A model generated the notes under the pieces. That model had not been told where the DNA came from and did no database searches. It saw nothing but the letters and a program-made list of their open reading frames with translations. From an uncultured Oscillospiraceae bacterium (GTDB lineage Bacteria; Bacillota; Clostridia; Oscillospirales; Oscillospiraceae), in the NCBI GenBank assembly GCA_934569045.1, contig CAKTJX010000010.1, positions 1-64,000 of the forward strand: 64,000 bases of DNA. Reading direction: 5' to 3'. Below, piece by piece: positions 1 to 64,000 of this stretch. Made by a program: the position numbers and the translations under genes. Numbering within the stretch: the stretch's first letter is position 1; the number at the start of each line of letters is the position of its first letter.

Positions 1-2420
1 TGGATGGAGGTGAACACGTCCTCCCGGACCAGGCGCTCGTTCAGCAGAATGGCGTCCTCGTAGTTGTAGCCTTCCCAGGTGACGAAGCCGATGAGCACGT
101 TCTTGCCCAGGGCAACCTCGCCGCCGGAGCAGGAGGGACCGTCCGCCACGATCTCCTCGGTGTCCACCCGCTCGCCAACCACCACGTTGGGCCGCTGGTT
201 GATGCAGGTGCCGGCGTTGGAGCGGGCGAACTTGGTCAGGCGCAGGGTCTCGGTCTCGCCATCGTCATAGCGCAGGGAGATCGAGTCGGCGGATACGGCG
301 GTGATCACGCCGGGCTTCTTGGCCTTCAAGCAGACTTCGCTGTCCACGGCGGCCTTGTGCTCGATGCCGGTAGCGACAACGGGGGGCTCGGTGGTCAGCA
401 GGGGCACGGCCTGACGCTGCATGTTCGCGCCCATCAGGGCACGGTTGGCGTCATCGTTCTGCAGGAAGGGAATAAAAGAGGTCGCAATGGAAATCATCAT
501 TCTGGGGGACACGTCAATGTAGTCGATCATGTTCCGGTCCACTTCGATGATCTCGTTGCGGTGACGGCAGGTAATACGGGCGTTGGCCAGGCAGCCGTTC
601 TCGTCCAGAGGCTCATTGGCCTGACCGACGTAGTAATCATCCTCCACGTCGGCGGTCATGTACTCCACGTCGCGGGTAACAAAGCCGGTGGCCTTGTCCA
701 CCTTCCGGTAGGGAGCCTCTACGAAGCCGTACTCATTGATCTTGGCAAAGGTGGCCAGGTAGTTGATCAGGCCGATGTTGGGGCCTTCAGGGGTCTCGAT
801 GGGGCACATACGGCCATAGTGGGTGTAGTGAATGTCTCGCACATCGAAGGAAGCCCGGTCACGGCTCAGACCGCCGGGGCCCAGAGCGGACAGACGACGC
901 TTGTGGGTCAGCTCGGCCAGAGGGTTATTCTGGTCCATGAACTGAGACAAGGGGGAGGAACCGAAGAATTCCTTGATGACGGCGGTGACAGGCCGAATGT
1001 TGATCAGGGTCTGGGGGGTGACGGAGTCCAGGTCCTGGACGGTCATGCGCTCCCGGATGACCCGCTCCAGACGGCTGAAGCCGATGCGGAACTGGTTCTG
1101 CAGCAGCTCGCCCACGCAGCGCAGGCGGCGGTTGCCCAGGTGGTCAATGTCGTCAGGGGTGCCGACGCCCACGGCCACGCAGTTCAGATAGTTGATGGAG
1201 GCCATGATATCCTCCACGGTGATGTGGTTGGGGATCAGGTCGGTCATCCGCTCCTCGATGGCGGTCTTCCAGTCGCCATCCTCGCCCAGGGTCTCTACCA
1301 TTTCCTTCAGGACATTGAAGCAGACCTTTTCCTTGATGCCGTACTCGGCGGGGTCGAAGTTCACGAACCCGGCCATATCCACCATGCCGTTGGAGAAGAC
1401 AACCACGTTGCTGTCGCCAACCTTGATGACGGCTCTGTTCACGCCCCGCTTGGACAGGTCGTGGGCCTGGGCACGGGAGATGAAGTCGCCGGGCATGACC
1501 AGAATCTCGCCGGTCATGGGGTCGGCAATGGGCTCCGCGGCCTCCTGGCCGGACAGGCGGGACCAGATGTCCATTTTCTTATTGAACTTATAGCGGCCCA
1601 CCTTGCTCACATCGTAGCGGTGGGGGTCAAACAGCAGGCCCTCCAGATGGGCGGTAGCGGTCTCCACCGTGGGAGGCTCGCCGGGACGCAGGCGGCGGTA
1701 GATTTCCAGCAGAGATTCCTCTCTGGTCTTGCAGGGGTCCTTCTCAATGGAGGCCAGAATCCGCTCGTCCTCGCCGAACATCTCCTTGATCTGCTCATCG
1801 GTCTGGACGCCCAGGGCGCGGATCAGGCTGGTGATGGGCAGCTTCCGGTTCTTGTCGATGCGAACCCAGAAGACGTTGGAATTGTCGGTCTCATACTCCA
1901 GCCAGGCGCCACGGTAGGGAATCACGGTGGCGGTGTAGGTGTGCTGGTCGGCCTTGTCCACCTCGTGGCCGTAGTACATACCGGGGGAACGGACGATCTG
2001 GGAAATGATGACACGCTCGGCGCCATTGATCACAAAGGTGCCGCCATTGGTCATCACAGGGAAATCACCCATGAAGATGTCCTGTTCGGTAATGACTTCC
2101 GTCTCGGTGTTGCGCAGGCGAACCCGCACCTTGATGGGCTTCGCGTAGGTGGCGTCCCGGTCCCGGCATTCCTCGATGGTATACTTCGCCTTGTCTTCCA
2201 TGGTGTAGTCCAGGAAGCTCAGCTCCAGTTTACCGGAGAAATCGGTAATGGTGCCAACGTCCTTGAAAACCTCCCGCAGGCCTTCCTTCAGGAACCACTG
2301 GTAGGAGTCCTTCTGGATTTTCAGCATGTTGGGGATTTCCAGGATCTCTTCATACTTCGCGTAGGATTTACGCATGGTCTTGCCGAACATAACGTCCTTG
2401 ACCATTGCCATATGGATCAT
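1..2420 (-). CDS. rpoB: DNA-directed RNA polymerase subunit beta (3' end outside window)
   Basis: This encodes the N-terminal ~806 residues of the RNA polymerase beta subunit; the gene runs off the left edge. The reading frame begins at ATG 2420 (MIHMAMVKDVMFGK), preceded by GAAAGG about five bases upstream, and two further ATGs follow within six codons. The rifampicin-binding segment is intact (SPLSQFMDQNNPLAELTHKR then RLSALGPGGL, roughly 870-960), with the residues matching E. coli Q513, D516, H526, R529 and S531 all of the susceptible type. CPIETPEGPNIGL and, near the edge, WEGYNYEDAILLNER are further beta-subunit signatures. Firmicute RpoB is usually about 1150-1250 residues, so about a third is missing. 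No rplL precedes it; it has its own promoter. Large open frames on the opposite strand are codon-bias shadows. Confidence 0.98.
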   Translation of the reverse strand, partial: MIHMAMVKDVMFGKTMRKSYAKYEEILEIPNMLKIQKDSYQWFLKEGLREVFKDVGTITDFSGKLELSFLDYTMEDKAKYTIEECRDRDATYAKPIKVRVRLRNTETEVITEQDIFMGDFPVMTNGGTFVINGAERVIISQIVRSPGMYYGHEVDKADQHTYTATVIPYRGAWLEYETDNSNVFWVRIDKNRKLPITSLIRALGVQTDEQIKEMFGEDERILASIEKDPCKTREESLLEIYRRLRPGEPPTVETATAHLEGLLFDPHRYDVSKVGRYKFNKKMDIWSRLSGQEAAEPIADPMTGEILVMPGDFISRAQAHDLSKRGVNRAVIKVGDSNVVVFSNGMVDMAGFVNFDPAEYGIKEKVCFNVLKEMVETLGEDGDWKTAIEERMTDLIPNHITVEDIMASINYLNCVAVGVGTPDDIDHLGNRRLRCVGELLQNQFRIGFSRLERVIRERMTVQDLDSVTPQTLINIRPVTAVIKEFFGSSPLSQFMDQNNPLAELTHKRRLSALGPGGLSRDRASFDVRDIHYTHYGRMCPIETPEGPNIGLINYLATFAKINEYGFVEAPYRKVDKATGFVTRDVEYMTADVEDDYYVGQANEPLDENGCLANARITCRHRNEIIEVDRNMIDYIDVSPRMMISIATSFIPFLQNDDANRALMGANMQRQAVPLLTTEPPVVATGIEHKAAVDSEVCLKAKKPGVITAVSADSISLRYDDGETETLRLTKFARSNAGTCINQRPNVVVGERVDTEEIVADGPSCSGGEVALGKNVLIGFVTWEGYNYEDAILLNERLVREDVFTSI

Positions 2421-2574
2421 CACAGCCTTTCATCCGAATGTGTGTTGTTGATACGCTTGGAGGCGTTGTCAAATTGAACGAACTTCCCTCTTGACTTTCG
2501 CCCCTTCCTGTGGTAAAATGACCATGTTGGAGGGGGAACCCTCAAAACGGCATACTGCCACAGTATGGAACATC

Positions 2575-2603
2575 ATTATAACCGATGGCATTTTATTTGT
2601 CAA
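2575..2603 (-). promoter_or_regulatory. Consensus sigma-A promoter of rpoB
   Basis: On the minus strand TTGACA (2603-2598) is followed by exactly 17 bases and then TATAAT (2580-2575), a perfect vegetative promoter. The transcript would start near 2568, giving a leader of about 147 nt that carries a 7-bp hairpin (CATACTG/CAGTATG) near its 5' end. Confidence 0.9.
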
Positions 2604-2627
2604 TCGGTTTTTTCTTTTTTATAGGAG

Positions 2628-2667
2628 AAAAACCACGGTCCAGGAATCATCCTGAACCGTGGTTTTT
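2628..2667. terminator. Strong hairpin terminator upstream of the rpoB promoter
   Basis: A 12-bp stem AAAAACCACGGT/ACCGTGGTTTTT continues inward through a further five pairs and one mismatch. With A and T tails it can act in both directions. It probably insulates rpoB from the minus-strand gene ending at 2966. Confidence 0.75.
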
Positions 2668-2834
2668 GCGTTTGACGCCCGGTTGAACGGACAACCCGCT
2701 TTGGGAAGGTGGGGATACCCCATCCGGGGTCATACGCTCCACCGAACTACACATACGAATCAATAATGCAAATCAATAGTTAAAATATTCGATATTTCAC
2801 GGATATTCTGGGCGTTTTATAGCTTTTGAGCCTT

Positions 2835-2934
2835 GTAGGGGCGGCTATCAGCCGCCCGGAAGGTATCGAAAGCGAGCGGTGAAGACCAAACGCTCAGGCC
2901 CGTTCGTTTCCGGGCGGCTGATAGCCGCCCCTAC
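2835..2934. repeat. REP-like double palindrome, copy 1
   Basis: A 100-bp unit with outer ends GTAGGGGCGGCTATCAGCCG and its inverted partner. Each arm is itself a GGGCGGCT/AGCCGCCC palindrome and the core reads GGTATCGAAAG. The flanks are also conserved: a TTTCACGGATATTC stretch to the left, and GATTCGCAT to the right. The rest of the 2421-2965 gap holds only the rpoB leader, promoter and terminator plus a short GCCCGGTTGAACG repeat piece near 2680. Confidence 0.9.
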
Positions 2935-2965
2935 AGGCCCTCAACGTTTGATTCGCATAAAACAC

Positions 2966-4573
2966 TCACTGCCACCGGTCGCACAGCTGGTTAATCTGGT
3001 CCGTCAGCCGTCCCACGTCCTTGTTTGTTCTCCCCTTCATGTTCTTGACAATCACGCTCAGGCGGCCCAGCGCCGCAAGGAGCTTCTCGTAGAGGCTGTT
3101 CTTCCGGGCGGTGGAGGGCTTGACGGTTTCCGTCTGCACGGGGACGCCCTCCGCCTCGTACTCGAATTTGCCGGAGGCCGCGTTGAAGACCGTGCCGGAA
3201 TAGGGGGCCGTGGTCTGGAGGCCCAGCTTTTCGTGAATCAGCCCCGCAAAGAAGGTAACTACGCTGTCCTCACCGTGGTTGACGAAGACCCGCCGGGGCT
3301 TTTCCTCAAAGGCCTCCAGCCATTCCAGCAGCCCCGCCTGGTCCGCGTGGCCGCTCTTGCCGGGCATGGAGAGGATGCGGGCGTTCACGGCCACCTCTTC
3401 ATTGAAGAGCTTCACCGTATCCACCCCGCCGTCCAAAAGCGTCCGGCCCAGAGTTCCCTCCGCCTGGTAGCCCACAAACAGAATCGTGCAGTTATTTCTC
3501 CACAGGTTGTGCTTTAAATGGTGGCGAATCCGCCCCGCCTCGCACATGCCGCTGGCGGAAATAATCACCTTGGGGCTTGGGTCCATATTGATGGCCTTGG
3601 ACTCGTCACTGGTCACAGCCAGCCGAAGGCCGGGGAACATCAGCGGGTTCACACCCTTGCGGATCAGCTCGTTGGTCTCGTCGTCCAGGCACTCCGGCCC
3701 GCATTGCAGGAAGACCCCCGTGGCCTCGATGGCCAGGGGACTATCCACATACACCGGGAAATCCGGGTGACCCTGTACAAGCCCCTGCTCGATGACCTGC
3801 CGAATCAGATACAGCATCTCCTGGGTCCGTCCCACGGCGAAAGCCGGAATCACCAGATTGCCCCCCTGATCCAGGGTGGTCTGGATGCACCGGGCCAGAA
3901 ACGCCGTGGGGTCCGGGCAGGGGGCGTGGAGCCGGTCTCCATAGGTGGACTCGATCAGTACATAGTCCGCACTCTTAATAAAATCCTTCCCCCGCAGGAT
4001 GGGCAGATCCTTGTTGCCCAGGTCCCCGGAGAACACCACCTTCCGGCTGGTCTCCCCTTCCGTCAGGAAGACTTCAATAGAGGCGGAGCCCAGCAGATGC
4101 CCGGCGTTCACAAACCGGACGGCAATCCCCTGCTGAATTTGTATTCTTTCCCCCATGGGGCAGGGCCGGAACCGCTTCAGGCAGGCGTCCGCGTCGGCAA
4201 TGTCGTAGATGGGCTCCACCGGCGGCTGGCCCGCCCGGGCGTTCTTCCGGGTGCGCCACTGGGCATCCTGCATCTGGATATGGGCGCAGTCCTTCAGCAT
4301 GATGCCGCAGAGGTTGGTTGTCTCCTCCGTGGCGTAAATCCGGCCCCGGAACCCGTTCTTCACCAGCAGCGGCAGCAGGCCCGAGTGGTCGATGTGGGCA
4401 TGGGTCAGCAGAACGAAGTCCAGCCCCGCCGGGCTCACCGGCAGGCTCTGATTCTCAAAGCAGTCCTTCCCCTGCTCCATCCCGCAGTCCACCAGCCCCG
4501 CCGCCCCGGCGCACTCCACCAGCGTACAGCTGCCGGTCACCTCATGGGTCGCCCCCAAAAACGTCAGCTTCAT
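2966..4573 (-). CDS. MBL-fold beta-CASP RNA-processing exonuclease family protein
   Basis: A 535-residue cytoplasmic metallo-beta-lactamase protein of the beta-CASP RNase group (CPSF/YsiH-like), expected to cut or trim RNA. The zinc motif HAHIDH is at about residues 58-63, with further ligands in VNAGHLLGSASIEV and FSGDLGN. The beta-CASP part follows (STYGDR, PAFAVGRTQE, SASGMCEAGR), and the last metallo-lactamase histidine lies in MPGKSGHADQ. The C-terminus adds a basic tail that could be helical. AAGGAGG precedes ATG 4573 at good spacing. It stands alone, with REP-like copies on both sides. The exact substrate cannot be read from the sequence. Confidence 0.9.
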   Translation of the reverse strand: MKLTFLGATHEVTGSCTLVECAGAAGLVDCGMEQGKDCFENQSLPVSPAGLDFVLLTHAHIDHSGLLPLLVKNGFRGRIYATEETTNLCGIMLKDCAHIQMQDAQWRTRKNARAGQPPVEPIYDIADADACLKRFRPCPMGERIQIQQGIAVRFVNAGHLLGSASIEVFLTEGETSRKVVFSGDLGNKDLPILRGKDFIKSADYVLIESTYGDRLHAPCPDPTAFLARCIQTTLDQGGNLVIPAFAVGRTQEMLYLIRQVIEQGLVQGHPDFPVYVDSPLAIEATGVFLQCGPECLDDETNELIRKGVNPLMFPGLRLAVTSDESKAINMDPSPKVIISASGMCEAGRIRHHLKHNLWRNNCTILFVGYQAEGTLGRTLLDGGVDTVKLFNEEVAVNARILSMPGKSGHADQAGLLEWLEAFEEKPRRVFVNHGEDSVVTFFAGLIHEKLGLQTTAPYSGTVFNAASGKFEYEAEGVPVQTETVKPSTARKNSLYEKLLAALGRLSVIVKNMKGRTNKDVGRLTDQINQLCDRWQ

Positions 4574-4671
4574 ATGGCTGCCTCCTTTTTCGTTTTCTGG
4601 GAATGCAAATCAATCGCTCAAATATTCAACAGCCCATAGATATTCTGGAACTTTTAATGCCTTTGCGTCTC

Positions 4672-4771
4672 GTAGGGGCGGCTATCAGCCGCCCGGAGGT
4701 TATCGAAAGAGAGCGGTGAAAACAAAGCACTCAAGCCCTGTCATTTTCGGGCGGCTGATAGCCGCCCCTAC
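4672..4771. repeat. REP-like double palindrome, copy 2
   Basis: A 100-bp unit with the same GTAGGGGCGGCTATCAGCCG arms and a GGTTATCGAAAG core, in the same orientation as copy 1. It shares the left flank (TGCAAATCAATCG, then ATATTCTGG). The remainder of 4574-4876 is the AT-rich flank of this unit and the terminator of the next gene. Confidence 0.9.
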
Positions 4772-4825
4772 AGGCCCATTAGTATTATTATAGCACGGTT
4801 CGGCGGTTTCGGCTATAAAAAGGAA

Positions 4826-4853
4826 TCCCCCTCCGGCCTGTGCCGGAGGGGGA
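4826..4853 (-). terminator. Rho-independent terminator of the NPKTG surface protein gene
   Basis: The 12-bp stem TCCCCCTCCGGC/GCCGGAGGGGGA has a 4-nt loop and on the minus strand is followed by ATTCCTTTTT. It lies about 25 bases past the stop codon of the gene at 4877. Confidence 0.9.
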
Positions 4854-4876
4854 AAATTCTCAAATCAGAGGTTCGA

Positions 4877-6760
4877 TTACTGAACGCCCTTCTTCTTGTT
4901 GATCACAGTCACTGCACCGAAGCCAACCACTGCTACGGCCAGGACGGCTGCGGCCACACCCAGCTTGGCGGTATCGCCGGTCTTGGGGTTGGTGGAGTCG
5001 CCGGTCTTGGTGGAGACACCGTTGACCATGACATACAGGTAACGGGCATCGGCGTTGTTGGTGCCGATCTGGACGCTGGTCTTGCTGGTCACATTGTTGA
5101 CGTTGCGGACGTAAGCGCTCCAGTCGCCTTCCTCGAACAGGCCGGTGATCTTCACGTTCTTGGTCTTCACAGCGGACTCGATGGCGCTGGTCAGACGGTC
5201 ACGGTAGATGACGCCATCCTGCAGCAGGTAGGTAATGTCGATCTGGGTGTACTTGGAGGTACGGTTGCCGTTGGCGTAGATCTCCAGGTAGACCTTGCCG
5301 GACTCACCGGCGAAGTGGGGAACAGCCTGAACCTTGTCGGCATTCCACTTGTACTCGGTGTTGTCGTAAATGCGGGAGCCCCAGACGGTCCAGTACTCAA
5401 CGGCCTTGCCGCCAACCGTGGTGGGCAGGGTGCCGCCGACGGAATCCAGCCGTGCGCCGTAGTAAACGTCGCGGGTGGTGCCGACCTTGGACAGGGTGCT
5501 GTCGGTCATGAACTCGATCTTGCGGGTATCAGCGTTCCACTGAACGGTAACCTTGGCATCGTTGGAGCGAACCTTGGCGCTGTCGTTCTTCACGTCCTTG
5601 TCCAGGATACGCTCATAGCCGGCGGTATCGGTGATCTTCAGAGCGGCGAACTTCCGGCCGTCCTGGTTGGCAAAGGTGAAGAAATCGTAGTCGTAGTAAT
5701 ACTTGCCGACTTCCAGCTCATAGGTCTTGGTCTCGGAGCCGTTGACCACGGTCACGGTGACCTTGTTGGGGTTGGAAACGTTCTTCTTGCCGGACAGGGC
5801 GATGGTGATGGTGCCGTTGTCGTTGGTGAAGCTCAGGTTGTTGTAATCGGAAACCTGATCGGTGCAGCCAGCCTTGTTCAGGATAGCCTGGGCGTTGTCA
5901 GCCTTCAGCGTACCGTCATAAGCAACCTTGGTGAAGGTCTGGTCCTTCTTGCCCTCGACCTTGACGATTACGGTGTAAGTAGGAGTTGTGGGGGTGACGG
6001 CCTTCTGATAGCCGCACACGGTGCACTTGCCATTGGAGTCAAATTTGTGAGCCTCGGTCTTGGTGGTCTCGGTGCAGCCAGCCACGTCGCACTTCAGAGT
6101 GTGGCCGTTGGCATCGCCAACCTTGCCGTCCCACTTGTAGTCGTGAACATGCTCGGTAGTCGCGGGTACAACCTTCTCAACAGTCACAAGCAGGTTTTTG
6201 TCGTTCAGGGCGACCTTGGTAATGGTCCACTTGGAAGCGTCCAGGTAAGCACCCAGGCCAGCTTCATTCATAACCTGGGTCAGGACACCGTAGTCGCTCT
6301 CAGCCTTGGGATCGATAGTCTCCAGCTTCTTGGTGCCATTGGCAGCCGCATCGCCGTTGACAGTGACGGTGTACTCGGCAACAGGGGTAACTACCTTATT
6401 CGCCTTGGCGGAGACAACAAACTCCTGCCCAGTCACTTCAATCTTCGTGATGGTGTAGCCGTTCTCCGCATCGCTGTTGGTATACGCATCCAGGCCAGCG
6501 GCCTTCATAGCCTTGATCAGAGTGCCATAATCACTCTTGGTCTTGTCAACCTGGTCGTCCTCAATGGAAACGGTATTGCTGCCCGTCACAGTCGTACCGT
6601 TATCCAGCACAACCTTAAACGTATAGTCCTTTGCGGCCTGGACAGCAACGCCGCTGTCTGCGCCGCCGTCATCGTCTGCAAACGCAAACACAGGCATTGC
6701 CGCAACCAGCATGATCGCTACCAGCAGCAGGCTGATCAGCTTTTTGCTAACTGTCTTCAT
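4877..6760 (-). CDS. Cell-wall-anchored surface protein with NPKTG sorting signal
   Basis: A 627-residue exported protein. Residues 1-28 form a signal peptide (KKLISLLLVAIMLVAAMPVFA). Three related beta-type units of about 65-75 residues follow, each starting YT(F/V) and holding a (S)DYG(T/V)L-type helix. Between units two and three is a Cys/His segment (HVHDYKW, CDVAGC, CTVCGYQK) resembling the zinc-binding inserts of Listeria-type repeat proteins. The C-terminus is a sorting signal: NPKTGDTAK, a hydrophobic helix, then NKKKGVQ. NPKTG fits class B sortases, and a class B sortase is encoded at 30305-31141. Promoter and leader lie at 6761-6901. Its ligand is unknown; an adhesive or structural role is inference. 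Confidence 0.85.
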   Translation of the reverse strand: MKTVSKKLISLLLVAIMLVAAMPVFAFADDDGGADSGVAVQAAKDYTFKVVLDNGTTVTGSNTVSIEDDQVDKTKSDYGTLIKAMKAAGLDAYTNSDAENGYTITKIEVTGQEFVVSAKANKVVTPVAEYTVTVNGDAAANGTKKLETIDPKAESDYGVLTQVMNEAGLGAYLDASKWTITKVALNDKNLLVTVEKVVPATTEHVHDYKWDGKVGDANGHTLKCDVAGCTETTKTEAHKFDSNGKCTVCGYQKAVTPTTPTYTVIVKVEGKKDQTFTKVAYDGTLKADNAQAILNKAGCTDQVSDYNNLSFTNDNGTITIALSGKKNVSNPNKVTVTVVNGSETKTYELEVGKYYYDYDFFTFANQDGRKFAALKITDTAGYERILDKDVKNDSAKVRSNDAKVTVQWNADTRKIEFMTDSTLSKVGTTRDVYYGARLDSVGGTLPTTVGGKAVEYWTVWGSRIYDNTEYKWNADKVQAVPHFAGESGKVYLEIYANGNRTSKYTQIDITYLLQDGVIYRDRLTSAIESAVKTKNVKITGLFEEGDWSAYVRNVNNVTSKTSVQIGTNNADARYLYVMVNGVSTKTGDSTNPKTGDTAKLGVAAAVLAVAVVGFGAVTVINKKKGVQ

Positions 6761-6803
6761 AATGTTTTCCTCCTAATGAAATATGGAATAGGTTTGCCGG
6801 TAC

Positions 6804-6860
6804 GCACCAGCGGTTAGGTGAAAGTCCCCAGCCGATGGTGGTTGGCTCCGGGTGCTTTCG
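6804..6860 (-). promoter_or_regulatory. Structured 5' leader with possible pseudoknot
   Basis: Transcribed leftward. GAAAG (6859-6855) can pair with CTTTC (6824-6820), enclosing CCC/GGG and AGCC/GGCT pairs and a loop containing CACCA (6840-6836). That loop can pair with TGGTG (6809-6805) downstream. It does not match a riboswitch consensus I recognise. Confidence 0.4.
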
Positions 6861-6872
6861 TTTTGTAGCTGT

Positions 6873-6901
6873 ATTATATACTGGATTTTCCGATTCGTCA
6901 A
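6873..6901 (-). promoter_or_regulatory. Promoter of the NPKTG surface protein gene
   Basis: TTGACG (6901-6896), 17-base spacer, TATAAT (6878-6873) on the minus strand. The leader to ATG 6760 is about 105 nt. From here to 7143 the plus strand is AT-rich and I see no gene. Confidence 0.8.
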
Positions 6902-7143
6902 GAGGAAAATTACAAAAAATTACAAAATTAATTACAAGCAAGTTACGGAGGTCTGATTTCTATGTTTCTATTTTCCAAGCAGGCAGATTTTTCCGTAGTT
7001 TTCCATCACTTTTGAGGATATTTTCGCATTATTTTGTCACTTTGGTTACAAAATAATTGTAACATTCCTGTTTCCCGCCGCCCTTGCGAAATGGGGAGAA
7101 GTGTGTTATGCTCTTTGAAAAGCGAATTACAAGCACAAAGCCC

Positions 7144-7244
7144 GTAGGGGCGGCTACCAGCCGCCCGGAAGCGGCATGGGCTTGCGCGTTTTGTTTTCAC
7201 AGTTCACTTTCGATACCTTCCGGGCGGCTAATAGCCGCCCCTAC
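7144..7244. repeat. REP-like double palindrome, copy 3
   Basis: A 101-bp unit, inverted relative to copies 1 and 2 (GATACCTTCC on the right side). It is identical over its full length to copy 4, 200 bp downstream, by my reading. The duplication includes some of the flank GAGGCTCAAAAATT. Confidence 0.92.
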
Positions 7245-7343
7245 GAGGCTCAAAAATTATGGAACGCTCAAAACATCCGCGAAATTTGGAATATTTCAAC
7301 GATTGATTCACAGAAATGATAGCGCAGCAAAAGTTGAAGGCCA

Positions 7344-7444
7344 GTAGGGGCGGCTACCAGCCGCCCGGAAGCGGCATGGGCTTGCGCGTTTTGTTTTCAC
7401 AGTTCACTTTCGATACCTTCCGGGCGGCTAATAGCCGCCCCTAC
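7344..7444. repeat. REP-like double palindrome, copy 4 (upstream of RAYT)
   Basis: A 101-bp unit matching copy 3, ending 55 bp before the RAYT start codon. With copy 5 it brackets the transposase gene. Confidence 0.92.
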
Positions 7445-7499
7445 GAGGCTCAAAAATTTTGAAAATGCTCAAAATATCCGCGAAATGAGGAAAAATCCC

Positions 7500-7961
7500 A
7501 TGGCAGATAATTACACCCGGAAGCCGAATCGGCTACAAAATTTCGATTACAGTGCACCTGGAATATACTTTGTGACTTTCTGCACACACAGCAAAGAGAA
7601 GTTGTTCTGGAATTCAGACGAATTTCAAGACGGACTGTCCCCGGCAGGATGCCTGTTAAAGAAATGTATTCTGGAAATTCCGACACATTATCCATATGTC
7701 CAAGTGGAGGCCTATGCCGTAATGCCAAATCATGTGCATTTACTTCTTCGTATCACTGAAGACAATACCTCCTCACTATCTACGATTGTTGGTCAGCTAA
7801 AACGGTATACTTCCAGGCTTCTAGGATTGGGAGTTTGGCAAAAAAGCTTTTACGACCATGTCGTGCGTAACGAGAGCGATTTCCAGAGAATATGGGAATA
7901 CACAAATTATAATCATTTGAAGTGGAGCGAAGATTGCTTCTTTGACATACAAAGCCCGTAG
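7500..7961 (+). CDS. REP-associated tyrosine transposase (RAYT, Y1/HUH family)
   Basis: A 153-residue single-strand DNA nuclease of the Y1 transposase superfamily, the kind that mobilises REP palindromes. The N-terminal FDYSAPGIYFVTFCTHSKE stretch is typical, and the HUH motif is PNHVHLLL (His78 and His80). Candidate catalytic tyrosines are Tyr118 (KSFYDHVVRNE) and Tyr134 (RIWEYTNYN). ATG 7500 is preferred over 7485 because GAGG lies nine bases before it. REP-like copy 4 ends 55 bp upstream. The stop codon TAG (7959-7961) is part of the GTAGGGG end of copy 5, so gene and element are physically joined. Base composition is visibly more AT-rich than neighbouring genes, consistent with transfer. 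Confidence 0.9.
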   Translation: MADNYTRKPNRLQNFDYSAPGIYFVTFCTHSKEKLFWNSDEFQDGLSPAGCLLKKCILEIPTHYPYVQVEAYAVMPNHVHLLLRITEDNTSSLSTIVGQLKRYTSRLLGLGVWQKSFYDHVVRNESDFQRIWEYTNYNHLKWSEDCFFDIQSP

Positions 7962-8058
7962 GGGCGGCTACCAGCCGCCCGGAGGCGACATGGGCTTGCG
8001 CGTTTTGTTTTCACAGTCCACTTTCGATACCTTTCGGGCGGCTAATAGCCGCCCCTAC
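7958..8058. repeat. REP-like double palindrome, copy 5 (overlaps RAYT stop)
   Basis: A 101-bp unit with a few substitutions relative to copies 3 and 4 (GGAGGCGACATGG, CTTTCGGGCGG). It supplies the TAG stop of the RAYT gene. Its right flank again reads GAGGCTCAAAA then ATATCCGTGAAATATCGAA. Confidence 0.92.
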
Positions 8059-8148
8059 GAGGCTCAAAAGTTATAAAACGCCACAAATATCCGTGAAATA
8101 TCGAACTCAAAAATTTCGTTGTCAATTTCAAAAGAAAGGACCCGCCCC

Positions 8149-9015
8149 ATGAAAGACACCGACTGGGAACTGCTGCATGAGCTCTATAAGAACCCCAACA
8201 TGACCAAGGTCGCCAATGTGCTCTATATCACCCAGCCCTCCCTGACGAAGCGGTTACAGCACATTGAGGCGGAATTTGATGTGACCATTGTAGAGCGGAC
8301 GCCCAAGGGGCTGGAGTTTACCCCGGAGGGGGCGTATCTTGCCCAGCAGGCGGAGGTGTATCTGCGGTTTCTGAAGCAGACCCGGAGCCACCTGGAAGAG
8401 ATGCAGGACTCTGCCGCCGGGATGATCACCATTGGCTCCTCCTACACCTACAGCAAATACACCCTGACGGATCAGCTGATCCGCTTCCGGATGGAGTGCC
8501 CTAACGTGCGCTTCCAGGTTCAGACGGTGCACTCCGGGGATCTGTTCCGGCGGATGCTGGACGGCACCGTGGACGTGGCCTTTGTCCGGGGGGATTACGA
8601 GGGGGCGGTGAACCGGGTGCTGCTGGGCCGGAACCGGGCCTATGCCCTGACGAAGGAGCCCCTGGCGGACATTCAAGATTTGAAAGATATGCGCCGCATC
8701 TGGTACTCCACCAACGAGGAGTCCCTGACCTTGCTGGATACCTGGTGGACCCAGCAGTTCGGGGAGAAGCCCCCCAGAGGCCAGGTCATGGGCTATGTGG
8801 ACGTGGTGTGGCAGATGGTCCAGAAGGGCCTGGGCTACACCCTGTGCTTCCTGCCGGAGGAATACACCAATCCCTTCGGTCTGTGCCTGACCCCCCTGTC
8901 CTATGCGGACGGAACCCCCGTCAGCCGCAATACCTGGATGCTGTACCCCAAGGAGAAGCGGCTGCCGGAGAATGTGGAAAAATTTGTGGACTTTATCCGG
9001 CGGAAACGACAATAA
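8149..9015 (+). CDS. LysR-family transcriptional regulator
   Basis: A 288-residue LysR-type regulator. The winged helix-turn-helix is N-terminal (MTKVANVLYITQPSLTKRLQ, about residues 17-40), followed by the linker helix and a substrate-binding domain (ITIGSSYTYSKYTL, FVRGDY, LGYTLCFLPEEY). The start at ATG 8149 has GAAAGGA twelve bases upstream; the longer frame from 8119 lacks this. It is convergent with metQ, and a shared hairpin terminator lies between them. Control of the neighbouring methionine transporter is a reasonable guess only, since metNIQ already has a T-box. The effector is unknown. Confidence 0.88.
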   Translation: MKDTDWELLHELYKNPNMTKVANVLYITQPSLTKRLQHIEAEFDVTIVERTPKGLEFTPEGAYLAQQAEVYLRFLKQTRSHLEEMQDSAAGMITIGSSYTYSKYTLTDQLIRFRMECPNVRFQVQTVHSGDLFRRMLDGTVDVAFVRGDYEGAVNRVLLGRNRAYALTKEPLADIQDLKDMRRIWYSTNEESLTLLDTWWTQQFGEKPPRGQVMGYVDVVWQMVQKGLGYTLCFLPEEYTNPFGLCLTPLSYADGTPVSRNTWMLYPKEKRLPENVEKFVDFIRRKRQ

Positions 9016-9022
9016 AGGAAAA

Positions 9023-9048
9023 TTCCCCTGGCCTGTCGGCCAGGGGAA
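9023..9048. terminator. Bidirectional terminator between LysR gene and metQ
   Basis: 11-bp stem TTCCCCTGGCC/GGCCAGGGGAA with loop TGTC between two convergent genes. Confidence 0.8.
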
Positions 9049-9062
9049 ACGTCTGTCTGGGC

Positions 9063-9878
9063 TTAGAAAATAGGCACAACCGCGCCGGAGTAGGTCTCGT
9101 TGATGTAGTCCTTGACCTCCTGGCTGGTGAGGGCCTTGATGAGGGCCTGGGTCTTTTCGGTCTGCTCGTTGCCCTCCTTGACCACCAGCACATTGGCGTA
9201 GGTCTGGGCGGACACGGAGTTGGGGTCCTCGGTGGCGATGGCGTCCGTACCGGCGTTCAGGCCGGCGTTCAGGGCGTAGTTGCCGTTGATGACGGCCAGA
9301 GCAACGGAGTCACGGACACCGGCGATCTGGGCGGCCTCCATCTCCACGATCTCCACACCCACAGGGTTCTCGGCAATGTCCAGGGCGGTGGCTTCCATGC
9401 CCACGCCGTCCTTCAGCTTGATCACGCCGTTGGCCTCCAGCAGCAGCAGGGCACGGGCCCGGTTGGAGCCGTCGTTGGGAATGGCGATCTTGTCACCGCT
9501 GGCCAGGTCGGCAATGGCGGACTTGGTGCCGGCATAAATGCCGAAGGGCTCATAGTGGATGGCGGCCACGCTCACCAGATGGGTGCCGTTCTCGGCGTTG
9601 AAGGTGTCCAGGTAGGGCTGATGCTGGAAGTAGTTGGCATCGCACTCGCCGTCTTCCACCACATTGTTGGGCACCACATAGTCGGCGTACTCGGTAACCT
9701 TCAGGGTCCAGCCGTCCTTGGCCAGGACTTCACCGGCCACCTTCAGAATCTCGGCGTGGGGCGTGGGGGAAGCGGCAACGGTGATGGTCTTGTCACCGGC
9801 GCTGCTCTTGCTGCCGCAGGCGGTCAGCACACCCAGGCACAGAACCAGGGCAAGTACAATAGAAATGGTCTTTTTCAT
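9063..9878 (-). CDS. metQ: Methionine ABC transporter substrate-binding lipoprotein
   Basis: A 271-residue NlpA/MetQ-family lipoprotein that captures D/L-methionine outside the membrane for MetNI. The signal peptide ends in lipobox LTAC with the acylated Cys21. The mature part carries family signatures (ASPTPHAEIL, VVPNNVVEDGECDANYFQH, IAIPNDGSNRARALLLL, NGNYALNAG). GGAGAG lies about 11 bases before ATG 9878. It is the last gene of metN-metI-metQ, separated from metI by 232 bp that contain REP-like copy 6, which may alter its expression relative to metNI. Confidence 0.93.
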   Translation of the reverse strand: MKKTISIVLALVLCLGVLTACGSKSSAGDKTITVAASPTPHAEILKVAGEVLAKDGWTLKVTEYADYVVPNNVVEDGECDANYFQHQPYLDTFNAENGTHLVSVAAIHYEPFGIYAGTKSAIADLASGDKIAIPNDGSNRARALLLLEANGVIKLKDGVGMEATALDIAENPVGVEIVEMEAAQIAGVRDSVALAVINGNYALNAGLNAGTDAIATEDPNSVSAQTYANVLVVKEGNEQTEKTQALIKALTSQEVKDYINETYSGAVVPIF

Positions 9879-9970
9879 TTTTCATTCTCTCCTTTTCAAA
9901 GGCTTTTATTTCAGCGGGGTATCCCGGTGAAAACAGTGGATATTGGGGAATTTTAGAACTTTTGCATCTC

Positions 9971-10070
9971 GTAGGGGCGGCTACCAGCCGCCCGGAAGGT
10001 ATTGAAAATAGACAGTGAAGGCGAAACGCTCAGTTCCGGTCATTTTCGGGCGGCTGGTAGCCGCCCCTAC
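9971..10070. repeat. REP-like double palindrome, copy 6 (inside metNIQ)
   Basis: A 100-bp unit (core GGTATTGAAAAT) between metI and metQ in one transcription unit. In mRNA it would fold into two GC-rich hairpins, and so could stabilise metNI mRNA or reduce read-through to metQ. Confidence 0.9.
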
Positions 10071-10110
10071 AGGCCCTCAGGGATTGATTTGCATTGAATG
10101 AAAGACTCTT

Positions 10111-10821
10111 TTAATTCTTCTTCCGCAGCCGCTTGTCGCACTTATTGGCAATGCGGGTGCCCAGGGACTGGAAAATCTGGACCAGGATAATCAGGCCGAT
10201 GACCGCCGCCCACATGACCAGGAACTTGAAGTTATAGTAGCCGTAGTTAATGGCCATCTTGCCGAGGCCGCCGCCGCCGATGATACCGGCCATGGCGCCG
10301 TAGCCCAGGATGGTTGCCACGGTGATGGTGCCGCCGGAGATCAGGCTGGGCAGGGCCTCCGGGAGCAGAACCTTCCGGACGATCTGGAAGGCGCTGGCGC
10401 CCATGGACTGGGCCGCCTCAATGACGCCCTGGTCCACCTCCCGCAGGGAGGACTCCACCATCCGGGCCACCAGCGGGAAGGCCGCGATGACCATGGGGGG
10501 AATCGTTGCGGTGGTGCCGACCTTGGTCCCCACCAGAACCTTGGAAAGGGGCAGGGCAATGATCATCAGAATCAGAAACGGCACGCTGCGCAGCAGATTG
10601 ATCAGGCCGTTCAGCACCGCCATAAGCCACCGGGGCAGCGGGCGGATGCCGTCCCGTTCCCCCGTGACCAGCAGCACGCCCACCGGCAGGCCGATCACAT
10701 AGGCAAACAGCACTTCCAGGACCAGGGAATACAGGGTCTCCCACAGGGCGAAGCCGTATTCACTGGTGATAATCTCCATCTGCGCGGCAACCTTGGCCGC
10801 ATCGGAAAACAAATCAAACAT
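10111..10821 (-). CDS. metI: Methionine ABC transporter permease
   Basis: A 236-residue integral membrane permease of the MetI family. It has five or so membrane helices (TLYSLVLEVLFAYVIGLPVG, LINLLRSVPFLILMIIALPL) and the cytoplasmic EAA loop ASAFQIVRKVLLPEALPSLI that contacts the MetN ATPase. Its start overlaps the end of metN by 8 bp (10814-10821), so the two are translationally coupled. The length is normal for the family. Confidence 0.94.
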   Translation of the reverse strand: MFDLFSDAAKVAAQMEIITSEYGFALWETLYSLVLEVLFAYVIGLPVGVLLVTGERDGIRPLPRWLMAVLNGLINLLRSVPFLILMIIALPLSKVLVGTKVGTTATIPPMVIAAFPLVARMVESSLREVDQGVIEAAQSMGASAFQIVRKVLLPEALPSLISGGTITVATILGYGAMAGIIGGGGLGKMAINYGYYNFKFLVMWAAVIGLIILVQIFQSLGTRIANKCDKRLRKKN

Positions 10822-11824
10822 GCTCCGTTACCTCCTCCGCGCTGACGCCGTCGCAGCTGTTCAGGAAATCCAGAATCTCCCGCTTCTTGCCCGCGTCCTC
10901 CGGCAGGGTCACCAGCATGGTGCCGAAGGCCTTGCCATCTACATTCCGGGTGGCCGCGCCCATGATGGACAGCTCCACGCCGGTCTTCTTGATCAGCTGG
11001 GCGAACACCGGGGCCTCGGACGCGCCGCCGTTGAAGGCGATGCGGGCAATGGGCAGCCCGGGAACCAGCGCGGGCTCCGCCACAGCCGGACTCACCAGCC
11101 GCCGTCCCGCCTGGGACTGGGGATTGGAGAACACCTGCTCCACAGAGCCGATCTCCGCCACCCGGCCGGAATCCAGGATGGCCACCCGGCCGCAGATCTG
11201 CTCGATGACAGACATCTGGTGGGTGATGAGAATGACGGTGATGCCCCGCTCTTTGTTAATTTTTTGCAGCAGCTCCAGAATCTGGCCCGTGGTCTTGGGG
11301 TCCAGGGCGGAGGTCGCCTCGTCACACAACAGCACCTCCGGGTCGGAGGCCAGGGCACGGGCGATGGCGATGCGCTGCTTCTGTCCGCCGGAGAGCTGCA
11401 CCGGGTAGGCCCCGGCCTTATCCGGCAGGCCTACGGTCTCCAGCAGCTCCTGGGCCCGGACCCTTGCCTGGGCCTTGGGTACCCCGGAGAGCTCCATGGG
11501 GAAGCAGATATTGTCCAGCGCCGTCCGCTGCTCCAGCAGATTGAAGCTCTGGAAGATCATGGAAATCTTCCGCCGCTGGGCCCGGAGCTGCTTCTCCTTC
11601 AAATTCATCAGGTTCTGTCCATGGAACAGGACGTCGCCGCTGTCCGGCCGCTCCAGCAGGTTGATGCAGCGCACCAAGGTGCTCTTGCCCGCGCCGGACA
11701 GGCCGATGATGCCGAAGATATCCCCCTGCTCTATGGAAATGGAAACATTTTGCAGCGCGTTGACCTGGCTCTCACCGGAGCCAAAGGTCTTGTTGAGCTG
11801 CCGCAATTCAATGATTGCCGCCAT
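10814..11824 (-). CDS. metN: Methionine ABC transporter ATP-binding protein
   Basis: A 336-residue ATPase driving methionine import. Walker A is GLSGAGKST, the Q-loop is in FQSFNLLEQRT, the signature is LSGGQKQR and Walker B is VLLCDEATSALD. The C-terminal ~80 residues form the methionine-sensing NIL/ACT-like domain (GVELSIMGAATRNVDGKAFG). ATG 11824 (MAAIIELRQ) is chosen because AAGGAGG sits eight bases before it; an ATG 21 bases further upstream overlaps that site. It is the first gene of metNIQ, directly behind a T-box leader. Confidence 0.95.
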   Translation of the reverse strand: MAAIIELRQLNKTFGSGESQVNALQNVSISIEQGDIFGIIGLSGAGKSTLVRCINLLERPDSGDVLFHGQNLMNLKEKQLRAQRRKISMIFQSFNLLEQRTALDNICFPMELSGVPKAQARVRAQELLETVGLPDKAGAYPVQLSGGQKQRIAIARALASDPEVLLCDEATSALDPKTTGQILELLQKINKERGITVILITHQMSVIEQICGRVAILDSGRVAEIGSVEQVFSNPQSQAGRRLVSPAVAEPALVPGLPIARIAFNGGASEAPVFAQLIKKTGVELSIMGAATRNVDGKAFGTMLVTLPEDAGKKREILDFLNSCDGVSAEEVTEHV

Positions 11825-11849
11825 GGTATTCCTCCTTGTCTTCAAAAAC

Positions 11850-12110
11850 AGAAACCGTCCTTGTGCCTAAGCACAAGGACGGACAAAATCCGTGTTACCA
11901 CCTTGTTTCGCCCCCGCCTCACGGTCTGGGGCCTCCGGGAGTACCGACATACTCCTGCGCGGTAACGGGCGCACCCGTCAGAGGCTCAAAGCTTCACCCC
12001 TGCGGCTCCGGGACCATGTTCGGCAGTTCCCTGCGTACCCCTTCTCACCGGCCGGGGCTCTCTGGACGCGCTTTCCTGCTTACTCTTCCCATCTTTGCCT
12101 TGCTCTTGTT
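11850..12110 (-). promoter_or_regulatory. T-box riboswitch leader (methionine type) of metNIQ
   Basis: Read leftward, the leader shows an AGAGAGC distal motif with GGTGAGAAGG. The probable specifier is ATG at 12017-12015 in CCGAACATGGTCC. The antiterminator core AAGGTGGTAACACGG (about 11908-11894) contains the TGGT bulge that pairs with the ACCA end of uncharged tRNA. The terminator stem CCGTCCTTGTGC/GCACAAGGACGG (11882-11855) follows. A methionine specifier agrees with the downstream transporter. Confidence 0.9.
11855..11882 (-). terminator. T-box intrinsic terminator
   Basis: A 12-bp stem with loop TTAG (minus strand) followed by TTTCTGTTTTT. It forms when tRNA is charged and blocks metN transcription. 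Confidence 0.9.
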
Positions 12111-12194
12111 GGCTTGTGGGGACATAATACCCCACAAAAAGCCATTTGTCAATGGGAAAACGCAAATTGGCTTCAAGGGAAATCTGTTCGCCTG

Positions 12195-12554
12195 CTATAA
12201 GATTCCCTGATAATCCAGCAGTTCCAGCACGCTCTGGCCTCTGGCCGTCAGCGCCAGACTCCCCCGCACCGGGCAGGCAAGATACCAGTCTTCCCGGCAG
12301 CCGGAGAGGGGCTGCTTATAGTCAATGGAGATAAGATTCTTCTTTTCCAGCACCTGCAAGACGGGGGTCATATGGGGCTCCCCCTCAAACAGGGGCTCCT
12401 CCCCGTCTATTTTCCTGCCCACCGGCAGGAAGGGGGTCTGGGCCAGCCGGTCCAGCAGTGCCAGCTCCGGCTCCGTCAGGGTAAGGCTCCTGTCACAGCC
12501 GCCGCAGCCGGAGCAGCCGCCGGAGCAGCCGCCGCAATGGGAACAATCGTGCAT
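12195..12554 (-). CDS. Cys-rich N-terminus winged-helix-like protein downstream of DtxR
   Basis: A 119-residue protein of unknown function. Its first 20 residues hold eight cysteines spaced like a metal or Fe-S site (MHDCSHCGGCSGGCSGCGGC). The rest looks like a winged helix (LTEPELALLDRLAQTPFLPV, MTPVLQVLEKKNLISIDY, LTARGQSVLELL). It starts 12 bp after the DtxR-family gene and is surely co-transcribed. A metal or redox sensor partner of that regulator is likely, but this is inferred from context only. Confidence 0.7.
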   Translation of the reverse strand: MHDCSHCGGCSGGCSGCGGCDRSLTLTEPELALLDRLAQTPFLPVGRKIDGEEPLFEGEPHMTPVLQVLEKKNLISIDYKQPLSGCREDWYLACPVRGSLALTARGQSVLELLDYQGIL

Positions 12555-12566
12555 GATTTTCCTCTC

Positions 12567-12932
12567 TTACAGTGTTTTTGCGTGGCGCTTGATGGCCTGG
12601 AAGGTCTCATCGCTGATGACGTGCTCCATGCGGCAGGCATCCGCCGCGGCGGTCTCCTCCGAGACCCCCAGATGCACCAGCATCTTGGACAGCACCGTGT
12701 GGCGTTCATAGATGGTCTCGGCCAGGGTGCGGCCCTTTTCCGTCAGCTGCAGGCCGCCGTCTCTGCCCACGGTGATGTAGTTCTCCTCCCGGAGAATGCC
12801 CATGGCCCGGGACACGCTGGGCTTGGAATACCCCAGATACTCCCCCACATCCACAGACCGGACAAAGCTGCTCTCATGGCTCAGCACCAGGATGGCCTCC
12901 AGGTACATCTCGCCGGATTCGTGTACACTCAT
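12567..12932 (-). CDS. DtxR/MntR-family metal-dependent transcriptional regulator
   Basis: A 121-residue short DtxR-family repressor. The winged helix is at about residues 5-60 (EMYLEAILVLSHE, VDVGEYLGYSKPSVSRAMGI) and the dimerisation/metal domain follows (HTVLSKMLVHLGVSEETA and CRMEHVISDETF, with Cys, Glu and His as likely ligands). It lacks the SH3-like C-terminal domain, as MntR does. Target metal and genes are not visible here; no metal transporter lies nearby. Confidence 0.9.
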   Translation of the reverse strand: MSVHESGEMYLEAILVLSHESSFVRSVDVGEYLGYSKPSVSRAMGILREENYITVGRDGGLQLTEKGRTLAETIYERHTVLSKMLVHLGVSEETAAADACRMEHVISDETFQAIKRHAKTL

Positions 12933-13022
12933 ATTGGTTCCTTTCTATCGCCGGAAGCAGTATGCCCCGGATGGCGTTGCTCTATGATTTGAAGCGTTCT
13001 GTTCCTTATCTATCGTATCATA

Positions 13023-13403
13023 TCACGTCTCAACCGTCTTTGCAACCGCCTTTGTGGCGACAATATCCACGCCGGTTCCGCAGACGTTTTGCAGCAGCAC
13101 ATCCCCGATCTCCACCGGGGCAGAAGCGGTGCAGGCAGCCAAAGCGGCCATCACGTCAAAGATTCTCCCCTTGGGGATATCGGAGGCGGTCTTGCAGGAC
13201 ACCACCGGGGCCGTGCCATTCAAAACCCGCAGGGTGCTGGTGACGATGCGGCGGGGGTCCACCACTTCCTTCCGGGCGTACTCCGCCCCCCGCTTGCAGG
13301 TATTGCCGGTGACAGAGACCGGCTTCCCGTTTTCCAGCTCCACCCGGAGGGCGCAGCCCATGGGGCAGCCGATGCAGGTTAAATTCCGTACTTCCATGGT
13401 CAT
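13023..13403 (-). CDS. DUF1667 iron-sulfur-type protein of the GlpA-like operon
   Basis: A 126-residue protein with four conserved cysteines near the N-terminus (LTCIGCPMGCAL, NTCKRGAEYA) that probably bind a cluster or metal. This family regularly follows GlpA-like and FAD oxidoreductase genes in Clostridia. Its start overlaps the previous gene by four bases, so it is translated with it. It probably passes electrons from the flavoproteins to an unknown acceptor. Confidence 0.85.
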   Translation of the reverse strand: MTMEVRNLTCIGCPMGCALRVELENGKPVSVTGNTCKRGAEYARKEVVDPRRIVTSTLRVLNGTAPVVSCKTASDIPKGRIFDVMAALAACTASAPVEIGDVLLQNVCGTGVDIVATKAVAKTVET

Positions 13404-14659
13404 CCCTCCTGGGTGGTCAGTTCTATGGAATGAAGGTTCGGGTGCGCCGCCAGCATTTCCGGCGTCAATACCACCTGCTCCATCTCTCCGGGGGCCAGAA
13501 CAGGCCGCTTCCGGCGCAGCACCGGCTCCCCGTTAAGAGACAGCACCACAGCCCGGTTTTTCATCACCTGTCCCACCCGGAACCGGACGGTGAGATTTTC
13601 CCGGACCCTGGCCGGGTCTAAAGATGCGGGCACCGTATAGCGGATGCCGCCGGAGACGGCAATGGGAATTTCCCGCCCCGGCTGCTCCCCGGCGCGCAGG
13701 AATTCCGCTGCCGCCCGGCCCGCGTTGGCCGCCTCCTGGGACACAAAGTCCACCAGATCATGGACGTGGAGCACATTGCCCGCGGCAAATACGCCAGGCA
13801 CGCTGGTTTCCAGCCGCTCGTTCACCGCCGGGCCCCCGGTAACCGGGCTGAGGCGGACACCCAGGTTCCGGGAAAGCTCATTTTCCGGAATCAGGCCGCA
13901 GGACAGCAGCAGCGTATCGCAGGCAATTTCTTCCTCGGTGCCGGGGATGGGCTTCCGGTTCTCATCCACCTGGGCCAGAGTGACCCCTGTCAGGCGCTCC
14001 TTGCCATGGATGGCGGTGACGGTGTGGCTCAGCTTCAGAGGGATGCCGAAGTCCTCCAGGCACTGGACGATGTTCCGCTTCAGCCCGCCGGAATAGGGCA
14101 TCAGCTCCGCCACCACCTTTACCTTGGCCCCCTCCAGGGTCATGCGGCGGGCCATGATGAGGCCAATGTCGCCGCTGCCCAGGATGGCCACTTCTTTTCC
14201 GGGCAGGAAGCCCTCCATATTCACCAGCCGCTGGGCGGTGCCCGCGGTATAGATGCCCGCGGGGCGGTAACCCGGAATGTTCAGGGCCCCCCGGCTCCGC
14301 TCCCGGCAGCCCATGGCGAGAATGACGGCCCCGGCCTTGATTTCCGTCAGGCCGTCCTCCCGGCTGACGGCGGTAACCACCCGGTCCGCCGAGATATCCA
14401 GCACCATGGTATTGAGCCGGAGGGCAATGTCCCGGGAGCGGACCTGCGCCGCGAACCGGGCGGCATACTCCGGCCCTGTCAGCTCCTCCTGGAAAGTGTG
14501 CAGGCCGAAGCCGTTGTGAATGCACTGGTTCAGGATGCCCCCCAGCTCCCGGTCCCGCTCCAGAATCAGAATGCTCCTTACCCCCGCGTCATAGGCGCTG
14601 ACCGCCGCGGCCAGCCCCGCGGGGCCGCCGCCGATGATGACAAGATCAAATTGCTCCAT
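13400..14659 (-). CDS. FAD/NAD(P)-dependent pyridine nucleotide-disulfide family oxidoreductase
   Basis: A 419-residue flavoprotein. The N-terminal FAD dinucleotide fold is DLVIIGGGPAGLAAAVSAYD, the internal NAD(P) fold is EVAILGSGDIGLIMARR, and the late FAD motif is VPGVFAAGNVLHVHDLVD. Start ATG 14659 (MEQFDL) has GAGGGG upstream; the longer open frame to 14899 is an overlap with the preceding gene. It is gene two of three, two bases after the GlpA-like gene and overlapping the DUF1667 gene. It probably oxidises or reduces NAD(P)H as part of a GlpABC-like complex. Confidence 0.9.
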   Translation of the reverse strand: MEQFDLVIIGGGPAGLAAAVSAYDAGVRSILILERDRELGGILNQCIHNGFGLHTFQEELTGPEYAARFAAQVRSRDIALRLNTMVLDISADRVVTAVSREDGLTEIKAGAVILAMGCRERSRGALNIPGYRPAGIYTAGTAQRLVNMEGFLPGKEVAILGSGDIGLIMARRMTLEGAKVKVVAELMPYSGGLKRNIVQCLEDFGIPLKLSHTVTAIHGKERLTGVTLAQVDENRKPIPGTEEEIACDTLLLSCGLIPENELSRNLGVRLSPVTGGPAVNERLETSVPGVFAAGNVLHVHDLVDFVSQEAANAGRAAAEFLRAGEQPGREIPIAVSGGIRYTVPASLDPARVRENLTVRFRVGQVMKNRAVVLSLNGEPVLRRKRPVLAPGEMEQVVLTPEMLAAHPNLHSIELTTQEG

Positions 14660-14661
14660 GG

Positions 14662-16101
14662 CTACCCCTCGCTTTTCCCGGTTCCCGTGATCAGAAGGGA
14701 GCCGTGGCCTGTTTTGGTAATCTCCTTCTGGCTGACCCCCAGCTCCCGCGACAGCAGTTCCATGACCCTGGGGGAACAGAAGCCCCCCTGGCACCGGCCC
14801 ATCCCGGCCCGGGTCCGGCGCTTGATGCCGTCTAAGTCTCTGGCCCCCAGGGGGCGGCGGATGGCATCTAAGATTTCCCCCTCGCTGATCTCCTCGCACC
14901 GGCAGATGATCTGCCCATAGGCGGGGTTCTCCCGAATGAGGGCGGCCCGCTGCGCTTTTGTCAGCTTCCGGGGGTCCAGAATGCCCTTCCGGGTGGGCTC
15001 AAAATCCACTTTTTCCTGGAGTCCCAGGGCCGCTGCCGCCTGATCGGCAATTTCTTTGCCGATGGCCGGGGAGGCGCTGAGCCCCGGGGACTCGATGCCC
15101 GCGCAGTCAAAAAAGTGCGGCGCGTCCCCCGGCTCCCCAAGAATGAACTCGTGGCCGTCCTCATGGGCCCGGAGACCGGCAAAGGAGGTGATCACCTGCC
15201 GGAAGGGGATGTTCTCCACGCTCTGCCCCGCCTTCTCCGCCAGATCGGAGAGCCCTGCCTGGGAGGTGGCGGTGCACTCCTTATCCTCTAAGTCCTCCGC
15301 CGTGGGGCCAACCAAAAGATTTCCGTGGACGGTGGGGGTCACCAGAACCCCCTTGCCCTTAGCCCCCGGCAGGCGGAAAATGGTGCTGGAAACCAGATTC
15401 CCAGCCGCCTTGTCCATCAGCATATACTCCCCCCGCCGGGGGGTGATGTGGATTTTTTCCCGGCTGACCTGGTTGTGGAACACATCGGAGTAGAGCCCCG
15501 CCGCGTTGATCACCGCCCGGGTCTCAAAGCGCGCCCCTTCCGCAGTTTCCACAAGGTAGTGGCCATCCTGTGGAAGAATCCGGGTAACCCGGGCGTTGAA
15601 CCGGAACTTGACCCCATTCCGGGCCGCGTTCTCCCCAAAAGCATAGGTCATGCCGAAGGGGCAGACGATGGCCCCGGTGGGGGCCCAGAGGGCAGCCACC
15701 GCATCCTGGGAAAGGTTGGGCTCTTTTTCGCGGAGGGCCTGGGCATCCAGGATTTCCAGCCCCTCTACCCCATTCCGGAGGCCGTTTTCATAGAGGGCCC
15801 GGAGCCTGGGCAGGTCCTCCTCCGCCAGGCACAGCACCAGCGAGCCATTGCGCCGGTAGGGAAAATCCAGCATTTCCGCCAGCTCCGGCAGCATCCGGCT
15901 GCCCAGAACATTGTATTTTGCCATTTTCGTACCGGCCTTGGCATCAAAACCGGCGTGGATAATGGCGCTGTTGGCCTTGGAGGTGCCGCAGCACAGGTCA
16001 TTCTCCCGCTCCAGCAGCAGAAAATCCCCCCGGTACCGGCTCAAAAACCGCGCCGCCGCACAGCCCACCACGCCGCCGCCAATGATCACAGCATCCAACA
16101 T
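14662..16101 (-). CDS. GlpA-like FAD-dependent dehydrogenase with BFD-like [2Fe-2S] domain
   Basis: A 479-residue DAO-family flavoprotein. The FAD motif is VIIGGGVVGCAAARFLSRY at the N-terminus. The C-terminal ~85 residues are a bacterioferritin-associated-ferredoxin-like domain (IICRCEEISEGEI, GMGRCQGGFCSPRV; four cysteines). This architecture matches anaerobic glycerol-3-phosphate dehydrogenase subunit A. No glpK or glpF is nearby, so the substrate may be glycerol-3-phosphate or another 2-hydroxy acid. It heads a tight three-gene operon with a TATAAT box at 16136-16131 (TTGCTT 17 bases upstream), divergent from a small gene. Confidence 0.88.
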   Translation of the reverse strand: MLDAVIIGGGVVGCAAARFLSRYRGDFLLLERENDLCCGTSKANSAIIHAGFDAKAGTKMAKYNVLGSRMLPELAEMLDFPYRRNGSLVLCLAEEDLPRLRALYENGLRNGVEGLEILDAQALREKEPNLSQDAVAALWAPTGAIVCPFGMTYAFGENAARNGVKFRFNARVTRILPQDGHYLVETAEGARFETRAVINAAGLYSDVFHNQVSREKIHITPRRGEYMLMDKAAGNLVSSTIFRLPGAKGKGVLVTPTVHGNLLVGPTAEDLEDKECTATSQAGLSDLAEKAGQSVENIPFRQVITSFAGLRAHEDGHEFILGEPGDAPHFFDCAGIESPGLSASPAIGKEIADQAAAALGLQEKVDFEPTRKGILDPRKLTKAQRAALIRENPAYGQIICRCEEISEGEILDAIRRPLGARDLDGIKRRTRAGMGRCQGGFCSPRVMELLSRELGVSQKEITKTGHGSLLITGTGKSEG

Positions 16102-16130
16102 AGCACATTCGCCTGCCTTTCTTTTTGTAC

Positions 16131-16199
16131 ATTATACCGAAAGACGGCAAAAAAAGCAAGCCTCTCCTCCATTGACTTCTCCCCCATCTGTGGTATACT
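16131..16199. promoter_or_regulatory. Divergent promoters for the GlpA-like operon and a small membrane gene
   Basis: Minus strand: TTGCTT (16159-16154), 17 bases, TATAAT (16136-16131). Plus strand: TTGACT (16172-16177), 16 bases, TATACT (16194-16199). The two units run back to back. Confidence 0.7.
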
Positions 16200-16235
16200 G
16201 AACTTATCACAGAGAATATAAGGAGGGCACACACA

Positions 16236-16439
16236 ATGGAAGAAATCAAGAAATACTGGGACAGCCTGGACGGGCTGATGCTGATTCGCAAGCGGGAGCT
16301 GTTCCTGGGCGGCATGCTCTGCGTCATGACCGGCCTCTCCGCGGGCCTGCTGCTGTCCCCCAGAAAAACCGTGGTCATCGGCAAGCAGACCCAGCCGGAG
16401 GAGCCGAAGAAGAAAAAGCACCTGCTGGGACGGCATTGA
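16236..16439 (+). CDS. Small single-pass membrane protein
   Basis: A 67-residue protein with an acidic/aromatic N-terminus, one membrane helix (FLGGMLCVMTGLSAGLLL, about residues 28-45) and a lysine-rich cytoplasmic tail (EEPKKKKHLLGRH). It has its own promoter and a ribosome site (AGGAGG) before ATG 16236. The function is unknown. Confidence 0.75.
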   Translation: MEEIKKYWDSLDGLMLIRKRELFLGGMLCVMTGLSAGLLLSPRKTVVIGKQTQPEEPKKKKHLLGRH

Positions 16440-16477
16440 TTTGGTTGTTGCAGAAATCATAGCTTGCTGAGGAAATG

Positions 16478-16606
16478 AATTGACAATTGACAATGAACAA
16501 TTGACAATTGTGGTGTCCCTGCGGGACAAATTTTAAATTTTTCAAATCATTTCCGAAGGAAATTCCTTAATTGTCAATTGTCAACTGTCAATTGTCAATT
16601 TCCCCC
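16478..16606. repeat. Inverted repeat element with ATTGACAATT-type ends
   Basis: The left end holds several copies of ATTGACAATT and the right end the inverted AATTGTCAATTGTCAACTG run. The inside contains a GTCCCTGCGGGAC hairpin shared with the five-hairpin arrays. It is MITE-like and carries no coding capacity. Confidence 0.75.
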
Positions 16607-16625
16607 ATTTTTATCGCTGAATGTG

Positions 16626-16653
16626 AAAAAGGGCTGCCGAAGCAGCCCTTTTT
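16626..16653 (-). terminator. Terminator of icd
   Basis: Stem AAAAAGGGCTGC/GCAGCCCTTTTT with a four-base loop, just beyond the icd stop. Confidence 0.9.
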
Positions 16654-16661
16654 TGCGCATT

Positions 16662-17828
16662 TTACAGCTTTCCAATCGTCTCAATCAGATAATCCACAAA
16701 TTCCGCCGCGCTGTGCTGGCCCTCCTTGGGGCCGACAACCATGGCGCCCTCGCCTCTGGTGCACAGGTCCAGTGCCTTTTCCAGCTTGGCGTTGGCCTGG
16801 GCATAGCCCATGTGGGCCAGCATCTGGCCCATGGCCCGGATCAGGCTGCAGGGGTTGGCGTAGCCCGCCTTGCCCGCGGCGCACAGGCCCGGCGCGGTGC
16901 CGTGGATGGCCTCAAACAGGGCGTAGCGGTCACCGATGTTGGAGGAGGAGGCGGTGCCGAGGCCGCCCTGATGCTCTGCCGCCACATCGGTGACAATATC
17001 GCCGTAGAGGTTCGGCAGCACCACTACCTCAATGCCCTTATTGAAGTCCGGGTCCAGCATCTTGGCGCACATGGCATCCACCAGCCGCTCCTGAATCCCG
17101 ATATCCGGATACTCCTGGCCCACCTCCCGGACGGCCTTGATGAAGTTGCCGTCCGTCAGCTTGACAATGTTGGCCTTGGTGACGATGGTCACATTGTGCT
17201 TGCCGTTCTTCCGGGCGAACTCAAAGGCGGCCCGGGCGATGCGGCGGGAGCCCAGATGGGTCTGCACCTTGAAATCCACCGCCAGGTCCTCGTCCACCTG
17301 GATGCCCTTGTTGCCCCAGATGTATTCGCCCTCGATGTTCTCCCGGAAGAAGGTCCAGTGGATGTTCTTCTCCGGAATGTCGATGGGCCGCACGGCGGCA
17401 TACAGGTCCAGCCCCCGGCGCAGCAGGGAGTTGGCGGAAACCAGATTGGGCAGGCCGTCCCCGGCTCTGGGGGTGACCATGGGGCCTTTCAGAAGCACCT
17501 GGCACTTCTTGATCTCCTCCAGGCACTCCTGGGGCAGGCTGTTCAGCTTTGCCACCCGGTTTTCAATGGTCATGCCCTCAATATTGCGAATCTCAATCCG
17601 GCCGCTTTTGATCTCGTCCCCCACCAGCGCCTCCATGACCTTCAGGGCCAGAGGCATGATCACGGGGCCGATGCCGTCGCCGGGGAGGATGCCCACGGTA
17701 ATCTTTTCCAGCTTCCCGAAATCAATCGGCTCCTGGGCGTTTTTCATATTGTCAATGCGCTTGTAGTCCTGGCGAATCAGCTCGCCAAAGGCTTCCTGGG
17801 CTTTTGCAATGCTTTCTTCACGGGTCAT
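16662..17828 (-). CDS. icd: Isocitrate dehydrogenase (isocitrate/isopropylmalate family)
   Basis: A 388-residue decarboxylating dehydrogenase converting isocitrate to 2-oxoglutarate. Family motifs are VGILPGDGIGPVI, the substrate arginines in RRGLDLYAAVRPI and ENIEGEYIWG, and the cofactor/metal segment PNLYGDIVTDVAAEHQGGLG ending in FEAIHGTAPGL. The start ATG 17828 overlaps the ribosome site in the end of the aconitase gene (GGAGG), one base after its stop, so both are one operon. With aconitase this supplies the oxidative branch to glutamate. A citrate synthase gene is not in the window. NAD versus NADP use cannot be decided safely by eye. Confidence 0.92.
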   Translation of the reverse strand: MTREESIAKAQEAFGELIRQDYKRIDNMKNAQEPIDFGKLEKITVGILPGDGIGPVIMPLALKVMEALVGDEIKSGRIEIRNIEGMTIENRVAKLNSLPQECLEEIKKCQVLLKGPMVTPRAGDGLPNLVSANSLLRRGLDLYAAVRPIDIPEKNIHWTFFRENIEGEYIWGNKGIQVDEDLAVDFKVQTHLGSRRIARAAFEFARKNGKHNVTIVTKANIVKLTDGNFIKAVREVGQEYPDIGIQERLVDAMCAKMLDPDFNKGIEVVVLPNLYGDIVTDVAAEHQGGLGTASSSNIGDRYALFEAIHGTAPGLCAAGKAGYANPCSLIRAMGQMLAHMGYAQANAKLEKALDLCTRGEGAMVVGPKEGQHSAAEFVDYLIETIGKL

Positions 17829-17829
17829 T

Positions 17830-19791
17830 TTATTTTTCCTCCATTTCCGCAAGTTCTTTCTTGAGGCAGCGCAGCTGGCCGCCTGCCAGCACCACATCCA
17901 CCTCGTTATCGGTTAAGTCCAGATTGACCTGGAATTCAAAATGTCTTGTCACATTTTTCACGGTGACGCGCCGGGTAGGAATCTGATCCAGCAGGTTTTC
18001 CATTTCCAGCTCGTCCCCCTGCTCGATGCTGTCATAGGCAGCGGGGTCGGCAAACAGCATGGGGATGATGCCGTGGTTCACCAGGTTTCCCTTGTGAATC
18101 CGGGCAATGCTCTTGGCAATCACGCAGCGGACGCCTAAATACATGGGGTTGATGGCAGCGTGCTCTCTGGAGGAGCCCTGGCCGTAGTTCTCGCCGCCGA
18201 TGATGATGCTCTGGCCCATGTCCTTCGCCCGCTGGGCAAATTCCGGGTCATAGCGGTTGTAGCAGTATTGGCTCATTAAGGGAATATTGGACCGCATGGA
18301 GCTGAACTCGGCGCTGGCGGGGGTGATATCGTCGGTGGACACATTGTCCCGAGCCTTCAGGCTGACCCCGGCCTTCAAATACTGCTGGGGCACCTCCGGC
18401 ACCGGCAGGAACTTGATGTTGGGGCCCCGCTTGATCTCCACCTTGGCCCCCTCCTCTTCGGGCAGGGGCGGCAGCAGCATGGAGTCATCCACAATATAGT
18501 GCTCCGGCTCCTGGATTCTGCCGAGGATGGCGATATCCTCCCCCAGAATCTCCTCCGCCGTGGCGAAGGTGCCTTTGATGGCGGTGGCAGCGGCGCTCTC
18601 CGGGCTCACCAGGTAGATTTCCGCCGTGGGGTTCCCCGCCCGGCCCTTGAAGTTCCGGTTGGAGGTCCGCACCGCCACGCCATTGGTGGGGGGCGTCTGG
18701 CCGATGGCGCAGCAGGGGCCGCAGGCGATTTCCAGCAGCCGCACACCGGCATCCACCAGCATATCGATGTAGCCGTCCCGCAGCAGCTCCTTATATGTCT
18801 GGCGGGAGGCGATGCCGCAGGTGCAGCTCACGTCCTCGTTGACATGATGGCCCTGGAACACGGTGGCCGCCTTGGCAATGTCCGCGTAGCTGGCGTTGGT
18901 GCAGGAGCCGATGAACACCTGCTGCACCTTCTTCTTGGGCACCTGGGTCAGGGGCAGCACGTTGTCCGGCAGATGGGGGCAGGCCATCATGGGCACCAGG
19001 GTGCTCAGGTCCAGCTCCATCTCCTCATCGTACTCCGCATCCTCGTCCGGCAGCAGCTCCCGGTAGGCATCCGCCCGGCCCTGGGCCGTCAGGAATTTGC
19101 GCACCTGCTCGTCCGCCGGGAAGATGGAGGTGGTGGCCCCCATCTCCGCGCCCATGTTGGCAATGGTGGCCCGCTGGGGCACTTCCAGGGCCGCCGCGCC
19201 GGGGCCCACATACTCATAGACCTTGCCAAGACCGCCCTTGACGGACTCCCGGCGCAGCATCTCCAGAATGATCTCCTTGGCGTTGACACCGGGCTTTAAT
19301 GCCCCCACCAGGTTCACCTTCACCACCTTCGGCATCTTCAGCCGCATGGGCACGCCGGTCATGGCCGTGGCCACATCCATGCCGCCCACGCCGATGCACA
19401 GCATCCCGATGGCCCCGCCGTGGGGGGTGTGGCTGTCGCCGCCCATGGAGATCTTCCCGGGCACCCCGAACCGGGCCACATGGACCGCGTGGCAGATACC
19501 GTTGCCGGGACGGGACACATAGACGCCGAACTTCTTGGCGGCGGACTGCAAATAGATGTGGTCATCCGGGGTCATGTTGTTGACGTACAGCAGGTTGTGA
19601 TCCAGGTAGCTGACAGAGCACTCCGTCCGCACTCTGGGCAGGCCCACGGCCTCAAAGGCCAGGTAGGTCATCACCGCGTTGATGTCGTGGGTCAGGGTCT
19701 GATCCACCTTGATGAAGACCTCCTCCCCCGGCACCATGGAGCCGGAGACGAAGTGGCTCTCGATGATCTTGCGCGTTAAGGATTTTCCCAT
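17830..19791 (-). CDS. acnA: Aconitate hydratase
   Basis: A 653-residue [4Fe-4S] hydro-lyase interconverting citrate and isocitrate. Cluster cysteines are in FIGSCTNASYAD and IACGPCCAIGQTPPTNG. The N-terminal domain shows HTPHGGAIGMLCIGVGG, and the swivelling C-terminal domain GENYGQGSSREHAA. ATG 19791 (MGKSLTRK) follows AGGAGG; the longer frame upstream is not family-like. The length fits the short bacterial aconitases related to isopropylmalate isomerase. A TATAAT box sits at 19848-19843 with only a weak -35. It is co-transcribed with icd. The symbol is by family, not by proven orthology. Confidence 0.92.
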   Translation of the reverse strand: MGKSLTRKIIESHFVSGSMVPGEEVFIKVDQTLTHDINAVMTYLAFEAVGLPRVRTECSVSYLDHNLLYVNNMTPDDHIYLQSAAKKFGVYVSRPGNGICHAVHVARFGVPGKISMGGDSHTPHGGAIGMLCIGVGGMDVATAMTGVPMRLKMPKVVKVNLVGALKPGVNAKEIILEMLRRESVKGGLGKVYEYVGPGAAALEVPQRATIANMGAEMGATTSIFPADEQVRKFLTAQGRADAYRELLPDEDAEYDEEMELDLSTLVPMMACPHLPDNVLPLTQVPKKKVQQVFIGSCTNASYADIAKAATVFQGHHVNEDVSCTCGIASRQTYKELLRDGYIDMLVDAGVRLLEIACGPCCAIGQTPPTNGVAVRTSNRNFKGRAGNPTAEIYLVSPESAAATAIKGTFATAEEILGEDIAILGRIQEPEHYIVDDSMLLPPLPEEEGAKVEIKRGPNIKFLPVPEVPQQYLKAGVSLKARDNVSTDDITPASAEFSSMRSNIPLMSQYCYNRYDPEFAQRAKDMGQSIIIGGENYGQGSSREHAAINPMYLGVRCVIAKSIARIHKGNLVNHGIIPMLFADPAAYDSIEQGDELEMENLLDQIPTRRVTVKNVTRHFEFQVNLDLTDNEVDVVLAGGQLRCLKKELAEMEEK

Positions 19792-19914
19792 GTTGCATTC
19801 CTCCTGATGCGCCCGGCCCGCCGGGCTCTTTTTTCTGCCTTCATTATACCGGGCCACCCCGGGCAAAAGCAAATATTCAAAAGGAATGTCCCCATTCCCT
19901 GGGGGAATAGAGGC

Positions 19915-20787
19915 TTACACCTCCGGCAGTTTCGCGCCGGAGAGGCGGCATACCGTCTCCACAAAAGCCTTCACCTGGGGCAGCTCCAGCTCCCGGCGGC
20001 GGAAGACCAGATAGGTGGCCCTTGTAAAGGGGGTCCCGTCCGCAAAGTGCAGGGGCTCCGCCACGCCGTCAAATTCCGACAGGCAGATCTGGGGCACAAT
20101 GCTCCAGCCCACCCCCGCCTCCACCATGGAGACGCAGGCGGACAGGCCGTTCATGGTCAGGTTGGTGCTGGGCTCCAGGCCGTTCTCCATAAGCCAGCGG
20201 CTTTTCTGGCTCATGTGCTCCCAGTTGCTCTCCCGGTCAATGTAGCTGAGCTGGGAAAGGGGAATGTCCAGGCTGTTTCTTGGCCGGATGAGGCACACCG
20301 GCTCCTGCTCTAAGAGCACGCTCTCCCCTTCCCAGCTGTAGCTGCCCCGGACAATGGCCAGGTGCAGCCGTCCTTCCTGGAGCTGCCGGGCGCAGTAGGG
20401 GCTGTGGTCGCTGAACACCTGCAAGGTAACCTGGGGATAGTCCTTGGTGTACTGGGACAGCACCCCCGGCAGCCGGTAGGTGGAGTAGTCCAGGGAGCAG
20501 CCGATGCGCAGGGTACCGCACACCGAGTCCCGGTCCCGCTGGTACAGCTCCCTCAGGGCCTCGAAGTCTTTCACCGTCCGCTGGATGGTCTTCCGCGCCG
20601 CCTCTCCCGCGGGGGTCAGGGTCGCCCCGTGCTTCCCCCGCAGGAACAAGGTTGCCCCCAGCTCCGCCTCCATATTTTGCAGCCGCTTGCTCAAGGTCGG
20701 CTGGGTCAGATACAGCAGCTCCGCCGTCCGGGTCAGATTCCCGGTATCCGCCAGCGTCAGAAAGATTTTCAGGTCCTTGTCGTCCAT
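19915..20787 (-). CDS. LysR-family transcriptional regulator near aconitase and PrpF
   Basis: A 290-residue LysR regulator. The HTH is at residues 13-38 (LTRTAELLYLTQPTLSKRLQ), and the effector domain begins CGTLRIGCSLDYS. ATG 20787 follows GGAAAGGGAG. It lies between the PrpF gene and the acn-icd operon on the same strand, so control of tricarboxylic acid metabolism is plausible. It is similar in layout to the LysR gene at 8149 but clearly distinct in sequence. Confidence 0.88.
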   Translation of the reverse strand: MDDKDLKIFLTLADTGNLTRTAELLYLTQPTLSKRLQNMEAELGATLFLRGKHGATLTPAGEAARKTIQRTVKDFEALRELYQRDRDSVCGTLRIGCSLDYSTYRLPGVLSQYTKDYPQVTLQVFSDHSPYCARQLQEGRLHLAIVRGSYSWEGESVLLEQEPVCLIRPRNSLDIPLSQLSYIDRESNWEHMSQKSRWLMENGLEPSTNLTMNGLSACVSMVEAGVGWSIVPQICLSEFDGVAEPLHFADGTPFTRATYLVFRRRELELPQVKAFVETVCRLSGAKLPEV

Positions 20788-20881
20788 GGTTGGGCTCCCT
20801 TTCCTGTTTTTCTTTTCAGTATACCTGCTTTCAGAAACAAAGGCAAGAGGCCGCTCTCTATGCGAAGCAAAAGTTGGGGTC

Positions 20882-20981
20882 GTAGGGGCGGCTACCAGCC
20901 GCCCGGAAGTGACCGGGCCTGAGCGCTTCGATTTCACCGCTCTCTTTCGATACCCTCCGGGCGGCTGGTAGCCGCCCCTAC
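20882..20981. repeat. REP-like double palindrome, copy 7
   Basis: A 100-bp unit in the inverted orientation (GATACCCTCC on the right) between the LysR and PrpF genes. Right flank: GGGCTCTAAAGTTTTAGAATTT. Confidence 0.9.
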
Positions 20982-21051
20982 AGGGCTCTAAAGTTTTAGA
21001 ATTTCCGAAATGCCCACGGAATCGTATCGATTTGTGCGGTTTTTGTTCTTC

Positions 21052-22188
21052 TTATCTGGGAATATACAGCGTCCCGTCCATGATTCTCCTTGCCGTCCGC
21101 TGAACCGCCACGCCGGAGACCTGGATCTGATCCAAATCCCCCTGTGCCCCCTCCACATAGGGATACATGGTCATCACCCCCGAGGGGTGGCCGATGCGGA
21201 CGGAATCGGAAACCGCCTTTGTAAGCTCCGCTACGATGGTTCCGGGCACCTTTGCCGCCACACTGATGGCGGAAGCTGCCGTCAGGGGGCATGCCTTGTG
21301 GCACTTGAAGACGCTGATGACCCGGGCGCAGATGTCCATTTGCTCTGCCGCCGCCCGGCTTCCGTCCAGCGTCTCGTAATCCTGGGCCCGGGACACAAAG
21401 CCCACCTTGGGCACCGCGGGGCTGTTTTCCGTGGCATCCCGGAGATCCTTCGCAAAGCCCAGCCTCACGCAGGCCGCGCCCCGGATGGCCTCCAGCTTGT
21501 CGCTGAGGGCGGCGTTTCCGTCCACCTGGGCAGGGCTCTCCCCGCAGGTTGCTCCCAGATCCTCCGCCCGCACCAATACGATGGGGTTGGACACATCCAG
21601 GATGGTGGCCTCAATTTTACCCAGCGCCCCCAGGTCCAGCCACTCCCGCGCCGCGCCGGTGGGGAAGAGCTTGCCGGTCTTGGCCCCGGCGGGGTCCAGG
21701 AAGTTCACCTTCAGCTCCCCGGCGGTGCCCGCCACCCCGGCGATGGCGCAATTGCCCTCGTTGTTGAACTGCCCGTCCTTCACCGGTACCTCTACATCGA
21801 TGTATTTGTCAGTGTTCAGGTTGTACATATGCACAACGGTGGTGGGCTCCGTCAGGTGTGCCACCAGCCCCATCTCCACGGCAAAGGGCGCGGCGGCGGC
21901 GGTCATGTTGCCGCAGTTGCTCTTGTAGTCAATCCGGGCCTTGCCCACAATGGACTGGCCCACAAGATAATCCACATCCACCCCGGGACGGCTGCTCCTG
22001 TTCACCACCACAATTTTATTGTTGCTGGAAACGCAGCCCCCCAGCCCGTCAATCTGCTTGGGGTCCGGGCTGCCCATGGCCTGGACAAAGATATCGTCCC
22101 ATTCTTCCCGCCCCGGCAGGTCCTCCCGCAGGAACATACAGCCCTTGGACGTCCCGCCCCGCATGAATACACAAGGAAATTTCCGCAT
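21052..22188 (-). CDS. PrpF-family protein (aconitate / methylaconitate isomerase type)
   Basis: A 378-residue PrpF-fold protein, related to diaminopimelate epimerase. Known members isomerise 2-methylaconitate or 3-methylitaconate. Signatures are FMRGGTSKGCMF at the start, GLGGCVSSNNKIVVV, DYKSNCGNMTAAAAPFA (catalytic Cys in NCGN) and GHPSGVM near the end. ATG 22188 has AAGGAGGG upstream, and a TTTACA-18-TACAAT promoter sits at 22246-22217. With acn, icd and a LysR gene adjacent, a tricarboxylate such as cis/trans-aconitate is a likely substrate, but no prpB, prpC or prpD is present to show a methylcitrate cycle. Confidence 0.88.
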   Translation of the reverse strand: MRKFPCVFMRGGTSKGCMFLREDLPGREEWDDIFVQAMGSPDPKQIDGLGGCVSSNNKIVVVNRSSRPGVDVDYLVGQSIVGKARIDYKSNCGNMTAAAAPFAVEMGLVAHLTEPTTVVHMYNLNTDKYIDVEVPVKDGQFNNEGNCAIAGVAGTAGELKVNFLDPAGAKTGKLFPTGAAREWLDLGALGKIEATILDVSNPIVLVRAEDLGATCGESPAQVDGNAALSDKLEAIRGAACVRLGFAKDLRDATENSPAVPKVGFVSRAQDYETLDGSRAAAEQMDICARVISVFKCHKACPLTAASAISVAAKVPGTIVAELTKAVSDSVRIGHPSGVMTMYPYVEGAQGDLDQIQVSGVAVQRTARRIMDGTLYIPR

Positions 22189-22216
22189 TGTAAAGCCCTC
22201 CTTTTTGGATGGAACC

Positions 22217-22246
22217 ATTGTAGCACGGAAGGGATTCATTTGTAAA
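22217..22246 (-). promoter_or_regulatory. Promoter of the prpF-like gene
   Basis: TTTACA (22246-22241), 18 bases, TACAAT (22222-22217) on the minus strand, ~25 bases before the ribosome site. Confidence 0.6.
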
Positions 22247-22320
22247 ATGAATGGATTTTATGGATATGCATTCACAGGAGGAATTGAGCGTTTGGATGAA
22301 CGTATCCCCCGGAGGGAAAC

Positions 22321-22470
22321 GGGGCTGTTGCAAAATAGGCATTTTCGTAGGGGCGGCTACCAGCCGCCCGCGATCTGACGGAATTGCGCGTTTGATCGAT
22401 ACGCTCTGTCCCGAAAGTCGGCGGGCGGCTAATAGCCGCCCCTACGGGTTTGCTATTTTGCAACAGCCCC
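22321..22470. mobile_element. 150-bp composite element: 18-bp terminal inverted repeats around REP-like copy 8
   Basis: Ends are GGGGCTGTTGCAAAATAG and its exact inverse. Inside is a 99-bp REP-like unit (22347-22445) of a distinct subfamily. By my reading the whole unit matches the reverse complement of 42079-42228 with a single difference, so it moved recently. It is itself inserted in a palindromic repeat (GAACGTATCCCC on the left, GGGTATACGTTC on the right). The rest of the 22189-22620 gap is these repeats and the following terminator. Confidence 0.85.
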
Positions 22471-22584
22471 ACTTCCTTTTTAGGGTATACGTTCAACATG
22501 GCTGTTCGACACCCCCCATTGGGGATACTGTGCACCCGCGTCAAAATCCGCGAGGGTTCAAACGATTTGCGTTGTCCAATCAGA

Positions 22585-22620
22585 AAAAATCCCCTCTGCA
22601 GAATGGCAGAAGGGATTTTT
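22585..22620 (-). terminator. Terminator of the nuclease gene
   Basis: Stem AAAAATCCC-TCTGC/GCAGA-GGGATTTTT with one mismatch, adjoining the stop at 22621. Confidence 0.75.
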
Positions 22621-23319
22621 TCACGCCGCCCAGTTGTCTCCCGTTGCGTAATCAATCGTCACGCCGGGCTGGACGTTATAGCAGTAGACGTTGAAGCAGA
22701 TGCCCTCGCCGCTGTCCTCCACGGACCAGGCCTCCATGAGGACGCCCTCCGCCACCAGGTCTGTGCCGCTGAACATGGGGGTTACCCGGTAGAGCACATG
22801 GTTGCCGGTTTCGTGGATGTAGTCCGCCACCATGTTTTCAAAGGGCAGCATGCCAGTGACATTTAAATATCGGGTTCCGGCGATCAGGTTCTGCTTATTG
22901 GCGTTTTCCGCCGTCAGCTGGTAGCCGATGAGATGGCACCGGTTATACAGGTATTTTCCGTCCACAAAGTCGTATTTCGCCACCTGCCAGCCCGAGGGCT
23001 TTACGGAGCTGATGCTGCCCCGCGCCTCTGTGGGCATCAGGTCCTGGCCCACACAGGCCTCCGCCGGGCCGCAGCGACCCAGGCCGTCTAAGGGCGAATA
23101 GGTCTCATAGGAGGTTGCTGTATAGTCACGCTCCGTGAAGAAGGGCTTGTTGTTGTTGATGGCCACATAGGCCTCCCCGGAATAGGCGGGGATATTCTCC
23201 AGGGAGATAACCTTCCCGGTGCCAAAATAGGTCTGATACAGGAAGGACAGGCCCAGGATCACCAGCAGGAGCAGCAGCTCCGGCAGGGTCCGGACCTTTC
23301 CTTTTTTACGCTTCGCCAT
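22621..23319 (-). CDS. Membrane-anchored DNA/RNA non-specific endonuclease
   Basis: A 232-residue protein with an N-terminal membrane anchor (LPELLLLLVILGLSFLYQTY) and an extracellular beta-beta-alpha-metal nuclease domain like streptococcal EndA. The catalytic segment is YNRCHLIGYQL, with His as general base and Asn in NANKQNLIAGTRYLN as metal ligand; the usual RGH reads RCH. ATG 23319 follows AAGGAGAG. It overlaps the upstream small gene by 14 bp, so the two are co-translated. Roles in nutrient DNA use or competence are possible; no competence genes are adjacent. Confidence 0.87.
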   Translation of the reverse strand: MAKRKKGKVRTLPELLLLLVILGLSFLYQTYFGTGKVISLENIPAYSGEAYVAINNNKPFFTERDYTATSYETYSPLDGLGRCGPAEACVGQDLMPTEARGSISSVKPSGWQVAKYDFVDGKYLYNRCHLIGYQLTAENANKQNLIAGTRYLNVTGMLPFENMVADYIHETGNHVLYRVTPMFSGTDLVAEGVLMEAWSVEDSGEGICFNVYCYNVQPGVTIDYATGDNWAA

Positions 23320-23722
23320 TTGCACTCTCTCCTTTTTCATAGCGCCGCAGGGTGATCTCCGGGTGGGAAAAGCCGGAAAATTCCGTCTCCTCCGTACAGT
23401 GCCAATCCCCTGCCGGAAGCTGAAACTTCTCATCCGATGGGTAATCCCGGTTCCACAGGTACAGCATAATTTCCTCCGCAGCGGCATTCTCCGTCGGCAT
23501 CTCCCAGAAGCAGGCGGCCCCCGCCGGCACGTCCGCCAGGCTTTCCACCGGATGCAGCCGCGCCTCCGGGAAGTCCCGGAACAGCGCCGCGCTCTCCGGC
23601 CGCAGCCAAACCTCGCCTCCAGCCCGCTCCAGAATGTCCCGGCACACCTCCCGATCCCGGCTGCACCGCCGCCCATTGAACCGCAGGCCCATGGAATTGT
23701 CCACACAGGAAATCAGGATCAA
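23306..23722 (-). CDS. Conserved clostridial protein of unknown function
   Basis: A 138-residue soluble protein beginning MILISCVDNSMGLRFNGRRC, a start seen in an uncharacterised family of Clostridia that is often mislabelled ribonuclease Z. No metal motif of that enzyme is visible. It precedes and overlaps the secreted nuclease gene, suggesting shared expression. Function unknown. Confidence 0.75.
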   Translation of the reverse strand: MILISCVDNSMGLRFNGRRCSRDREVCRDILERAGGEVWLRPESAALFRDFPEARLHPVESLADVPAGAACFWEMPTENAAAEEIMLYLWNRDYPSDEKFQLPAGDWHCTEETEFSGFSHPEITLRRYEKGESANGEA

Positions 23723-23872
23723 CGTTATCCCCTCCCAAAAGCAAACGCATTTTCGGTTATTCTAGCATACTTTGGCGGGAAATACAAGGGCGGGGAATAA
23801 AGGAACATATACCCGCTTCCAATATTTCCAGAATTTTCTGCATCGTTTCCTCCGGAATCCCGCATTTTTCTG

Positions 23873-23901
23873 TTGAAATTCCCCGAAAAAGGTGATAGGA
23901 T
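23873..23901 (+). promoter_or_regulatory. Probable promoter of the FMN/FAD reductase gene
   Basis: TTGAAA (23873-23878), 17 bases, TAGGAT (23896-23901), about 30 bases before ATG 23932. Confidence 0.55.
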
Positions 23902-23931
23902 ATTTCCATTCCAAAAAGAAGGAGAAACCAC

Positions 23932-25782
23932 ATGAAGAAAACCAAGCAACCCTTAAACACCTGGGCCTTCCTGGGGATCTATCTTGCGATCCTGGCTGTG
24001 TTTGTCGGCGTGTACGCGCTGACGAAGGCCATGAACAAGCCTGCCCCCGTTGTGGGCACAGGGAGCTATACCCCCGGCACCTATACCGGCGTGGGCCCCG
24101 GTAAGAACGGCGATATCACCGTTGAGGTGACCGTGAACGAAAACACCATTCAGTCCGTCAAGGTCGTCAGCCATGACGAGACCCCCGGCCTCAGTGACGG
24201 GGCCATTGCGGACATTCCCGCGAAGATCGTCGCCACCCAGAGCCTGGGCGTGGACTCCGTGTCCGGCGCTACCGTGTCCAGTGAAGGCATCGTAGCGGCT
24301 GTTGCGGATGCCGTGGCAAAGGCAGGCGGCGATGTGGACGCGCTGAAGAACGTGGCCATTGCCGCAGGCGAGCACACCACCAAGAGCCTGTCCGCCGATG
24401 TGATCGTGGTGGGCGGCGGCGGCGCGGGTATGACGGCCGCGGCTCGGCTTGCCGAGCTGGGGCAGAAGGTCATCCTGTTTGAAAAGGCCTCCTTCCTGGG
24501 CGGCGCCATCTCCGTATCCGGCGGCAATCAGGTGGTCATGGGCTCCGAGCTCCAGGCCGCCAACGGCGTCACCGATGACAGCGTTGCCTCCATGGTGGCG
24601 GATTTCCAGGCCAACGGCGCCAACAAGAACAATGAAGAAATCCTGACTCTCTTTGCCGAGAACGTGGGCTCCGCCACGGACTGGCTGGTGGAGCACTGCG
24701 GCGTGGGCTTTGAAGACGGCCTGCACCAGCTGGGCGAATACAGCCACAACCGGGAGCTGGCCTACACCGGCGGCGGCGCGGGCTTTGCCGAAACCATGCG
24801 CAAGACCCTGTCTGACAGCGGCGTTGAAATTTACCTGAGCACCAAGGTGGAGTCCCTGGTCACCGAAAACGGGGCCGTTGTGGGCGTCACTGCCGTTTCT
24901 CAGGACGGCAATACCGAGTACACCGCCTCTGCCGCCAACGTCATTCTGGCCACCGGCGGCTACGGCAACAACAAGGATATGCTGACGGATGAAATGAAGT
25001 CCGCCCTGTACTACGGACCTGCCACCTCCACCGGCGAGGGCATCCAGATGGCCCAGGCCCTGGGTGCGGCAACCGCCAACATGGAATACGGCAAGCGCTA
25101 CCCCAACGGCATCGAAGTGGACACCGGCATTGCCAAGTCCACCATTGCAGGCAACATCGTGGGCTGGACCATGAGCGCCATTCTCGTAAACCAGGAGGGC
25201 CAGCGTGTGGTCAACGAGAAGGCCAGCAACCGTACCATCCTGGAAACCGAGCTGCAGCAGACCGGCGGAGAGCTGTACCTGCTGCTGGATTCCGAGACCT
25301 TTGAGGTCTGGAAGACCAAGCTGGACCACGCGGGCATCTCCGAGGGCGATATTGAGAAGTACCTGGAGGCCAACGGCACCACCACCCCCGTTTTCGCCCA
25401 CGGCGAGACCCTGGAGGAGGCCGCCGCCGCGGCGGGCATTGACGCGGATGCTCTGAAAGCCACCGTAGAGCGGTACAACGGCTTTGTGGCCGCCGGGGTG
25501 GACGAGGACTTCGGCCGGAGCGCCGACTACATGACCATGGCCATCGGCGCGGGCCCCTACTACCTGATCGAGCAGAAGCCCCGCTTCGCCACCACCATGG
25601 GCGGCCTGGTTGTAAACACCAGCATGCAGGTGCTGGACACCAACGGCTCCCCCATTGCGGGCCTGTACGCCGCCGGTGAGAACTGCGGCCAGGTCATGGG
25701 CGACGACTCTCCCTCCGGCGCCAACAACGCCTGGGCCATCACCTCCGGCAAACTGGCCGCCGACGCCATCGGGGCAAAATAA
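23932..25782 (+). CDS. Membrane-anchored FMN-binding, FAD-dependent reductase (fumarate/urocanate reductase family)
   Basis: A 616-residue surface flavoprotein. Residues ~10-32 are a membrane anchor. Residues ~45-130 form an FMN-bind domain with the flavinylation motif DSVSGATVSS, whose Ser/Thr is the site for ApbE-attached FMN. From ~155 on is a flavocytochrome-c type FAD domain (VIVVGGGGAGMTAAARLAE, ISVSGGNQVVMGS, NVILATGGYGNN, ending GLYAAGENCGQVMGDDSPSG). Relatives reduce fumarate, urocanate or similar acids as extracellular electron sinks. The exact acceptor is not readable. SD AAGGAG precedes the ATG. No ApbE gene is in the window. Confidence 0.9.
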   Translation: MKKTKQPLNTWAFLGIYLAILAVFVGVYALTKAMNKPAPVVGTGSYTPGTYTGVGPGKNGDITVEVTVNENTIQSVKVVSHDETPGLSDGAIADIPAKIVATQSLGVDSVSGATVSSEGIVAAVADAVAKAGGDVDALKNVAIAAGEHTTKSLSADVIVVGGGGAGMTAAARLAELGQKVILFEKASFLGGAISVSGGNQVVMGSELQAANGVTDDSVASMVADFQANGANKNNEEILTLFAENVGSATDWLVEHCGVGFEDGLHQLGEYSHNRELAYTGGGAGFAETMRKTLSDSGVEIYLSTKVESLVTENGAVVGVTAVSQDGNTEYTASAANVILATGGYGNNKDMLTDEMKSALYYGPATSTGEGIQMAQALGAATANMEYGKRYPNGIEVDTGIAKSTIAGNIVGWTMSAILVNQEGQRVVNEKASNRTILETELQQTGGELYLLLDSETFEVWKTKLDHAGISEGDIEKYLEANGTTTPVFAHGETLEEAAAAAGIDADALKATVERYNGFVAAGVDEDFGRSADYMTMAIGAGPYYLIEQKPRFATTMGGLVVNTSMQVLDTNGSPIAGLYAAGENCGQVMGDDSPSGANNAWAITSGKLAADAIGAK

Positions 25783-25798
25783 ATTACAAACGATAGCA

Positions 25799-25836
25799 AA
25801 AAATGTCATTGCGGGCTTTCCGCAATGACATTTTTT
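25799..25836 (+). terminator. Terminator of the FMN/FAD reductase gene
   Basis: Stem AAAATGTCATTGCGG/CCGCAATGACATTTT with a T run, just after the stop. Confidence 0.9.
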
Positions 25837-25845
25837 TGCATATAA

Positions 25846-25993
25846 ATTGGGGTTTGTCGAAGTAACTGAGTGCCCTGTTGAACGTATGCCCCCGGAGGGA
25901 GACCCCAACCTTCCCCTTGGGGAAGGTTGGGGCTCCTTTTTTGAGGGTATACGTTCAACCGGGCACACAATTACTTCCACAAACCCCAATTTG
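25846..25993. repeat. Nested ~150-bp palindrome
   Basis: Outer arms AATTGGGGTTTGT/ACAAACCCCAATT enclose AAGTAA, GTGCCC and GTTGAACGTAT with their inverted partners, and in the centre ACCCCAACCTTCCCC pairs with its inverse. It shares GTTGAACGTAT...ATACGTTCAAC with the repeat split by the element at 22321. It lies between two convergent genes and could be cruciform DNA or a double terminator. Confidence 0.8.
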
Positions 25994-26000
25994 ACAGTTC

Positions 26001-27185
26001 CTACGCTTCCTCCACCTCTTCGGAATTCAGATCCAGCACCTGGCAGATGAATTCCGCCTCCGGGGTTTCCGCCTGGTAGCGGTCCAGGATGCGCTTGGCC
26101 ACCATCTCGCCGTTTTCCCGGGTGGCGCCGGGCAGGAGGACCAGGAACAGGTCCAGGCCCCGGCGGGTGAAGGGGTCGCCGCCGCGGAGGGCGCCGGTGA
26201 GTACCGTCTCCATCTTCTCCATGGCCTGGGCCCGAAGGGCCGGGTCCTGGCAGTCCAGGCGGAGGGAAAGCAGCTGGGCCTGGCCGCCCCGGCGCAGGTC
26301 CCGCAGCTGACGGCGGATGAACTCCCGGAACACCGTATTGTCGCACCGGGTCGCGCCGGTGCCCCGTCCCTCGCTGCCGACCAGCGCATGCAGGATGCGG
26401 CTGCCGTCATCGGGGGCCGCGGAGAGGGCGGCCTGGGCCTCTTCTCGCTCCAGCTCCAGCTCCGGGTCCAGGGCCGCGTCCTGCAGCCCCTCGCTGACCT
26501 CGTCATAAACCTGGAGCGCCTGTTTTGCCTGCCCGTCCAGGCGCAGGGACAGCATGGCTAGGGACGCGATTTTCTGGCTCTCCGGCAGCCATTTCCGGGC
26601 ATCCAGGCAGAGCTTCTGGGCATCCCGATACCGTCCGGACTCCGTAAGGCCCTGGGCACCAAAAACAGTCAGATCTTCATACCGCTGCCGCAGCTGCTGG
26701 CAGGGGGTATCCCGCCACTCTTCCCCGGCGCACTCCGGCAGCAGATCGCCGGTGTACAGCTCCGATGCCTGCATCGCCAAGTCCGGTGCGGCAGCCCCAT
26801 CCGGGCACTCCGTGGCCTGGGCAGCCAGCGCGTCAAAGCGCTCGAAATCCACCATCGTCTCCCGGTCCGGGGCCCAGAAGTAAGTGCCGGTATTATTATA
26901 GATCAGCCGCTTGCCGTCCTCCAGCCCCAGCTCCTCCAGGGCATTCCGGGCGCGGCTGATGTTGTTTTGCAGGGTGCTCATGGGGTTAATGCCCTCAGCC
27001 TCCGGCCACAGCCAGTCGATCAGCTCCTGGGCGGGAACGCCCCGCTCCCGGTGCACGATCAGATAGGCCACCAGAATCCACAGCCGCCGGGACCGGCCGG
27101 ACAGGCTGATCACCCGGGGTCTGGGCAGCCCCGGTCCATAGATGGTGAACTTGCCAAGCATTGTCACACGAATCGATCTATCCAT
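26001..27185 (-). CDS. BTAD (SARP-like) transcriptional regulator
   Basis: A 394-residue protein. The N-terminal OmpR-type winged helix (SGRSRRLWILVAYLIVHRER, then ELIDWLWPE, TLQNNISRARNAL) is at residues ~28-95. The bacterial transcriptional activation helical domain follows (VDFERFDALAAQA, YTGDLLPECAGEEW, residues ~110-250). A C-terminal domain of ~130 residues ends in an acidic tail and vaguely resembles a degenerate GGDEF fold (MEKMETVLTGALRGGDPFTR). Targets are unknown; the neighbouring antiporter and reductase genes are not obviously linked. Confidence 0.82.
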   Translation of the reverse strand: MDRSIRVTMLGKFTIYGPGLPRPRVISLSGRSRRLWILVAYLIVHRERGVPAQELIDWLWPEAEGINPMSTLQNNISRARNALEELGLEDGKRLIYNNTGTYFWAPDRETMVDFERFDALAAQATECPDGAAAPDLAMQASELYTGDLLPECAGEEWRDTPCQQLRQRYEDLTVFGAQGLTESGRYRDAQKLCLDARKWLPESQKIASLAMLSLRLDGQAKQALQVYDEVSEGLQDAALDPELELEREEAQAALSAAPDDGSRILHALVGSEGRGTGATRCDNTVFREFIRRQLRDLRRGGQAQLLSLRLDCQDPALRAQAMEKMETVLTGALRGGDPFTRRGLDLFLVLLPGATRENGEMVAKRILDRYQAETPEAEFICQVLDLNSEEVEEA

Positions 27186-27280
27186 GACAAATACCTCTTT
27201 CTTGTAGGTGGTTGTTGTTTCTTTCTATATCTTGCCTATTATACTTCAATAAGTAAAAAATTACAATCCATTTTTTGACA

Positions 27281-28864
27281 CTATTTATACAGAACCACCG
27301 TGTCCCCTTCCCGGATGCATGTCTTTCCGTCAGGGATAATGGGCTGTCCGTCCCGCAGCACCGTGGCAATGATCTGATCCTCCGGCAGCCCCAGCTCCCG
27401 GATGGATTGGCCGATCCACGCGTCTCCCCGGTGGATTTCCCGCTCCTCCAGGGTTTCCTCTCCGCTGGGCTCATAGGGGGGTACGCTGAGGATCAGGCTG
27501 TCCCCCGGCAGCAGCTGGGTATCCCCCCGGGTGACAATGCTCTGGCCCTGCCGCTTCAGCAGAATCGCCAGGGAGCCTGTGGGCAGCGGAATCTCCCGGA
27601 TACGCTGATAGGCCCAGGGGTGCGCCTCGGAGATCTCCACCCGGGTCAGCTGCATGACGCTCTCCTCCTGATAGTCGTTGAAGGTCCTGCGCACATCCAG
27701 GCTGTCGTCCACCATGCCGAGCTTTCTGGCCGCCCAGGGCAGGCTCCCTCCCTGCACCGCCGCGGAGAGCAGGGTCACGATGAACACAATATGGAATAGG
27801 TCCCGCCGCATACTGACCCCCGCCGCCACCGCCATGATGGCGAACACCGTGCTGGAGGCGCCCCGGAGCCCCGCCCAGGCCACCAGCAGAATCTGCCGGA
27901 TAGAGCAGCCCACGGGCCGCAGCAGCACATAGCAGGCAATGGGCCGGGACAGGAGGGTGACCACCCCCATCACCGCCAGGGCCATGGGGATATTGGCCGG
28001 CATCTGCCTGGGGAAGCTCAAAAGGCCGATGACAAAGAACACAGCGATCTGGGCAAGCCTCGTCACGCCATCAAAGAAAGAGATCAGGGCCCGCTTCTGC
28101 TTCATGGGGCTGTTGCCCAGCAGCAGGCCGTAGAGATACAGGCTTAAATAGGCGTTGCCCCCCAGCAGGCTGGAGGCCCCGTAGCACAGCAGCACACCCG
28201 CAATGAGAAAAACCGTCTCCAGGCCGTCAGAAATCCATTTTTCCAGCATTTTCCGGCTGGCCCAGGCGGTCAGCGCACCAATGCCCAGGCCCACAGCCAT
28301 CTGCCGCAGCAGCATCCAGAAGATATTTCCCGGCGCCCCCGCCCCCAGGGCCGAGGCGGCGATCACCGTGAGCATATAGGCCATGGGATCGTTGGAGCCG
28401 CTCTCCACCTCCAGCAGGGATGCCGTGCCGTCCTTCAGGTTCAGCTTGTGCTTTCGCAGAATGGCGAACACGCTGGCCGCATCCGTGCAGGACAGCACCG
28501 CGCCGATCAGAAAGCCCTCCTGCCAGGAAAACCGCAGGAAGAAATGCAGGAACACCGCGCTGAGCCCCGCCGTGGCCGCCACGCCCAGGGTGGACAGCGC
28601 CACCGCCTTCCCCGCCACGCTTTTGGCGGCGCTCCACTTGGTATTGAAGCCGCTGTAGAACATGATGAACACCAGGGCCACGGAGCAGACGGTCTCCGCC
28701 TGGGAAAAATCCGAAAACTGAATTTTCAGAATCCCGTCGCTGCCGAAGAGCATGCCGACAAACATAAAGAGAATCAGCGCCGGCAGCCCCAGCCGGTCCG
28801 AAAATTTCTCCGCCGCCACGCAGAGAATCAGCACCGCAGCGATCAATAGAATCGTTTGGGTCAT
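27281..28864 (-). CDS. Potassium/sodium-proton antiporter, CPA1 type with TrkA-C domain
   Basis: A 527-residue membrane antiporter (NhaP2/CvrA-like). About twelve helices span residues 1-390, and the ion-binding helix motif is CTDAASVFAILRKH with ESGSNDPMAYML. Two cytoplasmic regulatory parts follow: a TrkA-C domain (EISEAHPWAYQRIREIPLPT) and a second (DAWIGQSIRELGLPEDQIIA). ATG 28864 follows AGGAAGG; a longer frame upstream is not family-like. The likely job is exchange of K+ or Na+ for H+ in pH or osmotic balance. Confidence 0.9.
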   Translation of the reverse strand: MTQTILLIAAVLILCVAAEKFSDRLGLPALILFMFVGMLFGSDGILKIQFSDFSQAETVCSVALVFIMFYSGFNTKWSAAKSVAGKAVALSTLGVAATAGLSAVFLHFFLRFSWQEGFLIGAVLSCTDAASVFAILRKHKLNLKDGTASLLEVESGSNDPMAYMLTVIAASALGAGAPGNIFWMLLRQMAVGLGIGALTAWASRKMLEKWISDGLETVFLIAGVLLCYGASSLLGGNAYLSLYLYGLLLGNSPMKQKRALISFFDGVTRLAQIAVFFVIGLLSFPRQMPANIPMALAVMGVVTLLSRPIACYVLLRPVGCSIRQILLVAWAGLRGASSTVFAIMAVAAGVSMRRDLFHIVFIVTLLSAAVQGGSLPWAARKLGMVDDSLDVRRTFNDYQEESVMQLTRVEISEAHPWAYQRIREIPLPTGSLAILLKRQGQSIVTRGDTQLLPGDSLILSVPPYEPSGEETLEEREIHRGDAWIGQSIRELGLPEDQIIATVLRDGQPIIPDGKTCIREGDTVVLYK

Positions 28865-28959
28865 GGGAAATCTTCCTTCCTGATTATTTAGAATAATTTT
28901 ACCATATCGCCTGTTTTTATCAAGGCCGCCAGAGCATTGTTTCAAAAAGGTTCAAAAAA

Positions 28960-28989
28960 GCGCCCATTCCAAGCGGAGGAATGAGCGCT
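28960..28989 (-). terminator. Terminator of rodA
   Basis: Stem GCGC-CATTCC/GGAATG-GCGC with one opposed mismatch, followed on the minus strand by TTTTTTG. Confidence 0.75.
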
Positions 28990-28993
28990 CATT

Positions 28994-30175
28994 TTACCGT
29001 TTCGCCAACCCATACGACCGGAACGGCTGGATATACCGTTCGTGGCTCAGCGGCTGCGGGCGGGCGTAGACGCCGGAGACCAGGCCCAGCATGGCGTAAA
29101 TGGTGACGGTGGAGGAGCCGCCGTAGCTGATCAGCGGCAGGGTCAGGCCGATAACGGGCATAACGCCGATGCACATGCCCACGTTGATCATCAGCTGGAA
29201 CATCAGAGCGGAGGCCGCGCCGTAGCAGATCAGCCGCCGCATATAGTCCTGGCTGCGCATGCCCACCTGAATGCACCGGGCAATGATCAGCAGCTCCAAG
29301 ATCATAATGCCGCAGCAGCCGAAGAAGCCCAGCTCCTCGCCCACGGAGGAGAAAATATAGTCCGTGTGCTGGGCGAACAGCATGCCGCCCTGGGTACGGT
29401 TGCCGTTGAACAGGCCCTGGCCCGTCAGGCCGCCGCCGGTAAGGGACATCAGGTTGATCTTACTGTGATACCGGGCGCCCAGGCCCTGGGCATCAAAGCT
29501 GGGGTCAATCAGGACCATGATTCGCTCCTGCTGGTAGGTGCCCAGCAGCGGCCAGGCGATTGGCACCATCACACCAACAGCCACAATGGCGATACCGAAC
29601 CAGACCATGCTGACACCGCCGGCAAAAGCCATGCCGATGAAGATGAACACGAAGATCAGCGACACGCCGGCGTCGCCGGACAGCACCATGTTCAGTCCCA
29701 CCAGGATGCCCAGGTGCAGCACCATGTGTATGACCGAGGGAATGGACGAAATATCATTCTGATGGGACGACATGACCGAAGCCATGATCAGGATATAGGT
29801 GATCTTACAGATTTCGGCGGGCTGAATCATAACGGGGAACAGGGGGAATTTCAGCCAGCTCCTGTTGCCGGTATTGTTGTCCGTGCCGAAGGGGATCAGC
29901 AGCAGCAGCAGGAAAATATTGAAGGCCACCATGGCCATCCGGTTTTCGGACATGGTATCCGCGTCAACGGAGGAGACGATGGCGTACATCATGACCCCCA
30001 GGGCAATGGCCGCCAGCTGAATGATGATATACTTTGTATTGCTGCCGAACTTGGCCGCGCTGGTGGCGCTGGCCATAACGACACAGCCGAAGCCGGAGGT
30101 GATCAGGCACAGCGTCAGCAGCACCCAGTCGCCCTTGGACTTGAAATCCTTTAATTCTTCCAGAAATCGATGCAA
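28994..30175 (-). CDS. rodA: SEDS peptidoglycan glycosyltransferase RodA
   Basis: A 393-residue polytopic membrane enzyme that polymerises lipid II for side-wall growth. It shows ten or so helices and SEDS signatures: NRSWLKFPLFPVMIQPAEI, GDAGVSLIFVFIFIGMAFAG, SLTGGGLTGQGLFNGNR, AQHTDYIFSSVGEELGFFG and the terminal LTLPLISYGGSSTV. The spacing of the HTDFIF and GEELG motifs fits RodA/FtsW/SpoVE; RodA is chosen from the overall sequence, but SpoVE cannot be excluded in a spore former. It is monocistronic, with the sortase gene 130 bp upstream on the same strand. Confidence 0.88.
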   Translation of the reverse strand: MHRFLEELKDFKSKGDWVLLTLCLITSGFGCVVMASATSAAKFGSNTKYIIIQLAAIALGVMMYAIVSSVDADTMSENRMAMVAFNIFLLLLLIPFGTDNNTGNRSWLKFPLFPVMIQPAEICKITYILIMASVMSSHQNDISSIPSVIHMVLHLGILVGLNMVLSGDAGVSLIFVFIFIGMAFAGGVSMVWFGIAIVAVGVMVPIAWPLLGTYQQERIMVLIDPSFDAQGLGARYHSKINLMSLTGGGLTGQGLFNGNRTQGGMLFAQHTDYIFSSVGEELGFFGCCGIMILELLIIARCIQVGMRSQDYMRRLICYGAASALMFQLMINVGMCIGVMPVIGLTLPLISYGGSSTVTIYAMLGLVSGVYARPQPLSHERYIQPFRSYGLAKR

Positions 30176-30261
30176 AATATCAGCTCCTTTGCTGGGGATT
30201 ATACCAGTTTTCCACAGGAAAGTAAAGAGACGTTGTGTGAATAAACTGTGGATACGAAATC

Positions 30262-30290
30262 CGCCGCCGCGGTGTCACGCCCGCGGCGGC
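30262..30290. terminator. GC-rich hairpin after the sortase gene
   Basis: CGCCGCCGCGG/CCCGCGGCGG-type stem directly beyond the sortase stop. The T tract on the minus strand is poor, so termination there may be partial. Confidence 0.45.
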
Positions 30291-30304
30291 AGGAAAAAAC
30301 AGGA

Positions 30305-31141
30305 TCAGCTGATCCGCACGGCGGCGACCACCAGGCGGCCATTGTCCAGGGTGTATTCACAGGTGGACAGGCAGATCATCTTGTCGCCGTACTTGGGGGT
30401 CAGGCCGGTGTCGTAGAAGCTCAGCTTCTTGCAGGTGGAGACGAAATTGTCGAACTCCTGCTGGTTGGCGGCGTTCTCAAACCGCTGGTAGGTAAAGCCC
30501 TCGCCCAGGTTGGCCGTGGTCTTGAAGACGGCGAAGATCTTGTAAACGTGGTACTGCACCTCGCCGGTCGTATGGTCGAAGGTGTCGAAGAAGATCAGGC
30601 TGTTGTTCTCCCAGGCGGTCTTGTCCGTGTAGGCATTCAGCGCGGCGAACATGGTGCCGTCCTTCATATTGTGGCCATACATGGTGATGTTGTCACTGGG
30701 GGCGAAGATATCGCACTCCTCCCGGGCATAGATGCTGCCGCGGGTGCTGTTTTCCCCGTTGTAGTTCCGGTACAGGTAGTAGTTGGCGTTGTCCACAGAG
30801 CTCTGCATCACGGGGTAATCCAGCTTGGTACCCTCAATGCGCAGCCAGCCCACAAAATCATTGTTGGGGTTCTTTTCATAGTAGCCCTTGTAGTCCCGGG
30901 TCAGTGGGTAGGTTTCCTCCGGCTCCAGGTTGTTGGGGTCGGGGATAAACTCCGTGGTGTCCCCGGTGGGGTCCGTGGCCGCGGTGGTTGCCGCGGTGGT
31001 CGCCATGGCATCCTGCCGGAGCTTGTCGTAATCATCCTCGGACTTCTTTCCCTCCAGGAAATAGGACCCCAGGTACACGGCGCTGCCGATCAGGGCCAGG
31101 GCCAGCACCACAACAATGGCTATGTAAACGCCTTTTTTCAT
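30305..31141 (-). CDS. srtB: Class B sortase
   Basis: A 278-residue membrane-bound transpeptidase. The anchor is N-terminal (VYIAIVVVLALALIGSAVYL), then a Thr-rich linker and the sortase barrel (NPNNDFVGWLRIEGTKLDYP, VMQSSVDNANYYLYRNYNG). The catalytic triad is His in ITMYGHNM, Cys261 in CLSTCEYT and Arg276 in VVAAVRIS. Class B enzymes cut NP(Q/K)T(N/G)-type signals, and the NPKTG protein at 4877 is a fitting substrate. AAGGAGG precedes ATG 31141. No pilin genes are adjacent. Confidence 0.92.
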   Translation of the reverse strand: MKKGVYIAIVVVLALALIGSAVYLGSYFLEGKKSEDDYDKLRQDAMATTAATTAATDPTGDTTEFIPDPNNLEPEETYPLTRDYKGYYEKNPNNDFVGWLRIEGTKLDYPVMQSSVDNANYYLYRNYNGENSTRGSIYAREECDIFAPSDNITMYGHNMKDGTMFAALNAYTDKTAWENNSLIFFDTFDHTTGEVQYHVYKIFAVFKTTANLGEGFTYQRFENAANQQEFDNFVSTCKKLSFYDTGLTPKYGDKMICLSTCEYTLDNGRLVVAAVRIS

Positions 31142-31284
31142 AGAGCATCCTCCTTGGGCGCAAAGAGGCGAAAACAACTCTTTGCCAAAATGTAACTATC
31201 TGTAACCATTATATCCCTGCCGCCCGATTCTGTCAAGCGGGGAAAGGGCCGAATATATTAACCTTTTCTTAAATAAAGGAAAAA

Positions 31285-32910
31285 TCATCCAACCAGGTAG
31301 GCCATGCCCAGGATGTCCCGCTGCTCCTTGTAGCGCTGGCCCTGCCGCCAGGTGCCGCCGGTGGAGGAGCCGGACTCCAGGTTGACCTCCGTATTGGGCA
31401 GGTCCTTCGCGATATCCTGGTCCGCGTAGCCGATGCCGTCCCACCACAGCCGCTTCAGCCAGGTCATTTTCCGGATGGGCTCCGCGCTGCCATAGGTATA
31501 GCACAGGTTCAGGTCTTCCAACGCCGTGCAGCCGAGCAGGGGGGTATAGTCCCGGCAGAGGGTCTGGAACATTTCCAGGAAAATCAGGTTTTTGCAGCCC
31601 TCCAGAGGGGAAATATCAGAAATCCAGCTGTCCGCGATGATCAGATACTGAAGCTTCGGCATATACTCCACCCATTCGCAGGTTGTGAGCTTCATGTGAC
31701 CCACGTCCACGGCAATGATATCCGGGCAGTATCTCAGGTTGTCCATTTGCCCCTGATACACCCGCTGGCCGGTTTTCACCGGGGCGAAGAACAGGCTGTC
31801 CGTCCGCACCCGGACCTCGCCCACGTCCACCGTCCACACAAAGCGCACATCCTCGTGGCGCTTGTCCAGGGCGTCCATAGTCTCGTTGTCCAGGCCGCAG
31901 TCCGTCATGATCACCTTTTGCAGCCGGGGGAAGTAGGGCAGCATTTCCTCCAGCGCCGCCGGGTCCTCCATTTCACAGCCGGTAAGGTCCACTTCCTCCA
32001 CGTCTGTCCGCAGATGCATGGGGCCGAAGTCCGCCTCCCACAGCAGGAAGGTATCCGGGAAGGCATCGCACAGCGCCTCCATTTCCGCCTGGGTCAGCCC
32101 GCAGTCCAGCATTTCCGCTTCCTTTAAATTGGGATAGCAGGCCAGCAGCGCCTGAGCCCGGTCCACCGTCAGCTGGAAGCCGCTGAGCAGCAGCAGCTTC
32201 GTCCCCGCATCCATGGGGATATCCTGGTTGCCCAGGCTGTAAAATAGGGTCAGCTCCGGGAAGTCCTGCCGGATCTGGGCGATTTTCTCCGCATCCGGCA
32301 GCTCCATGGTCAGAAGCAGCTGCTCCGCCTGATGCAGGTAAGGAAGGTTCTGCCGCAGCTCCGCCACGTCCAGGGTGTCCAGCTCCAGAGCCTCGGTATC
32401 CGGGTCCCACAGCCTGCCCCCCAGCGCCACCTGGTAGGCAACGTCGCAGTCCGGCCGCAGGGCCATCAGGGCCTCCAGCGCCCCATAGTCCCGGCAGCCC
32501 ATGGCATCCACCCGCTTCAGCCCCGTCACCAGGGCCAGCGCCTGGGCATCCGCCTCCGTCAGATCGGCAACCGTCACCTCCTGGGTGTCCGGCTCCAGAT
32601 ACTGCCCCTGAAAGGGCACCAGCCACTCAATCCGACAGGCGGGAAGCGCCTGCCGAAGGGCTTGGTATTCTTCCACCGTCACCCCGGTATTGCGCAGGTT
32701 CACTTCCTTCAGATTCGGAAAGTTCCCCAGCCGGGAAAATTCCACCCCCTGCACCCCGGAAAGGTCCAGCGTCTCCGCACTCCTCCGGTAGGGCTTCCCC
32801 GCCAGAACACAGTAATTCCGATTGAACAGATACCCCGCCGCCGCTGCCACTACCGCCAGCACCACCACAACCATGGCAAGCACGACCCCCATCCGTTTTC
32901 TGGTCTTCAT
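31285..32910 (-). CDS. Membrane-anchored leucine-rich repeat protein
   Basis: A 541-residue protein with an N-terminal membrane anchor (MGVVLAMVVVVLAVVAAAAG) and an extracellular domain of irregular leucine-rich repeats. Examples are FPNLKEVNLRNTGVTVEEYQ, YPNLKEAEMLDCGLTQAEME, FPRLQKVIMTDCGLDNETMD and MPKLQYLIIADSWISDISPL. ATG 32910 follows AGGAGG; the longer frame is not needed. Similar LRR proteins occur in gut Clostridia without known function, probably binding other proteins or cell wall at the surface. Confidence 0.8.
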   Translation of the reverse strand: MKTRKRMGVVLAMVVVVLAVVAAAAGYLFNRNYCVLAGKPYRRSAETLDLSGVQGVEFSRLGNFPNLKEVNLRNTGVTVEEYQALRQALPACRIEWLVPFQGQYLEPDTQEVTVADLTEADAQALALVTGLKRVDAMGCRDYGALEALMALRPDCDVAYQVALGGRLWDPDTEALELDTLDVAELRQNLPYLHQAEQLLLTMELPDAEKIAQIRQDFPELTLFYSLGNQDIPMDAGTKLLLLSGFQLTVDRAQALLACYPNLKEAEMLDCGLTQAEMEALCDAFPDTFLLWEADFGPMHLRTDVEEVDLTGCEMEDPAALEEMLPYFPRLQKVIMTDCGLDNETMDALDKRHEDVRFVWTVDVGEVRVRTDSLFFAPVKTGQRVYQGQMDNLRYCPDIIAVDVGHMKLTTCEWVEYMPKLQYLIIADSWISDISPLEGCKNLIFLEMFQTLCRDYTPLLGCTALEDLNLCYTYGSAEPIRKMTWLKRLWWDGIGYADQDIAKDLPNTEVNLESGSSTGGTWRQGQRYKEQRDILGMAYLVG

Positions 32911-33024
32911 CCCGCTTCCTCCTGCTTTCCCCCGCTCATGGGAGGTATTATGTAACCATATTATGCCTGCCCTGCCAGAAGAAGTCAAGGCATTTCCGGG
33001 CAAAATGACGCAAAAACATTTCTC

Positions 33025-33053
33025 TTGCTTTTTCCCGGCGGATATGCTATTCT
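33025..33053 (+). promoter_or_regulatory. Promoter of tRNA-Leu
   Basis: TTGCTT (33025-33030), 17 bases, TATTCT (33048-33053), 35 bases before the mature tRNA 5' end. Confidence 0.6.
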
Positions 33054-33087
33054 ATACGGGCTGAATGTTTCCATCCGCGCAAAAAAT

Positions 33088-33173
33088 GCCGGTGTGATGG
33101 AATGGTAGACGTAGTGGACTCAAAATCCACCGCTGGCGACAGCGTACCGGTTCGAGTCCGGTCACCGGCACCA
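33088..33173 (+). tRNA. tRNA-Leu (anticodon CAA)
   Basis: An 86-nt class II tRNA. The acceptor GCCGGTG pairs with CACCGGC and is followed by discriminator A and an encoded CCA. The anticodon stem GTGGA/TCCAC holds loop CTCAAAA with CAA at positions 34-36, reading UUG. A long variable arm (GCTGGCGACAGC) and the T arm CCGGTTCGAGTCCGG complete it. Confidence 0.97.
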
Positions 33174-33175
33174 AG

Positions 33176-33206
33176 AAAAGGGATACCCTGCTGGGGTATC
33201 CCTTTT
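33176..33206 (+). terminator. Terminator of tRNA-Leu
   Basis: 13-bp stem AAAAGGGATACCC/GGGTATCCCTTTT with a 5-base loop, three bases after CCA. Confidence 0.9.
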
Positions 33207-33210
33207 CTTA

Positions 33211-33266
33211 TTGCCCTGTGGCCGGACTCGAACCCATCTAAATGCAATAGCCCGGTGGGCTATTGC
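33211..33266 (-). other. Inverted fragment resembling a tRNA 3' part, plus hairpin
   Basis: On the minus strand GGGTTCGAGTCCGGCCACAG (33233-33214) resembles the T arm and acceptor of the adjacent tRNA-Leu. Next to it is a perfect GCAATAGCCC/GGGCTATTGC hairpin (33244-33266). It may be a decayed tRNA or a scar of integration. Confidence 0.45.
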
Positions 33267-33380
33267 CAAACGCTGGCTGAAAAAGAAAATTTCGGAGCAG
33301 AAATAAACTGTACAATCTTTAAATATTCCATTATAATAAAGCCAACATGCGATACCCACAGGAGAAGGGATGGAAAAAAT

Positions 33381-33977
33381 ATGATAGAGAGCAAACAGCA
33401 AAAGCGAATGGTACGGCTTTTTTTAGACACGCACAGGTACCTTCGGATTTCACCGGCAACTCTCGTGTATTCGATGTTCTTGGATAACGAATCCTTCGCG
33501 TCCATGATGCATGAGGTCGGTACATCCATGTTCTCCCAGGAGGAAGCGGCACTTGCCGAAACGATCCGCGGTACTGAGGACCCCCAGGCTCTTGTCCAGC
33601 TTCTCCGGAAGCCCATGCAGTGGAGCAGTCGGTGTCTGTTACGAGATAAGATATTGGAAAACGAGGCATGTACGCTTCCACTGATCAAGCAGAGAGCGCT
33701 GACCTCCATGCAGGACCACTTTATTGAGTCCGCTGCAGAGATTTTCCTGCAAGCAAGCGAAAACGTAAGCGAATGGGTTATGGAAAATTATAAGGCCTTT
33801 CGCTGTGAATACGCCCGCAGCATATTCAGCCTGGTGGTCGGCTTTCGCGGAACACTGGATTCCATTCCCTTTCTGACGGAAGAGGCCAAACGTCTGGAGC
33901 AGACCTATCCAGAGGAAAGCTACGACCAGGGGCCCTATCTGGCCGTGCAGGAACTGGTTGCCCGCTTTTGGGGATAA
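33381..33977 (+). CDS. Uncharacterised all-helical protein next to tRNA-Leu
   Basis: A 198-residue soluble protein with no motif I recognise. Its sequence suggests mostly helices (MVRLFLDTHRYLRISPATLV, EEAALAETIRGTEDPQALVQ, EWVMENYKAFRCEYARSIFS). ATG 33381 follows GGAGAAGG; the longer frame would read through the tRNA. Base composition is closer to even than in the flanking core genes, and it is the first gene after a tRNA, so acquisition is possible. Confidence 0.6.
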   Translation: MIESKQQKRMVRLFLDTHRYLRISPATLVYSMFLDNESFASMMHEVGTSMFSQEEAALAETIRGTEDPQALVQLLRKPMQWSSRCLLRDKILENEACTLPLIKQRALTSMQDHFIESAAEIFLQASENVSEWVMENYKAFRCEYARSIFSLVVGFRGTLDSIPFLTEEAKRLEQTYPEESYDQGPYLAVQELVARFWG

Positions 33978-34112
33978 AGAACGTCCGAACGCCGACAGAA
34001 ATTTTCCTGTCCGGCAGAGCCGCAAAAACACCAACCCTATGCAGCGCGCATATTGATTTTCGGGGACAAGCCTGGTAAGATAATCCCAAAATCAAGGATC
34101 GGAGATGGCAGC

Positions 34113-34532
34113 ATGAAACAGACAGATGACCTGCGGGAGGAATTGATGGAGACGACGGATCTGCGGCGGTTCCTTGCGGAAAATCAGCAAAGCTTCCATA
34201 CAGAAAGCATCGGGGCGGCCCTGAACGCCATTTTCCTGACACGGGATATCAGCAAGGCGGCGCTGGCCAGGTCCGCCGGGATGAGCGAGGTATACCTGCA
34301 CCAGGTATTCTCCGGCCACCGGACGCCCTCCCGCAGTCGCCTGATCTGCCTATGCTTCGGCCTGTCCGTCTCCATGGAGCAGACCCAGGCGCTGCTGCGG
34401 CAGAGCGGCTATGCCCAGCTCTATCCCAAAAACCGGCGGGATGCCATCATCCTCTACGGTCTCCACAACGGCCTGCCCCTCTGCCAGGTCAACGACCAGC
34501 TCTTTGACGCGGACGAGGAACCCCTGTACTGA
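34113..34532 (+). CDS. XRE-type HTH protein of the kinase-associated family
   Basis: A 139-residue protein. The N-terminal helix reads LMETTDLRRFLAENQQSF. A Cro/C1-type HTH follows (ISKAALARSAGMSEVYLHQV, FSGHRTPSRSRLICLCFGL) at residues ~50-90. The C-terminal helices (SVSMEQTQALLRQSGYAQLY, RRDAIILYGLHNGLPLCQVN) are characteristic of a clostridial family usually paired with a small Ser/Thr kinase, as here. ATG 34113 with GGAGATGG upstream is preferred to 34053. It is convergent with the zinc-ribbon/kinase operon across a shared terminator. It may be a kinase target rather than a plain repressor; that is inference. Confidence 0.78.
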   Translation: MKQTDDLREELMETTDLRRFLAENQQSFHTESIGAALNAIFLTRDISKAALARSAGMSEVYLHQVFSGHRTPSRSRLICLCFGLSVSMEQTQALLRQSGYAQLYPKNRRDAIILYGLHNGLPLCQVNDQLFDADEEPLY

Positions 34533-34574
34533 GCCCGCGCCGTCAGGAAGCGCTCCCATTTCTCTCCGCCCATA

Positions 34575-34628
34575 AGAAAACACAGCGGCCCCGGTCCCGC
34601 TTCCCTGCGGTTTTGGGCTGCTGTGTTT
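34575..34628. terminator. Bidirectional terminator between XRE gene and zinc-ribbon operon
   Basis: Arms AAAACACAGC-GCCC and GGGC-GCTGTGTTTT with a long loop, with T tracts on both strands. Confidence 0.75.
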
Positions 34629-35390
34629 TTATTTTTTCTGTGCGGAAAGCTGTTCCTCCAAAAGGGCGAGCATATCGTCCAGGGTTTTGCGTTTCTCGGC
34701 AATGTATGCCGGGCCGTCCGCCTGCCGGGTACTGCTGGTCCGGGTGCCGTCCGGCGCATAGGTAAACACCTCGGCATCCGTCCCATTTAAGGCGATAATA
34801 TGATTGGACCGCTGGCCGTTCCCGTAGAATTCGGTATACTCCAGATATCCGTGATCCGCCTCGGTATATGTGCAAAAGCGGGTGCCGGAGGGGAGGTACA
34901 ATTCCTCCATCGTATACCCGTTCGGTGACTGCGTAACCGTCCGCAGGCGATAGCTGCCAGCCAGACGGTTCTGGGTTGCGCTGTTTCCAACCTGTACATA
35001 AACTTTCACGGTGGTCGTGCGTACCGTACAGTTGTTGGAATCCTTTGCGGTATCCTCCTGCACTTCCAGCCGCGGCGGCAGGGGCTCGACCGGGGTCGTG
35101 GTGGCCTCCGTGGCTGCCATCGTGGTCTCCGTCGTCGTCTCCGGCTGGGTTGGCTCTGTCTGGGGCAGCGCCGTCTCCTGGGGAAGCGGCATTGCGGTCC
35201 GGTCCGTCCGCAGCCCAGACAGGTACAGCATGCCCGCCCCCAGCACCAGCGCCGCAAGCAGAACCGCCGCCTTCCGCCGGAATCTGGGGGGACGCATAGG
35301 CTTTTTCGCAATCTGGCTCCTGGCGCAGTGGGGGCAGAAGCTGGCCTCCTCCGGCAGAGGCATACCACAATAGATACAGTGCTTGCCCAT
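34629..35390 (-). CDS. Zinc-ribbon, single-pass membrane protein (kinase locus, first of two)
   Basis: A 253-residue protein. The N-terminal zinc ribbon is CIYCGMPLPEEASFCPHCAR (residues 5-24), then a basic stretch and a membrane helix (KAAVLLAALVLGAGMLYLSG, ~40-58). A Thr/Glu/Pro-rich stalk (~70-105) leads to an outer beta-rich domain with YLEYTEFYGNGQRSNHIIAL, shared with the next gene (YVEYTELYPNGRWAYHLVSS). The C-terminus is helical. ATG 35390 follows GGAGGGAG. Together with the kinase and XRE genes it looks like a membrane sensing module; the ligand is unknown. Confidence 0.72.
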   Translation of the reverse strand: MGKHCIYCGMPLPEEASFCPHCARSQIAKKPMRPPRFRRKAAVLLAALVLGAGMLYLSGLRTDRTAMPLPQETALPQTEPTQPETTTETTMAATEATTTPVEPLPPRLEVQEDTAKDSNNCTVRTTTVKVYVQVGNSATQNRLAGSYRLRTVTQSPNGYTMEELYLPSGTRFCTYTEADHGYLEYTEFYGNGQRSNHIIALNGTDAEVFTYAPDGTRTSSTRQADGPAYIAEKRKTLDDMLALLEEQLSAQKK

Positions 35391-35575
35391 AATCGCTCCC
35401 TCCAAACCGGGACCCTTTCCATCATAAAATTCAGGACAGCCTTCGGGCCCTGGGCAGAGGCGGGTCCAAAGGCTGTCCGGCAGCGGGGATTCCAAAACGC
35501 TCCCGGCTGCTGTTATTAGAATACACGAATCCGCGTTCAAAAACAATTAGCTGGCTGCATAGTGTTTTGAAAAAA

Positions 35576-36244
35576 TTATTCTGTGTTTGTGCTGTCCCGT
35601 CTGGCGGCAATGGCTCCGGCAACGTCCCAGGTCTTGGTTCTCTCAAGGACGTTTCCCTCTTCGTCATACACACCGACATCCGCCATCTTCCCGTCAGACG
35701 ACACAAGATGGTAGGCCCATCTTCCATTGGGGTAAAGCTCGGTGTACTCCACATAGCCATTGCTGCCGGTAAAATACGTCGTCTTAAGTTCCCCGCGGGT
35801 CCCGTTTTCTTGCTGCATCCGGACCGGAGGCTGCGTTGGTGCGGGAGCGGTTGTCCCCTCCGGGGCTTCCGTTTCCTCCGGGACCGTTGTCTCCTCCGGG
35901 GCTTCCGTTTTCTCTGTCGGCTCCGTTTTCGGCTGGATAGCCGCCGTGGTTTCGGCCCGGACGGCGGGCTCTGTTTGAGGCGGCTCTGTCTGTGCCGTCT
36001 CCGCCAACACAGACAGGTGGGATTCCGCATTGGGCGCTTTCTGCCACGGCTGGAACCAAATCAGTCCGATGGCGCACAAGGCAACCCCCGCCGCCAGAAG
36101 TCCGGCAATCCATCCGCCCAGCATCCGGCGGCGCTTCGGCGCGGGGGGAGAAAGTGGCTGCTTCTCCAGCTGGCTTCTGGCGCAGTAGGGGCAGAACGCC
36201 GCACCCTCCGGCAGCTCTGCCCCGCAGAATTTACAGTGCTCCAT
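35576..36244 (-). CDS. Zinc-ribbon, single-pass membrane protein (kinase locus, second of two)
   Basis: A 222-residue paralogue of the preceding protein. It has a zinc ribbon CKFCGAELPEGAAFCPYCAR, a membrane helix (MLGGWIAGLLAAGVALCAIG, ~41-62) and a Thr/Glu/Pro stalk with PEETEAPEGTTAPAP repeats. A short outer domain follows (TGSNGYVEYTELYPNGRWAY, DVGVYDEEGNVLERTKTWDV). Its ATG lies one base after the kinase stop codon, so it is translationally coupled to the kinase and is the most likely partner or substrate. Confidence 0.75.
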   Translation of the reverse strand: MEHCKFCGAELPEGAAFCPYCARSQLEKQPLSPPAPKRRRMLGGWIAGLLAAGVALCAIGLIWFQPWQKAPNAESHLSVLAETAQTEPPQTEPAVRAETTAAIQPKTEPTEKTEAPEETTVPEETEAPEGTTAPAPTQPPVRMQQENGTRGELKTTYFTGSNGYVEYTELYPNGRWAYHLVSSDGKMADVGVYDEEGNVLERTKTWDVAGAIAARRDSTNTE

Positions 36245-36245
36245 A

Positions 36246-36920
36246 TTATAACGCCTCCATCAGCGCCAGCACATTCTGATAGCGCCGCTCGGGGCTGATC
36301 ATGGTGCATTTCTGAATGACCCGGCCCAGCCTGCCCCCTGCCAGCTCCACAGAGGGGTGCTTTCCCGTGCACAGCAGATTCATGAGGATGCCCAGCGCGT
36401 AGATATCCGTCCGGCAGTCCGTCTGGGCGATTCCATACTGCTCCGGGGCCGCGAAGCCCGTGGTGCCCAGGACCTGGGTATCCTGGCAGTTGGCATCCTT
36501 CACCAGCCGGGAGGCGTCAAAGTCGATCAGAACAGCCTGATCCCCCCGGAGAATCACATTCTCCGGCTTTACGTCCCGGTGTACCGCCCCAAAGCTGTGC
36601 AGCACCCACAGAGCCTCGCACAGCTGCAAGGCGATTCTCCTGGTCTGGGCAGGCGTAAACAGTGCCCCCTCCAAAAGAAAGTCCAGGGAATCCCCCTGGA
36701 TGTACTCCTCCATCACAGCTGCTCTGTCCCCCTGGCAGCCAACCTCCATAATCTGGGGCAAATAGGGGCAGGAAACCGTCAAAAGCTTCTTATAAACATC
36801 AGCGTTGCCGATATAGTCGCGAAAAACGAACTTTGTATGGGTACGTTTATGCCGCACCAGGGAGACGGTGCCCCGCTGGGTGGATTTCAAAACCTGAACG
36901 GTATCGTACTCCTGGGCCAC
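36246..36920 (-). CDS. Minimal Ser/Thr protein kinase with atypical beta-3 Arg
   Basis: A kinase domain of 224 residues and nothing else. The catalytic loop is AVHRDVKPENVIL, the metal motif LIDFDASR (DFD instead of DFG), and the activation segment ends GTTGFAAPEQYG, followed by DIYALGILMNLLCTG. The glycine loop is degenerate (STQRGTVSLVRH), and the beta-3 lysine position appears to be Arg (KFVFRDY). The GTG at 36920 has no ribosome site. GAAGGGA lies before an in-frame ATT at 36950, which would add ten residues (IVIYQYLLSS), so the true start may be there. Promoter: TTTACA-17-TATACT at 37031-37003. It is coupled to the zinc-ribbon gene downstream. Confidence 0.85.
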   Translation of the reverse strand: MAQEYDTVQVLKSTQRGTVSLVRHKRTHTKFVFRDYIGNADVYKKLLTVSCPYLPQIMEVGCQGDRAAVMEEYIQGDSLDFLLEGALFTPAQTRRIALQLCEALWVLHSFGAVHRDVKPENVILRGDQAVLIDFDASRLVKDANCQDTQVLGTTGFAAPEQYGIAQTDCRTDIYALGILMNLLCTGKHPSVELAGGRLGRVIQKCTMISPERRYQNVLALMEAL

Positions 36921-37153
36921 GCTGGACAGCAGATATTGATAAATGACAATCCCGTCCCTTCATATCCATCCTCTCTTGGAAAGCGATGGATCAGATGGGT
37001 ATAGTATACAAAAGAAAACCGGGCTTGTAAAGCCCTCAGGCTGTCAAAAAGAGGCTGCCCCAAAAGCACCTCCTGCTCCACCGCGCCGCGGTGGCAGCCG
37101 GTAAAGGCAGTGAGCAGTACAAACACCAGAATCAGAGAAGGCAGCTTTTTCAT
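36887..37153 (-). pseudogene. Possible lipoprotein remnant upstream of the kinase
   Basis: The frame starts with a convincing lipoprotein signal (KLPSLILVFVLLTAFTGC). After ~35 residues, however, it runs through the kinase promoter and into the kinase start in another frame, where the sequence looks random. A short gene cut off by the kinase locus is the simplest reading; a real 88-residue protein is less likely. Confidence 0.35.
37003..37031 (-). promoter_or_regulatory. Promoter of the kinase/zinc-ribbon operon
   Basis: TTTACA (37031-37026), 17 bases, TATACT (37008-37003) on the minus strand. Confidence 0.65.
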
Positions 37154-37186
37154 ATCGGTGCACCCCCATATTCTTCAAAAAAGCCC

Positions 37187-37217
37187 TTGACCTAAAGCTT
37201 GCTTTAAGTGGTAAAAT
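37187..37217 (+). promoter_or_regulatory. MerR-type promoter/operator of the cupin gene
   Basis: TTGACC (37187-37192) and TAAAAT (37212-37217) are separated by 19 bases, and the spacer holds the dyad TAAAGC-TT-GCTTTA. Overlong spacers with a centred dyad are the hallmark of MerR-family activation. 37154-37319 contains nothing else. Confidence 0.8.
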
Positions 37218-37319
37218 AGGGTTGAAACTCTTAAATATCATACCCTTCGGCGGCGGTTTTGTCAATTGCGCCGGATCGGGCAGACAACACAGGAAAGATC
37301 ATTTTCAGGGGGTATTCAT

Positions 37320-37751
37320 ATGAAGTACGCAACAAAAGCCCAATTTGAACAGGCAAATGTATTCGGCACCGGAAGTGCCAACACGGCCTATGCCCAATAT
37401 TTTATCGGAGATTCCTTTCTGAAGCCCCTGACGGACCCCAAGAAGGGGCTCTTTGCGGCCAACGTGACCTTTGAGCCGGGCTGCCGCAACAACTGGCACA
37501 TCCACCACGCCACCCAGGGCGGCGGCCAGCTGCTGATCTGCACCGCCGGAGAGGGCTGGTATCAGGAGGAAGGCAAAGAAGCTGTCTCCCTCTACGAGGG
37601 CAGTGTTGTCATGATTCCCGCCAATGTCAAGCACTGGCACGGCGCGAAAAAGGACAGCTGGTTCAGCCACATCGCCGTGGAGGTTCCCGGCGAGAACTGC
37701 AAAAACGAGTGGTGCGAGCCGGTGTCCGATGAGGAATACGGGAAGCTGTAA
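37320..37751 (+). CDS. Cupin-domain protein
   Basis: A 143-residue single cupin. Metal-site motif 1 is NNWHIHHATQGGGQLLICTA and motif 2 is MIPANVKHWHGAKKD, giving three or four histidines. ATG 37320 follows CAGGGGGT. Cupins of this carboxymuconolactone-decarboxylase-associated type are often under MerR regulators with aldo-keto reductases or flavodoxins, and the promoter here is of that kind. The reaction is unknown; detoxification of reactive aldehydes or quinones is a guess from context. Confidence 0.85.
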   Translation: MKYATKAQFEQANVFGTGSANTAYAQYFIGDSFLKPLTDPKKGLFAANVTFEPGCRNNWHIHHATQGGGQLLICTAGEGWYQEEGKEAVSLYEGSVVMIPANVKHWHGAKKDSWFSHIAVEVPGENCKNEWCEPVSDEEYGKL

Positions 37752-37763
37752 AAAATGCGAAAA

Positions 37764-37815
37764 AATAAGCCAACCGGCGGAGAAGGAATTCCACACTCTC
37801 CGCCGGTTGGCTTAT
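37764..37815. terminator. Terminator between cupin gene and PucR remnant
   Basis: A 20-bp near-perfect stem AATAAGCCAACCGGCGGAGA with its inverse; convergent genes on both sides. Confidence 0.85.
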
Positions 37816-38350
37816 TCACCCCGCCAGGAACTGGAACGACAGGGCCAGGTGCAGCCTGGTGTTCCAGTCGTCCAGGTCCAGGTTGGTGATATCGTCAATT
37901 TTCTTCAGGTGCTTCAGCAGCGTCGTTCTGTGGACGAACAGCTTGTCCGCCGTGTGGGTGACGCTGTACTTCTCCTCCACAAAGGTCCGCAGGGCCGCGG
38001 TGTACTCGGTGCCGTGGGCAGCGTCGTATTCCATCAGGCGGATCAGGCCCGGGCAGCACAGGTGGTGCAGCAGGAAACGGCGGGCTGGGGTAAATACATG
38101 GTCATCGGGAATGTACATCACCCGGGCGCTGTACTCCGTCTCATCTGTCCGGAACAGGTTGCACAGCAGCGCGGGCACCGTGCCCGTGCGGTTGTGGATG
38201 GGGTACTCAAAAATTTCCCGGCTGTTGCGCTGGCGGATATAGTCCGGGTCTGTGAGAATATCGTCCACCACATAGTTTGGCGTGCTGCCCACCAACGACA
38301 TTGCCGCCATCTCCGAGAAGGTGGGCGACCGGATGCTGCTCATGGGCGGC
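37816..38350 (-). pseudogene. Internally deleted PucR/CdaR-family regulator
   Basis: The C-terminal ~75 residues are a good PucR-type HTH (LRTFVEEKYSVTHTADKLFV, HRTTLLKHLKKIDDITNLDL). Before it the frame jumps from what looks like the N-terminal sensor (REIFEYPIHNRTGTVPALLC, YIPDDHVFTPARRFLLHHLC) straight to PGLIRLMEYDAAHGTEY, so the middle of the usual 400-500-residue protein is missing. The 5' end runs into a five-hairpin array (from about 38386). A deletion derivative left by repeat activity is likely. The open frame extends to 38451, but the extra residues come from the repeat. Confidence 0.65.
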
Positions 38351-38454
38351 ATTGACTCCGTCATCGACCGGGAGGATGCCACCAATGTGTCCCTACGGGA
38401 CGAAATGAAATGGCACGCTGCGTTCTTTGCGGCGTGCCGTTCTATTTTCAATCA

Positions 38455-38559
38455 TCCCGAAGGGACACCACATCCGCCCGAAGGGCGATTTCATCCGGTC
38501 AAAGACCGGATTTCACCTGTCGCGAGACAGTTTTCACCCAGCCAAAGGCTGGATTTCAT
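38455..38559 (+). repeat. Five-hairpin array, copy A
   Basis: Successive short stems are TCCC/GGGA, CGCCC/GGGCG, CCGGTC/GACCGG, CTGTC/GACAG and CCAGCC/GGCTGG. They are joined by near-constant linkers (ACACCACATC, ATTTCAT, ATTTCAC, TTTTCAC, ATTTCAT). A further GTCCC/GGGAC stem and a GGCACGC/GCGTGCC stem lie just to the left (38391-38440). Confidence 0.85.
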
Positions 38560-38593
38560 CGGGGCGGCTGCCCTTTACAGGGGCTCCTTGTTC

Positions 38594-38622
38594 TTGACGG
38601 CAAGCCGCTCCTGTGATATGGT
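38594..38622 (+). promoter_or_regulatory. Promoter of the M32 carboxypeptidase operon
   Basis: TTGACG (38594-38599), 17 bases, TATGGT (38617-38622), then AAAGGAAC before ATG 38656. Confidence 0.65.
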
Positions 38623-38655
38623 TACTCCATAAATATAAAGAAAGGAACTTTCTGT

Positions 38656-40164
38656 ATGGAATATACCTCTCTTTCCCAGGCCGCAGAGGCGCTGGAAAAA
38701 TTGCAGCAGACCATGGCCGCCTATCGGCAGGCCTCCGGGGTTCTGGGGCTGGATGCCGCCACCGCGGCGCCCAGCGGCTCCTGGGAGGGCCGGGGCAAGA
38801 CCATGGAGGTGCTCTCCAAGCTCTCCTACGACCTCACCGCCGACCCCCAGAACGGCATTCTCTACGACTACCTCACCGCCCACCTGTCCGAGCTGACCCC
38901 GGTGCAGGCCCGGGAGCTGGAGGTGCTGCGCAAGGATTATGACCGGATGCGCCGCATCCCCGCGGAGGAGTTCGTCCATTACCAGGTGCTCCTGAACGAG
39001 GCCGAGGCCTCCTGGCACAAGGCAAAGCCTGCCAATGACTTTGCCTCCTTTGCCCCCTACTTGGAGCAAATCGTTGCCTACTGCCGGAAATTCGCCGCTT
39101 ACTACAATCCGGACATGGACCCCTATGATGCCCTGCTGAACGAATACGAGGAGGGCATGAATCAGAAAACCCTGGATGGCTTCTTCGCCCAGCTCCGCGC
39201 CGCCATTGTACCCCTGGTGGAAAAAATCAGCCAGGGTCCCCAGATTGACGACAGCTTCCTGTACCGGCACTACCCCATCGGGCAGCAGCGGGACTTCAGC
39301 GACTACCTGATGGAGGTCATGGGCATTGACCGGAACTACTGCGCCATCGGGGAGACAGAGCACCCCTTCACTGACGGCTTCAACAACCACGATGTGCGCA
39401 TCACCACCCATTATCACGAGGACAACCTGGTCTCCTCCATGTACTCCGTGATTCACGAGGGGGGCCACGCCCTGTATGAGCTGGGCTGTGACGACTGCTA
39501 CAACTACACCGTGCTGGGCGGCGGCGTATCCATGGGCATCCATGAGAGCCAGAGCCGGTTTTACGAGAATCTCATCGGCCGCAGCCGTGCCTTTGTCCAC
39601 GCCATCTTCCCCTACCTGCAAGCCCACTTCCCGGAGCAGCTGGCGAACGTCACCGAGGAGATGTTCTACCGGGCCGTCAACAAGGCCCAGCCCAGCCTGG
39701 TGCGCACCGAGGCAGACGAGCTGACCTACTGCCTGCACATCATGGTCCGCTACGAAATTGAGAAGCAGCTCATTGCGGGCACCCTGGAGGTCAAGGATCT
39801 GCCCCGGCGCTGGAACGAGCTCTACCGGCAGTATCTGGGCATCGAGGTGCCCAATGACAAAGAAGGGTGCCTCCAGGACTCCCACTGGTCCTTCGGCGGC
39901 ATCGGCTATTTCCCCAGCTATGCCCTGGGCAGCGCCTACGGGGCCCAGATGCTTGCCTGCATGGAAAAGGATCTGGGAGATGTGTTTCAGTCCGTAGAAA
40001 AGGGGGATTTGGCCCCCATCACCACCTGGCTGCGAACCCACATTCACCGCTACGCGGGCTTCCAGAAGCCCGGTGCCCTCTTCCGGCAGGTCTGCGGCGA
40101 ATTCGACCCCAGCTATTACACAGACTACCTGACGAAGAAATACACGGAGCTCTACAACCTGTAA
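38656..40164 (+). CDS. M32-family metallocarboxypeptidase (Taq carboxypeptidase type)
   Basis: A 502-residue cytosolic zinc carboxypeptidase. The zinc site is HEGGHALYE (His267, His271) with the third ligand in GIHESQSRFYENLIG. Other family motifs are DVRITTHYHEDNLVSSMYSV, VRTEADELTYCLHIMVRYE and QDSHWSFGGIGYFPSYALGS. It removes C-terminal residues from peptides. The length is normal. It is followed at 10 bp by nnrD. Confidence 0.95.
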   Translation: MEYTSLSQAAEALEKLQQTMAAYRQASGVLGLDAATAAPSGSWEGRGKTMEVLSKLSYDLTADPQNGILYDYLTAHLSELTPVQARELEVLRKDYDRMRRIPAEEFVHYQVLLNEAEASWHKAKPANDFASFAPYLEQIVAYCRKFAAYYNPDMDPYDALLNEYEEGMNQKTLDGFFAQLRAAIVPLVEKISQGPQIDDSFLYRHYPIGQQRDFSDYLMEVMGIDRNYCAIGETEHPFTDGFNNHDVRITTHYHEDNLVSSMYSVIHEGGHALYELGCDDCYNYTVLGGGVSMGIHESQSRFYENLIGRSRAFVHAIFPYLQAHFPEQLANVTEEMFYRAVNKAQPSLVRTEADELTYCLHIMVRYEIEKQLIAGTLEVKDLPRRWNELYRQYLGIEVPNDKEGCLQDSHWSFGGIGYFPSYALGSAYGAQMLACMEKDLGDVFQSVEKGDLAPITTWLRTHIHRYAGFQKPGALFRQVCGEFDPSYYTDYLTKKYTELYNL

Positions 40165-40174
40165 GGAGGCCTCT

Positions 40175-41014
40175 ATGGAACTGACTGCCCAGGATATTGC
40201 CCGGCTGCTGCCCAAGCGGGACGAGAACGCCCACAAGGGGGACTTTGGCCGCCTGCTTCTGCTGTGCGGAAGCGTGGGCTTTACAGGGGCCGCCTATTTT
40301 GCCGCCATGGGCGCCCTGCGGGTTGGGGCCGGGCTTGTGTACCTGGGGGTTCCGGAGAGCATCTACGCCATTGAGGCAATGAAACTCAACGAGCCCGTGG
40401 TCTTCCCCCTGCCGGACCAGGGGGGCCGCCTGACCGATGCCGCCATTCCGGAGATTCTGGAGCGGCTCCCCCGGATGGACGCGGTGCTCATCGGCCCCGG
40501 CCTCGGCACCGGGGAGGGGTGCTTCCGGGTTCTCAAATCCGTGCTGACCCACGCCGCCTGCCCGGTGGTGGTGGATGCCGACGGCATAACCCTGCTCGCC
40601 GGGCATATGGATATACTGCGCGGAAGAGAGGCCCCCACCGTCCTCACCCCCCACGACGGCGAATTCCGGCGGCTATTCGGCCCCGTCAGCGCAGACCGAA
40701 TGGCCTCCGCCCGGGCCGCCGCCCAGGCTTCCAATTCCATCGTGCTGCTGAAGGGCCACCGAACCTGCATTACGGACGGGCTCCGGGACTATCTCAATCC
40801 CACCGGCAACCCCGGCATGGCCGTGGGCGGCAGCGGCGATGTGCTCAGCGGCATCCTCGCAGGGCTCCTAGGCCAGGGCCTGGAACCGCTGGAGGCCGCC
40901 ACCTGCGCCGCATGGCTCCATGGCCGCGCCGGTGACCTGTGCGCCCGGGAGCTGGGGGAATACGGGATGCTGCCCTCGGACATGCTGCTCACCCTTCCGC
41001 GACTTCTGAAATAA
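40175..41014 (+). CDS. nnrD: ADP-dependent NAD(P)H-hydrate dehydratase
   Basis: A 279-residue ribokinase-fold repair enzyme that restores hydrated NAD(P)H. Signatures are KGDFGRLLLLCGSVGFTGAA, DAVLIGPGLGTGEG, VVDADGITLL, LTPHDGEFRRLFG and NPTGNPGMAVGGSGDVLSGI. The usual N-terminal epimerase domain (NnrE) is absent, so this is the stand-alone form. SD AAGGAGG precedes the ATG. It is in a cluster with M32 and a lipoprotein gene. Confidence 0.93.
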   Translation: MELTAQDIARLLPKRDENAHKGDFGRLLLLCGSVGFTGAAYFAAMGALRVGAGLVYLGVPESIYAIEAMKLNEPVVFPLPDQGGRLTDAAIPEILERLPRMDAVLIGPGLGTGEGCFRVLKSVLTHAACPVVVDADGITLLAGHMDILRGREAPTVLTPHDGEFRRLFGPVSADRMASARAAAQASNSIVLLKGHRTCITDGLRDYLNPTGNPGMAVGGSGDVLSGILAGLLGQGLEPLEAATCAAWLHGRAGDLCARELGEYGMLPSDMLLTLPRLLK

Positions 41015-41027
41015 GGCGGAGATTCCT

Positions 41028-41594
41028 TTGCGCAAACACTTCCTGCTGCTTCTGCTCCCCATTCTGCTCTGCGGCTGCGCAGCCCCCCGGGAGGACCCCG
41101 GGCTCCAGCTGCGCAGCACCGTTCTCGAAAAAGGCTGCTCCTTTGACGCGGAGATCACCGCGGACTACGGGAACAGCCTTTCCGTCTTCACTGTCTCCTG
41201 TCAGGCGGACCCGGAGGGGGCCGTCACCTTTACGGTCACCGCCCCGGAGGGCATCTCCGGCATCTCCGGCACCCTGGCTGCGGGCTCCGGCAAGCTCCAT
41301 TTCGCGGACAAGGCTCTGTCCTTCCCGCTGCTGGCGGACGGGCTTCTTGCCCCGGTCAGTGCCCCCTGGATTTTCGTGCGCACCCTGCGCGCCGGCAATC
41401 TCATTGCCTCCGGGAAGGAAGGGGAATTGACCCGGCTCAGCATTGACGACAGCTTCCGGGATGATGCCCTGCGGCTGGATATCTGGCTGAACCGGGAAGA
41501 TACCCCGGTGCGGGCGGAAATCTTAAGCCGGGGGCAGAAATATCTGTCACTTTCCCTGACAAACTTCCGAACAGAGTCGGATTCTGACGCATAG
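41028..41594 (+). CDS. Putative lipoprotein, LolA-like fold possible
   Basis: A 188-residue lipoprotein with a TTG start (41028) after AAGGCGGAG. The signal is LLLLLPILLCGC with acylated Cys17. The rest is beta-rich (FDAEITADYGNSLSVFTVSC, GAVTFTVTAPEGISGISGTL, EILSRGQKYLSLSLTNFRTE), resembling small outer-leaflet lipoproteins of Clostridia. Function unknown. It follows nnrD by 13 bp. Confidence 0.75.
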   Translation: MRKHFLLLLLPILLCGCAAPREDPGLQLRSTVLEKGCSFDAEITADYGNSLSVFTVSCQADPEGAVTFTVTAPEGISGISGTLAAGSGKLHFADKALSFPLLADGLLAPVSAPWIFVRTLRAGNLIASGKEGELTRLSIDDSFRDDALRLDIWLNREDTPVRAEILSRGQKYLSLSLTNFRTESDSDA

Positions 41595-41709
41595 TATCTG
41601 ATAGCCGCGCCGTATAAATCCGGGGCGCGGGTGGGAAAATAGTACCAGCCGCGTTACATAAGGGCCCAACCGGTAGCGCGGAAAAGATATGCACGGAGTG
41701 TGAAACCAT

Positions 41710-42069
41710 ATGGACAGTACAGTTAAACGGGGCGACATTTTCTACGCGGACCTTTCCCCGGTGGTGGGCAGCGAGCAGGGCGGCACCCGTCCGGTGCTCA
41801 TCGTCCAGAACGACACGGGGAACCGCCACTCCCCCACCGTCATTGCCGCCGCCATCACCAGCCAGACCGGCAAGGCCCGCCTGCCCACCCACATCAATAT
41901 CGCCGGCGGCAGCGTGGGCCTTTCCAAGGATTCCGTCATCCTCTTAGAGCAGATTCGCACCATCGACAAGCGCCGCCTCCGGGAACACATGGGCCACCTG
42001 AACGAGGCCCAGATGTCCATGGTAGACGACGCCATTGCCGTCAGCTTCGGACTGCCGGAGATGAAATAA
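41710..42069 (+). CDS. mazF: MazF/PemK-family endoribonuclease toxin
   Basis: A 119-residue sequence-specific mRNA interferase, close to Bacillus EndoA/NdoA. It begins [20 protein letters not shown] with [11 protein letters not shown], and has [20 protein letters not shown] and [17 protein letters not shown]. The catalytic Arg (GGTRPV) and Thr/Ser (AAITSQ) positions are intact. SD GGAG precedes the ATG. No MazE-like antitoxin frame lies directly upstream; the gene before it is a lipoprotein. It is an orphan within this window. Confidence 0.92.
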
Positions 42070-42078
42070 TTTAAACCT

Positions 42079-42228
42079 GGGGCTGTTGCAAAATAGCAAA
42101 CCCGTAGGGGCGGCTATTAGCCGCCCGCCGACTTTCAGGACAGAGCGTATCGATCAAACGCGCAATTCCGTCAGATCGCGGGCGGCTGGTAGCCGCCCCT
42201 ACGAAAATGCCTATTTTGCAACAGCCCC
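42079..42228. mobile_element. 150-bp composite element, second copy (REP-like copy 9 inside)
   Basis: Same 18-bp terminal repeats GGGGCTGTTGCAAAATAG and inner REP-like unit (42105-42202) as 22321-22470 but in opposite orientation, with one base changed. I see no clear target duplication. 42229-42372 holds a second repeat and no gene. Confidence 0.85.
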
Positions 42229-42269
42229 TTGGTCTGTACGAATTCGCCCAAGCTTGTACGGACGATCGC

Positions 42270-42334
42270 CTGTACCGCCCCTCATCAGTCAGGGCTTCGC
42301 CCTGCCAGCTTCCCCGGAGGGGAAGCTGGTTCCC
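42270..42334. repeat. CCCCTCATCAGTCA-type repeat with paired hairpins
   Basis: CCGCCCCTCATCAGTCAGGG is followed by the stems AGGGCTTCGCCCT and CCAGCTTCCCC/GGGGAAGCTGG. A related unit is at 46093-46291. It is a dispersed intergenic repeat. Confidence 0.65.
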
Positions 42335-42372
42335 TTTTCCCCCCGTTCACAGAATTTTTTCTTTCTTCTCTC

Positions 42373-42401
42373 TTTACAGTCTTTCCAATTTACGGTATAA
42401 T
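42373..42401 (+). promoter_or_regulatory. Promoter of ireB
   Basis: TTTACA (42373-42378), 17 bases, TATAAT (42396-42401). Confidence 0.75.
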
Positions 42402-42434
42402 ACAATTATTCTTTTGAAAAGGAGCTGAAGACCC

Positions 42435-42686
42435 ATGACGGATCAGGATACTCTGACCTTCAACGTCCCCGATGACAAAGAGAACATGCGCCAAATCCTC
42501 CGGAGTGTGTTCGAGGCCCTGACCAAAAAGGGATACAACCCCGTCAACCAGATCGTCGGCTATCTGCTCACGGAAGACCCTACTTACATCACCAACTACG
42601 GCAACGCAAGAAGCATGATTTGTAAGATCGACCGGGACGAGCTCATGCAGGCGCTGGTGCGCGAGTACCTTTTTGAGCACAAGTAA
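42435..42686 (+). CDS. ireB: IreB-family regulatory phosphoprotein
   Basis: An 83-residue protein of the IreB (UPF0297/DUF965) family, beginning with the Thr-containing TDQDTLTFNVPDD and continuing NPVNQIVGYLLTEDPTYITN. In Enterococcus, IreB is phosphorylated on N-terminal Thr residues by the PASTA kinase IreK and tunes cephalosporin tolerance. The corresponding threonines (T2, T6, T8) are present. It is monocistronic with its own promoter and terminator, whereas many Firmicutes have it before ruvX. Confidence 0.93.
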   Translation: MTDQDTLTFNVPDDKENMRQILRSVFEALTKKGYNPVNQIVGYLLTEDPTYITNYGNARSMICKIDRDELMQALVREYLFEHK

Positions 42687-42694
42687 CCCCGGCT

Positions 42695-42725
42695 AAGGGG
42701 CTTTTGCCGCGGGCAAAGGCCCCTT
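42695..42725 (+). terminator. Terminator of ireB
   Basis: Stem AAGGGGCTTTTGCC/GGCAAAGGCCCCTT, then ATTTTG. Confidence 0.85.
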
Positions 42726-42838
42726 ATTTTGCACCTTGACAGCTTCATACGTCTCCTCTTTCCTGCGCCAATGTTACGCTTATTTTTGTGAAAGTCAAAA
42801 AGTTCCTAGAAATTCCAGCACTTTTTTGAAGGCAAGGC

Positions 42839-42867
42839 TTGACAGGATTGTTACAATATGTTACAAT
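42839..42867 (+). promoter_or_regulatory. Promoter of the small protein gene at 42897
   Basis: TTGACA (42839-42844), 17 bases, TACAAT (42862-42867). Confidence 0.8.
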
Positions 42868-42896
42868 CCGATTACATTTTCAAGGAGGTACCCATC

Positions 42897-43187
42897 ATGG
42901 CTGAAGAGAAAGCAGTTCTCATGTATAAAGGGCATCCGCTGATGCGGAAGGATAACCTGATCTATTACGGCTCCATGGCCGACAGCTATATCGTCATGCT
43001 CCAGATTCTGGACAGCAAGAAGGTCAACGACACCGACATGGCCACCCGTGTTTCCGTGCAGTTGCAGCTCACCGATCCCGCTGCCAGAAGCAGAGACCGC
43101 ATTGTAAAAAGAAGCGAAAAGGGCGATCTTTACACCGCGCTGGACGTTGGCTGCGTCTGGCTGGAGCGGGCCCTGGCCGGTAAATAA
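42897..43187 (+). CDS. Small conserved protein of unknown function
   Basis: A 96-residue soluble protein (VLMYKGHPLMRKDNLIYYGS, MADSYIVMLQILDSKKVN). ATG 42897 is fixed by AAGGAGG eight bases upstream. It has a good promoter of its own and precedes the NlpC/P60 gene by 57 bp. Similar proteins exist in Clostridia without assigned function. Confidence 0.75.
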   Translation: MAEEKAVLMYKGHPLMRKDNLIYYGSMADSYIVMLQILDSKKVNDTDMATRVSVQLQLTDPAARSRDRIVKRSEKGDLYTALDVGCVWLERALAGK

Positions 43188-43244
43188 ACAATCCCTGGCG
43201 CTGCCGATTCCCGGCAGCTTTTCACCGCAAGATGGAGGTTACGC

Positions 43245-44240
43245 ATGAAGTTTTCCAAAAGAATCGTTTGTATGCTTTTCACCGTAATGCTCCTGGGTAC
43301 AGCCCTTTCCGTCCCGGCCTTCGCCGCGGAAAGTGACTGCATCCAGGGCATTGCTTTTGTAAACGCCGATGCTCTGCGGCTGCGCAGCGAGGCATCCACC
43401 GGCTCCAAGGTGCTCGCCAGCGCCGCTCGCAATGAGGTGGTCATCCTGCTGGAAAAGGTGGGCCAGTGGTATCGGGTCAGCTACAACCTGACGGAAGGAT
43501 ATATGCACAGCAGCTACTTAAATGCCGCCGCCCGGGAGAATGTGGAGCTGGGCTACGGAAAGGTCACCGCCTCCGCGGTGAATCTGCGGCAGAAGCCCGC
43601 CACCACCGCCGCCTCTCTGGGCACCCTGGCAAGGGACACCAAGTGCTACATCATCGGTGTCAACGATGGCTGGTATAAGGTCATCGCGGGCAAGAACATC
43701 GGCTACATCCGCAGCGACTATCTGGCCCTCACCGAAGCGCCCTACGAGAACAAGGTATCCGGCAGCAGCCCGAAGTTCTTCCGGCTGGGCAAGTCCACCG
43801 GCGTGACCCCCAGCGCGGCGGCCCTCACCGGAACCGCCAGCAGCCCCTCCTCTTCGGCCTCCGCATCCGTCACCGGCAGCGCCATTGTGGCCGAAGCGAA
43901 GAAGTACATCGGCGCCCCCTATGTGGCCGGCGGCGCCAGCCCCAGCGGCTTTGACTGCTCCGGCTATGTCTACTACGTTCTGAAAAATCTGGGACTCGCT
44001 CCCGCCCGGACCCCCGCCGCCCAGATGAACATGGGCGTCACGGTTTCCAAGGGCGATCTGCAGCCCGGAGATATCGTCTACTTTATCACCGCCTCCTCCG
44101 GCATCGTGTCCCATGTGGGCATCTACACCGGAAACGGCCAGTTCCTCCACGCCCCCAACTCCCGCTCCACCGTGTCCTACTCGGACCTGACCACAGGCTA
44201 TTGGAGCGAGCACTACTACAGCGCAAGACGCATCGGCTAA
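43245..44240 (+). CDS. Secreted NlpC/P60 endopeptidase with two SH3b domains
   Basis: A 331-residue cell-wall hydrolase. The signal peptide is residues 1-27 (MLFTVMLLGTALSVPAFA). Bacterial SH3 domains are at ~38-92 and ~105-165 (LRLRSEAST, VNLRQKPATT). A Ser/Ala-rich linker leads to the NlpC/P60 domain with catalytic Cys238 (GFDCSGYVYYVL) and His290 (GIVSHVGIYTGNG). It cleaves peptide cross-bridges of peptidoglycan, probably during growth or spore germination. It is followed by a strong terminator. Confidence 0.93.
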   Translation: MKFSKRIVCMLFTVMLLGTALSVPAFAAESDCIQGIAFVNADALRLRSEASTGSKVLASAARNEVVILLEKVGQWYRVSYNLTEGYMHSSYLNAAARENVELGYGKVTASAVNLRQKPATTAASLGTLARDTKCYIIGVNDGWYKVIAGKNIGYIRSDYLALTEAPYENKVSGSSPKFFRLGKSTGVTPSAAALTGTASSPSSSASASVTGSAIVAEAKKYIGAPYVAGGASPSGFDCSGYVYYVLKNLGLAPARTPAAQMNMGVTVSKGDLQPGDIVYFITASSGIVSHVGIYTGNGQFLHAPNSRSTVSYSDLTTGYWSEHYYSARRIG

Positions 44241-44248
44241 AAAATATA

Positions 44249-44286
44249 TACCCGGAAACGATTTTTCACGCTTCCGGGTATTTTTT
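44249..44286 (+). terminator. Terminator of the NlpC/P60 gene
   Basis: Stem TACCCGGAA/TTCCGGGTA with an inner CG pair, followed by TTTTTT. Confidence 0.88.
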
Positions 44287-44310
44287 ATGCAAATCAACGG
44301 CTGAGAGCCC

Positions 44311-44410
44311 GTAGGGGCGGCTATTAGCCGCCCGGAAGGTATCGAAAGTGCATGGTGAAGCCGAAACGCTCTGGCCCGGTCACTTCCGGGCGGCTGGTAG
44401 CCGCCCCTAC
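44311..44410. repeat. REP-like double palindrome, copy 10 (upstream of spoVAD)
   Basis: A 100-bp unit with core GGTATCGAAAGTG and left flank ATGCAAATCAACGG. It occupies most of the gap before spoVAD, where spoVAC might be expected. Confidence 0.9.
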
Positions 44411-44525
44411 AAGACTCAAAAGTTTTATATTTTTCAAAATCGCCATAGATTTACAAATATTTCTCCTACTAATTTGCATTTTTATTGTCTTTTTGCAAAT
44501 ACTAGCCCAAAAAGGAGGGAATCCA

Positions 44526-45542
44526 ATGGCGGATAACAAACGGGGGCGGGCAAGCTTTGTTCTGCCCCATCCGGCGGTGGTCACCGCCTGGGCAAGCGTT
44601 GCCGGGAAGAAGGAAGCGGAGGGCCCCCTGGGTCACTGCTTTGACGAGACCAGCCGGGATACCTATTTTGGGCAGAAAACCTGGGAGCTGGCGGAAAAGA
44701 CCATGCAGGAGAAGGCCCTGCGCATCCTGCTAGACAAGGCAGGATGTCAGCGGCAGGACATTGATCTGGTGTTCTCCGGGGACCTGCTGAACCAGTGCAT
44801 CGGCTCCGCCTTTACCATGCGCAATACGGGTCTGCCCCACCTGGGGCTCTACGGGGCCTGCTCTACCATGGCGGAGAGTCTGCTGCTGGCCGCTATGGCC
44901 GTAACTGCCGGGGCGGCGGACCGGGTGGTGGCCCAGACCAGCTCCCACTTTGCCTCCTCGGAGCGGCAGTACCGCTTCCCCCTGGGCTACGGCGGCCAGC
45001 GGACTCCTACGGCCCAGTGGACCGTTACCGGCTCCGGGGCGGCCCTGGTGTGCAAAACGGGCAGGGGCCCCCGCATCACCGCCTGCACCGTCGGAACCGT
45101 GACGGATTTAGGCATCCAGGATGCCAACAACATGGGCGCCGCCATGGCCCCGGCGGCCCTCGCCACCATCCGCCAGCACCTGGAGGATCTGAAAAAGCAG
45201 CCGGAGGACTACGATCTGATTGTCACAGGGGATCTGGGGCAGTACGGCAAGGAGCTGCTGATGGAGCTTGCCCGGAAGGAGGGTCTGAGCCTGGGCGGAC
45301 GTCTGACGGACTGCGGCTGCCTGGTGTTCGACAACATCCGGCAGGACGTCCACGCCGGGGGCTCCGGCTGCGGGTGCAGCGCCATCACCCTTTGCGGCGA
45401 CCTGCTGGACAAGCTTCAAAAGAAGAAGCTGAAAAAAATTCTCTTCTGCGGCACCGGGGCCCTCTTGTCCCCCACCTCCACCCAGCAGGGGCTGCCCATT
45501 CCCGGCGTATGCCACGCCGTCGCCATGGAAGGAGGGGACTGA
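44526..45542 (+). CDS. spoVAD: Stage V sporulation protein AD
   Basis: A 338-residue thiolase-fold protein of the SpoVA channel that binds and takes up dipicolinic acid into the forespore. Motifs are DIDLVFSGDLLNQCIGSAFT, GLYGACSTMAESLLLAAMAV, SSHFASSERQYRFPLGYGGQ and DNIRQDVHAGGSGCGCSAIT. ATG 44526 follows AAGGAGGG. It overlaps nothing and is followed by spoVAE after one base. No spoVAC precedes it in this window. Confidence 0.95.
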   Translation: MADNKRGRASFVLPHPAVVTAWASVAGKKEAEGPLGHCFDETSRDTYFGQKTWELAEKTMQEKALRILLDKAGCQRQDIDLVFSGDLLNQCIGSAFTMRNTGLPHLGLYGACSTMAESLLLAAMAVTAGAADRVVAQTSSHFASSERQYRFPLGYGGQRTPTAQWTVTGSGAALVCKTGRGPRITACTVGTVTDLGIQDANNMGAAMAPAALATIRQHLEDLKKQPEDYDLIVTGDLGQYGKELLMELARKEGLSLGGRLTDCGCLVFDNIRQDVHAGGSGCGCSAITLCGDLLDKLQKKKLKKILFCGTGALLSPTSTQQGLPIPGVCHAVAMEGGD

Positions 45543-45543
45543 T

Positions 45544-45900
45544 ATGGACTATCTCAAGGCATTCCTCATCGGCGGAGCCATCTGCCTGGTGGGGCAGATT
45601 CTCATTGACAAAACCAAGCTCACCCCCGCCCGGATTCTGGTGAGCTACGTGGTTGCCGGGGTCATTCTGGGGGCGGTGGGTGTCTATGGCCCCTTCGCCG
45701 AGTTCGCCGGGGCCGGGGCCGCCGTGCCCCTGACGGGCTTTGGAAACACCCTGGCCAAGGGGGTGCGGGAGGCCGTGGACCAGCAGGGCCTCCTCGGCAT
45801 CTTCACCGGGGGGCTGAAGGCCACCGCCGGCGGCATCACCGCCGCCATTGCCGCGGGTCTTCTGGCCGCGCTGCTCTTCCGCCCCAAGGATAAATCCTGA
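45544..45900 (+). CDS. spoVAE: Stage V sporulation protein AE
   Basis: A 118-residue membrane protein with three or four helices (AFLIGGAICLVGQILIDKTK, ILVSYVVAGVILGAVGVYGP, ITAAIAAGLLAALLF) and the conserved PLTGFGNTLAKGVREAVDQQ loop. It acts with SpoVAC and SpoVAD in dipicolinate movement. It starts one base after the spoVAD stop. Confidence 0.93.
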   Translation: MDYLKAFLIGGAICLVGQILIDKTKLTPARILVSYVVAGVILGAVGVYGPFAEFAGAGAAVPLTGFGNTLAKGVREAVDQQGLLGIFTGGLKATAGGITAAIAAGLLAALLFRPKDKS

Positions 45901-45960
45901 TTTTCCGGGCATACTATCCCCGCGGCAAAAACCGCATTTCTTGAATAGGAGGATTTCGTA

Positions 45961-46053
45961 ATGAATAACAATCAGAACCGTAACCAGAACCAGCAGAATC
46001 AGCAGAACCAGCAGCAGAACCAGAATCAGCAGCAGAATAAGAACCAGCACTGA
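45961..46053 (+). CDS. 30-residue Asn/Gln-rich peptide in the spoVA operon
   Basis: Too short for ordinary gene finders. AGGAGG lies eight bases before ATG 45961, and a strong terminator begins directly after the TGA. The peptide is almost only Asn and Gln (MNNNQNRNQNQQNQQ..., ending QQNKNQH), with three basic residues. It follows spoVAE by 60 bp on the same strand. A spore-matrix or coat role is inferred from position and composition, similar to other tiny spore peptides. Confidence 0.7.
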   Translation: MNNNQNRNQNQQNQQNQQQNQNQQQNKNQH

Positions 46054-46054
46054 C

Positions 46055-46088
46055 AAAACGGCCTCCCCAAAACCGGGGAGGCTGTTTT
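46055..46088 (+). terminator. Terminator of the spoVAD-spoVAE-small peptide unit
   Basis: Stem AAAAC-GCCTCCCC/GGGGAGGC-GTTTT. Confidence 0.85.
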
Positions 46089-46092
46089 CGCC

Positions 46093-46291
46093 TTCCCCTG
46101 GGGGAAGGTGGCCCGCCGATAGGCGGGTCGGATGAGGTGCGGGACGCAGAACCGGTAAGGAGGAACCTCCGCAGTCTTGCTCCGCTCACCGGAATGGGGA
46201 ACTGCCTGGGATGGTCCCGCATCGGTTCTGCTTGCCGCCCCTCATCAGTCACGGCCCAGAGGGCCGCGACAGCTCCCCAGGGGAAGCCATT
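46093..46291. repeat. Large inverted repeat of the CTCATC(A/C) family
   Basis: The left half (CCTTCCCCTGGGGGAAGG, CCCGCC/GGCGGG, GATGAGG) mirrors the right half (CCCCTCATCAGTCACGG, CTCCCCAGGGGAAGCC). Inner pairs are GCGGGAC/GTCCCGC and AGAACCG/CGGTTCT. It is non-coding and sits between convergent genes. Confidence 0.65.
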
Positions 46292-46296
46292 TCTTT

Positions 46297-49200
46297 TTAC
46301 ATCTCTACAAACTCCCCCAGATGGAAGAAGTAGAGCAGCGCTTTTTTCACCGGCTTTTTGTATATCCGTTCCAGCGCCTCCCGGTAGGTCTCTACCTGGA
46401 TGCGGTAGCGCTGGGCGGCTGCCTGGAGGGTGTCCTCCGTGACATAGTCCGTTTTGAAGTCCAGCACAGTCATGCCGTCCGGCTCCACGATGGCACAGTC
46501 CACCACGCCCTGGAGAAGCACCCGCTCGCCCTCCAGGCCGGGGCCGTACTTTTCGCCGTCGTCCAGGATGGAGAACTTGAATTCCCGCAGCAGCTCGCCC
46601 CCCAGCCGCAGCTTCCAGCCCAGGTCCGACTGGAAGAACCGGGCAATCTGCCGTACATTTACCAGCCGTCCCTCGTCCTCGGTCAGAAAGCCCTCGCTGA
46701 CCATCCGGGCAATCTCCCGGCGGACGCTCTTTTCATCGCCACAGGCCTCAAAATGGAGATACTGCATGGCCCGGTGCATGGCGCTGCCGTAGGCCCTTCC
46801 GTCCCGGACGGGGCCCGCGAAGCTGGGTGCCCGCCAGACGCGCAGCGTCTTTTTCTCCTCCGGGGCATCCTGGGCCGCCTCCAGGTCCTTGTCCCGGCCC
46901 TTCCGGCCGGTGGCCGTCTGCTTGGAAGGGGCCTGGGTGGCCGCGGCGTAGGGGTAGCGGAAGCAGAGCTGCCGGTGCAGCTGCTCCACCGCCCCCTCCG
47001 GCATGGGCTGCCGCACAGGCGCGGCGGCCAGGGTCTCGCTCTCCGGCAGCAGGTCCTGCCCCGGCAGGACACGAATCAGCCAGGGATATTGGCTGTCGCT
47101 GCCAACCTCGTGGCTCCCCGCCACGGCCCGCAGGGTTCCCGCCTCCGGGCGGTTCAGGGCCGCCTGCAAAATCCAGCGGCCGAAGCACATACTCTCTCCG
47201 CTCTGGGCCTTCACCCCCCGCAGGGAGAGCTCCTCCCCCAGCGAGAGCATCGTCTTTTCGCTGGCGGCAGCATAGGTCATGATCAGGCGGTCCTTGGGCC
47301 GGGTCATGGCAACGTAGAGCACCCGCATTTCCTCGCTGACCACCTCCCGCCGAATCTGGGCGGCAATGGCTGCCTTGCCGAGGGAGGGGTAGCGGATGCG
47401 GCGGCCCTCGTCCGCAATCTGAACCCCCAGGCCTAGGGTCTTATGGCACAGGAGCTGGTCCTGGGTGTCGCTGATGTTAAATTTCCGGGACAGGTCACAC
47501 AGGAACACCACCGGGAATTCCAGGCCCTTGGAGCTGTGGATGGTCATAATCCGCACCGCCCCGGGGTCCTGAACGGCAGTGCGGGACACACCCTTCTCCT
47601 CCATCCGGTCCAGGTGATCCAGGAACCGCTCCAGGGTGCACAGCTGCCCCTGCTCGAACTCCGCGGCCATGAGGTAAAACTGCCGCAGATTCTCCTTTGC
47701 CCCATCGCCGCCGGGACCGGCGGCATAGATGCCGTCCAGCTCCGTCTCCAGGAAAATCCGCTCCAGGAGCTCCGTCAGCGTCCCCAGCCTCGCCAGCTCC
47801 CGCAGGCGGCCCAGGAGGGACAGGAAGTCCTTTGCCTTCGGCATCCCGCTTTCCAGCAGGGCGTCATAGAAGCAGCCCTGTTTTTCTCCGCCCCGGATTT
47901 TCGCCAGATCGTCCGCCGTAAAGCCGAACACCGGGCTTGCCAGGGCGGCAAGCAGGGGGATATCCTGCCTGGGGTTGGACACGGTCTGCAAAAGGGCGCG
48001 CAGCGCCGCAATCTCCGGCGTGGCCAGCAGATTGCCGTCCGCGTCCGTGCTGCACCGGATGCCCGCCGCCTCCAGGGCCTGCCGGTACTCCCCGGCCACA
48101 GGCCGCACAGACCGCAGCAAAATCACAATGTCCTCCGGGGTCACCGGGCGGAAGCCGTCCCCCTCCCGGATGGGCGTTCCCTCGTCCAGCATCTGCCGGA
48201 TGCGGCTGGCCACAAAGGCAGGCTCCGTCTTTGCCTTGGCAACCCCCGTCAGGGTCCACAGCTCCACCGCGGGGTCCGGCAATAGCCTGTGGGGCACGCC
48301 CTCTGTCAGGGCCTCCGCCTCCCCGTAGTCCAGGCCGCCTGCCTGGGGGGACATGCACTGGCGGAACACATGGTTCACCGCCTCGATGATCTCCGGGCCG
48401 GAACGGAAGTTCTTATTCAGCTGCACCATCCGGCCCTGACCCGGCTGCGCCGTCTCGGCGGGGCCGAAGGCATTGTATTTTTCCAGGAAAATCCCCGGCT
48501 CCGCCTGGCGGAACTGGTAGATGGACTGCTTCACATCGCCCACCAGGAAGCAGTTGTGCCGCTGCCCGGTCAGGGCCCGGAAAATGGCATCCTGCACGCC
48601 GTTGGAATCCTGATATTCGTCCACCATGACCTCCCGGAACCGGCGGCCCACCTCCAGGGCTGCCGCCGTAGGGCCGGAACGGTCCGGGCCCAGCAGCAGA
48701 TCCAGGGTCTTGTGCTCCAGGTCCCCAAAATCCAGCACATGGCGCTGCCGTTTCAGGCTTTCATAGCACTCGGAGAACCGCCGCACCAGCAGGATGAGCC
48801 CCCGCTGCACCTGCACGCATCGGGCCGTATCCTCCAGAATCTGGGCGGAGCGCTGGGAGAAAAGCTTCTCCTTTGCCTGCAAATCCGCCTTGAAGCGGTT
48901 GCGCACCGCCTTCACCGCGTCCCTGGTATCGATATCGATGTCCTTTTTGGGGAAGGTCAGGCTCCCGTAGTTCAGGACAATCCGCTGGGATACCTGATCC
49001 CAGGTCTGGCTCTCCCGCAGAAATTTCGCCTGGTTCAGGGTTTCTGTCAGGTTGGCGTTGGTCCTGGGCCAGTCCCGGCTCAAGGCGACGCACCGCTCTA
49101 AGTAAGGGATGCGTTCATCCAGCCAGGAGAAGAGGTCTTCCATGAGGGTTCTTCCCCACAGCGTCTGCCCCGCGTCCTCCGCGCGCTCCTGGGCAAGGCT

Positions 49201-49794
49201 CAGACAGTGCTCCAGCCAGCGCGCCGGGTCCGGGTGGCACCGGGCCTTCTCATAGACCTTGAGGATGATCTCCTCCAGCCGCTTGTCGCTGCGGCCCAGG
49301 CCCTGACTGTCGGAAAAGGCCCGGAAATCCGCATCCTCCGAAAGCTCCTCATAGGCGGTGTTCAGGAGCTTTTCCATGGCCTGCTGCTGCAACTCCCCGG
49401 CGGCGGGCTCGTCCGCCACCCGGAAATCCCCGTCCAGCCCCAGCCGGTAGGCGTATTCCCGCAGAAGGTCCCCGCAGAAGCCATGCACCGTGGAGATTTT
49501 GGTTAAGTACAATAGCTGCAGCTGCTTTTGCAGCCGCTTGTTTTCCGGGTCCTGGGCGATGCGGTCCGTCAGCTTGGCGGCAATTTTCATCCGCAGCTCC
49601 CCCGCCGCCGCCCGGGTGTAGGTGATGATCAGAAATTCATCCAGGTCCGCGGGGTCCTTGGCATCCGTCAGATAGGACAGGAGCCGGTCCACCAGCACCT
49701 TGGTCTTGCCGGAGCCCGCCGCCGCGCTGACCAGCAGGTCACCGCCCCGGTTTTCCACCGCCAGGCGCTGCTCCGGCGTCAGTTTTTCAGCCAC
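46297..49794 (-). CDS. addA: ATP-dependent helicase/nuclease subunit A
   Basis: A 1165-residue UvrD-like helicase with a C-terminal RecB nuclease domain; with AddB it resects double-strand breaks for recombination. Walker A is SAAAGSGKTKVLVDRLL (residues ~22-38). Other helicase motifs are LIITYTRAAAGELR, VMVDEYQDSNGVQDAIFRAL, VGDVKQSIYQFRQAEPGIF and MTIHSSKGLEFPVVFL. The nuclease motif is GMTVLDFKTDYV near residue 1110. Its start overlaps the end of addB by 8 bp. The length is typical. Confidence 0.96.
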   Translation of the reverse strand: MAEKLTPEQRLAVENRGGDLLVSAAAGSGKTKVLVDRLLSYLTDAKDPADLDEFLIITYTRAAAGELRMKIAAKLTDRIAQDPENKRLQKQLQLLYLTKISTVHGFCGDLLREYAYRLGLDGDFRVADEPAAGELQQQAMEKLLNTAYEELSEDADFRAFSDSQGLGRSDKRLEEIILKVYEKARCHPDPARWLEHCLSLAQERAEDAGQTLWGRTLMEDLFSWLDERIPYLERCVALSRDWPRTNANLTETLNQAKFLRESQTWDQVSQRIVLNYGSLTFPKKDIDIDTRDAVKAVRNRFKADLQAKEKLFSQRSAQILEDTARCVQVQRGLILLVRRFSECYESLKRQRHVLDFGDLEHKTLDLLLGPDRSGPTAAALEVGRRFREVMVDEYQDSNGVQDAIFRALTGQRHNCFLVGDVKQSIYQFRQAEPGIFLEKYNAFGPAETAQPGQGRMVQLNKNFRSGPEIIEAVNHVFRQCMSPQAGGLDYGEAEALTEGVPHRLLPDPAVELWTLTGVAKAKTEPAFVASRIRQMLDEGTPIREGDGFRPVTPEDIVILLRSVRPVAGEYRQALEAAGIRCSTDADGNLLATPEIAALRALLQTVSNPRQDIPLLAALASPVFGFTADDLAKIRGGEKQGCFYDALLESGMPKAKDFLSLLGRLRELARLGTLTELLERIFLETELDGIYAAGPGGDGAKENLRQFYLMAAEFEQGQLCTLERFLDHLDRMEEKGVSRTAVQDPGAVRIMTIHSSKGLEFPVVFLCDLSRKFNISDTQDQLLCHKTLGLGVQIADEGRRIRYPSLGKAAIAAQIRREVVSEEMRVLYVAMTRPKDRLIMTYAAASEKTMLSLGEELSLRGVKAQSGESMCFGRWILQAALNRPEAGTLRAVAGSHEVGSDSQYPWLIRVLPGQDLLPESETLAAAPVRQPMPEGAVEQLHRQLCFRYPYAAATQAPSKQTATGRKGRDKDLEAAQDAPEEKKTLRVWRAPSFAGPVRDGRAYGSAMHRAMQYLHFEACGDEKSVRREIARMVSEGFLTEDEGRLVNVRQIARFFQSDLGWKLRLGGELLREFKFSILDDGEKYGPGLEGERVLLQGVVDCAIVEPDGMTVLDFKTDYVTEDTLQAAAQRYRIQVETYREALERIYKKPVKKALLYFFHLGEFVEM

Positions 49795-52700
49795 GGTTCT
49801 TCACCTCTCCTTCCACCGTCTCCCAGAATTCCTTGGGGGTGATGCCCCGGAAATCCCTAGCCTGGTCCGCCCCCGCCCCATGGCACACCGCCCCATAGGG
49901 GCAGAACTGGCAGGGGTCAAACACATTGCGCCGGATATAGGGGTTGGGCTCCACACAGCCGGAGGCCACATCCTCCACGCACAGCTTCAGACGCAGGAAT
50001 ACATAGTCCTTCAGCGTGCGCAGCTGGTCCCGGTCCGCCTGGAAAATCTTGGTCAGCACCTTCTCCTGGGTGTTCTCCGGCTCCATGGCCTCCAGCACAT
50101 CCCGGTCCGACAGCACCATGCCGCTGCGCTGCCACTGTTCCAGCCGCTTATCCAGAATGGCCTGCTCGTCCCCCCGGCTGCTGACGCTGACATAGGGCAC
50201 CCGGGCGGGGAAATACTCCACCCCCGCGCTCCAGGCCTTCTGCCCGAAGAAGGCCTCGCCCCCCTGCTCCAGGGCAAAGAGGTAGATGAGCATCTGCATG
50301 CCCACCCCCTGGGTCACATCGCACAGGTCAAAGCTCTTTCTGCCGGTTTTGTAGTCCACCACCCGGAAATAGGGGCTGCCGGGGCCCTGCCACAGGTCCA
50401 CCCGGTCAATCTTGCCCTGGAGCTGGGCCGGCATGGCATCGTTGGGAATGGAGATCCAGGGCAGCGCCCCATCGGCCCCAAAGGCCACCTCCACGCCTAC
50501 AGGCCGGAAGGCCCCGGTATGCAGCTCTCTCCACAGCTCTTCCACAATGCGCTGGAGTTCCTGCTCGTTGCGCTCCATAATCCGCTGGACCCGGCTGGAA
50601 TCCAGCACCCGGAACCGCTCGCGCCGGTACTGCCGGGACAGCTCCCCGGCAATGCGCTGGCAGTCTTCCAACGAAACCGCGCCGAAGCCCCCCTGTTCGT
50701 TCACCTGCCGGACGGTCTGCTCCAGCACCGCGTGGACAAAGGTGCCGAATTCCGCCGGGTCAATCTGAGCGGGCTTGCGCTCCTTGGCCTTCAGGCCGTA
50801 TTTGAGGAAATACAGCAGCCGGCACTCCCCCTGGGTATCCACCTGGGAGGCGGAGAGCCGCAGCTCCCGGCCATAGATGGCCTCCAGCCCCGGCTTGGAA
50901 AGGGCCCCCATGGCGTAATCCCGGCGGCACAGGGTATTTTCGTAGCTCTCCTCCGCGTCCAGGGCCCGGGCGGCCTCCGCCTGATCCCACTGGGCCAGCC
51001 AGATCCCCGCCTCCCGTTTCGATGCCCCGGCAAACTCCGTGCCCGCCTGGGCCCGGCGGGCAGCCCCCGCCATCTTTTCCAGGCGGCGGAAGAGATAAGA
51101 GGGCTGATCGTCCCCGCAGAACACCCGGATACTCTCCCGGGCCCCGCAGAACACGCCGTAAATCTCCGCAAACTCCTCCTGAATACCCTCCAGCGCACCG
51201 CCGGTCAGGGGCACCCCCAGCTTTCGCAGGGCCACCCGCTCCTGGTCTGTAAGCACCCCTTTCGCCCCGCTGTAGCCGGGGAATGCTCCCTCTTTGGCTC
51301 CCAGCACCAGAAGATGCCTGCATTCATGGCAGCGCAGGGCGCTGACGGCGCCCATCTGCACCGCGTCCAGCACCGGCGGGATGGTGCCTACATCGTACTG
51401 GCTCAGCAGCAGCCGCAAAAGCCGCTGGAACTGCTCCGGCTCCCAATGGGTCTGGCCCAGGACATCGTACATCTGCTCCAGCGCCGACACCAGGATTTCC
51501 CAAAGCTGATTGAGAATCTGGGCCTGCCGGTTGTCCCCCTGGTTATCCAGCCGGTCCGCCAGCTCGGCTAAGCGCCGCTCCAGCTCCAGCTGCTCCAGGA
51601 AGCGGTACAATGCCAGCACCTGTGCGGAGAGATTTTTCCCGTTCTCCACGCCCTTCCGCAGCTGCTCCAAGGGCTCCGCGATCCGCTGCCGCAGTTCATT
51701 GAGCTGGGCCAGCCGCTGACCATCCGCTTCCGTCATGGGCTTTCCCTCCAGCTCCTTGGCAAGGCCCTCCGGGTGCTTCTCCCAGGGGGTGAGCCACTGC
51801 TTGTCCCGGACGGTCCAGAGGTAGACATAGTTTTCCACCATGTCGCACTCGTCGGGATTCACCGGCGACAGGGCCGAGCGGAGGTATTTCTGCATGGCCT
51901 TGGGTTCAAAATCCGAGCAGGCCGCCTCCAGGGCCGACAGCACCGTGGAGATGACGCTTTTCTGCAAAATGTCCTCCGTACCCGCCTGGTAAACGGGGAT
52001 GCCCATGCGCCGGAAAATCAGCCCCACGGGCCCCGTGTAGGCCGCCATGTCCGTAACCACCAGGGTAATGTCCCGGTAGCGGCAGCCGGCACGAACCAAT
52101 GCCGCCGCCTGGGCGGCCGCCGCCATGGTCTCCTGCCAGACGCCGTCGGCCAGGCAGGTTTGCAGCGTCTCCCGAGCAAAGCTCTCCCGGATGGGGCCCT
52201 GAAACAACCTTTGGCGCGCCAGCGCCAATGCCGTCTGGGGCTCCTCCAGCCGCTCCACCCGCACCGGGATGCCCAGCCGCTTCGCCATCCGGTACAGCTC
52301 CCCGGCGGTCTGCCCCGGCTTTTCAAAGGCCAGCAGGGGCGAATCCACCTCGTCGCAGTTCAGCGTCACCGTCACTTGGGGGCTGAAGCGGATCAGGTGC
52401 TCCAGAATCGCCATATTCTGCCGGGTAAAATCCGGGAAGCCGTCTATGTAAAACACATGGTTTTCGCTGTAATCGCAGTCCTCCAGCTTTTCCAGCAGCC
52501 AGGTCATCTGATCTCTGGGGTCCCGCCTGCCCTGGGCGCAGAGGCCGTCATAGGCCTCCATAACCATGGAGAGTTCCTCCAGCTTCTGGGAAAAGCTGCC
52601 GGTGCTGGCGTTCGCCGCCTGCTTCAAATCCTCCGGGGTGATGCAGCAGCGCTTGAATTCGTCCACCGCGTCCACCAGCTCTTTTAGGAATTCCGGCTTG

Positions 52701-53035
52701 CTCTCCAGGGCCGCATAGGCCTTCAGGCGGCTGGCCAGCTGCCGGGTTGAAGCCGCCATGGCCACCACCCGTCCGCCGCTGTCCAGGCAGGCCTGCCCGG
52801 CACAGCCCACACTCTCCGCCACACTCCGGCAGAGGCGGCTGAAGGACAGTACCTCCGCATACCGGCTGGCCCGGTCCCCCGCCGCGGCGCAGAGGCAGCG
52901 CTCCATCTCATGGCTGATGAGCTCCGGCACCAGCAGCACCCGGCCCCCCTGCCCCTGGGCCGCGTCCCGGCTGATCTCCTCCAGAATACGCCCACGCAGG
53001 GCTTTCCAATCTGTTCCCAGCAGCAATCGCAGCAT
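49787..53035 (-). CDS. addB: ATP-dependent helicase/nuclease subunit B
   Basis: A 1082-residue partner of AddA. The C-terminal nuclease shows FRVVDYKTGRKSF, and the Fe-S staple uses Cys in LKLCVEDV and NVFDPCQFCPYGAVC. The mid-part has SALRCHECRHLLVLGAKEGA and FCGDDQPSYLFRRLEKMAG. The N-terminus reads MLRLLLGTDWKALRGRILEE, where B. subtilis AddB has a GxxGSGKT loop; no P-loop is visible here, as in RexB-type subunits. ATG 53035 is chosen because AAAGGAG is eight bases before it; the GTG at 53044 overlaps that site. Confidence 0.94.
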   Translation of the reverse strand: MLRLLLGTDWKALRGRILEEISRDAAQGQGGRVLLVPELISHEMERCLCAAAGDRASRYAEVLSFSRLCRSVAESVGCAGQACLDSGGRVVAMAASTRQLASRLKAYAALESKPEFLKELVDAVDEFKRCCITPEDLKQAANASTGSFSQKLEELSMVMEAYDGLCAQGRRDPRDQMTWLLEKLEDCDYSENHVFYIDGFPDFTRQNMAILEHLIRFSPQVTVTLNCDEVDSPLLAFEKPGQTAGELYRMAKRLGIPVRVERLEEPQTALALARQRLFQGPIRESFARETLQTCLADGVWQETMAAAAQAAALVRAGCRYRDITLVVTDMAAYTGPVGLIFRRMGIPVYQAGTEDILQKSVISTVLSALEAACSDFEPKAMQKYLRSALSPVNPDECDMVENYVYLWTVRDKQWLTPWEKHPEGLAKELEGKPMTEADGQRLAQLNELRQRIAEPLEQLRKGVENGKNLSAQVLALYRFLEQLELERRLAELADRLDNQGDNRQAQILNQLWEILVSALEQMYDVLGQTHWEPEQFQRLLRLLLSQYDVGTIPPVLDAVQMGAVSALRCHECRHLLVLGAKEGAFPGYSGAKGVLTDQERVALRKLGVPLTGGALEGIQEEFAEIYGVFCGARESIRVFCGDDQPSYLFRRLEKMAGAARRAQAGTEFAGASKREAGIWLAQWDQAEAARALDAEESYENTLCRRDYAMGALSKPGLEAIYGRELRLSASQVDTQGECRLLYFLKYGLKAKERKPAQIDPAEFGTFVHAVLEQTVRQVNEQGGFGAVSLEDCQRIAGELSRQYRRERFRVLDSSRVQRIMERNEQELQRIVEELWRELHTGAFRPVGVEVAFGADGALPWISIPNDAMPAQLQGKIDRVDLWQGPGSPYFRVVDYKTGRKSFDLCDVTQGVGMQMLIYLFALEQGGEAFFGQKAWSAGVEYFPARVPYVSVSSRGDEQAILDKRLEQWQRSGMVLSDRDVLEAMEPENTQEKVLTKIFQADRDQLRTLKDYVFLRLKLCVEDVASGCVEPNPYIRRNVFDPCQFCPYGAVCHGAGADQARDFRGITPKEFWETVEGEVKNRG

Positions 53036-53143
53036 GGCAGCCACTCCTTTCTGTTACTCTCCGTTCTGATTGCATCCATGTAAATCGACCACAAAATTAG
53101 TAATTCTTCGGATTTTTGAGCAAATCAAAACATTGTGAGCCTT

Positions 53144-53242
53144 GTAGGGGCGGCTACTAGCCGCCCGGAAGGTACGAAAAGCACGCGGTAAAAGCAAAAC
53201 GCTTTATCCCGTCAGCTTCGGGCGGCTAATAGCCGCCCCTAC
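53144..53242. repeat. REP-like double palindrome, copy 11
   Basis: A 99-bp unit (core GGTACGAAAAGC) between addB and spoIIR. A second AAATCAAAACATTGTGAGCC flank is on the left. Nothing else is seen in 53036-53271. Confidence 0.9.
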
Positions 53243-53271
53243 AGGCGCTCAGATATTTTATACATTATCCG

Positions 53272-53817
53272 TTATTTCCTGTCCAATAAACCGGACAGTT
53301 TCTCGTCCAGCCAGGTTTCCGCCTGGCCCAGCTTTTCCAGGAAGAAAAACCGAACCGGTCTCTGTTCGCCAGACCAGACGGGCTCCGCGATTTCTCCACA
53401 GGCCTTGGGGAAGACCACGCCCCACCAGTTGTGGCCCTGCCCCGCTCCGATGGTGACGCGCAGGGTCTCATAGATTCCGGCGGGCAGGGCGCAGTCCTCT
53501 CCCTGCCTGGTCTCAAATCGCTCCCGGCCAAGGCTGATCCGGACCTCCTCCGTGCCTCCAGCTGATCGCAGGGCAGCCTGCGCCGTATCCCGCAGGGCCG
53601 GAAGGGCCCCTTCCAGAGAATCCCGAGACACCGTATCCAGTTGACGCAGCACCGCATCCCGGACCAGAAGCTTTTTCGCCTGATCCCCTCGGCTGTCGGA
53701 GGCCGCCACCACATGGAGCCGGACCACATCCCGCTCCAATACCAGCTTGGAGGCAAGCAGGCTCCCCGCCAGGAAGCACACCGCCGCCAGAAGCAGACTC
53801 ACAAGCTTTTTCTTCAT
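53272..53817 (-). CDS. spoIIR: Stage II sporulation protein R
   Basis: A 181-residue forespore-secreted signal protein that triggers SpoIIGA processing of pro-sigma-E in the mother cell. The N-terminal signal/anchor is KLVSLLLAAVCFLAGSLLAS. Family motifs are VVRLHVVAASDSRGDQAKKL, LVRDAVLRQLDTVS and TIGAGQGHNWWGVVFPKACG. ATG 53817 is used; a GTG nine bases upstream is also open. The ribosome site is weak. Sigma-F control is expected from the family; no operator was identified. Confidence 0.92.
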   Translation of the reverse strand: MKKKLVSLLLAAVCFLAGSLLASKLVLERDVVRLHVVAASDSRGDQAKKLLVRDAVLRQLDTVSRDSLEGALPALRDTAQAALRSAGGTEEVRISLGRERFETRQGEDCALPAGIYETLRVTIGAGQGHNWWGVVFPKACGEIAEPVWSGEQRPVRFFFLEKLGQAETWLDEKLSGLLDRK

Positions 53818-53879
53818 AAAGAACACCGCCCAGACAAATATGTGTCAAGTCTGGACGGTTTCTTCGGATTTTATACAGC

Positions 53880-54737
53880 TTACACGGGCTTTGCCAGGAA
53901 AACCTGGGGATAATTGTCCTTGAGCATATTGCAGACCACCGCGCCGTACTCAAAGGAGGGCATGATGGCAAACACCGCGCTGCCGGAGCCCGTCATCTGC
54001 TGGCACAATGCCCCATAGGTATTGCAGATGGACTTGATGTAGTTCAGCTCCAGGTGCTCCGCGGTCACCACGGGGTCAAACACATTGTAGACGTTCTCCG
54101 CCACCTTGTTCAGGTCCCCCGCCAGCAGAGCCGTCTCCATAGCCCGGTTGTCCGGACGCATGGGGATGGCCACAGTATCGATCTTTTTGTACAGCTCCGG
54201 GGTGGACACGGAGAACTCCGGCTTGCACACCACGAACACGCAGTCCGGCAGGTCCGGCAGCTTCCGCAGCCGCTCCCCCCGGCCTTCCACCATGGCGGTG
54301 CCCCCCACCACGCAGAAGGGCACATCGCTGCCCACCTGGGCCCCCAGCTCCGCCAGGGCAAAAATAGACAGCGGCGCGTCATAGTGCCGGTTCAGCGCCC
54401 GGAGCACCGCCGCCGCGTCGGCGCTGCCGCCGCCGAGCCCCGCCCCGGAGGGAATCCGCTTGGTAATGCGGATGGCAAGGCCATCTGGGTCAATCTTCAA
54501 CGTATCGCAGAACACCTGGGCCGCCTTCCAGGCCAGATTCTCCGGCCCGCAGGGAATATCCTCCCGGGAACATTCCAGCACCCAGGGCTTTCCGGTGCCC
54601 ACATCGATCTCCACATCATCCCGCACGGAGATGGTCTGCATCACGCTTTGCAGGTCGTGATAGCCGTCCGCCCGCTTGTCCAGTACATCCAGTGTCAGAT
54701 TTACCTTGGCAAAAGCGCCTTCATAAAGAGTGGTCAT
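53880..54737 (-). CDS. ispE: 4-diphosphocytidyl-2-C-methyl-D-erythritol kinase
   Basis: A 285-residue GHMP kinase of the MEP isoprenoid pathway, phosphorylating CDP-methylerythritol. It begins AFAKVNLTLDVLDKRADGYH with catalytic Lys and Asp partners. The ATP loop is IPSGAGLGGGSADAAAVLRA, and the third motif is CQQMTGSGSAVFAI. AAGGAG precedes ATG 54737. spoIIR follows on the same strand after ~60 bp and may share the transcript. Confidence 0.96.
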   Translation of the reverse strand: MTTLYEGAFAKVNLTLDVLDKRADGYHDLQSVMQTISVRDDVEIDVGTGKPWVLECSREDIPCGPENLAWKAAQVFCDTLKIDPDGLAIRITKRIPSGAGLGGGSADAAAVLRALNRHYDAPLSIFALAELGAQVGSDVPFCVVGGTAMVEGRGERLRKLPDLPDCVFVVCKPEFSVSTPELYKKIDTVAIPMRPDNRAMETALLAGDLNKVAENVYNVFDPVVTAEHLELNYIKSICNTYGALCQQMTGSGSAVFAIMPSFEYGAVVCNMLKDNYPQVFLAKPV

Positions 54738-54862
54738 GGTTTTACGCTCCTTTTCCGTTTCTGAAACCCATTATACCGGATTCTTCGCCAAAAAGCAATT
54801 GCCGAATATTCCACGGGAAATCGGACAGACTAAGGCTACATTCATAAAGGAGGCATTTTCGC

Positions 54863-55066
54863 ATGGATATGATTGCGCTGATTCTGGCAGTCATCGGCTG
54901 CGTCAACTGGGGCCTGGTGGGCCTGTTCCGATTCGACCTGGTAGCCTGGCTCTTCGGCGGCTCCGCCAGCGTCCTGAGCCGCATCATCTACACCCTGGTG
55001 GGCCTGGCGGGGCTGTGGTGCATCACGTTCTTTTTCCGCAAGGCCGCGTTCCGGGACGCGGAATAA
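54863..55066 (+). CDS. DUF378-family small membrane protein
   Basis: A 67-residue protein with two membrane helices (MIALILAVIGCVNWGLVGLF, IIYTLVGLAGLWCITFFF) and the family signature GCVNWGLVG. It is similar to YuzA/YflB-type proteins of Bacillus. AAAGGAGG precedes ATG 54863. Function unknown. Confidence 0.85.
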   Translation: MDMIALILAVIGCVNWGLVGLFRFDLVAWLFGGSASVLSRIIYTLVGLAGLWCITFFFRKAAFRDAE

Positions 55067-55089
55067 AGGGTCTGCCTGGGCAGGCCCGG

Positions 55090-55200
55090 CGAAATCCAGC
55101 CTGCGGCTGGGTGAAATCTGCCTGACGGCAGGTGAATCCATACCGTGGCCGGACGAAATCGCCCTTTGGGCGGTTATGGTGTCCCTGCGGGACGGATTCA
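55090..55200 (-). repeat. Five-hairpin array, copy B
   Basis: On the minus strand the order is GTCCC/GGGAC, CGCCC/GGGCG, a degraded stem (CCGGCCACGGTATGG), CTGCC/GGCAG and CCAGCC/GGCTGG, with linkers ATTTCGT, ATTCACC and ATTTCAC. The order matches copies A and C. Confidence 0.8.
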
Positions 55201-55202
55201 AT

Positions 55203-55254
55203 AAGCTGTCATTGCAAGCCGGAGGCGCTTGTTTGCAATGGCAGCTTGTTTTTT
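55203..55254 (+). terminator. Terminator upstream of the gntR promoter
   Basis: Stem AAGCTGTCATTGCAA/TTGCAATGGCAGCTT followed by GTTTTTTC. It closes transcription from the DUF378 gene. Confidence 0.8.
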
Positions 55255-55259
55255 CGTTG

Positions 55260-55288
55260 TTGACATTCTCCGCGAAAGTGTGTATATT
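55260..55288 (+). promoter_or_regulatory. Promoter and likely GntR operator of the ABC cassette
   Basis: TTGACA (55260-55265), 17 bases, TATATT (55283-55288). AAGTGT (55277-55282) and ACACTT (55306-55311) form an inverted pair across the start region, a plausible autoregulatory site. Confidence 0.75.
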
Positions 55289-55333
55289 GTGTTTATTCAT
55301 TAAGTACACTTAGAGCAAGACAGGATGTGAACC

Positions 55334-55711
55334 ATGGAAATCATCATCAGCAACAACGCGAACAAGCCCATCTATGAGCAAATCGTCTCACAGATGAAGG
55401 CAATGATCATGAGCGGAGAGCTGCAGTCCGGAGAAGCCATTCCCTCTATGCGGGCATTGGCAAAGTCCATCCATGTAAGCGTCATTACGGTTCAAAAGGC
55501 CTATGAGGACTTGCAGAGAGACGGCTTTATCGAGACCACGGTGGGGCGGGGAAGCTTCGTATCCGCGCGAAACAAGGAATTTTATCAGGAGGAGCAGCAG
55601 CGCATCGCGGAGACGCATTTGCAGGCCGCCGCGGAAATCGGGCGCACCAGCAATATCTCCCTGGGAAAGCTCGTGGAGCTGCTGACCCTATTTTATCAGG
55701 AGGACGATTGA
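55334..55711 (+). CDS. GntR-family regulator, YtrA type
   Basis: A 125-residue short GntR protein. The winged helix is at residues ~10-75 (PIYEQIVSQMKAMIMSGELQ, SMRALAKSIHVSVITVQKAY, DGFIETTVGRGSFV), and a short helical tail (NISLGKLVELLTLFYQED) acts as dimer interface. It is the first gene of a regulator-ATPase-permease cassette, one base before the ATPase. Members usually repress the cassette and respond to cell-envelope stress or cationic antibiotics. Confidence 0.9.
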   Translation: MEIIISNNANKPIYEQIVSQMKAMIMSGELQSGEAIPSMRALAKSIHVSVITVQKAYEDLQRDGFIETTVGRGSFVSARNKEFYQEEQQRIAETHLQAAAEIGRTSNISLGKLVELLTLFYQEDD

Positions 55712-55712
55712 T

Positions 55713-56579
55713 ATGGAACCTATTTTAGAATTGCGTGATGTGTACAAGGCCTTTCCAAATTCAGGCTTTGCTTTGGACCATGTGAACTTCTCCCTTCCAT
55801 ACGGGTCTATTCTGGGGTTTGTGGGAGAAAACGGTGCCGGGAAAACCACGACCATTGGCTGTATCCTGAACACCCTCGCCAAGGACAGCGGAACCGTCCG
55901 GCTGTTCGGACAGGAAATGACCGATGCGGATACGGCTCTGCGTGAGAAAATCGGCGTTGTCTATGACGGTGATAATTTCCCCACCTACTGGACAGCCACG
56001 CGGTTGGCCGAGGTCATGGCGGGTATTTACAGACAGTGGGACAATGCGCTGTTTCAGAAATACCTGACTGACTTTCATCTGCCCCCAACACAAAAAATCA
56101 GCCGCTATTCCAAAGGCATGACCATGAAGCTTGCCATCGCCGCCGCTCTGGCGCACCATCCGCAGCTGCTCATTCTGGACGAGGCCACCGGCGGGCTGGA
56201 CCCCATTATGCGGGATGAAATGCTGGATGATTTCCTGGAATTTGTGCAGGAAGAGAACCATTCCATTCTGCTGTCGTCCCATATCACCAGTGATCTGGAA
56301 AAAATCGCGGACTACATTACATTTATCCACAATGGAAAGATCATTCTGACCGCCTCCAAAAACGATCTTTCCTATCACTATGCCGTGATGCGCTGCCGGG
56401 AAAGCCAGTTTCAGGCCCTGGACCGGGCGGATATTCTTGCCTACCGCAGACGGGACTATCAGGTGGACGTGCTGGTTTCTGACAGGGAGAAAGCAGCAAA
56501 AAGATACAAAGACGCGGTGATCGATCCTGTTTCGATTGAGGAAACGATGCTGCTGCTCGTAAAGGGGGAACGGGTATGA
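55713..56579 (+). CDS. ABC-2 type transporter ATP-binding protein
   Basis: A 288-residue ATPase. Walker A is GFVGENGAGKTTTIG, the signature region RYSKGMTMKLAIAAAL (SKGM for the usual SGGQ), Walker B LLILDEATGGLDPI and the switch His in ILLSSHITSDLEK. It resembles YtrB/BcrA-type exporters. It overlaps the permease start by four bases. Its base composition is less GC-rich than core genes. Confidence 0.92.
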   Translation: MEPILELRDVYKAFPNSGFALDHVNFSLPYGSILGFVGENGAGKTTTIGCILNTLAKDSGTVRLFGQEMTDADTALREKIGVVYDGDNFPTYWTATRLAEVMAGIYRQWDNALFQKYLTDFHLPPTQKISRYSKGMTMKLAIAAALAHHPQLLILDEATGGLDPIMRDEMLDDFLEFVQEENHSILLSSHITSDLEKIADYITFIHNGKIILTASKNDLSYHYAVMRCRESQFQALDRADILAYRRRDYQVDVLVSDREKAAKRYKDAVIDPVSIEETMLLLVKGERV

Positions 56580-57232
56580 AGGGATTATTGAAAAACAATT
56601 TCTACGCGGCACTTTCCAATGGGCGGATTCTTGCTGGAATTCTTCTTTTGCTGGGATCTTTTGTTGTGGTCATAGGCCGAAAGATGCCCTCCGCGCTGAT
56701 GTTCTATATCCTGTTGGCGATCATCGGATTTTCTCTGAATTTTCTTGCGAGCATCCGAAAAGAATGGGGAACCAAATGGGGCAAATACAAGCTGACCCTG
56801 CCCGTCCGGCGCTCGGAGATCGTGCGGAGCTACTTCTGGAGCCTGCTGCTGTGGCTGGCAGCCGGAATGCTTTTTGCGGGAATCGGAACCGCCCTCTCGA
56901 TTGCGCTGCATGGCTTCTTTTTAGACCGGGCCACAGACGTATACCTGCTGTTCGTGGTAGGCGCGGGAATCAGTCTGATGACGGCCGCGATCTTCTTTCC
57001 GCTCCTTTATTGGGGCGGTGAGGCCCGCAACGAGGTATCTCTGGGCATCAGCATTCTCTGCGGTGTCGGACTCACACTGGGACTGATCGCCCTTGAAAAC
57101 GCTCTGTTTTCCGCGCCGTTGACAGCCGCGCAAATCGTCCTGGGCGGCGAGTTGATCCTTGGGTGCGCAGGGCTGGCATTCGCCCTTTCCTATTTTATAA
57201 GCGTTTCCATTTTCCGACGAAAAGAATACTGA
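56576..57232 (+). CDS. ABC-2 type transporter permease
   Basis: A 218-residue membrane protein with six helices (ILAGILLLLGSFVVVIG, FYILLAIIGFSLNFLASIRK, FWSLLLWLAAGMLFAGIGTA and others) and the typical RKEWGTKWGKYKLTLPVRRS loop. It works with the upstream ATPase, probably exporting a peptide or lipid-active compound. The substrate is unknown. Confidence 0.88.
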   Translation: MKGLLKNNFYAALSNGRILAGILLLLGSFVVVIGRKMPSALMFYILLAIIGFSLNFLASIRKEWGTKWGKYKLTLPVRRSEIVRSYFWSLLLWLAAGMLFAGIGTALSIALHGFFLDRATDVYLLFVVGAGISLMTAAIFFPLLYWGGEARNEVSLGISILCGVGLTLGLIALENALFSAPLTAAQIVLGGELILGCAGLAFALSYFISVSIFRRKEY

Positions 57233-57240
57233 CGATATAA

Positions 57241-57270
57241 AAAGAGAGCCAGCCCGCGCTGACTCTCTTT
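57241..57270. terminator. Terminator between permease and the minus-strand pair
   Basis: AAAGAGAG-CAGC/GCTG-CTCTCTTT stem with one mismatch. Confidence 0.8.
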
Positions 57271-57273
57271 TCT

Positions 57274-57558
57274 TCACTCGTTTGGAACAACACAGTCAAG
57301 GAAATGGGGGACACCATCCGTCAGACTGATATTGCAGCTTACATGATAGGGAAATTCAGAATGGCTGTCCAGAACCAGAAGTCCTGCTCTATTTTGAGAC
57401 TTTCCACCATCGTCCACGCCTACAAAGCAGAAGACACCGTTCTCATTTTCACCATACGCGGATGTGGCAGACTCCCTATGCGCCGCCACAAATGTACGGC
57501 CAAGCTTATCAATACATGCCTGAATGCCAATTTTTCTTGCCGCTTCAACGCTTAACAT
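57274..57558 (-). CDS. Small partner protein of the JAMM gene, unknown family
   Basis: A 94-residue protein (ARKIGIQACIDKLGRTFVAA, NGVFCFVGVDDGGKSQNR, SHSEFPYHVSCNISLTDGVP). It looks like a compact alpha/beta domain of the size of immunity or adaptor proteins. It follows the JAMM gene by 18 bp on the same strand and is certainly co-transcribed. Base composition is AT-richer than neighbours. Confidence 0.65.
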   Translation of the reverse strand: MLSVEAARKIGIQACIDKLGRTFVAAHRESATSAYGENENGVFCFVGVDDGGKSQNRAGLLVLDSHSEFPYHVSCNISLTDGVPHFLDCVVPNE

Positions 57559-57576
57559 ATTGTTCTGCCTCCTTTA

Positions 57577-58035
57577 TCATAGAAAATCATGGAACATATC
57601 CATTGTAAAGGTAATTTCAATTCCTGTTCTTCCAGAAATCAGTTTGCTCTCCGGCTGCCCAATTCTCTTTAGAGTATCCCGGTCCTGGGGCGATGGGATC
57701 GGCGTGTCCTCTCCAGGGTGAGAATGTCCAATGATTACCAAACGTCTGCTCAAAAGCATTTCCACAAGCACATCGTCGAAAGCACACCGGACGCTTTCCC
57801 CATGGAAGAGAATATCCTCCGTCTTTCCGCGGAGGACCGCAAACTCATGTCCGGTCTTTGCGGTCAAATAGGCAATATCCTTCATTGTCAGATGGAGACG
57901 TGAAAACTTTGCCCAATCCCCAGGGTGCGGCACACGGTCCAGCATCGCCTGCCTATGCGCATCCAATCCGCCGTTTCCCTGTCGGATTGCCGCAAGAGAT
58001 GTCCGCATGGATTGGGTTGAGAGCAATTCCAGCAC
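57577..58035 (-). CDS. JAMM/MPN-domain metalloprotease-like protein
   Basis: A ~152-residue protein with the JAMM zinc signature GHSHPGEDTPIPSPQDRDTL (His-x-His-Pro, Ser-x-x-Asp). Glu in TEDILFHGESVR may be the catalytic acid. The frame is open from GTG 58089. That codon lies at the predicted transcription start of a perfect promoter (58122-58094), so the GTG at 58035, which has AAGG upstream, is the more likely start. JAMM proteins remove ubiquitin-like tags or act in toxin, phage or sulfur-carrier systems; nothing here decides which. The pair has the look of acquired DNA. Confidence 0.72.
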   Translation of the reverse strand: MLELLSTQSMRTSLAAIRQGNGGLDAHRQAMLDRVPHPGDWAKFSRLHLTMKDIAYLTAKTGHEFAVLRGKTEDILFHGESVRCAFDDVLVEMLLSRRLVIIGHSHPGEDTPIPSPQDRDTLKRIGQPESKLISGRTGIEITFTMDMFHDFL

Positions 58036-58093
58036 ATTTACACCAGCCTTACAATATTGTGTGGAATTGTTTGAATTCCATCTGTTCACTTAT

Positions 58094-58122
58094 ATTATAT
58101 GGACATTTTCATAGGCTGTCAA
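58094..58122 (-). promoter_or_regulatory. Consensus promoter of the JAMM pair
   Basis: TTGACA (58122-58117), 17 bases, TATAAT (58099-58094) on the minus strand. Confidence 0.85.
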
Positions 58123-58164
58123 GATGATATAATCCCATTTTTCTGATTCAGCAAAATGGATAAA

Positions 58165-58195
58165 GGGCAGCATGAACACAAAGATCATGCTGCCC
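58165..58195. terminator. Hairpin after the zinc-ribbon/Ig gene
   Basis: 11-bp stem GGGCAGCATGA/TCATGCTGCCC. Its T tract is short, so it may be a moderate terminator. Confidence 0.65.
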
Positions 58196-58232
58196 CGACT
58201 TTTTGCGTACTATACCGTTTTCCTACGGATTC

Positions 58233-59288
58233 TCAGTATTTCACCCGCACCACACAGCTGACAGTCTGGCCGTCATACTTTGCAGTGATCTTTGCGACAC
58301 CTCGGCCCATGGCGGTGACAACGCCGTTGCGGACCATGGCGATGCTGGAATCGCTGGTGGACCAGGTGACATCCTCAGCCTTCAGGTCGCAGTCCAGCTC
58401 CAGAGTAGTATACACACCCAGGCGGCCGAAGGTGATATCGGTTTTCTTCAGCTTCAGGGTAGTGTTGCCGGAGGAGGTGGCCTCGGTGGCCTCTTCGGTG
58501 GCTTCGTTCTCGGCCTCGGTGGCCTCGGTGGTGGGCTCTGTCTCCTCGATGGCGACGGTGACGGGGCACTTCAGGGTCTGGTCGCCGCAGGTGATGACCA
58601 CATTGGTGGTACCGTTGCCCACAGCCGTGACACAGCCGTCAGCGTTGACGGTAACCACGCTCTCATCTTCCGAGCTGTAAGCCAGGGAATCGGTAGTATC
58701 CTCCGGGGTGACCACCACATTCAGCAGCCACATCTGCCCGGCGCTCTTCAGCGTCTCCACGCCGGTGGACATAGCCAGGCCGGTGCAGGGCACGGTGGGA
58801 GCCTCGGTTTCTTCCGTGGCGATGGTATCCATGGTTTCGGCAGCAACAGTAGGAGGCGTGGTCTCCTTGCCGCTGTCTGCCTTCTTGCCGGGCAGCAGGA
58901 ACTTGACAGCCAGGAACCCCGTTGCCAGCAGCACCAGGGCAATGAAAATCACCAGCACCACCACAAGACCCGTATTGGTCTTGTGGGGCTCATCGTAATC
59001 CGGGGCAGAGGAGTAGTAGTCCGTATCGTCATCCTCGGCGCTGACGGAAGCGGACTTGTCCGTATTCACCGCATCGAAATCGAAGACCCGCTTGTTTTTC
59101 GGGGCCTTGGCGTCCTGGGGCTTGGAATCCAAGTCCTTGGTCAGATCATTCAGGTCAAAATTCTCCAGCTCCGCCGGGTCCACGGCAGGCTCCGCAGCCG
59201 CACCATCCGGCCGCCAGCCACAGATGGGGCAGCAGGGGGCAGTATCCTGGAAGGCGGTGCCGCACACTTCGCATGTAATCCGATTCAT
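58233..59288 (-). CDS. Zinc-ribbon membrane protein with two Ig-like (BIG2) domains
   Basis: A 351-residue protein. The N-terminal zinc ribbon is CEVCGTAFQDTAPCCPICGW (residues 6-25), followed by an acidic cytoplasmic linker and a membrane helix (GLVVVLVIFIALVLLATGFL, ~107-128). Two bacterial Ig-like domains follow (SLAYSSEDESVVTVNADGCV, TAVGNGTTNVVITCG and VTWSTSDSSIAMVRNGVVTA, MGRGVAKITAKYDGQ), separated by a Thr/Glu-rich spacer. It is divergent from the large kinase gene at 59551 and built like the zinc-ribbon proteins at 34629 and 35576. Promoter: TTGTTT-17-TATAAT at 59405-59377. Confidence 0.82.
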   Translation of the reverse strand: MNRITCEVCGTAFQDTAPCCPICGWRPDGAAAEPAVDPAELENFDLNDLTKDLDSKPQDAKAPKNKRVFDFDAVNTDKSASVSAEDDDTDYYSSAPDYDEPHKTNTGLVVVLVIFIALVLLATGFLAVKFLLPGKKADSGKETTPPTVAAETMDTIATEETEAPTVPCTGLAMSTGVETLKSAGQMWLLNVVVTPEDTTDSLAYSSEDESVVTVNADGCVTAVGNGTTNVVITCGDQTLKCPVTVAIEETEPTTEATEAENEATEEATEATSSGNTTLKLKKTDITFGRLGVYTTLELDCDLKAEDVTWSTSDSSIAMVRNGVVTAMGRGVAKITAKYDGQTVSCVVRVKY

Positions 59289-59376
59289 GGAATCTCCTCC
59301 TTACGGGAGCGCCCGGAATCCCACAATTTTCCTGTAGTTCGGTGCTCCTGAGATATATTCTCTCTATTATTGACGG

Positions 59377-59405
59377 ATTATACCACTTTTCTTTTTGGAA
59401 AACAA
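59377..59405 (-). promoter_or_regulatory. Promoter of the zinc-ribbon/Ig gene
   Basis: TTGTTT (59405-59400), 17 bases, TATAAT (59382-59377). Confidence 0.65.
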
Positions 59406-59497
59406 GAGGCTTTCGGCAAATTCTCCTGGGAGCGCCGGAATATTTCCGGACAAATGTGAATTTTTCTGGATTTTCTCCGTCAACCGCAAAAAGAATG

Positions 59498-59526
59498 TTG
59501 ATTTTTCCCCGGTTTTATTTTATGAT
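59498..59526 (+). promoter_or_regulatory. Promoter of the transmembrane kinase gene
   Basis: TTGATT (59498-59503), 17 bases, TATGAT (59521-59526). The start codon is only ~25 bases beyond. Confidence 0.6.
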
Positions 59527-59550
59527 AAGGGGGTTAAGGAGGCGAATTTT

Positions 59551-62550
59551 ATGTCTGAATCCAATCTCGTTTCCCCTCTTTTGGATGGCTTTGCCCTGGG
59601 CGCGCCCATGAGCAGCCGTCCCGGCGTGTGCTGCTGCCCCGCCATGAAGGAGGGCTCCGATCAAAAATATATCGTAAAGATCCTCTCCATGCCCGCATCC
59701 CAGACCCAGCTGGATGCCTTGCTGGTCACGGGGGCCTACAAGGACCCCGCCGCCGCCCTGGACTACTTCCGCCAGCAGGCGGATGACGCCGCGGCAGAGG
59801 CGGAATTCCTGCAAAGCATGGCCGCCCTGGACGGCTTCCAGAGCTACGATGGCTGGCAGGTCAGCCCCATGAAGAAGAATCGGCTGGGCTACCATGTCTA
59901 TCTGGTCAGCAAGTATGGCCGGACTCTGGAAAAGAATCTGCGCCGCACCGCCATTACCCATTTGCAGGCGGTGAATATGGCGCTGGACCTGTGCGGGGCT
60001 TTGTCCCTGTGCCGCCGGGCGGGCCACCTGTATGTGGACCTGAAGCCCACCAACATCTTCGCGGATGAGAGCGGCCACTACCGCATCGGGGATCTGGGCT
60101 TTGTCTCCACCAAGTTCCTGGACTACACCTCCATGCCGGAGAAATACCTCAGCGCCTACTGTGCCCCGGAGGCAAAGGACCCCATGGCGACATTGAACCT
60201 GACCATGGATACATACGCCCTGGGCATGATCCTCTACCGCATCTACAACGGCGGGAAGCTGCCCCAGCTGCCGGAAGACCCGGCCCAGCCCCTGGACCCG
60301 CCCACCTACGCCGATGAGGATATGACCCAGCTCATTCTGAAGGCCGTGGCAAGAAAGCCGGAGGACCGCTACGCGGACCCCGCCGACCTGGGTCAGGCTC
60401 TGGTTGCCTACCTCCAGGCCCACAGCCCGGAGGACATCCCCATTGCCCCGCCCGCCCCCCAGGAGCCCGCGCCCCAGGCGGCGGAAGCGCAGCCCCAGGA
60501 TGCCGCGGCAGAAGCCGCCACAGCAGAGGAGGCACCCGCAGACGAACCGCCCGCAGAGGCGCCATCCGCGGAAGATGCGCCGGAGGAACCGCCGGTTTCC
60601 ACAGATGCCATTCTGGAGGAGCTCTCCGAGGATTCCCTGCTTTCTGATCTCACCTCTGATATGCCGGAGGCCTCCACCCCGGAATCGGACCCGCTGACGG
60701 ACTCCACCATCCGCATGGATTTCCAGCAGGTAGCTGCCGCTGCTCCCACAGAGGATGTGCTGGACCAAGGCACCGTCCGCTTCTCCCCCGCCGCCGTTGC
60801 CGTGGCAGAAACGCCTGCCGCCCCGAAGCAGCCCGCCGAGCCGGAGGATGATGTGGTATTCCCCGTCATCGCCCCCAAGGCCCAGGAGGATGCCTTCGAC
60901 CTGGACAGTGAGCTGGATGCCGTAAAGGATCTGCTCCAGACCCCCAAATACCCCAACATGACCCCCCGGCCCGTCCGCAAGCCCGTCATGCAGAATGTGA
61001 CCCCGGTGGACGTGGAGAAAAACCGCCGGGGCAAGGCCCCGCTGGTCATCTCCCTGCTGCTGGTGCTGGCCGTGGGCGTTGGCTTCTTCTCCTACTGGTT
61101 CTATAACAATTTCTATCTGCTCACCGTCAACGGCATTCAGGTCACCGGCACCCAGAACGAAATGACCGTCACCCTGGATACGGAGATTGCTGACAGCCTG
61201 CTGACGGTTTCCTGCACCGATGTTTACGGCAGCACCCTGTCCTCCCCGGTCTCCGGCGGCAAGGCGGTGTTCACCAACCTGAGTCCCAACGCCCTGTATA
61301 ACGTCCTTGTGAACGTAGAGGGGCTGCACAAGCTCACGGGGCAGATTTCCGACGTCTTCACCACCGAGGGCCAGACAGAGGTGGTGTCCCTCACCGCCGT
61401 TGTCGGCCAGGAGGAGGGCAGCGTGCTGCTGAACCTGACCGTCAGCGGCCACGAGCCGGAGGGCTGGGTTGCCTCCGCCGCCTGCGAGGGGGAGGACAAC
61501 ATCATGCAGAACTTCACCGGCCACTCCGTCACCCTGAAGGGCCTGCGGGTGGGCAAGGAATACACCATCCGCCTGACCACCTCCGACAACTCCCAGCTGG
61601 TGGGCGAAACCAGCATCAAATTCACGGTGCAGAGCCTGGTTTCCGCCAGCAACCTGGCTGTCATCTCCCGGCTGGACGGCGATCTGACCATCGGCTGGGA
61701 CGGCCCCGCCACCCCGGTTGCCAGCTGGACCGTCCGGTGCTACGCCGACGACTATGACGAAACCCAGACCGTCACCAGCACCATTGCCACCTTCCGGGGC
61801 ACGGTGAACGAGAAGTCCTACACCGTAGAGGTCACCCCTGCCGGAATGACCCAGCCCACCCGGCTGACCATTTCCGCCAACCCCATCAGCATCACCGCCT
61901 TTGACGTGACGGAGAATGAGGATGGCGGGCTGGACGTAACCTGGAGCTTTGAGGGCAAGGCCCCCGCTGACGGCTGGCTGCTGATGTACTCCCTGAACAG
62001 CTCCAGCTCTTCCAGCGTAGTCAAGTGCAGCGAGGCCAAGGGCACCATCTCCCCCAAAATCCCCGGCACCACCTACAACCTGACTCTGCAGCTGACGGAT
62101 GACACCTCCATCTTCGGCGGCACCAAGAGCTACACCACCGCCAATTCCGATACCTTCTCCACCCAGGGTCTGTCCGCCGACAAGATCAGCTCCAAACTGC
62201 TGAAAACCCCCGCGGACAGCCATTGGCTGGCGGACAACCTGAGCTCTGACGACTACACCGATACCTTCCAGTCCGGGGACAAGCTCTCCATGGTCCTGGA
62301 AGCCACCGCCAAGTTCTATGTGAACCACGAGGACATCAGCGTCATGTACGTCTACCGGGATGCCGATGGCAACCCCATCCCCAGCCTAGTCTCCACCGAC
62401 ACCATCGACTGGTACGACCTGTTCTTCGACGGCAACTACCAGCTGGGCGAGCTGGACCTGCCCAAGACCCCCACCGAGTCCGGCAGCTACTCCGTCACCG
62501 TCTACTTCAACGGGGCACCCGTGGCCAATAACAATTTCACCATTGCGTAA
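59551..62550 (+). CDS. Transmembrane Ser/Thr kinase-like protein with extracellular beta-sandwich repeats
   Basis: A 999-residue protein. The intracellular kinase-like domain (~1-290) has Lys in QKYIVKILSM, a catalytic loop HLYVDLKPTNIFA (Asp kept, HRD changed to YVD), a metal loop RIGDLGFVS (DLG) and APEAKDP, but no clear glycine loop. A long Pro/Ala/Glu linker follows (~290-490), then one membrane helix (PLVISLLLVLAVGVGFFSYW, ~497-517). Four or more Fn3/Ig-like domains make up the outside part (~520-999). ATG 59551 follows TAAGGAGG. It may read an extracellular cue; weak or absent catalysis is possible. It is divergent from a zinc-ribbon protein with Ig domains. Confidence 0.82.
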   Translation: MSESNLVSPLLDGFALGAPMSSRPGVCCCPAMKEGSDQKYIVKILSMPASQTQLDALLVTGAYKDPAAALDYFRQQADDAAAEAEFLQSMAALDGFQSYDGWQVSPMKKNRLGYHVYLVSKYGRTLEKNLRRTAITHLQAVNMALDLCGALSLCRRAGHLYVDLKPTNIFADESGHYRIGDLGFVSTKFLDYTSMPEKYLSAYCAPEAKDPMATLNLTMDTYALGMILYRIYNGGKLPQLPEDPAQPLDPPTYADEDMTQLILKAVARKPEDRYADPADLGQALVAYLQAHSPEDIPIAPPAPQEPAPQAAEAQPQDAAAEAATAEEAPADEPPAEAPSAEDAPEEPPVSTDAILEELSEDSLLSDLTSDMPEASTPESDPLTDSTIRMDFQQVAAAAPTEDVLDQGTVRFSPAAVAVAETPAAPKQPAEPEDDVVFPVIAPKAQEDAFDLDSELDAVKDLLQTPKYPNMTPRPVRKPVMQNVTPVDVEKNRRGKAPLVISLLLVLAVGVGFFSYWFYNNFYLLTVNGIQVTGTQNEMTVTLDTEIADSLLTVSCTDVYGSTLSSPVSGGKAVFTNLSPNALYNVLVNVEGLHKLTGQISDVFTTEGQTEVVSLTAVVGQEEGSVLLNLTVSGHEPEGWVASAACEGEDNIMQNFTGHSVTLKGLRVGKEYTIRLTTSDNSQLVGETSIKFTVQSLVSASNLAVISRLDGDLTIGWDGPATPVASWTVRCYADDYDETQTVTSTIATFRGTVNEKSYTVEVTPAGMTQPTRLTISANPISITAFDVTENEDGGLDVTWSFEGKAPADGWLLMYSLNSSSSSSVVKCSEAKGTISPKIPGTTYNLTLQLTDDTSIFGGTKSYTTANSDTFSTQGLSADKISSKLLKTPADSHWLADNLSSDDYTDTFQSGDKLSMVLEATAKFYVNHEDISVMYVYRDADGNPIPSLVSTDTIDWYDLFFDGNYQLGELDLPKTPTESGSYSVTVYFNGAPVANNNFTIA

Positions 62551-62567
62551 AAGCCATTTGTGTAAAA

Positions 62568-62600
62568 GAGGTGGCGCTGCAAAAACCGCAGCGCCACCTC
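62568..62600 (+). terminator. Terminator of the transmembrane kinase gene
   Basis: 13-bp stem GAGGTGGCGCTGC/GCAGCGCCACCTC followed by TTAATTTTT. Confidence 0.9.
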
Positions 62601-62613
62601 TTAATTTTTAATC

Positions 62614-62720
62614 GTCCCGCAGGGACACCACAACCGCCCGCACGGGCGATTTCGTCCAATCTACGATTGGATTTCACCTGTCGCAGGACAGATTTCACCC
62701 GGCCGAGGGCCGGATTTCAT
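62614..62720 (+). repeat. Five-hairpin array, copy C
   Basis: Stems are GTCCC/GGGAC, CGCCC/GGGCG, CCAATC/GATTGG, CTGTC/GACAG and CCGGCC/GGCCGG, with linkers ACACCACAAC, ATTTCGT, ATTTCAC, ATTTCAC and ATTTCAT. Stem three differs from copy A on both arms so that pairing is kept. Confidence 0.87.
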
Positions 62721-62745
62721 TGTCCCAGCCATGCCCATTTCTTTC

Positions 62746-63201
62746 TCACTTCTTCGGTTCCTCCGCGTGGCCGTTCTGATAGGCCCGGCGGATTTCCTCC
62801 GGCATGCTCTCCGGGGTCAGGTTTTTCACCCGGTCCTCATTGCCGTCCTGAATGGCCTGGTCATAGTACCAGCACTTGTAGGTCAGCATATCCAGCACCT
62901 GCCGCATCCGCGCCAGCTCCGCCTCCGCTTCCGCCTGCTGCTGCTCCAGCAGCGCCTTGCGCTGGGCATAGGTGGCGCTTCCCTGGGCGCACCACTGCAT
63001 AAACTGGCGGATGTTCCGAATCTCCATGCCGGTTTTTTTCAGGCACTCAATCATCCGAATGGTCTCCAGCTCCCGGTCCGTGAATTTCCGAATCCCGGCG
63101 GACCGCTCCATGTGGGGAAACAGGCCCTGATTGTCATAGTAGCGCAGGGTGGAAACCGGCAGCCCCGTCTTTTCCGAGACCTGACCAATGGTGTACTCCA
63201 T
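62746..63201 (-). CDS. MerR-family transcriptional regulator
   Basis: A 151-residue MerR regulator. The N-terminal winged helix is YTIGQVSEKTGLPVSTLRYY with DNQGLFP and RKFTDRELETIRMIECL, then the dimerising coiled coil (ALLEQQQAEAEAELARMRQV). The C-terminal KCWYYDQAIQDGNED matches the AdhR/YraB-like group that answers aldehydes or electrophiles. ATG 63201 has GAGGAG eight bases upstream. The MerR-type promoter at 37187 is of the kind these proteins use, but the link is unproven. Confidence 0.87.
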   Translation of the reverse strand: MEYTIGQVSEKTGLPVSTLRYYDNQGLFPHMERSAGIRKFTDRELETIRMIECLKKTGMEIRNIRQFMQWCAQGSATYAQRKALLEQQQAEAEAELARMRQVLDMLTYKCWYYDQAIQDGNEDRVKNLTPESMPEEIRRAYQNGHAEEPKK

Positions 63202-63276
63202 AAGCAATGCTCCTCTTGCCCGGACTCCGGGCTACTTTTTTACCATCATAGCGCATTTGCCGGAAATACGCAAGGC

Positions 63277-63765
63277 CTATTCCAGCTCCGCGCGCAGCTT
63301 TCCCAGGGCCCGCTTCTCAATGCGGGAAATATAGCTGCGGCTGATGCCAAGCCTCTCCGCCACCTGCCGCTGCCGCAGAGGCGGCCCCCCGCCAAGGCCA
63401 TAGCGCAGGCAGATCACCTGCCGCTCCTGCTCCGTCAGGCATCGGGCCACCGCCCTGCGCAGCAAAACCACCGTCTCCCGCCCGCTGACCTCCTCCACCA
63501 GGTCCGAGTCCTCACTGATCACATCCATCAGCGCCAGCGGTGCCCCATCCGCTCCGGTCTCAATAGAATCCGACAGCGAAACATCCTGGGCGCTCTTCCG
63601 CTGGGCACGGAAATACATCAGTATCTCATTCTCCACACACCGCGCCGCATAGGTCGCCAGCCTCGCCCCTTTGGAGGCATCAAAGGTGGTAATTCCCTTG
63701 ATGAGGCCAATGGTTCCAATGGAGATCAGATCCTCTTGGTCGGCGGTCTGGGCGTAATATTTCTT
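63277..63765 (-). pseudogene. sigK: 3' part of sigK (sporulation sigma-K), interrupted at its 5' side
   Basis: The frame encodes the last ~160 residues of sigma-K: region 2 from KKYYAQTADQEDLISIGTIG through LIKGITTFDASKGARLATYA and ARCVENEILMYFRAQRKS, then region 4 (RYGLGGGPPLRQRQVAERLG, ISRSYISRIEKRALGKLRAE). The preceding LRLVAHIV part and the N-terminus are absent. Upstream of KKYYAQ the frame becomes unrelated and stops at 63813. Here a recombinase gene begins on the same strand, so the gene appears split by an integrated element. It would be functional after excision in the mother cell, so this is an interrupted gene rather than a dead one. Confidence 0.85.
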
Positions 63766-64000
63766 AGACTGGTGATGCCCGCGGTGTGCTTGAGGGGTGT
63801 ATAGACGGCCTCATAGGTGCTGCCCAGCTTCAGAAAAATATCGAGATGAATATCATCCTTGGTGCTTTCTCTCTTAACAACAACCCTATCCAGAATCGTT
63901 GCCACCAGCGCCGTATCGATTTCCCCAGTGAAGCGCAACGCCACGTCCAGCGCCCGCCGGATGGCCGGGATATCCAGTTCTTCGGAAGTCCTGTTTTCTT
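63726..64000 (-). CDS. C-terminal end of a site-specific recombinase (skin-like element; 5' end outside window)
   Basis: An open frame entering from the right edge and ending at 63726. It encodes the last ~91 residues of what looks like a large serine recombinase C-terminus (SEELDIPAIRRALDVALRFT, GEIDTALVATILDRVVVKRE, DDIHLDIFLKLGSTYEAVYT). The last ~12 residues (RNITPRPPTKRI) and the stop codon are read out of frame from sigK DNA, so the junction lies at about 63765. The catalytic N-terminal domain is outside the window, so the recombinase class is inferred. Confidence 0.7.
   Translation of the reverse strand, partial: ENRTSEELDIPAIRRALDVALRFTGEIDTALVATILDRVVVKRESTKDDIHLDIFLKLGSTYEAVYTPLKHTAGITSLRNITPRPPTKRI

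Follow-up and report, generated by a model that had tools for sequence, protein, structure and literature searches.

A probable skin-type element junction in sigK of an uncultured Oscillospiraceae bacterium, and related recombinase-borne islands in sporulation genes of its relatives

The stretch of DNA analysed here (the window) covers positions 1 to 64,000 of contig CAKTJX010000010.1 in assembly GCA_934569045.1 of an uncultured Oscillospiraceae bacterium, and close to its right end a sigK gene without its N-terminal part is met by a second frame on the same strand. Programmed excision of an element from sigK is a textbook case known from few cultured species, and the initial annotation had proposed the same arrangement at this locus, i.e. 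a skin-like element within sigK, with a recombinase gene at the junction and the gene rebuilt by excision. The question is whether the right end of the window is indeed the junction of such an element. We consider it very probable that it is, with the element to the right of position 63765, the recombinase as its last gene, the 5′ part of sigK beyond it, and excision rebuilding sigK.

The sigK 3′ part was identified on the minus strand at 63277..63765 by its open frame (63765-63277; 162 codons, from KKYYAQTADQEDL to the stop), by SigK profile models, by its relatives and by purifying selection. The sub-ORF at 63636-63277 (minus strand) matched NF004471 (1.8e-33) and TIGR02846 (1.4e-31) over the C-terminal half of the model only, in agreement with the earlier description of a sigma-K frame lacking its N-terminal part, and relatives are cut at the same codon. 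This codon, the first Lys of the KKYY motif (63765-63763, minus strand), forms the junction between sigK and the element, inside the 63760-63770 interval where the break had been anticipated. The relatives compared were the best 80 matches in the genome collection, where at least 80 exist, and the window's 3′ part was 57-83% identical to those listed. In 71 of these best 80 the frame reads through the position as NLRLV[A/S/V]H[I/V]x-KKYY or a close variant, and in nine it is cut exactly before KK, as in the window. In eight pairs, pN of the 3′ part was 0.12-0.16 and pS 0.50-0.68; it is under purifying selection and evolves as a working gene. This selection and the recurrence of the same cut among the best 80 relatives together argue that the junction is not due to chance.

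The second frame (63998-63726, minus strand) is open at the window edge and encodes 90 aa. On the basis of identity to the 555-aa recombinase of a related locus (L020) and to database proteins, it was assigned to the C-terminal end of a large serine recombinase, of which it provides the last 90 residues and the stop codon (63726..63998, minus strand), with 63765-63726 lying inside sigK. It was 64% identical over 83 aa, the sigK-derived end included, to the C-terminus of the L020 recombinase. Identity to database protein P0142, in which the last 13 residues are the same, reached 97.8% over 90 aa, and the best-matching full-length database proteins were 94-98% identical. Full-length recombinases of the relatives carry Resolvase, Recombinase and zinc-ribbon (Zn_ribbon_recom) domains, which together with the likeness to L020 bears out the suspected serine-recombinase identity. 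As had been described initially, the frame has a recombinase-like C-terminus that ends on sigK bases: it enters sigK for 40 nt and finds its stop there, the last 13 residues, LRNITPRPPTKRI, being sigK DNA read in another frame. The first of these codons begins 2 nt before sigK, and the TGA stop (63728-63726, minus strand) derives from the sigK codons for D-L-I. The element's share of the window is 235 bp only, and for this reason its own sigK 5′ half is not visible.

The probable crossover point was located by comparing the ends of 16 elements, of which those of G001, G004, G007 and G009 come from different contigs. Left and right ends agreed at AA in 16/16, and the dyad of the circle site (attP) was centred between the two A bases in all 16, with 10-18 of 22 pairs (mean 13.6) at this point and 7.9 at the next best offset; the call of AA rests on the dyad, since the ends mostly agree also at the A's of the second Lys codon. 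The agreement at AA and the dyad match the needs of a serine recombinase, which requires a two-base core. By comparison with the 16 elements, the predicted crossover in the window is the AA core dinucleotide at 63764..63765 (minus strand), the first two bases of the first KKYY Lys codon. The recombinase-proximal arm (63766..63790, minus strand; ...CCGCGGGCATCACCAGTCT before the AA core) resembles by eye the right arms of G001 and G002, and its complement the left arm of G001. To the right of position 64000, a same-strand sigK frame ending ...LRLVAHI[MIV] would be expected, with AA and a [GT]AAGGGATAATGCCCGCGG-like arm after it.

Free sigK 5′ halves were present, among the matches listed, in six of the nine genomes cut at the window's codon; no 5′ half was found in the other three, which may be incomplete, and further weak matches in G003 and G005 look like paralogues. 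In the nearest genus, 11 of 16 recombinase-carrying genomes had a free 5′ half that runs into an element-like arm, and four, possibly incomplete as well, gave no match. Both halves lay on one contig in the same orientation in nine elements of 5,087-18,310 bp (10,703, 15,784, 18,310, 17,324, 7,801, 8,415, 11,022, 5,087 and 11,217 bp); a tenth one-contig element, in G893, measured 3,055 bp, and coordinates point to longer ones of ca. 22 kb in G377 and ca. 27 kb in G239. In silico removal of the element restored the sigK frame in 9/9. A single join gave a complete SigK in five of the nine, and after the first join the frame stopped at a third break site in G002 and G189 and at a second in G120 and G099. 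These separate halves and in-frame joins, and the domains of the recombinases, speak for the skin-like element and the rebuilding by excision that had been proposed.

Intact sigK was sought in 10 split-sigK genomes and none was found. Full-length SigK-like matches, considered as a possible second intact sigK, were SigE in 10/10 of the genomes searched; an intact SigK scored 263.8 bits, below the TIGR02846 cut-off of 298.65, which is therefore of no use for telling SigK and SigE apart in these genomes. One genome, G879, had an intact sigK beside a split one and is possibly a mixed MAG. Two further loci differed in layout. Contig G908:C24 (L253) carries two sigK 5′ halves 4.5 kb apart, at 1725 and 6196, each followed by a different element-like arm. 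In L063 (7911-9198) the sigK 3′ half is located 38 bp after a lexA-like gene, while the 5′ half adjoins a recombinase on a different contig; a simple excision is thus hard to see here, and a rearrangement is possible; the neighbours are what we take to be the lexA-like gene and ribosomal protein genes.

A decayed insertion, in which the 5′ half is lost or the element no longer excises in a lineage without SigK-based sporulation, would account for the unseen 5′ half of the window and for the related genomes that lack one (3/9 among the matches listed, and 4/16 in the nearest genus). Such elements do decay, since a truncated sigK-family recombinase adjoins an intact sigK, just upstream of it, in G267 (L128; G267:C38, 1-2194), perhaps a decayed element. 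For the window this explanation is nevertheless improbable, as the 3′ part is intact and under purifying selection, the recombinase end remains nearly identical to full-length database proteins, and more than half of the two-ended elements yield a full SigK from one join.

The overlap between the recombinase and sigK had been considered unusual in itself, a view that did not hold: the recombinase ORF extends past the junction in 9/9 elements with both ends at hand, and a slight overlap of the two frames is described for B. subtilis and a B. cereus-group strain in the accessible part of PMC10745906. Among the matches listed, the recombinase frame passes through the junction in six of nine relatives cut at the same codon, as in the window, and in the other three the recombinase is at the opposite end, directed at the sigK 5′ half. 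The further expectation that excision would alter the recombinase tail agrees with the predicted circular forms, whose tail differs from the integrated one in all nine elements. We regard the overlap as a by-product and not as a switch: with an attachment site at the end of the recombinase gene, the final codons and the stop come from sigK. Since the tail is not conserved, we read the overlap as a consequence of this position of the att site. A regulatory switch, in which the tail swap on excision alters recombinase activity between the integrated and circular states, could draw on the difference seen in every element and on a tail that is longer on the circle in 7/9. It is nonetheless a distinctly improbable alternative, because the circle-form tail ranges from 1 to 103 residues (2 in G120, 1 in G099), sigK supplies 13-19 residues in one orientation and only 1-2 in the opposite one, and the integrated tail in L022 is 44 residues long. 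A misassembly or chimera falsely joining recombinase to sigK in this contig, which the nearness of the junction to the window edge might suggest, is hardly credible, given that numerous independent assemblies share the junction codon, among them contigs of 1.3, 3.2 and 3.7 Mb (G006, G298 and G377), and that the sigK-tail pattern ends 196 of 202 database recombinases picked by similarity.

According to the preferred reading of a skin-type element, the element to the right of 63765 would carry its own large serine recombinase as the last gene beside the junction, and the sigK 5′ part not seen here would border its far side, on the strand of the 3′ part. The recombinase would cross over at the AA of the first KKYY Lys codon, the element would be released as a circle, and sigK would be rejoined in frame. 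With the rearrangement confined to the mother cell, the spore would keep the element. From the relatives we infer the 5′ half in the window's genome, its excision and timing, and the role of a small ORF described below.

Signs of excision were found in database proteins P0044, P0047 and P0057, which end in RLIRDNAQGNFLWRT..., similar to the predicted circle-junction peptide of G002, RLIRDNARGNFRWRT..., and on contig G875:C29 (L250), where the recombinase frame continues across a junction of right arm, AA and left arm. This contig showed no sigK piece, and its ends have no terminal overlap. The left arm by the G875 5′ half is unlike that of the contig, and thus the two elements differ. The attP-type junctions could be tandem arrays rather than circles, and excision and its mother-cell timing in these elements are putative, indicated indirectly by these junctions and by a sigma-E-like promoter.

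In 82 of 400 genomes of the bacterial family the L020 recombinase was matched at 1e-100, and the best 30 loci all abut sigK at the window's codon in either orientation. A script placed 13 of them next to the 3′ part and 16 next to the 5′ part, and L097 joined the latter when its sequence was read by eye. A close relative of the window's recombinase was present in 16 of 136 genomes of the genus of G001. In a 69-row tree, with target labels set by regular expression and with L055 and L094 as the same locus, the sigK recombinases formed one clade of 42 rows (support 100/98), consisting of 39 rows labelled sigK together with L097, L125 and L126; L128 was too short for the tree. On its starred branches, the tree requires the same-strand orientation to have been gained or lost five times or more. 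In the protein database, 3,659 of 7,999 scored proteins were relatives of the L020 recombinase at 1e-150. The 202 fetched were chosen by similarity, and the share with a sigK-type tail is therefore no census; among the remaining tails, P0166 and P0192 are variant-like, three are of circle type and P0033 is different. In-frame stops listed for some recombinases were disregarded and probably lie at the recombinase end, since the open frames are full length. Viral contigs searched with the window's recombinase fragment returned no relative, and the phage collection held no close recombinase (best 40% identity).

In 34 of 37 site-1 loci (tblastn) the recombinase gene is preceded by a small ORF, a candidate recombination directionality factor, whose end lies at or close to the recombinase start or overlaps it; 31 of the 34 matches had E 2e-5 or better. 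The 37 are the 38 loci searched without L128, where sigK is intact, and the four seeds of the search (53-68 aa) were drawn from the same loci. The three loci missed are L001 and L119, both truncated at the start, and L100, which gave no match. Of the controls, the 12 spoIVA loci gave matches in two (E 1.4 and 4.8) and the 18 "other" loci in five, namely L097, L125 and L126 of the sigK clade and two weak ones. Four small ORFs scanned had no Pfam or PHROG match. When scored with the sigma-E consensus, the best sigma-E-like site fell at -232 to -195 in 24 of the 37 loci, a count inflated by the kinship of the loci, and letters shuffled in 40 rounds gave a mean of 3.9 and a maximum of 8. CATA, a GAGGTGAT-like ribosome site and the start codon align at this promoter-like region. 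The layout resembles that of the B. subtilis skin element (SpoIVCA, Skr), for which the accessible part of PMC6957869 gives a 64-aa ORF for a recombination directionality factor (RDF) overlapping the spoIVCA start and a sigma-E promoter more than 200 bp upstream of the Skr ORF.

Cargo proteins of the relatives were picked for scanning, and the genes listed here are consequently no full inventory. A sugar ABC permease, a LacI regulator, GH94 and GH1 were found in G002, a beta-galactosidase and a sugar transporter in G377, and a BMC shell protein, EutN/CcmL, aldehyde and alcohol dehydrogenases and a dehydratase subunit in G239. Other elements contain a prismane protein and a Crp-type regulator (G090), an oligopeptide transporter (G099), a type III restriction enzyme and methylase (G244) or a restriction-type helicase (G298). 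On contig G875:C29 (L250, 1429-12913), the recombinase is followed by cas3, csd1, cas7 and cas1 (Cas3, Csd1, Cas7, Cas1), with a rubrerythrin gene on the other side. No phage structural families were found among the selected cargo proteins scanned against Pfam.

In relatives, sigK is cut at two further sites, both intact in the window: the second between CVEN and E (63625..63633, minus strand; GAGAATGAG) and the third between SYIS and RIEK (63322..63327, minus strand). Among 41 genomes cut at the window's site and with a readable 3′ part, 13 broke at the second site (CIEN before E) and four, plus G099, at the third (SYVS before RIEK), the third site not being reached when reading beyond a second-site break. 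Four of the 71 listed relatives intact at the window's site also broke at the third (L013, L015, L052 and L054). The piece after the later break was located in three cases. G120 (L156, L171) has all three sigK pieces on one contig, separated by elements of 8,415 and 7,740 bp, and two joins gave a complete SigK. In G244 (L153, L173) the third-site element is 7,001 bp long. In G099 (L165, L169) the frame is interrupted at each of the three sites; the piece following the second break was located, the last sigK piece was not. The second break of G099 coincides exactly with the end of a 336-aa serine recombinase (L165:18070-19080), which there adjoins the next sigK piece.

The next relatives of the recombinase (47-49% identical; 391 genomes of the class) end at a 3′ piece of spoIVA, which they abut in L130-L134, L166-L168, L183-L187, L190, L192 and L205-L213; SpoIVA_C was confirmed by Pfam on one family member (L166). 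Those recombinase tails that end in QYI or similar have their TGA stop read from spoIVA DNA. A SpoIVA ATPase piece without the C-terminal part was found in 9/9 genomes checked, in seven of them on the contig and strand of the recombinase. The two spoIVA pieces of G253 seem to enclose an F-type ATP synthase operon (L167, 7411-12898), its genes presumably being those of ATP synthase as named from the sequences.

Among known systems, the skinCd element of Clostridioides difficile, as described in the accessible part of PMC5025042, is like the window in that a large serine recombinase (CD1231) lies immediately upstream of the sigK 3′ part. It is inserted in sigK, excision rebuilds the gene, and a small directionality factor (RDF, CD1234) takes part, although the gene beside CD1231 is CD1232 and not that of the RDF. 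According to the same source, C. difficile sigma-K has no pro-sequence, whereas the relatives studied here have a hydrophobic N-terminal stretch resembling one. The B. subtilis skin element is 48 kb long, has phage-like content and uses an AATGA repeat (PMC10745906, part seen); AATGA occurs here at the second break site, not at that of the window, a putative equivalence to B. subtilis based on the motif. Also comparable are gin (PMC5595907) and an island of a B. cereus-group strain that is inserted in sigK (island IV; PMC10745906), both described in the parts seen as having non-phage cargo and being excised during sporulation; island IV also shows the slight frame overlap, yet its recombinase is beside the sigK 5′ part, unlike in the window, and the target of gin is gerE. 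In these descriptions, as far as accessible, there is one element per gene. NCBIfam matches at ≤1e-20 for the recombinases of two relatives were limited to CcrB/CcrC (best 9.7e-43, CcrC) and XisF of the fdxN element (1e-24 to 1e-27), all far below the curated cut-offs. An SCC cassette with a Ccr recombinase was rejected, the two recombinases scoring 120.9-146.5 bits against the CcrB/CcrC cut-off of 900.

What marks the family is a recombinase clade dedicated to sigK, together with non-phage cargo, elements in both orientations and a sigK gene in several pieces. Earlier work had described, each singly, frame overlap, cargo of non-phage type and insertion at more than one position (PMC5595907, PMC6957869, PMC10745906, parts seen). 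The literature searched, which covers few subscription journals and was seen in part, described neither a sigK gene cut at two or more places nor an element in spoIVA, and no Oscillospiraceae skin element. As far as these searches show, the recombinase clade dedicated to sigK in gut Oscillospiraceae, the sugar, microcompartment or restriction cargo, and the cutting of sigK at up to three places per genome are new.

More broadly, we lean towards viewing sigK of gut Oscillospiraceae as a docking gene, in which three conserved sites receive independent recombinase-borne islands for sugar use, microcompartments, oligopeptide uptake, restriction and possibly CRISPR-Cas, with the window's element at the first site and a sister clade doing the same at spoIVA. 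With three sites open to islands, sigK would be left in two to four pieces and need several DNA excisions in one mother cell, and a gene in three or four pieces permits a clear test of whether several excisions take place per mother cell, and in which order. The data suggest that sigK islands are recurrent or common in this group of gut bacteria and are excised to rebuild the gene at sporulation. Since the islands examined hold useful-looking genes and not phage remains, genes used only in the mother cell may be safe harbours, where an island would cost little if gone when the gene is needed. The islands may also account for sigK being missed by genome annotation in these bacteria.

Around the window's sigK, a MerR-type regulator (62746-63207) is located directly 3′ of the gene on the same strand. 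Matches to the Gut-1 RNA (RF01706) were found at 62644-62722, ca. 550 bp from sigK, and at 38483-38561, and a T-box leader at 11872-12104.
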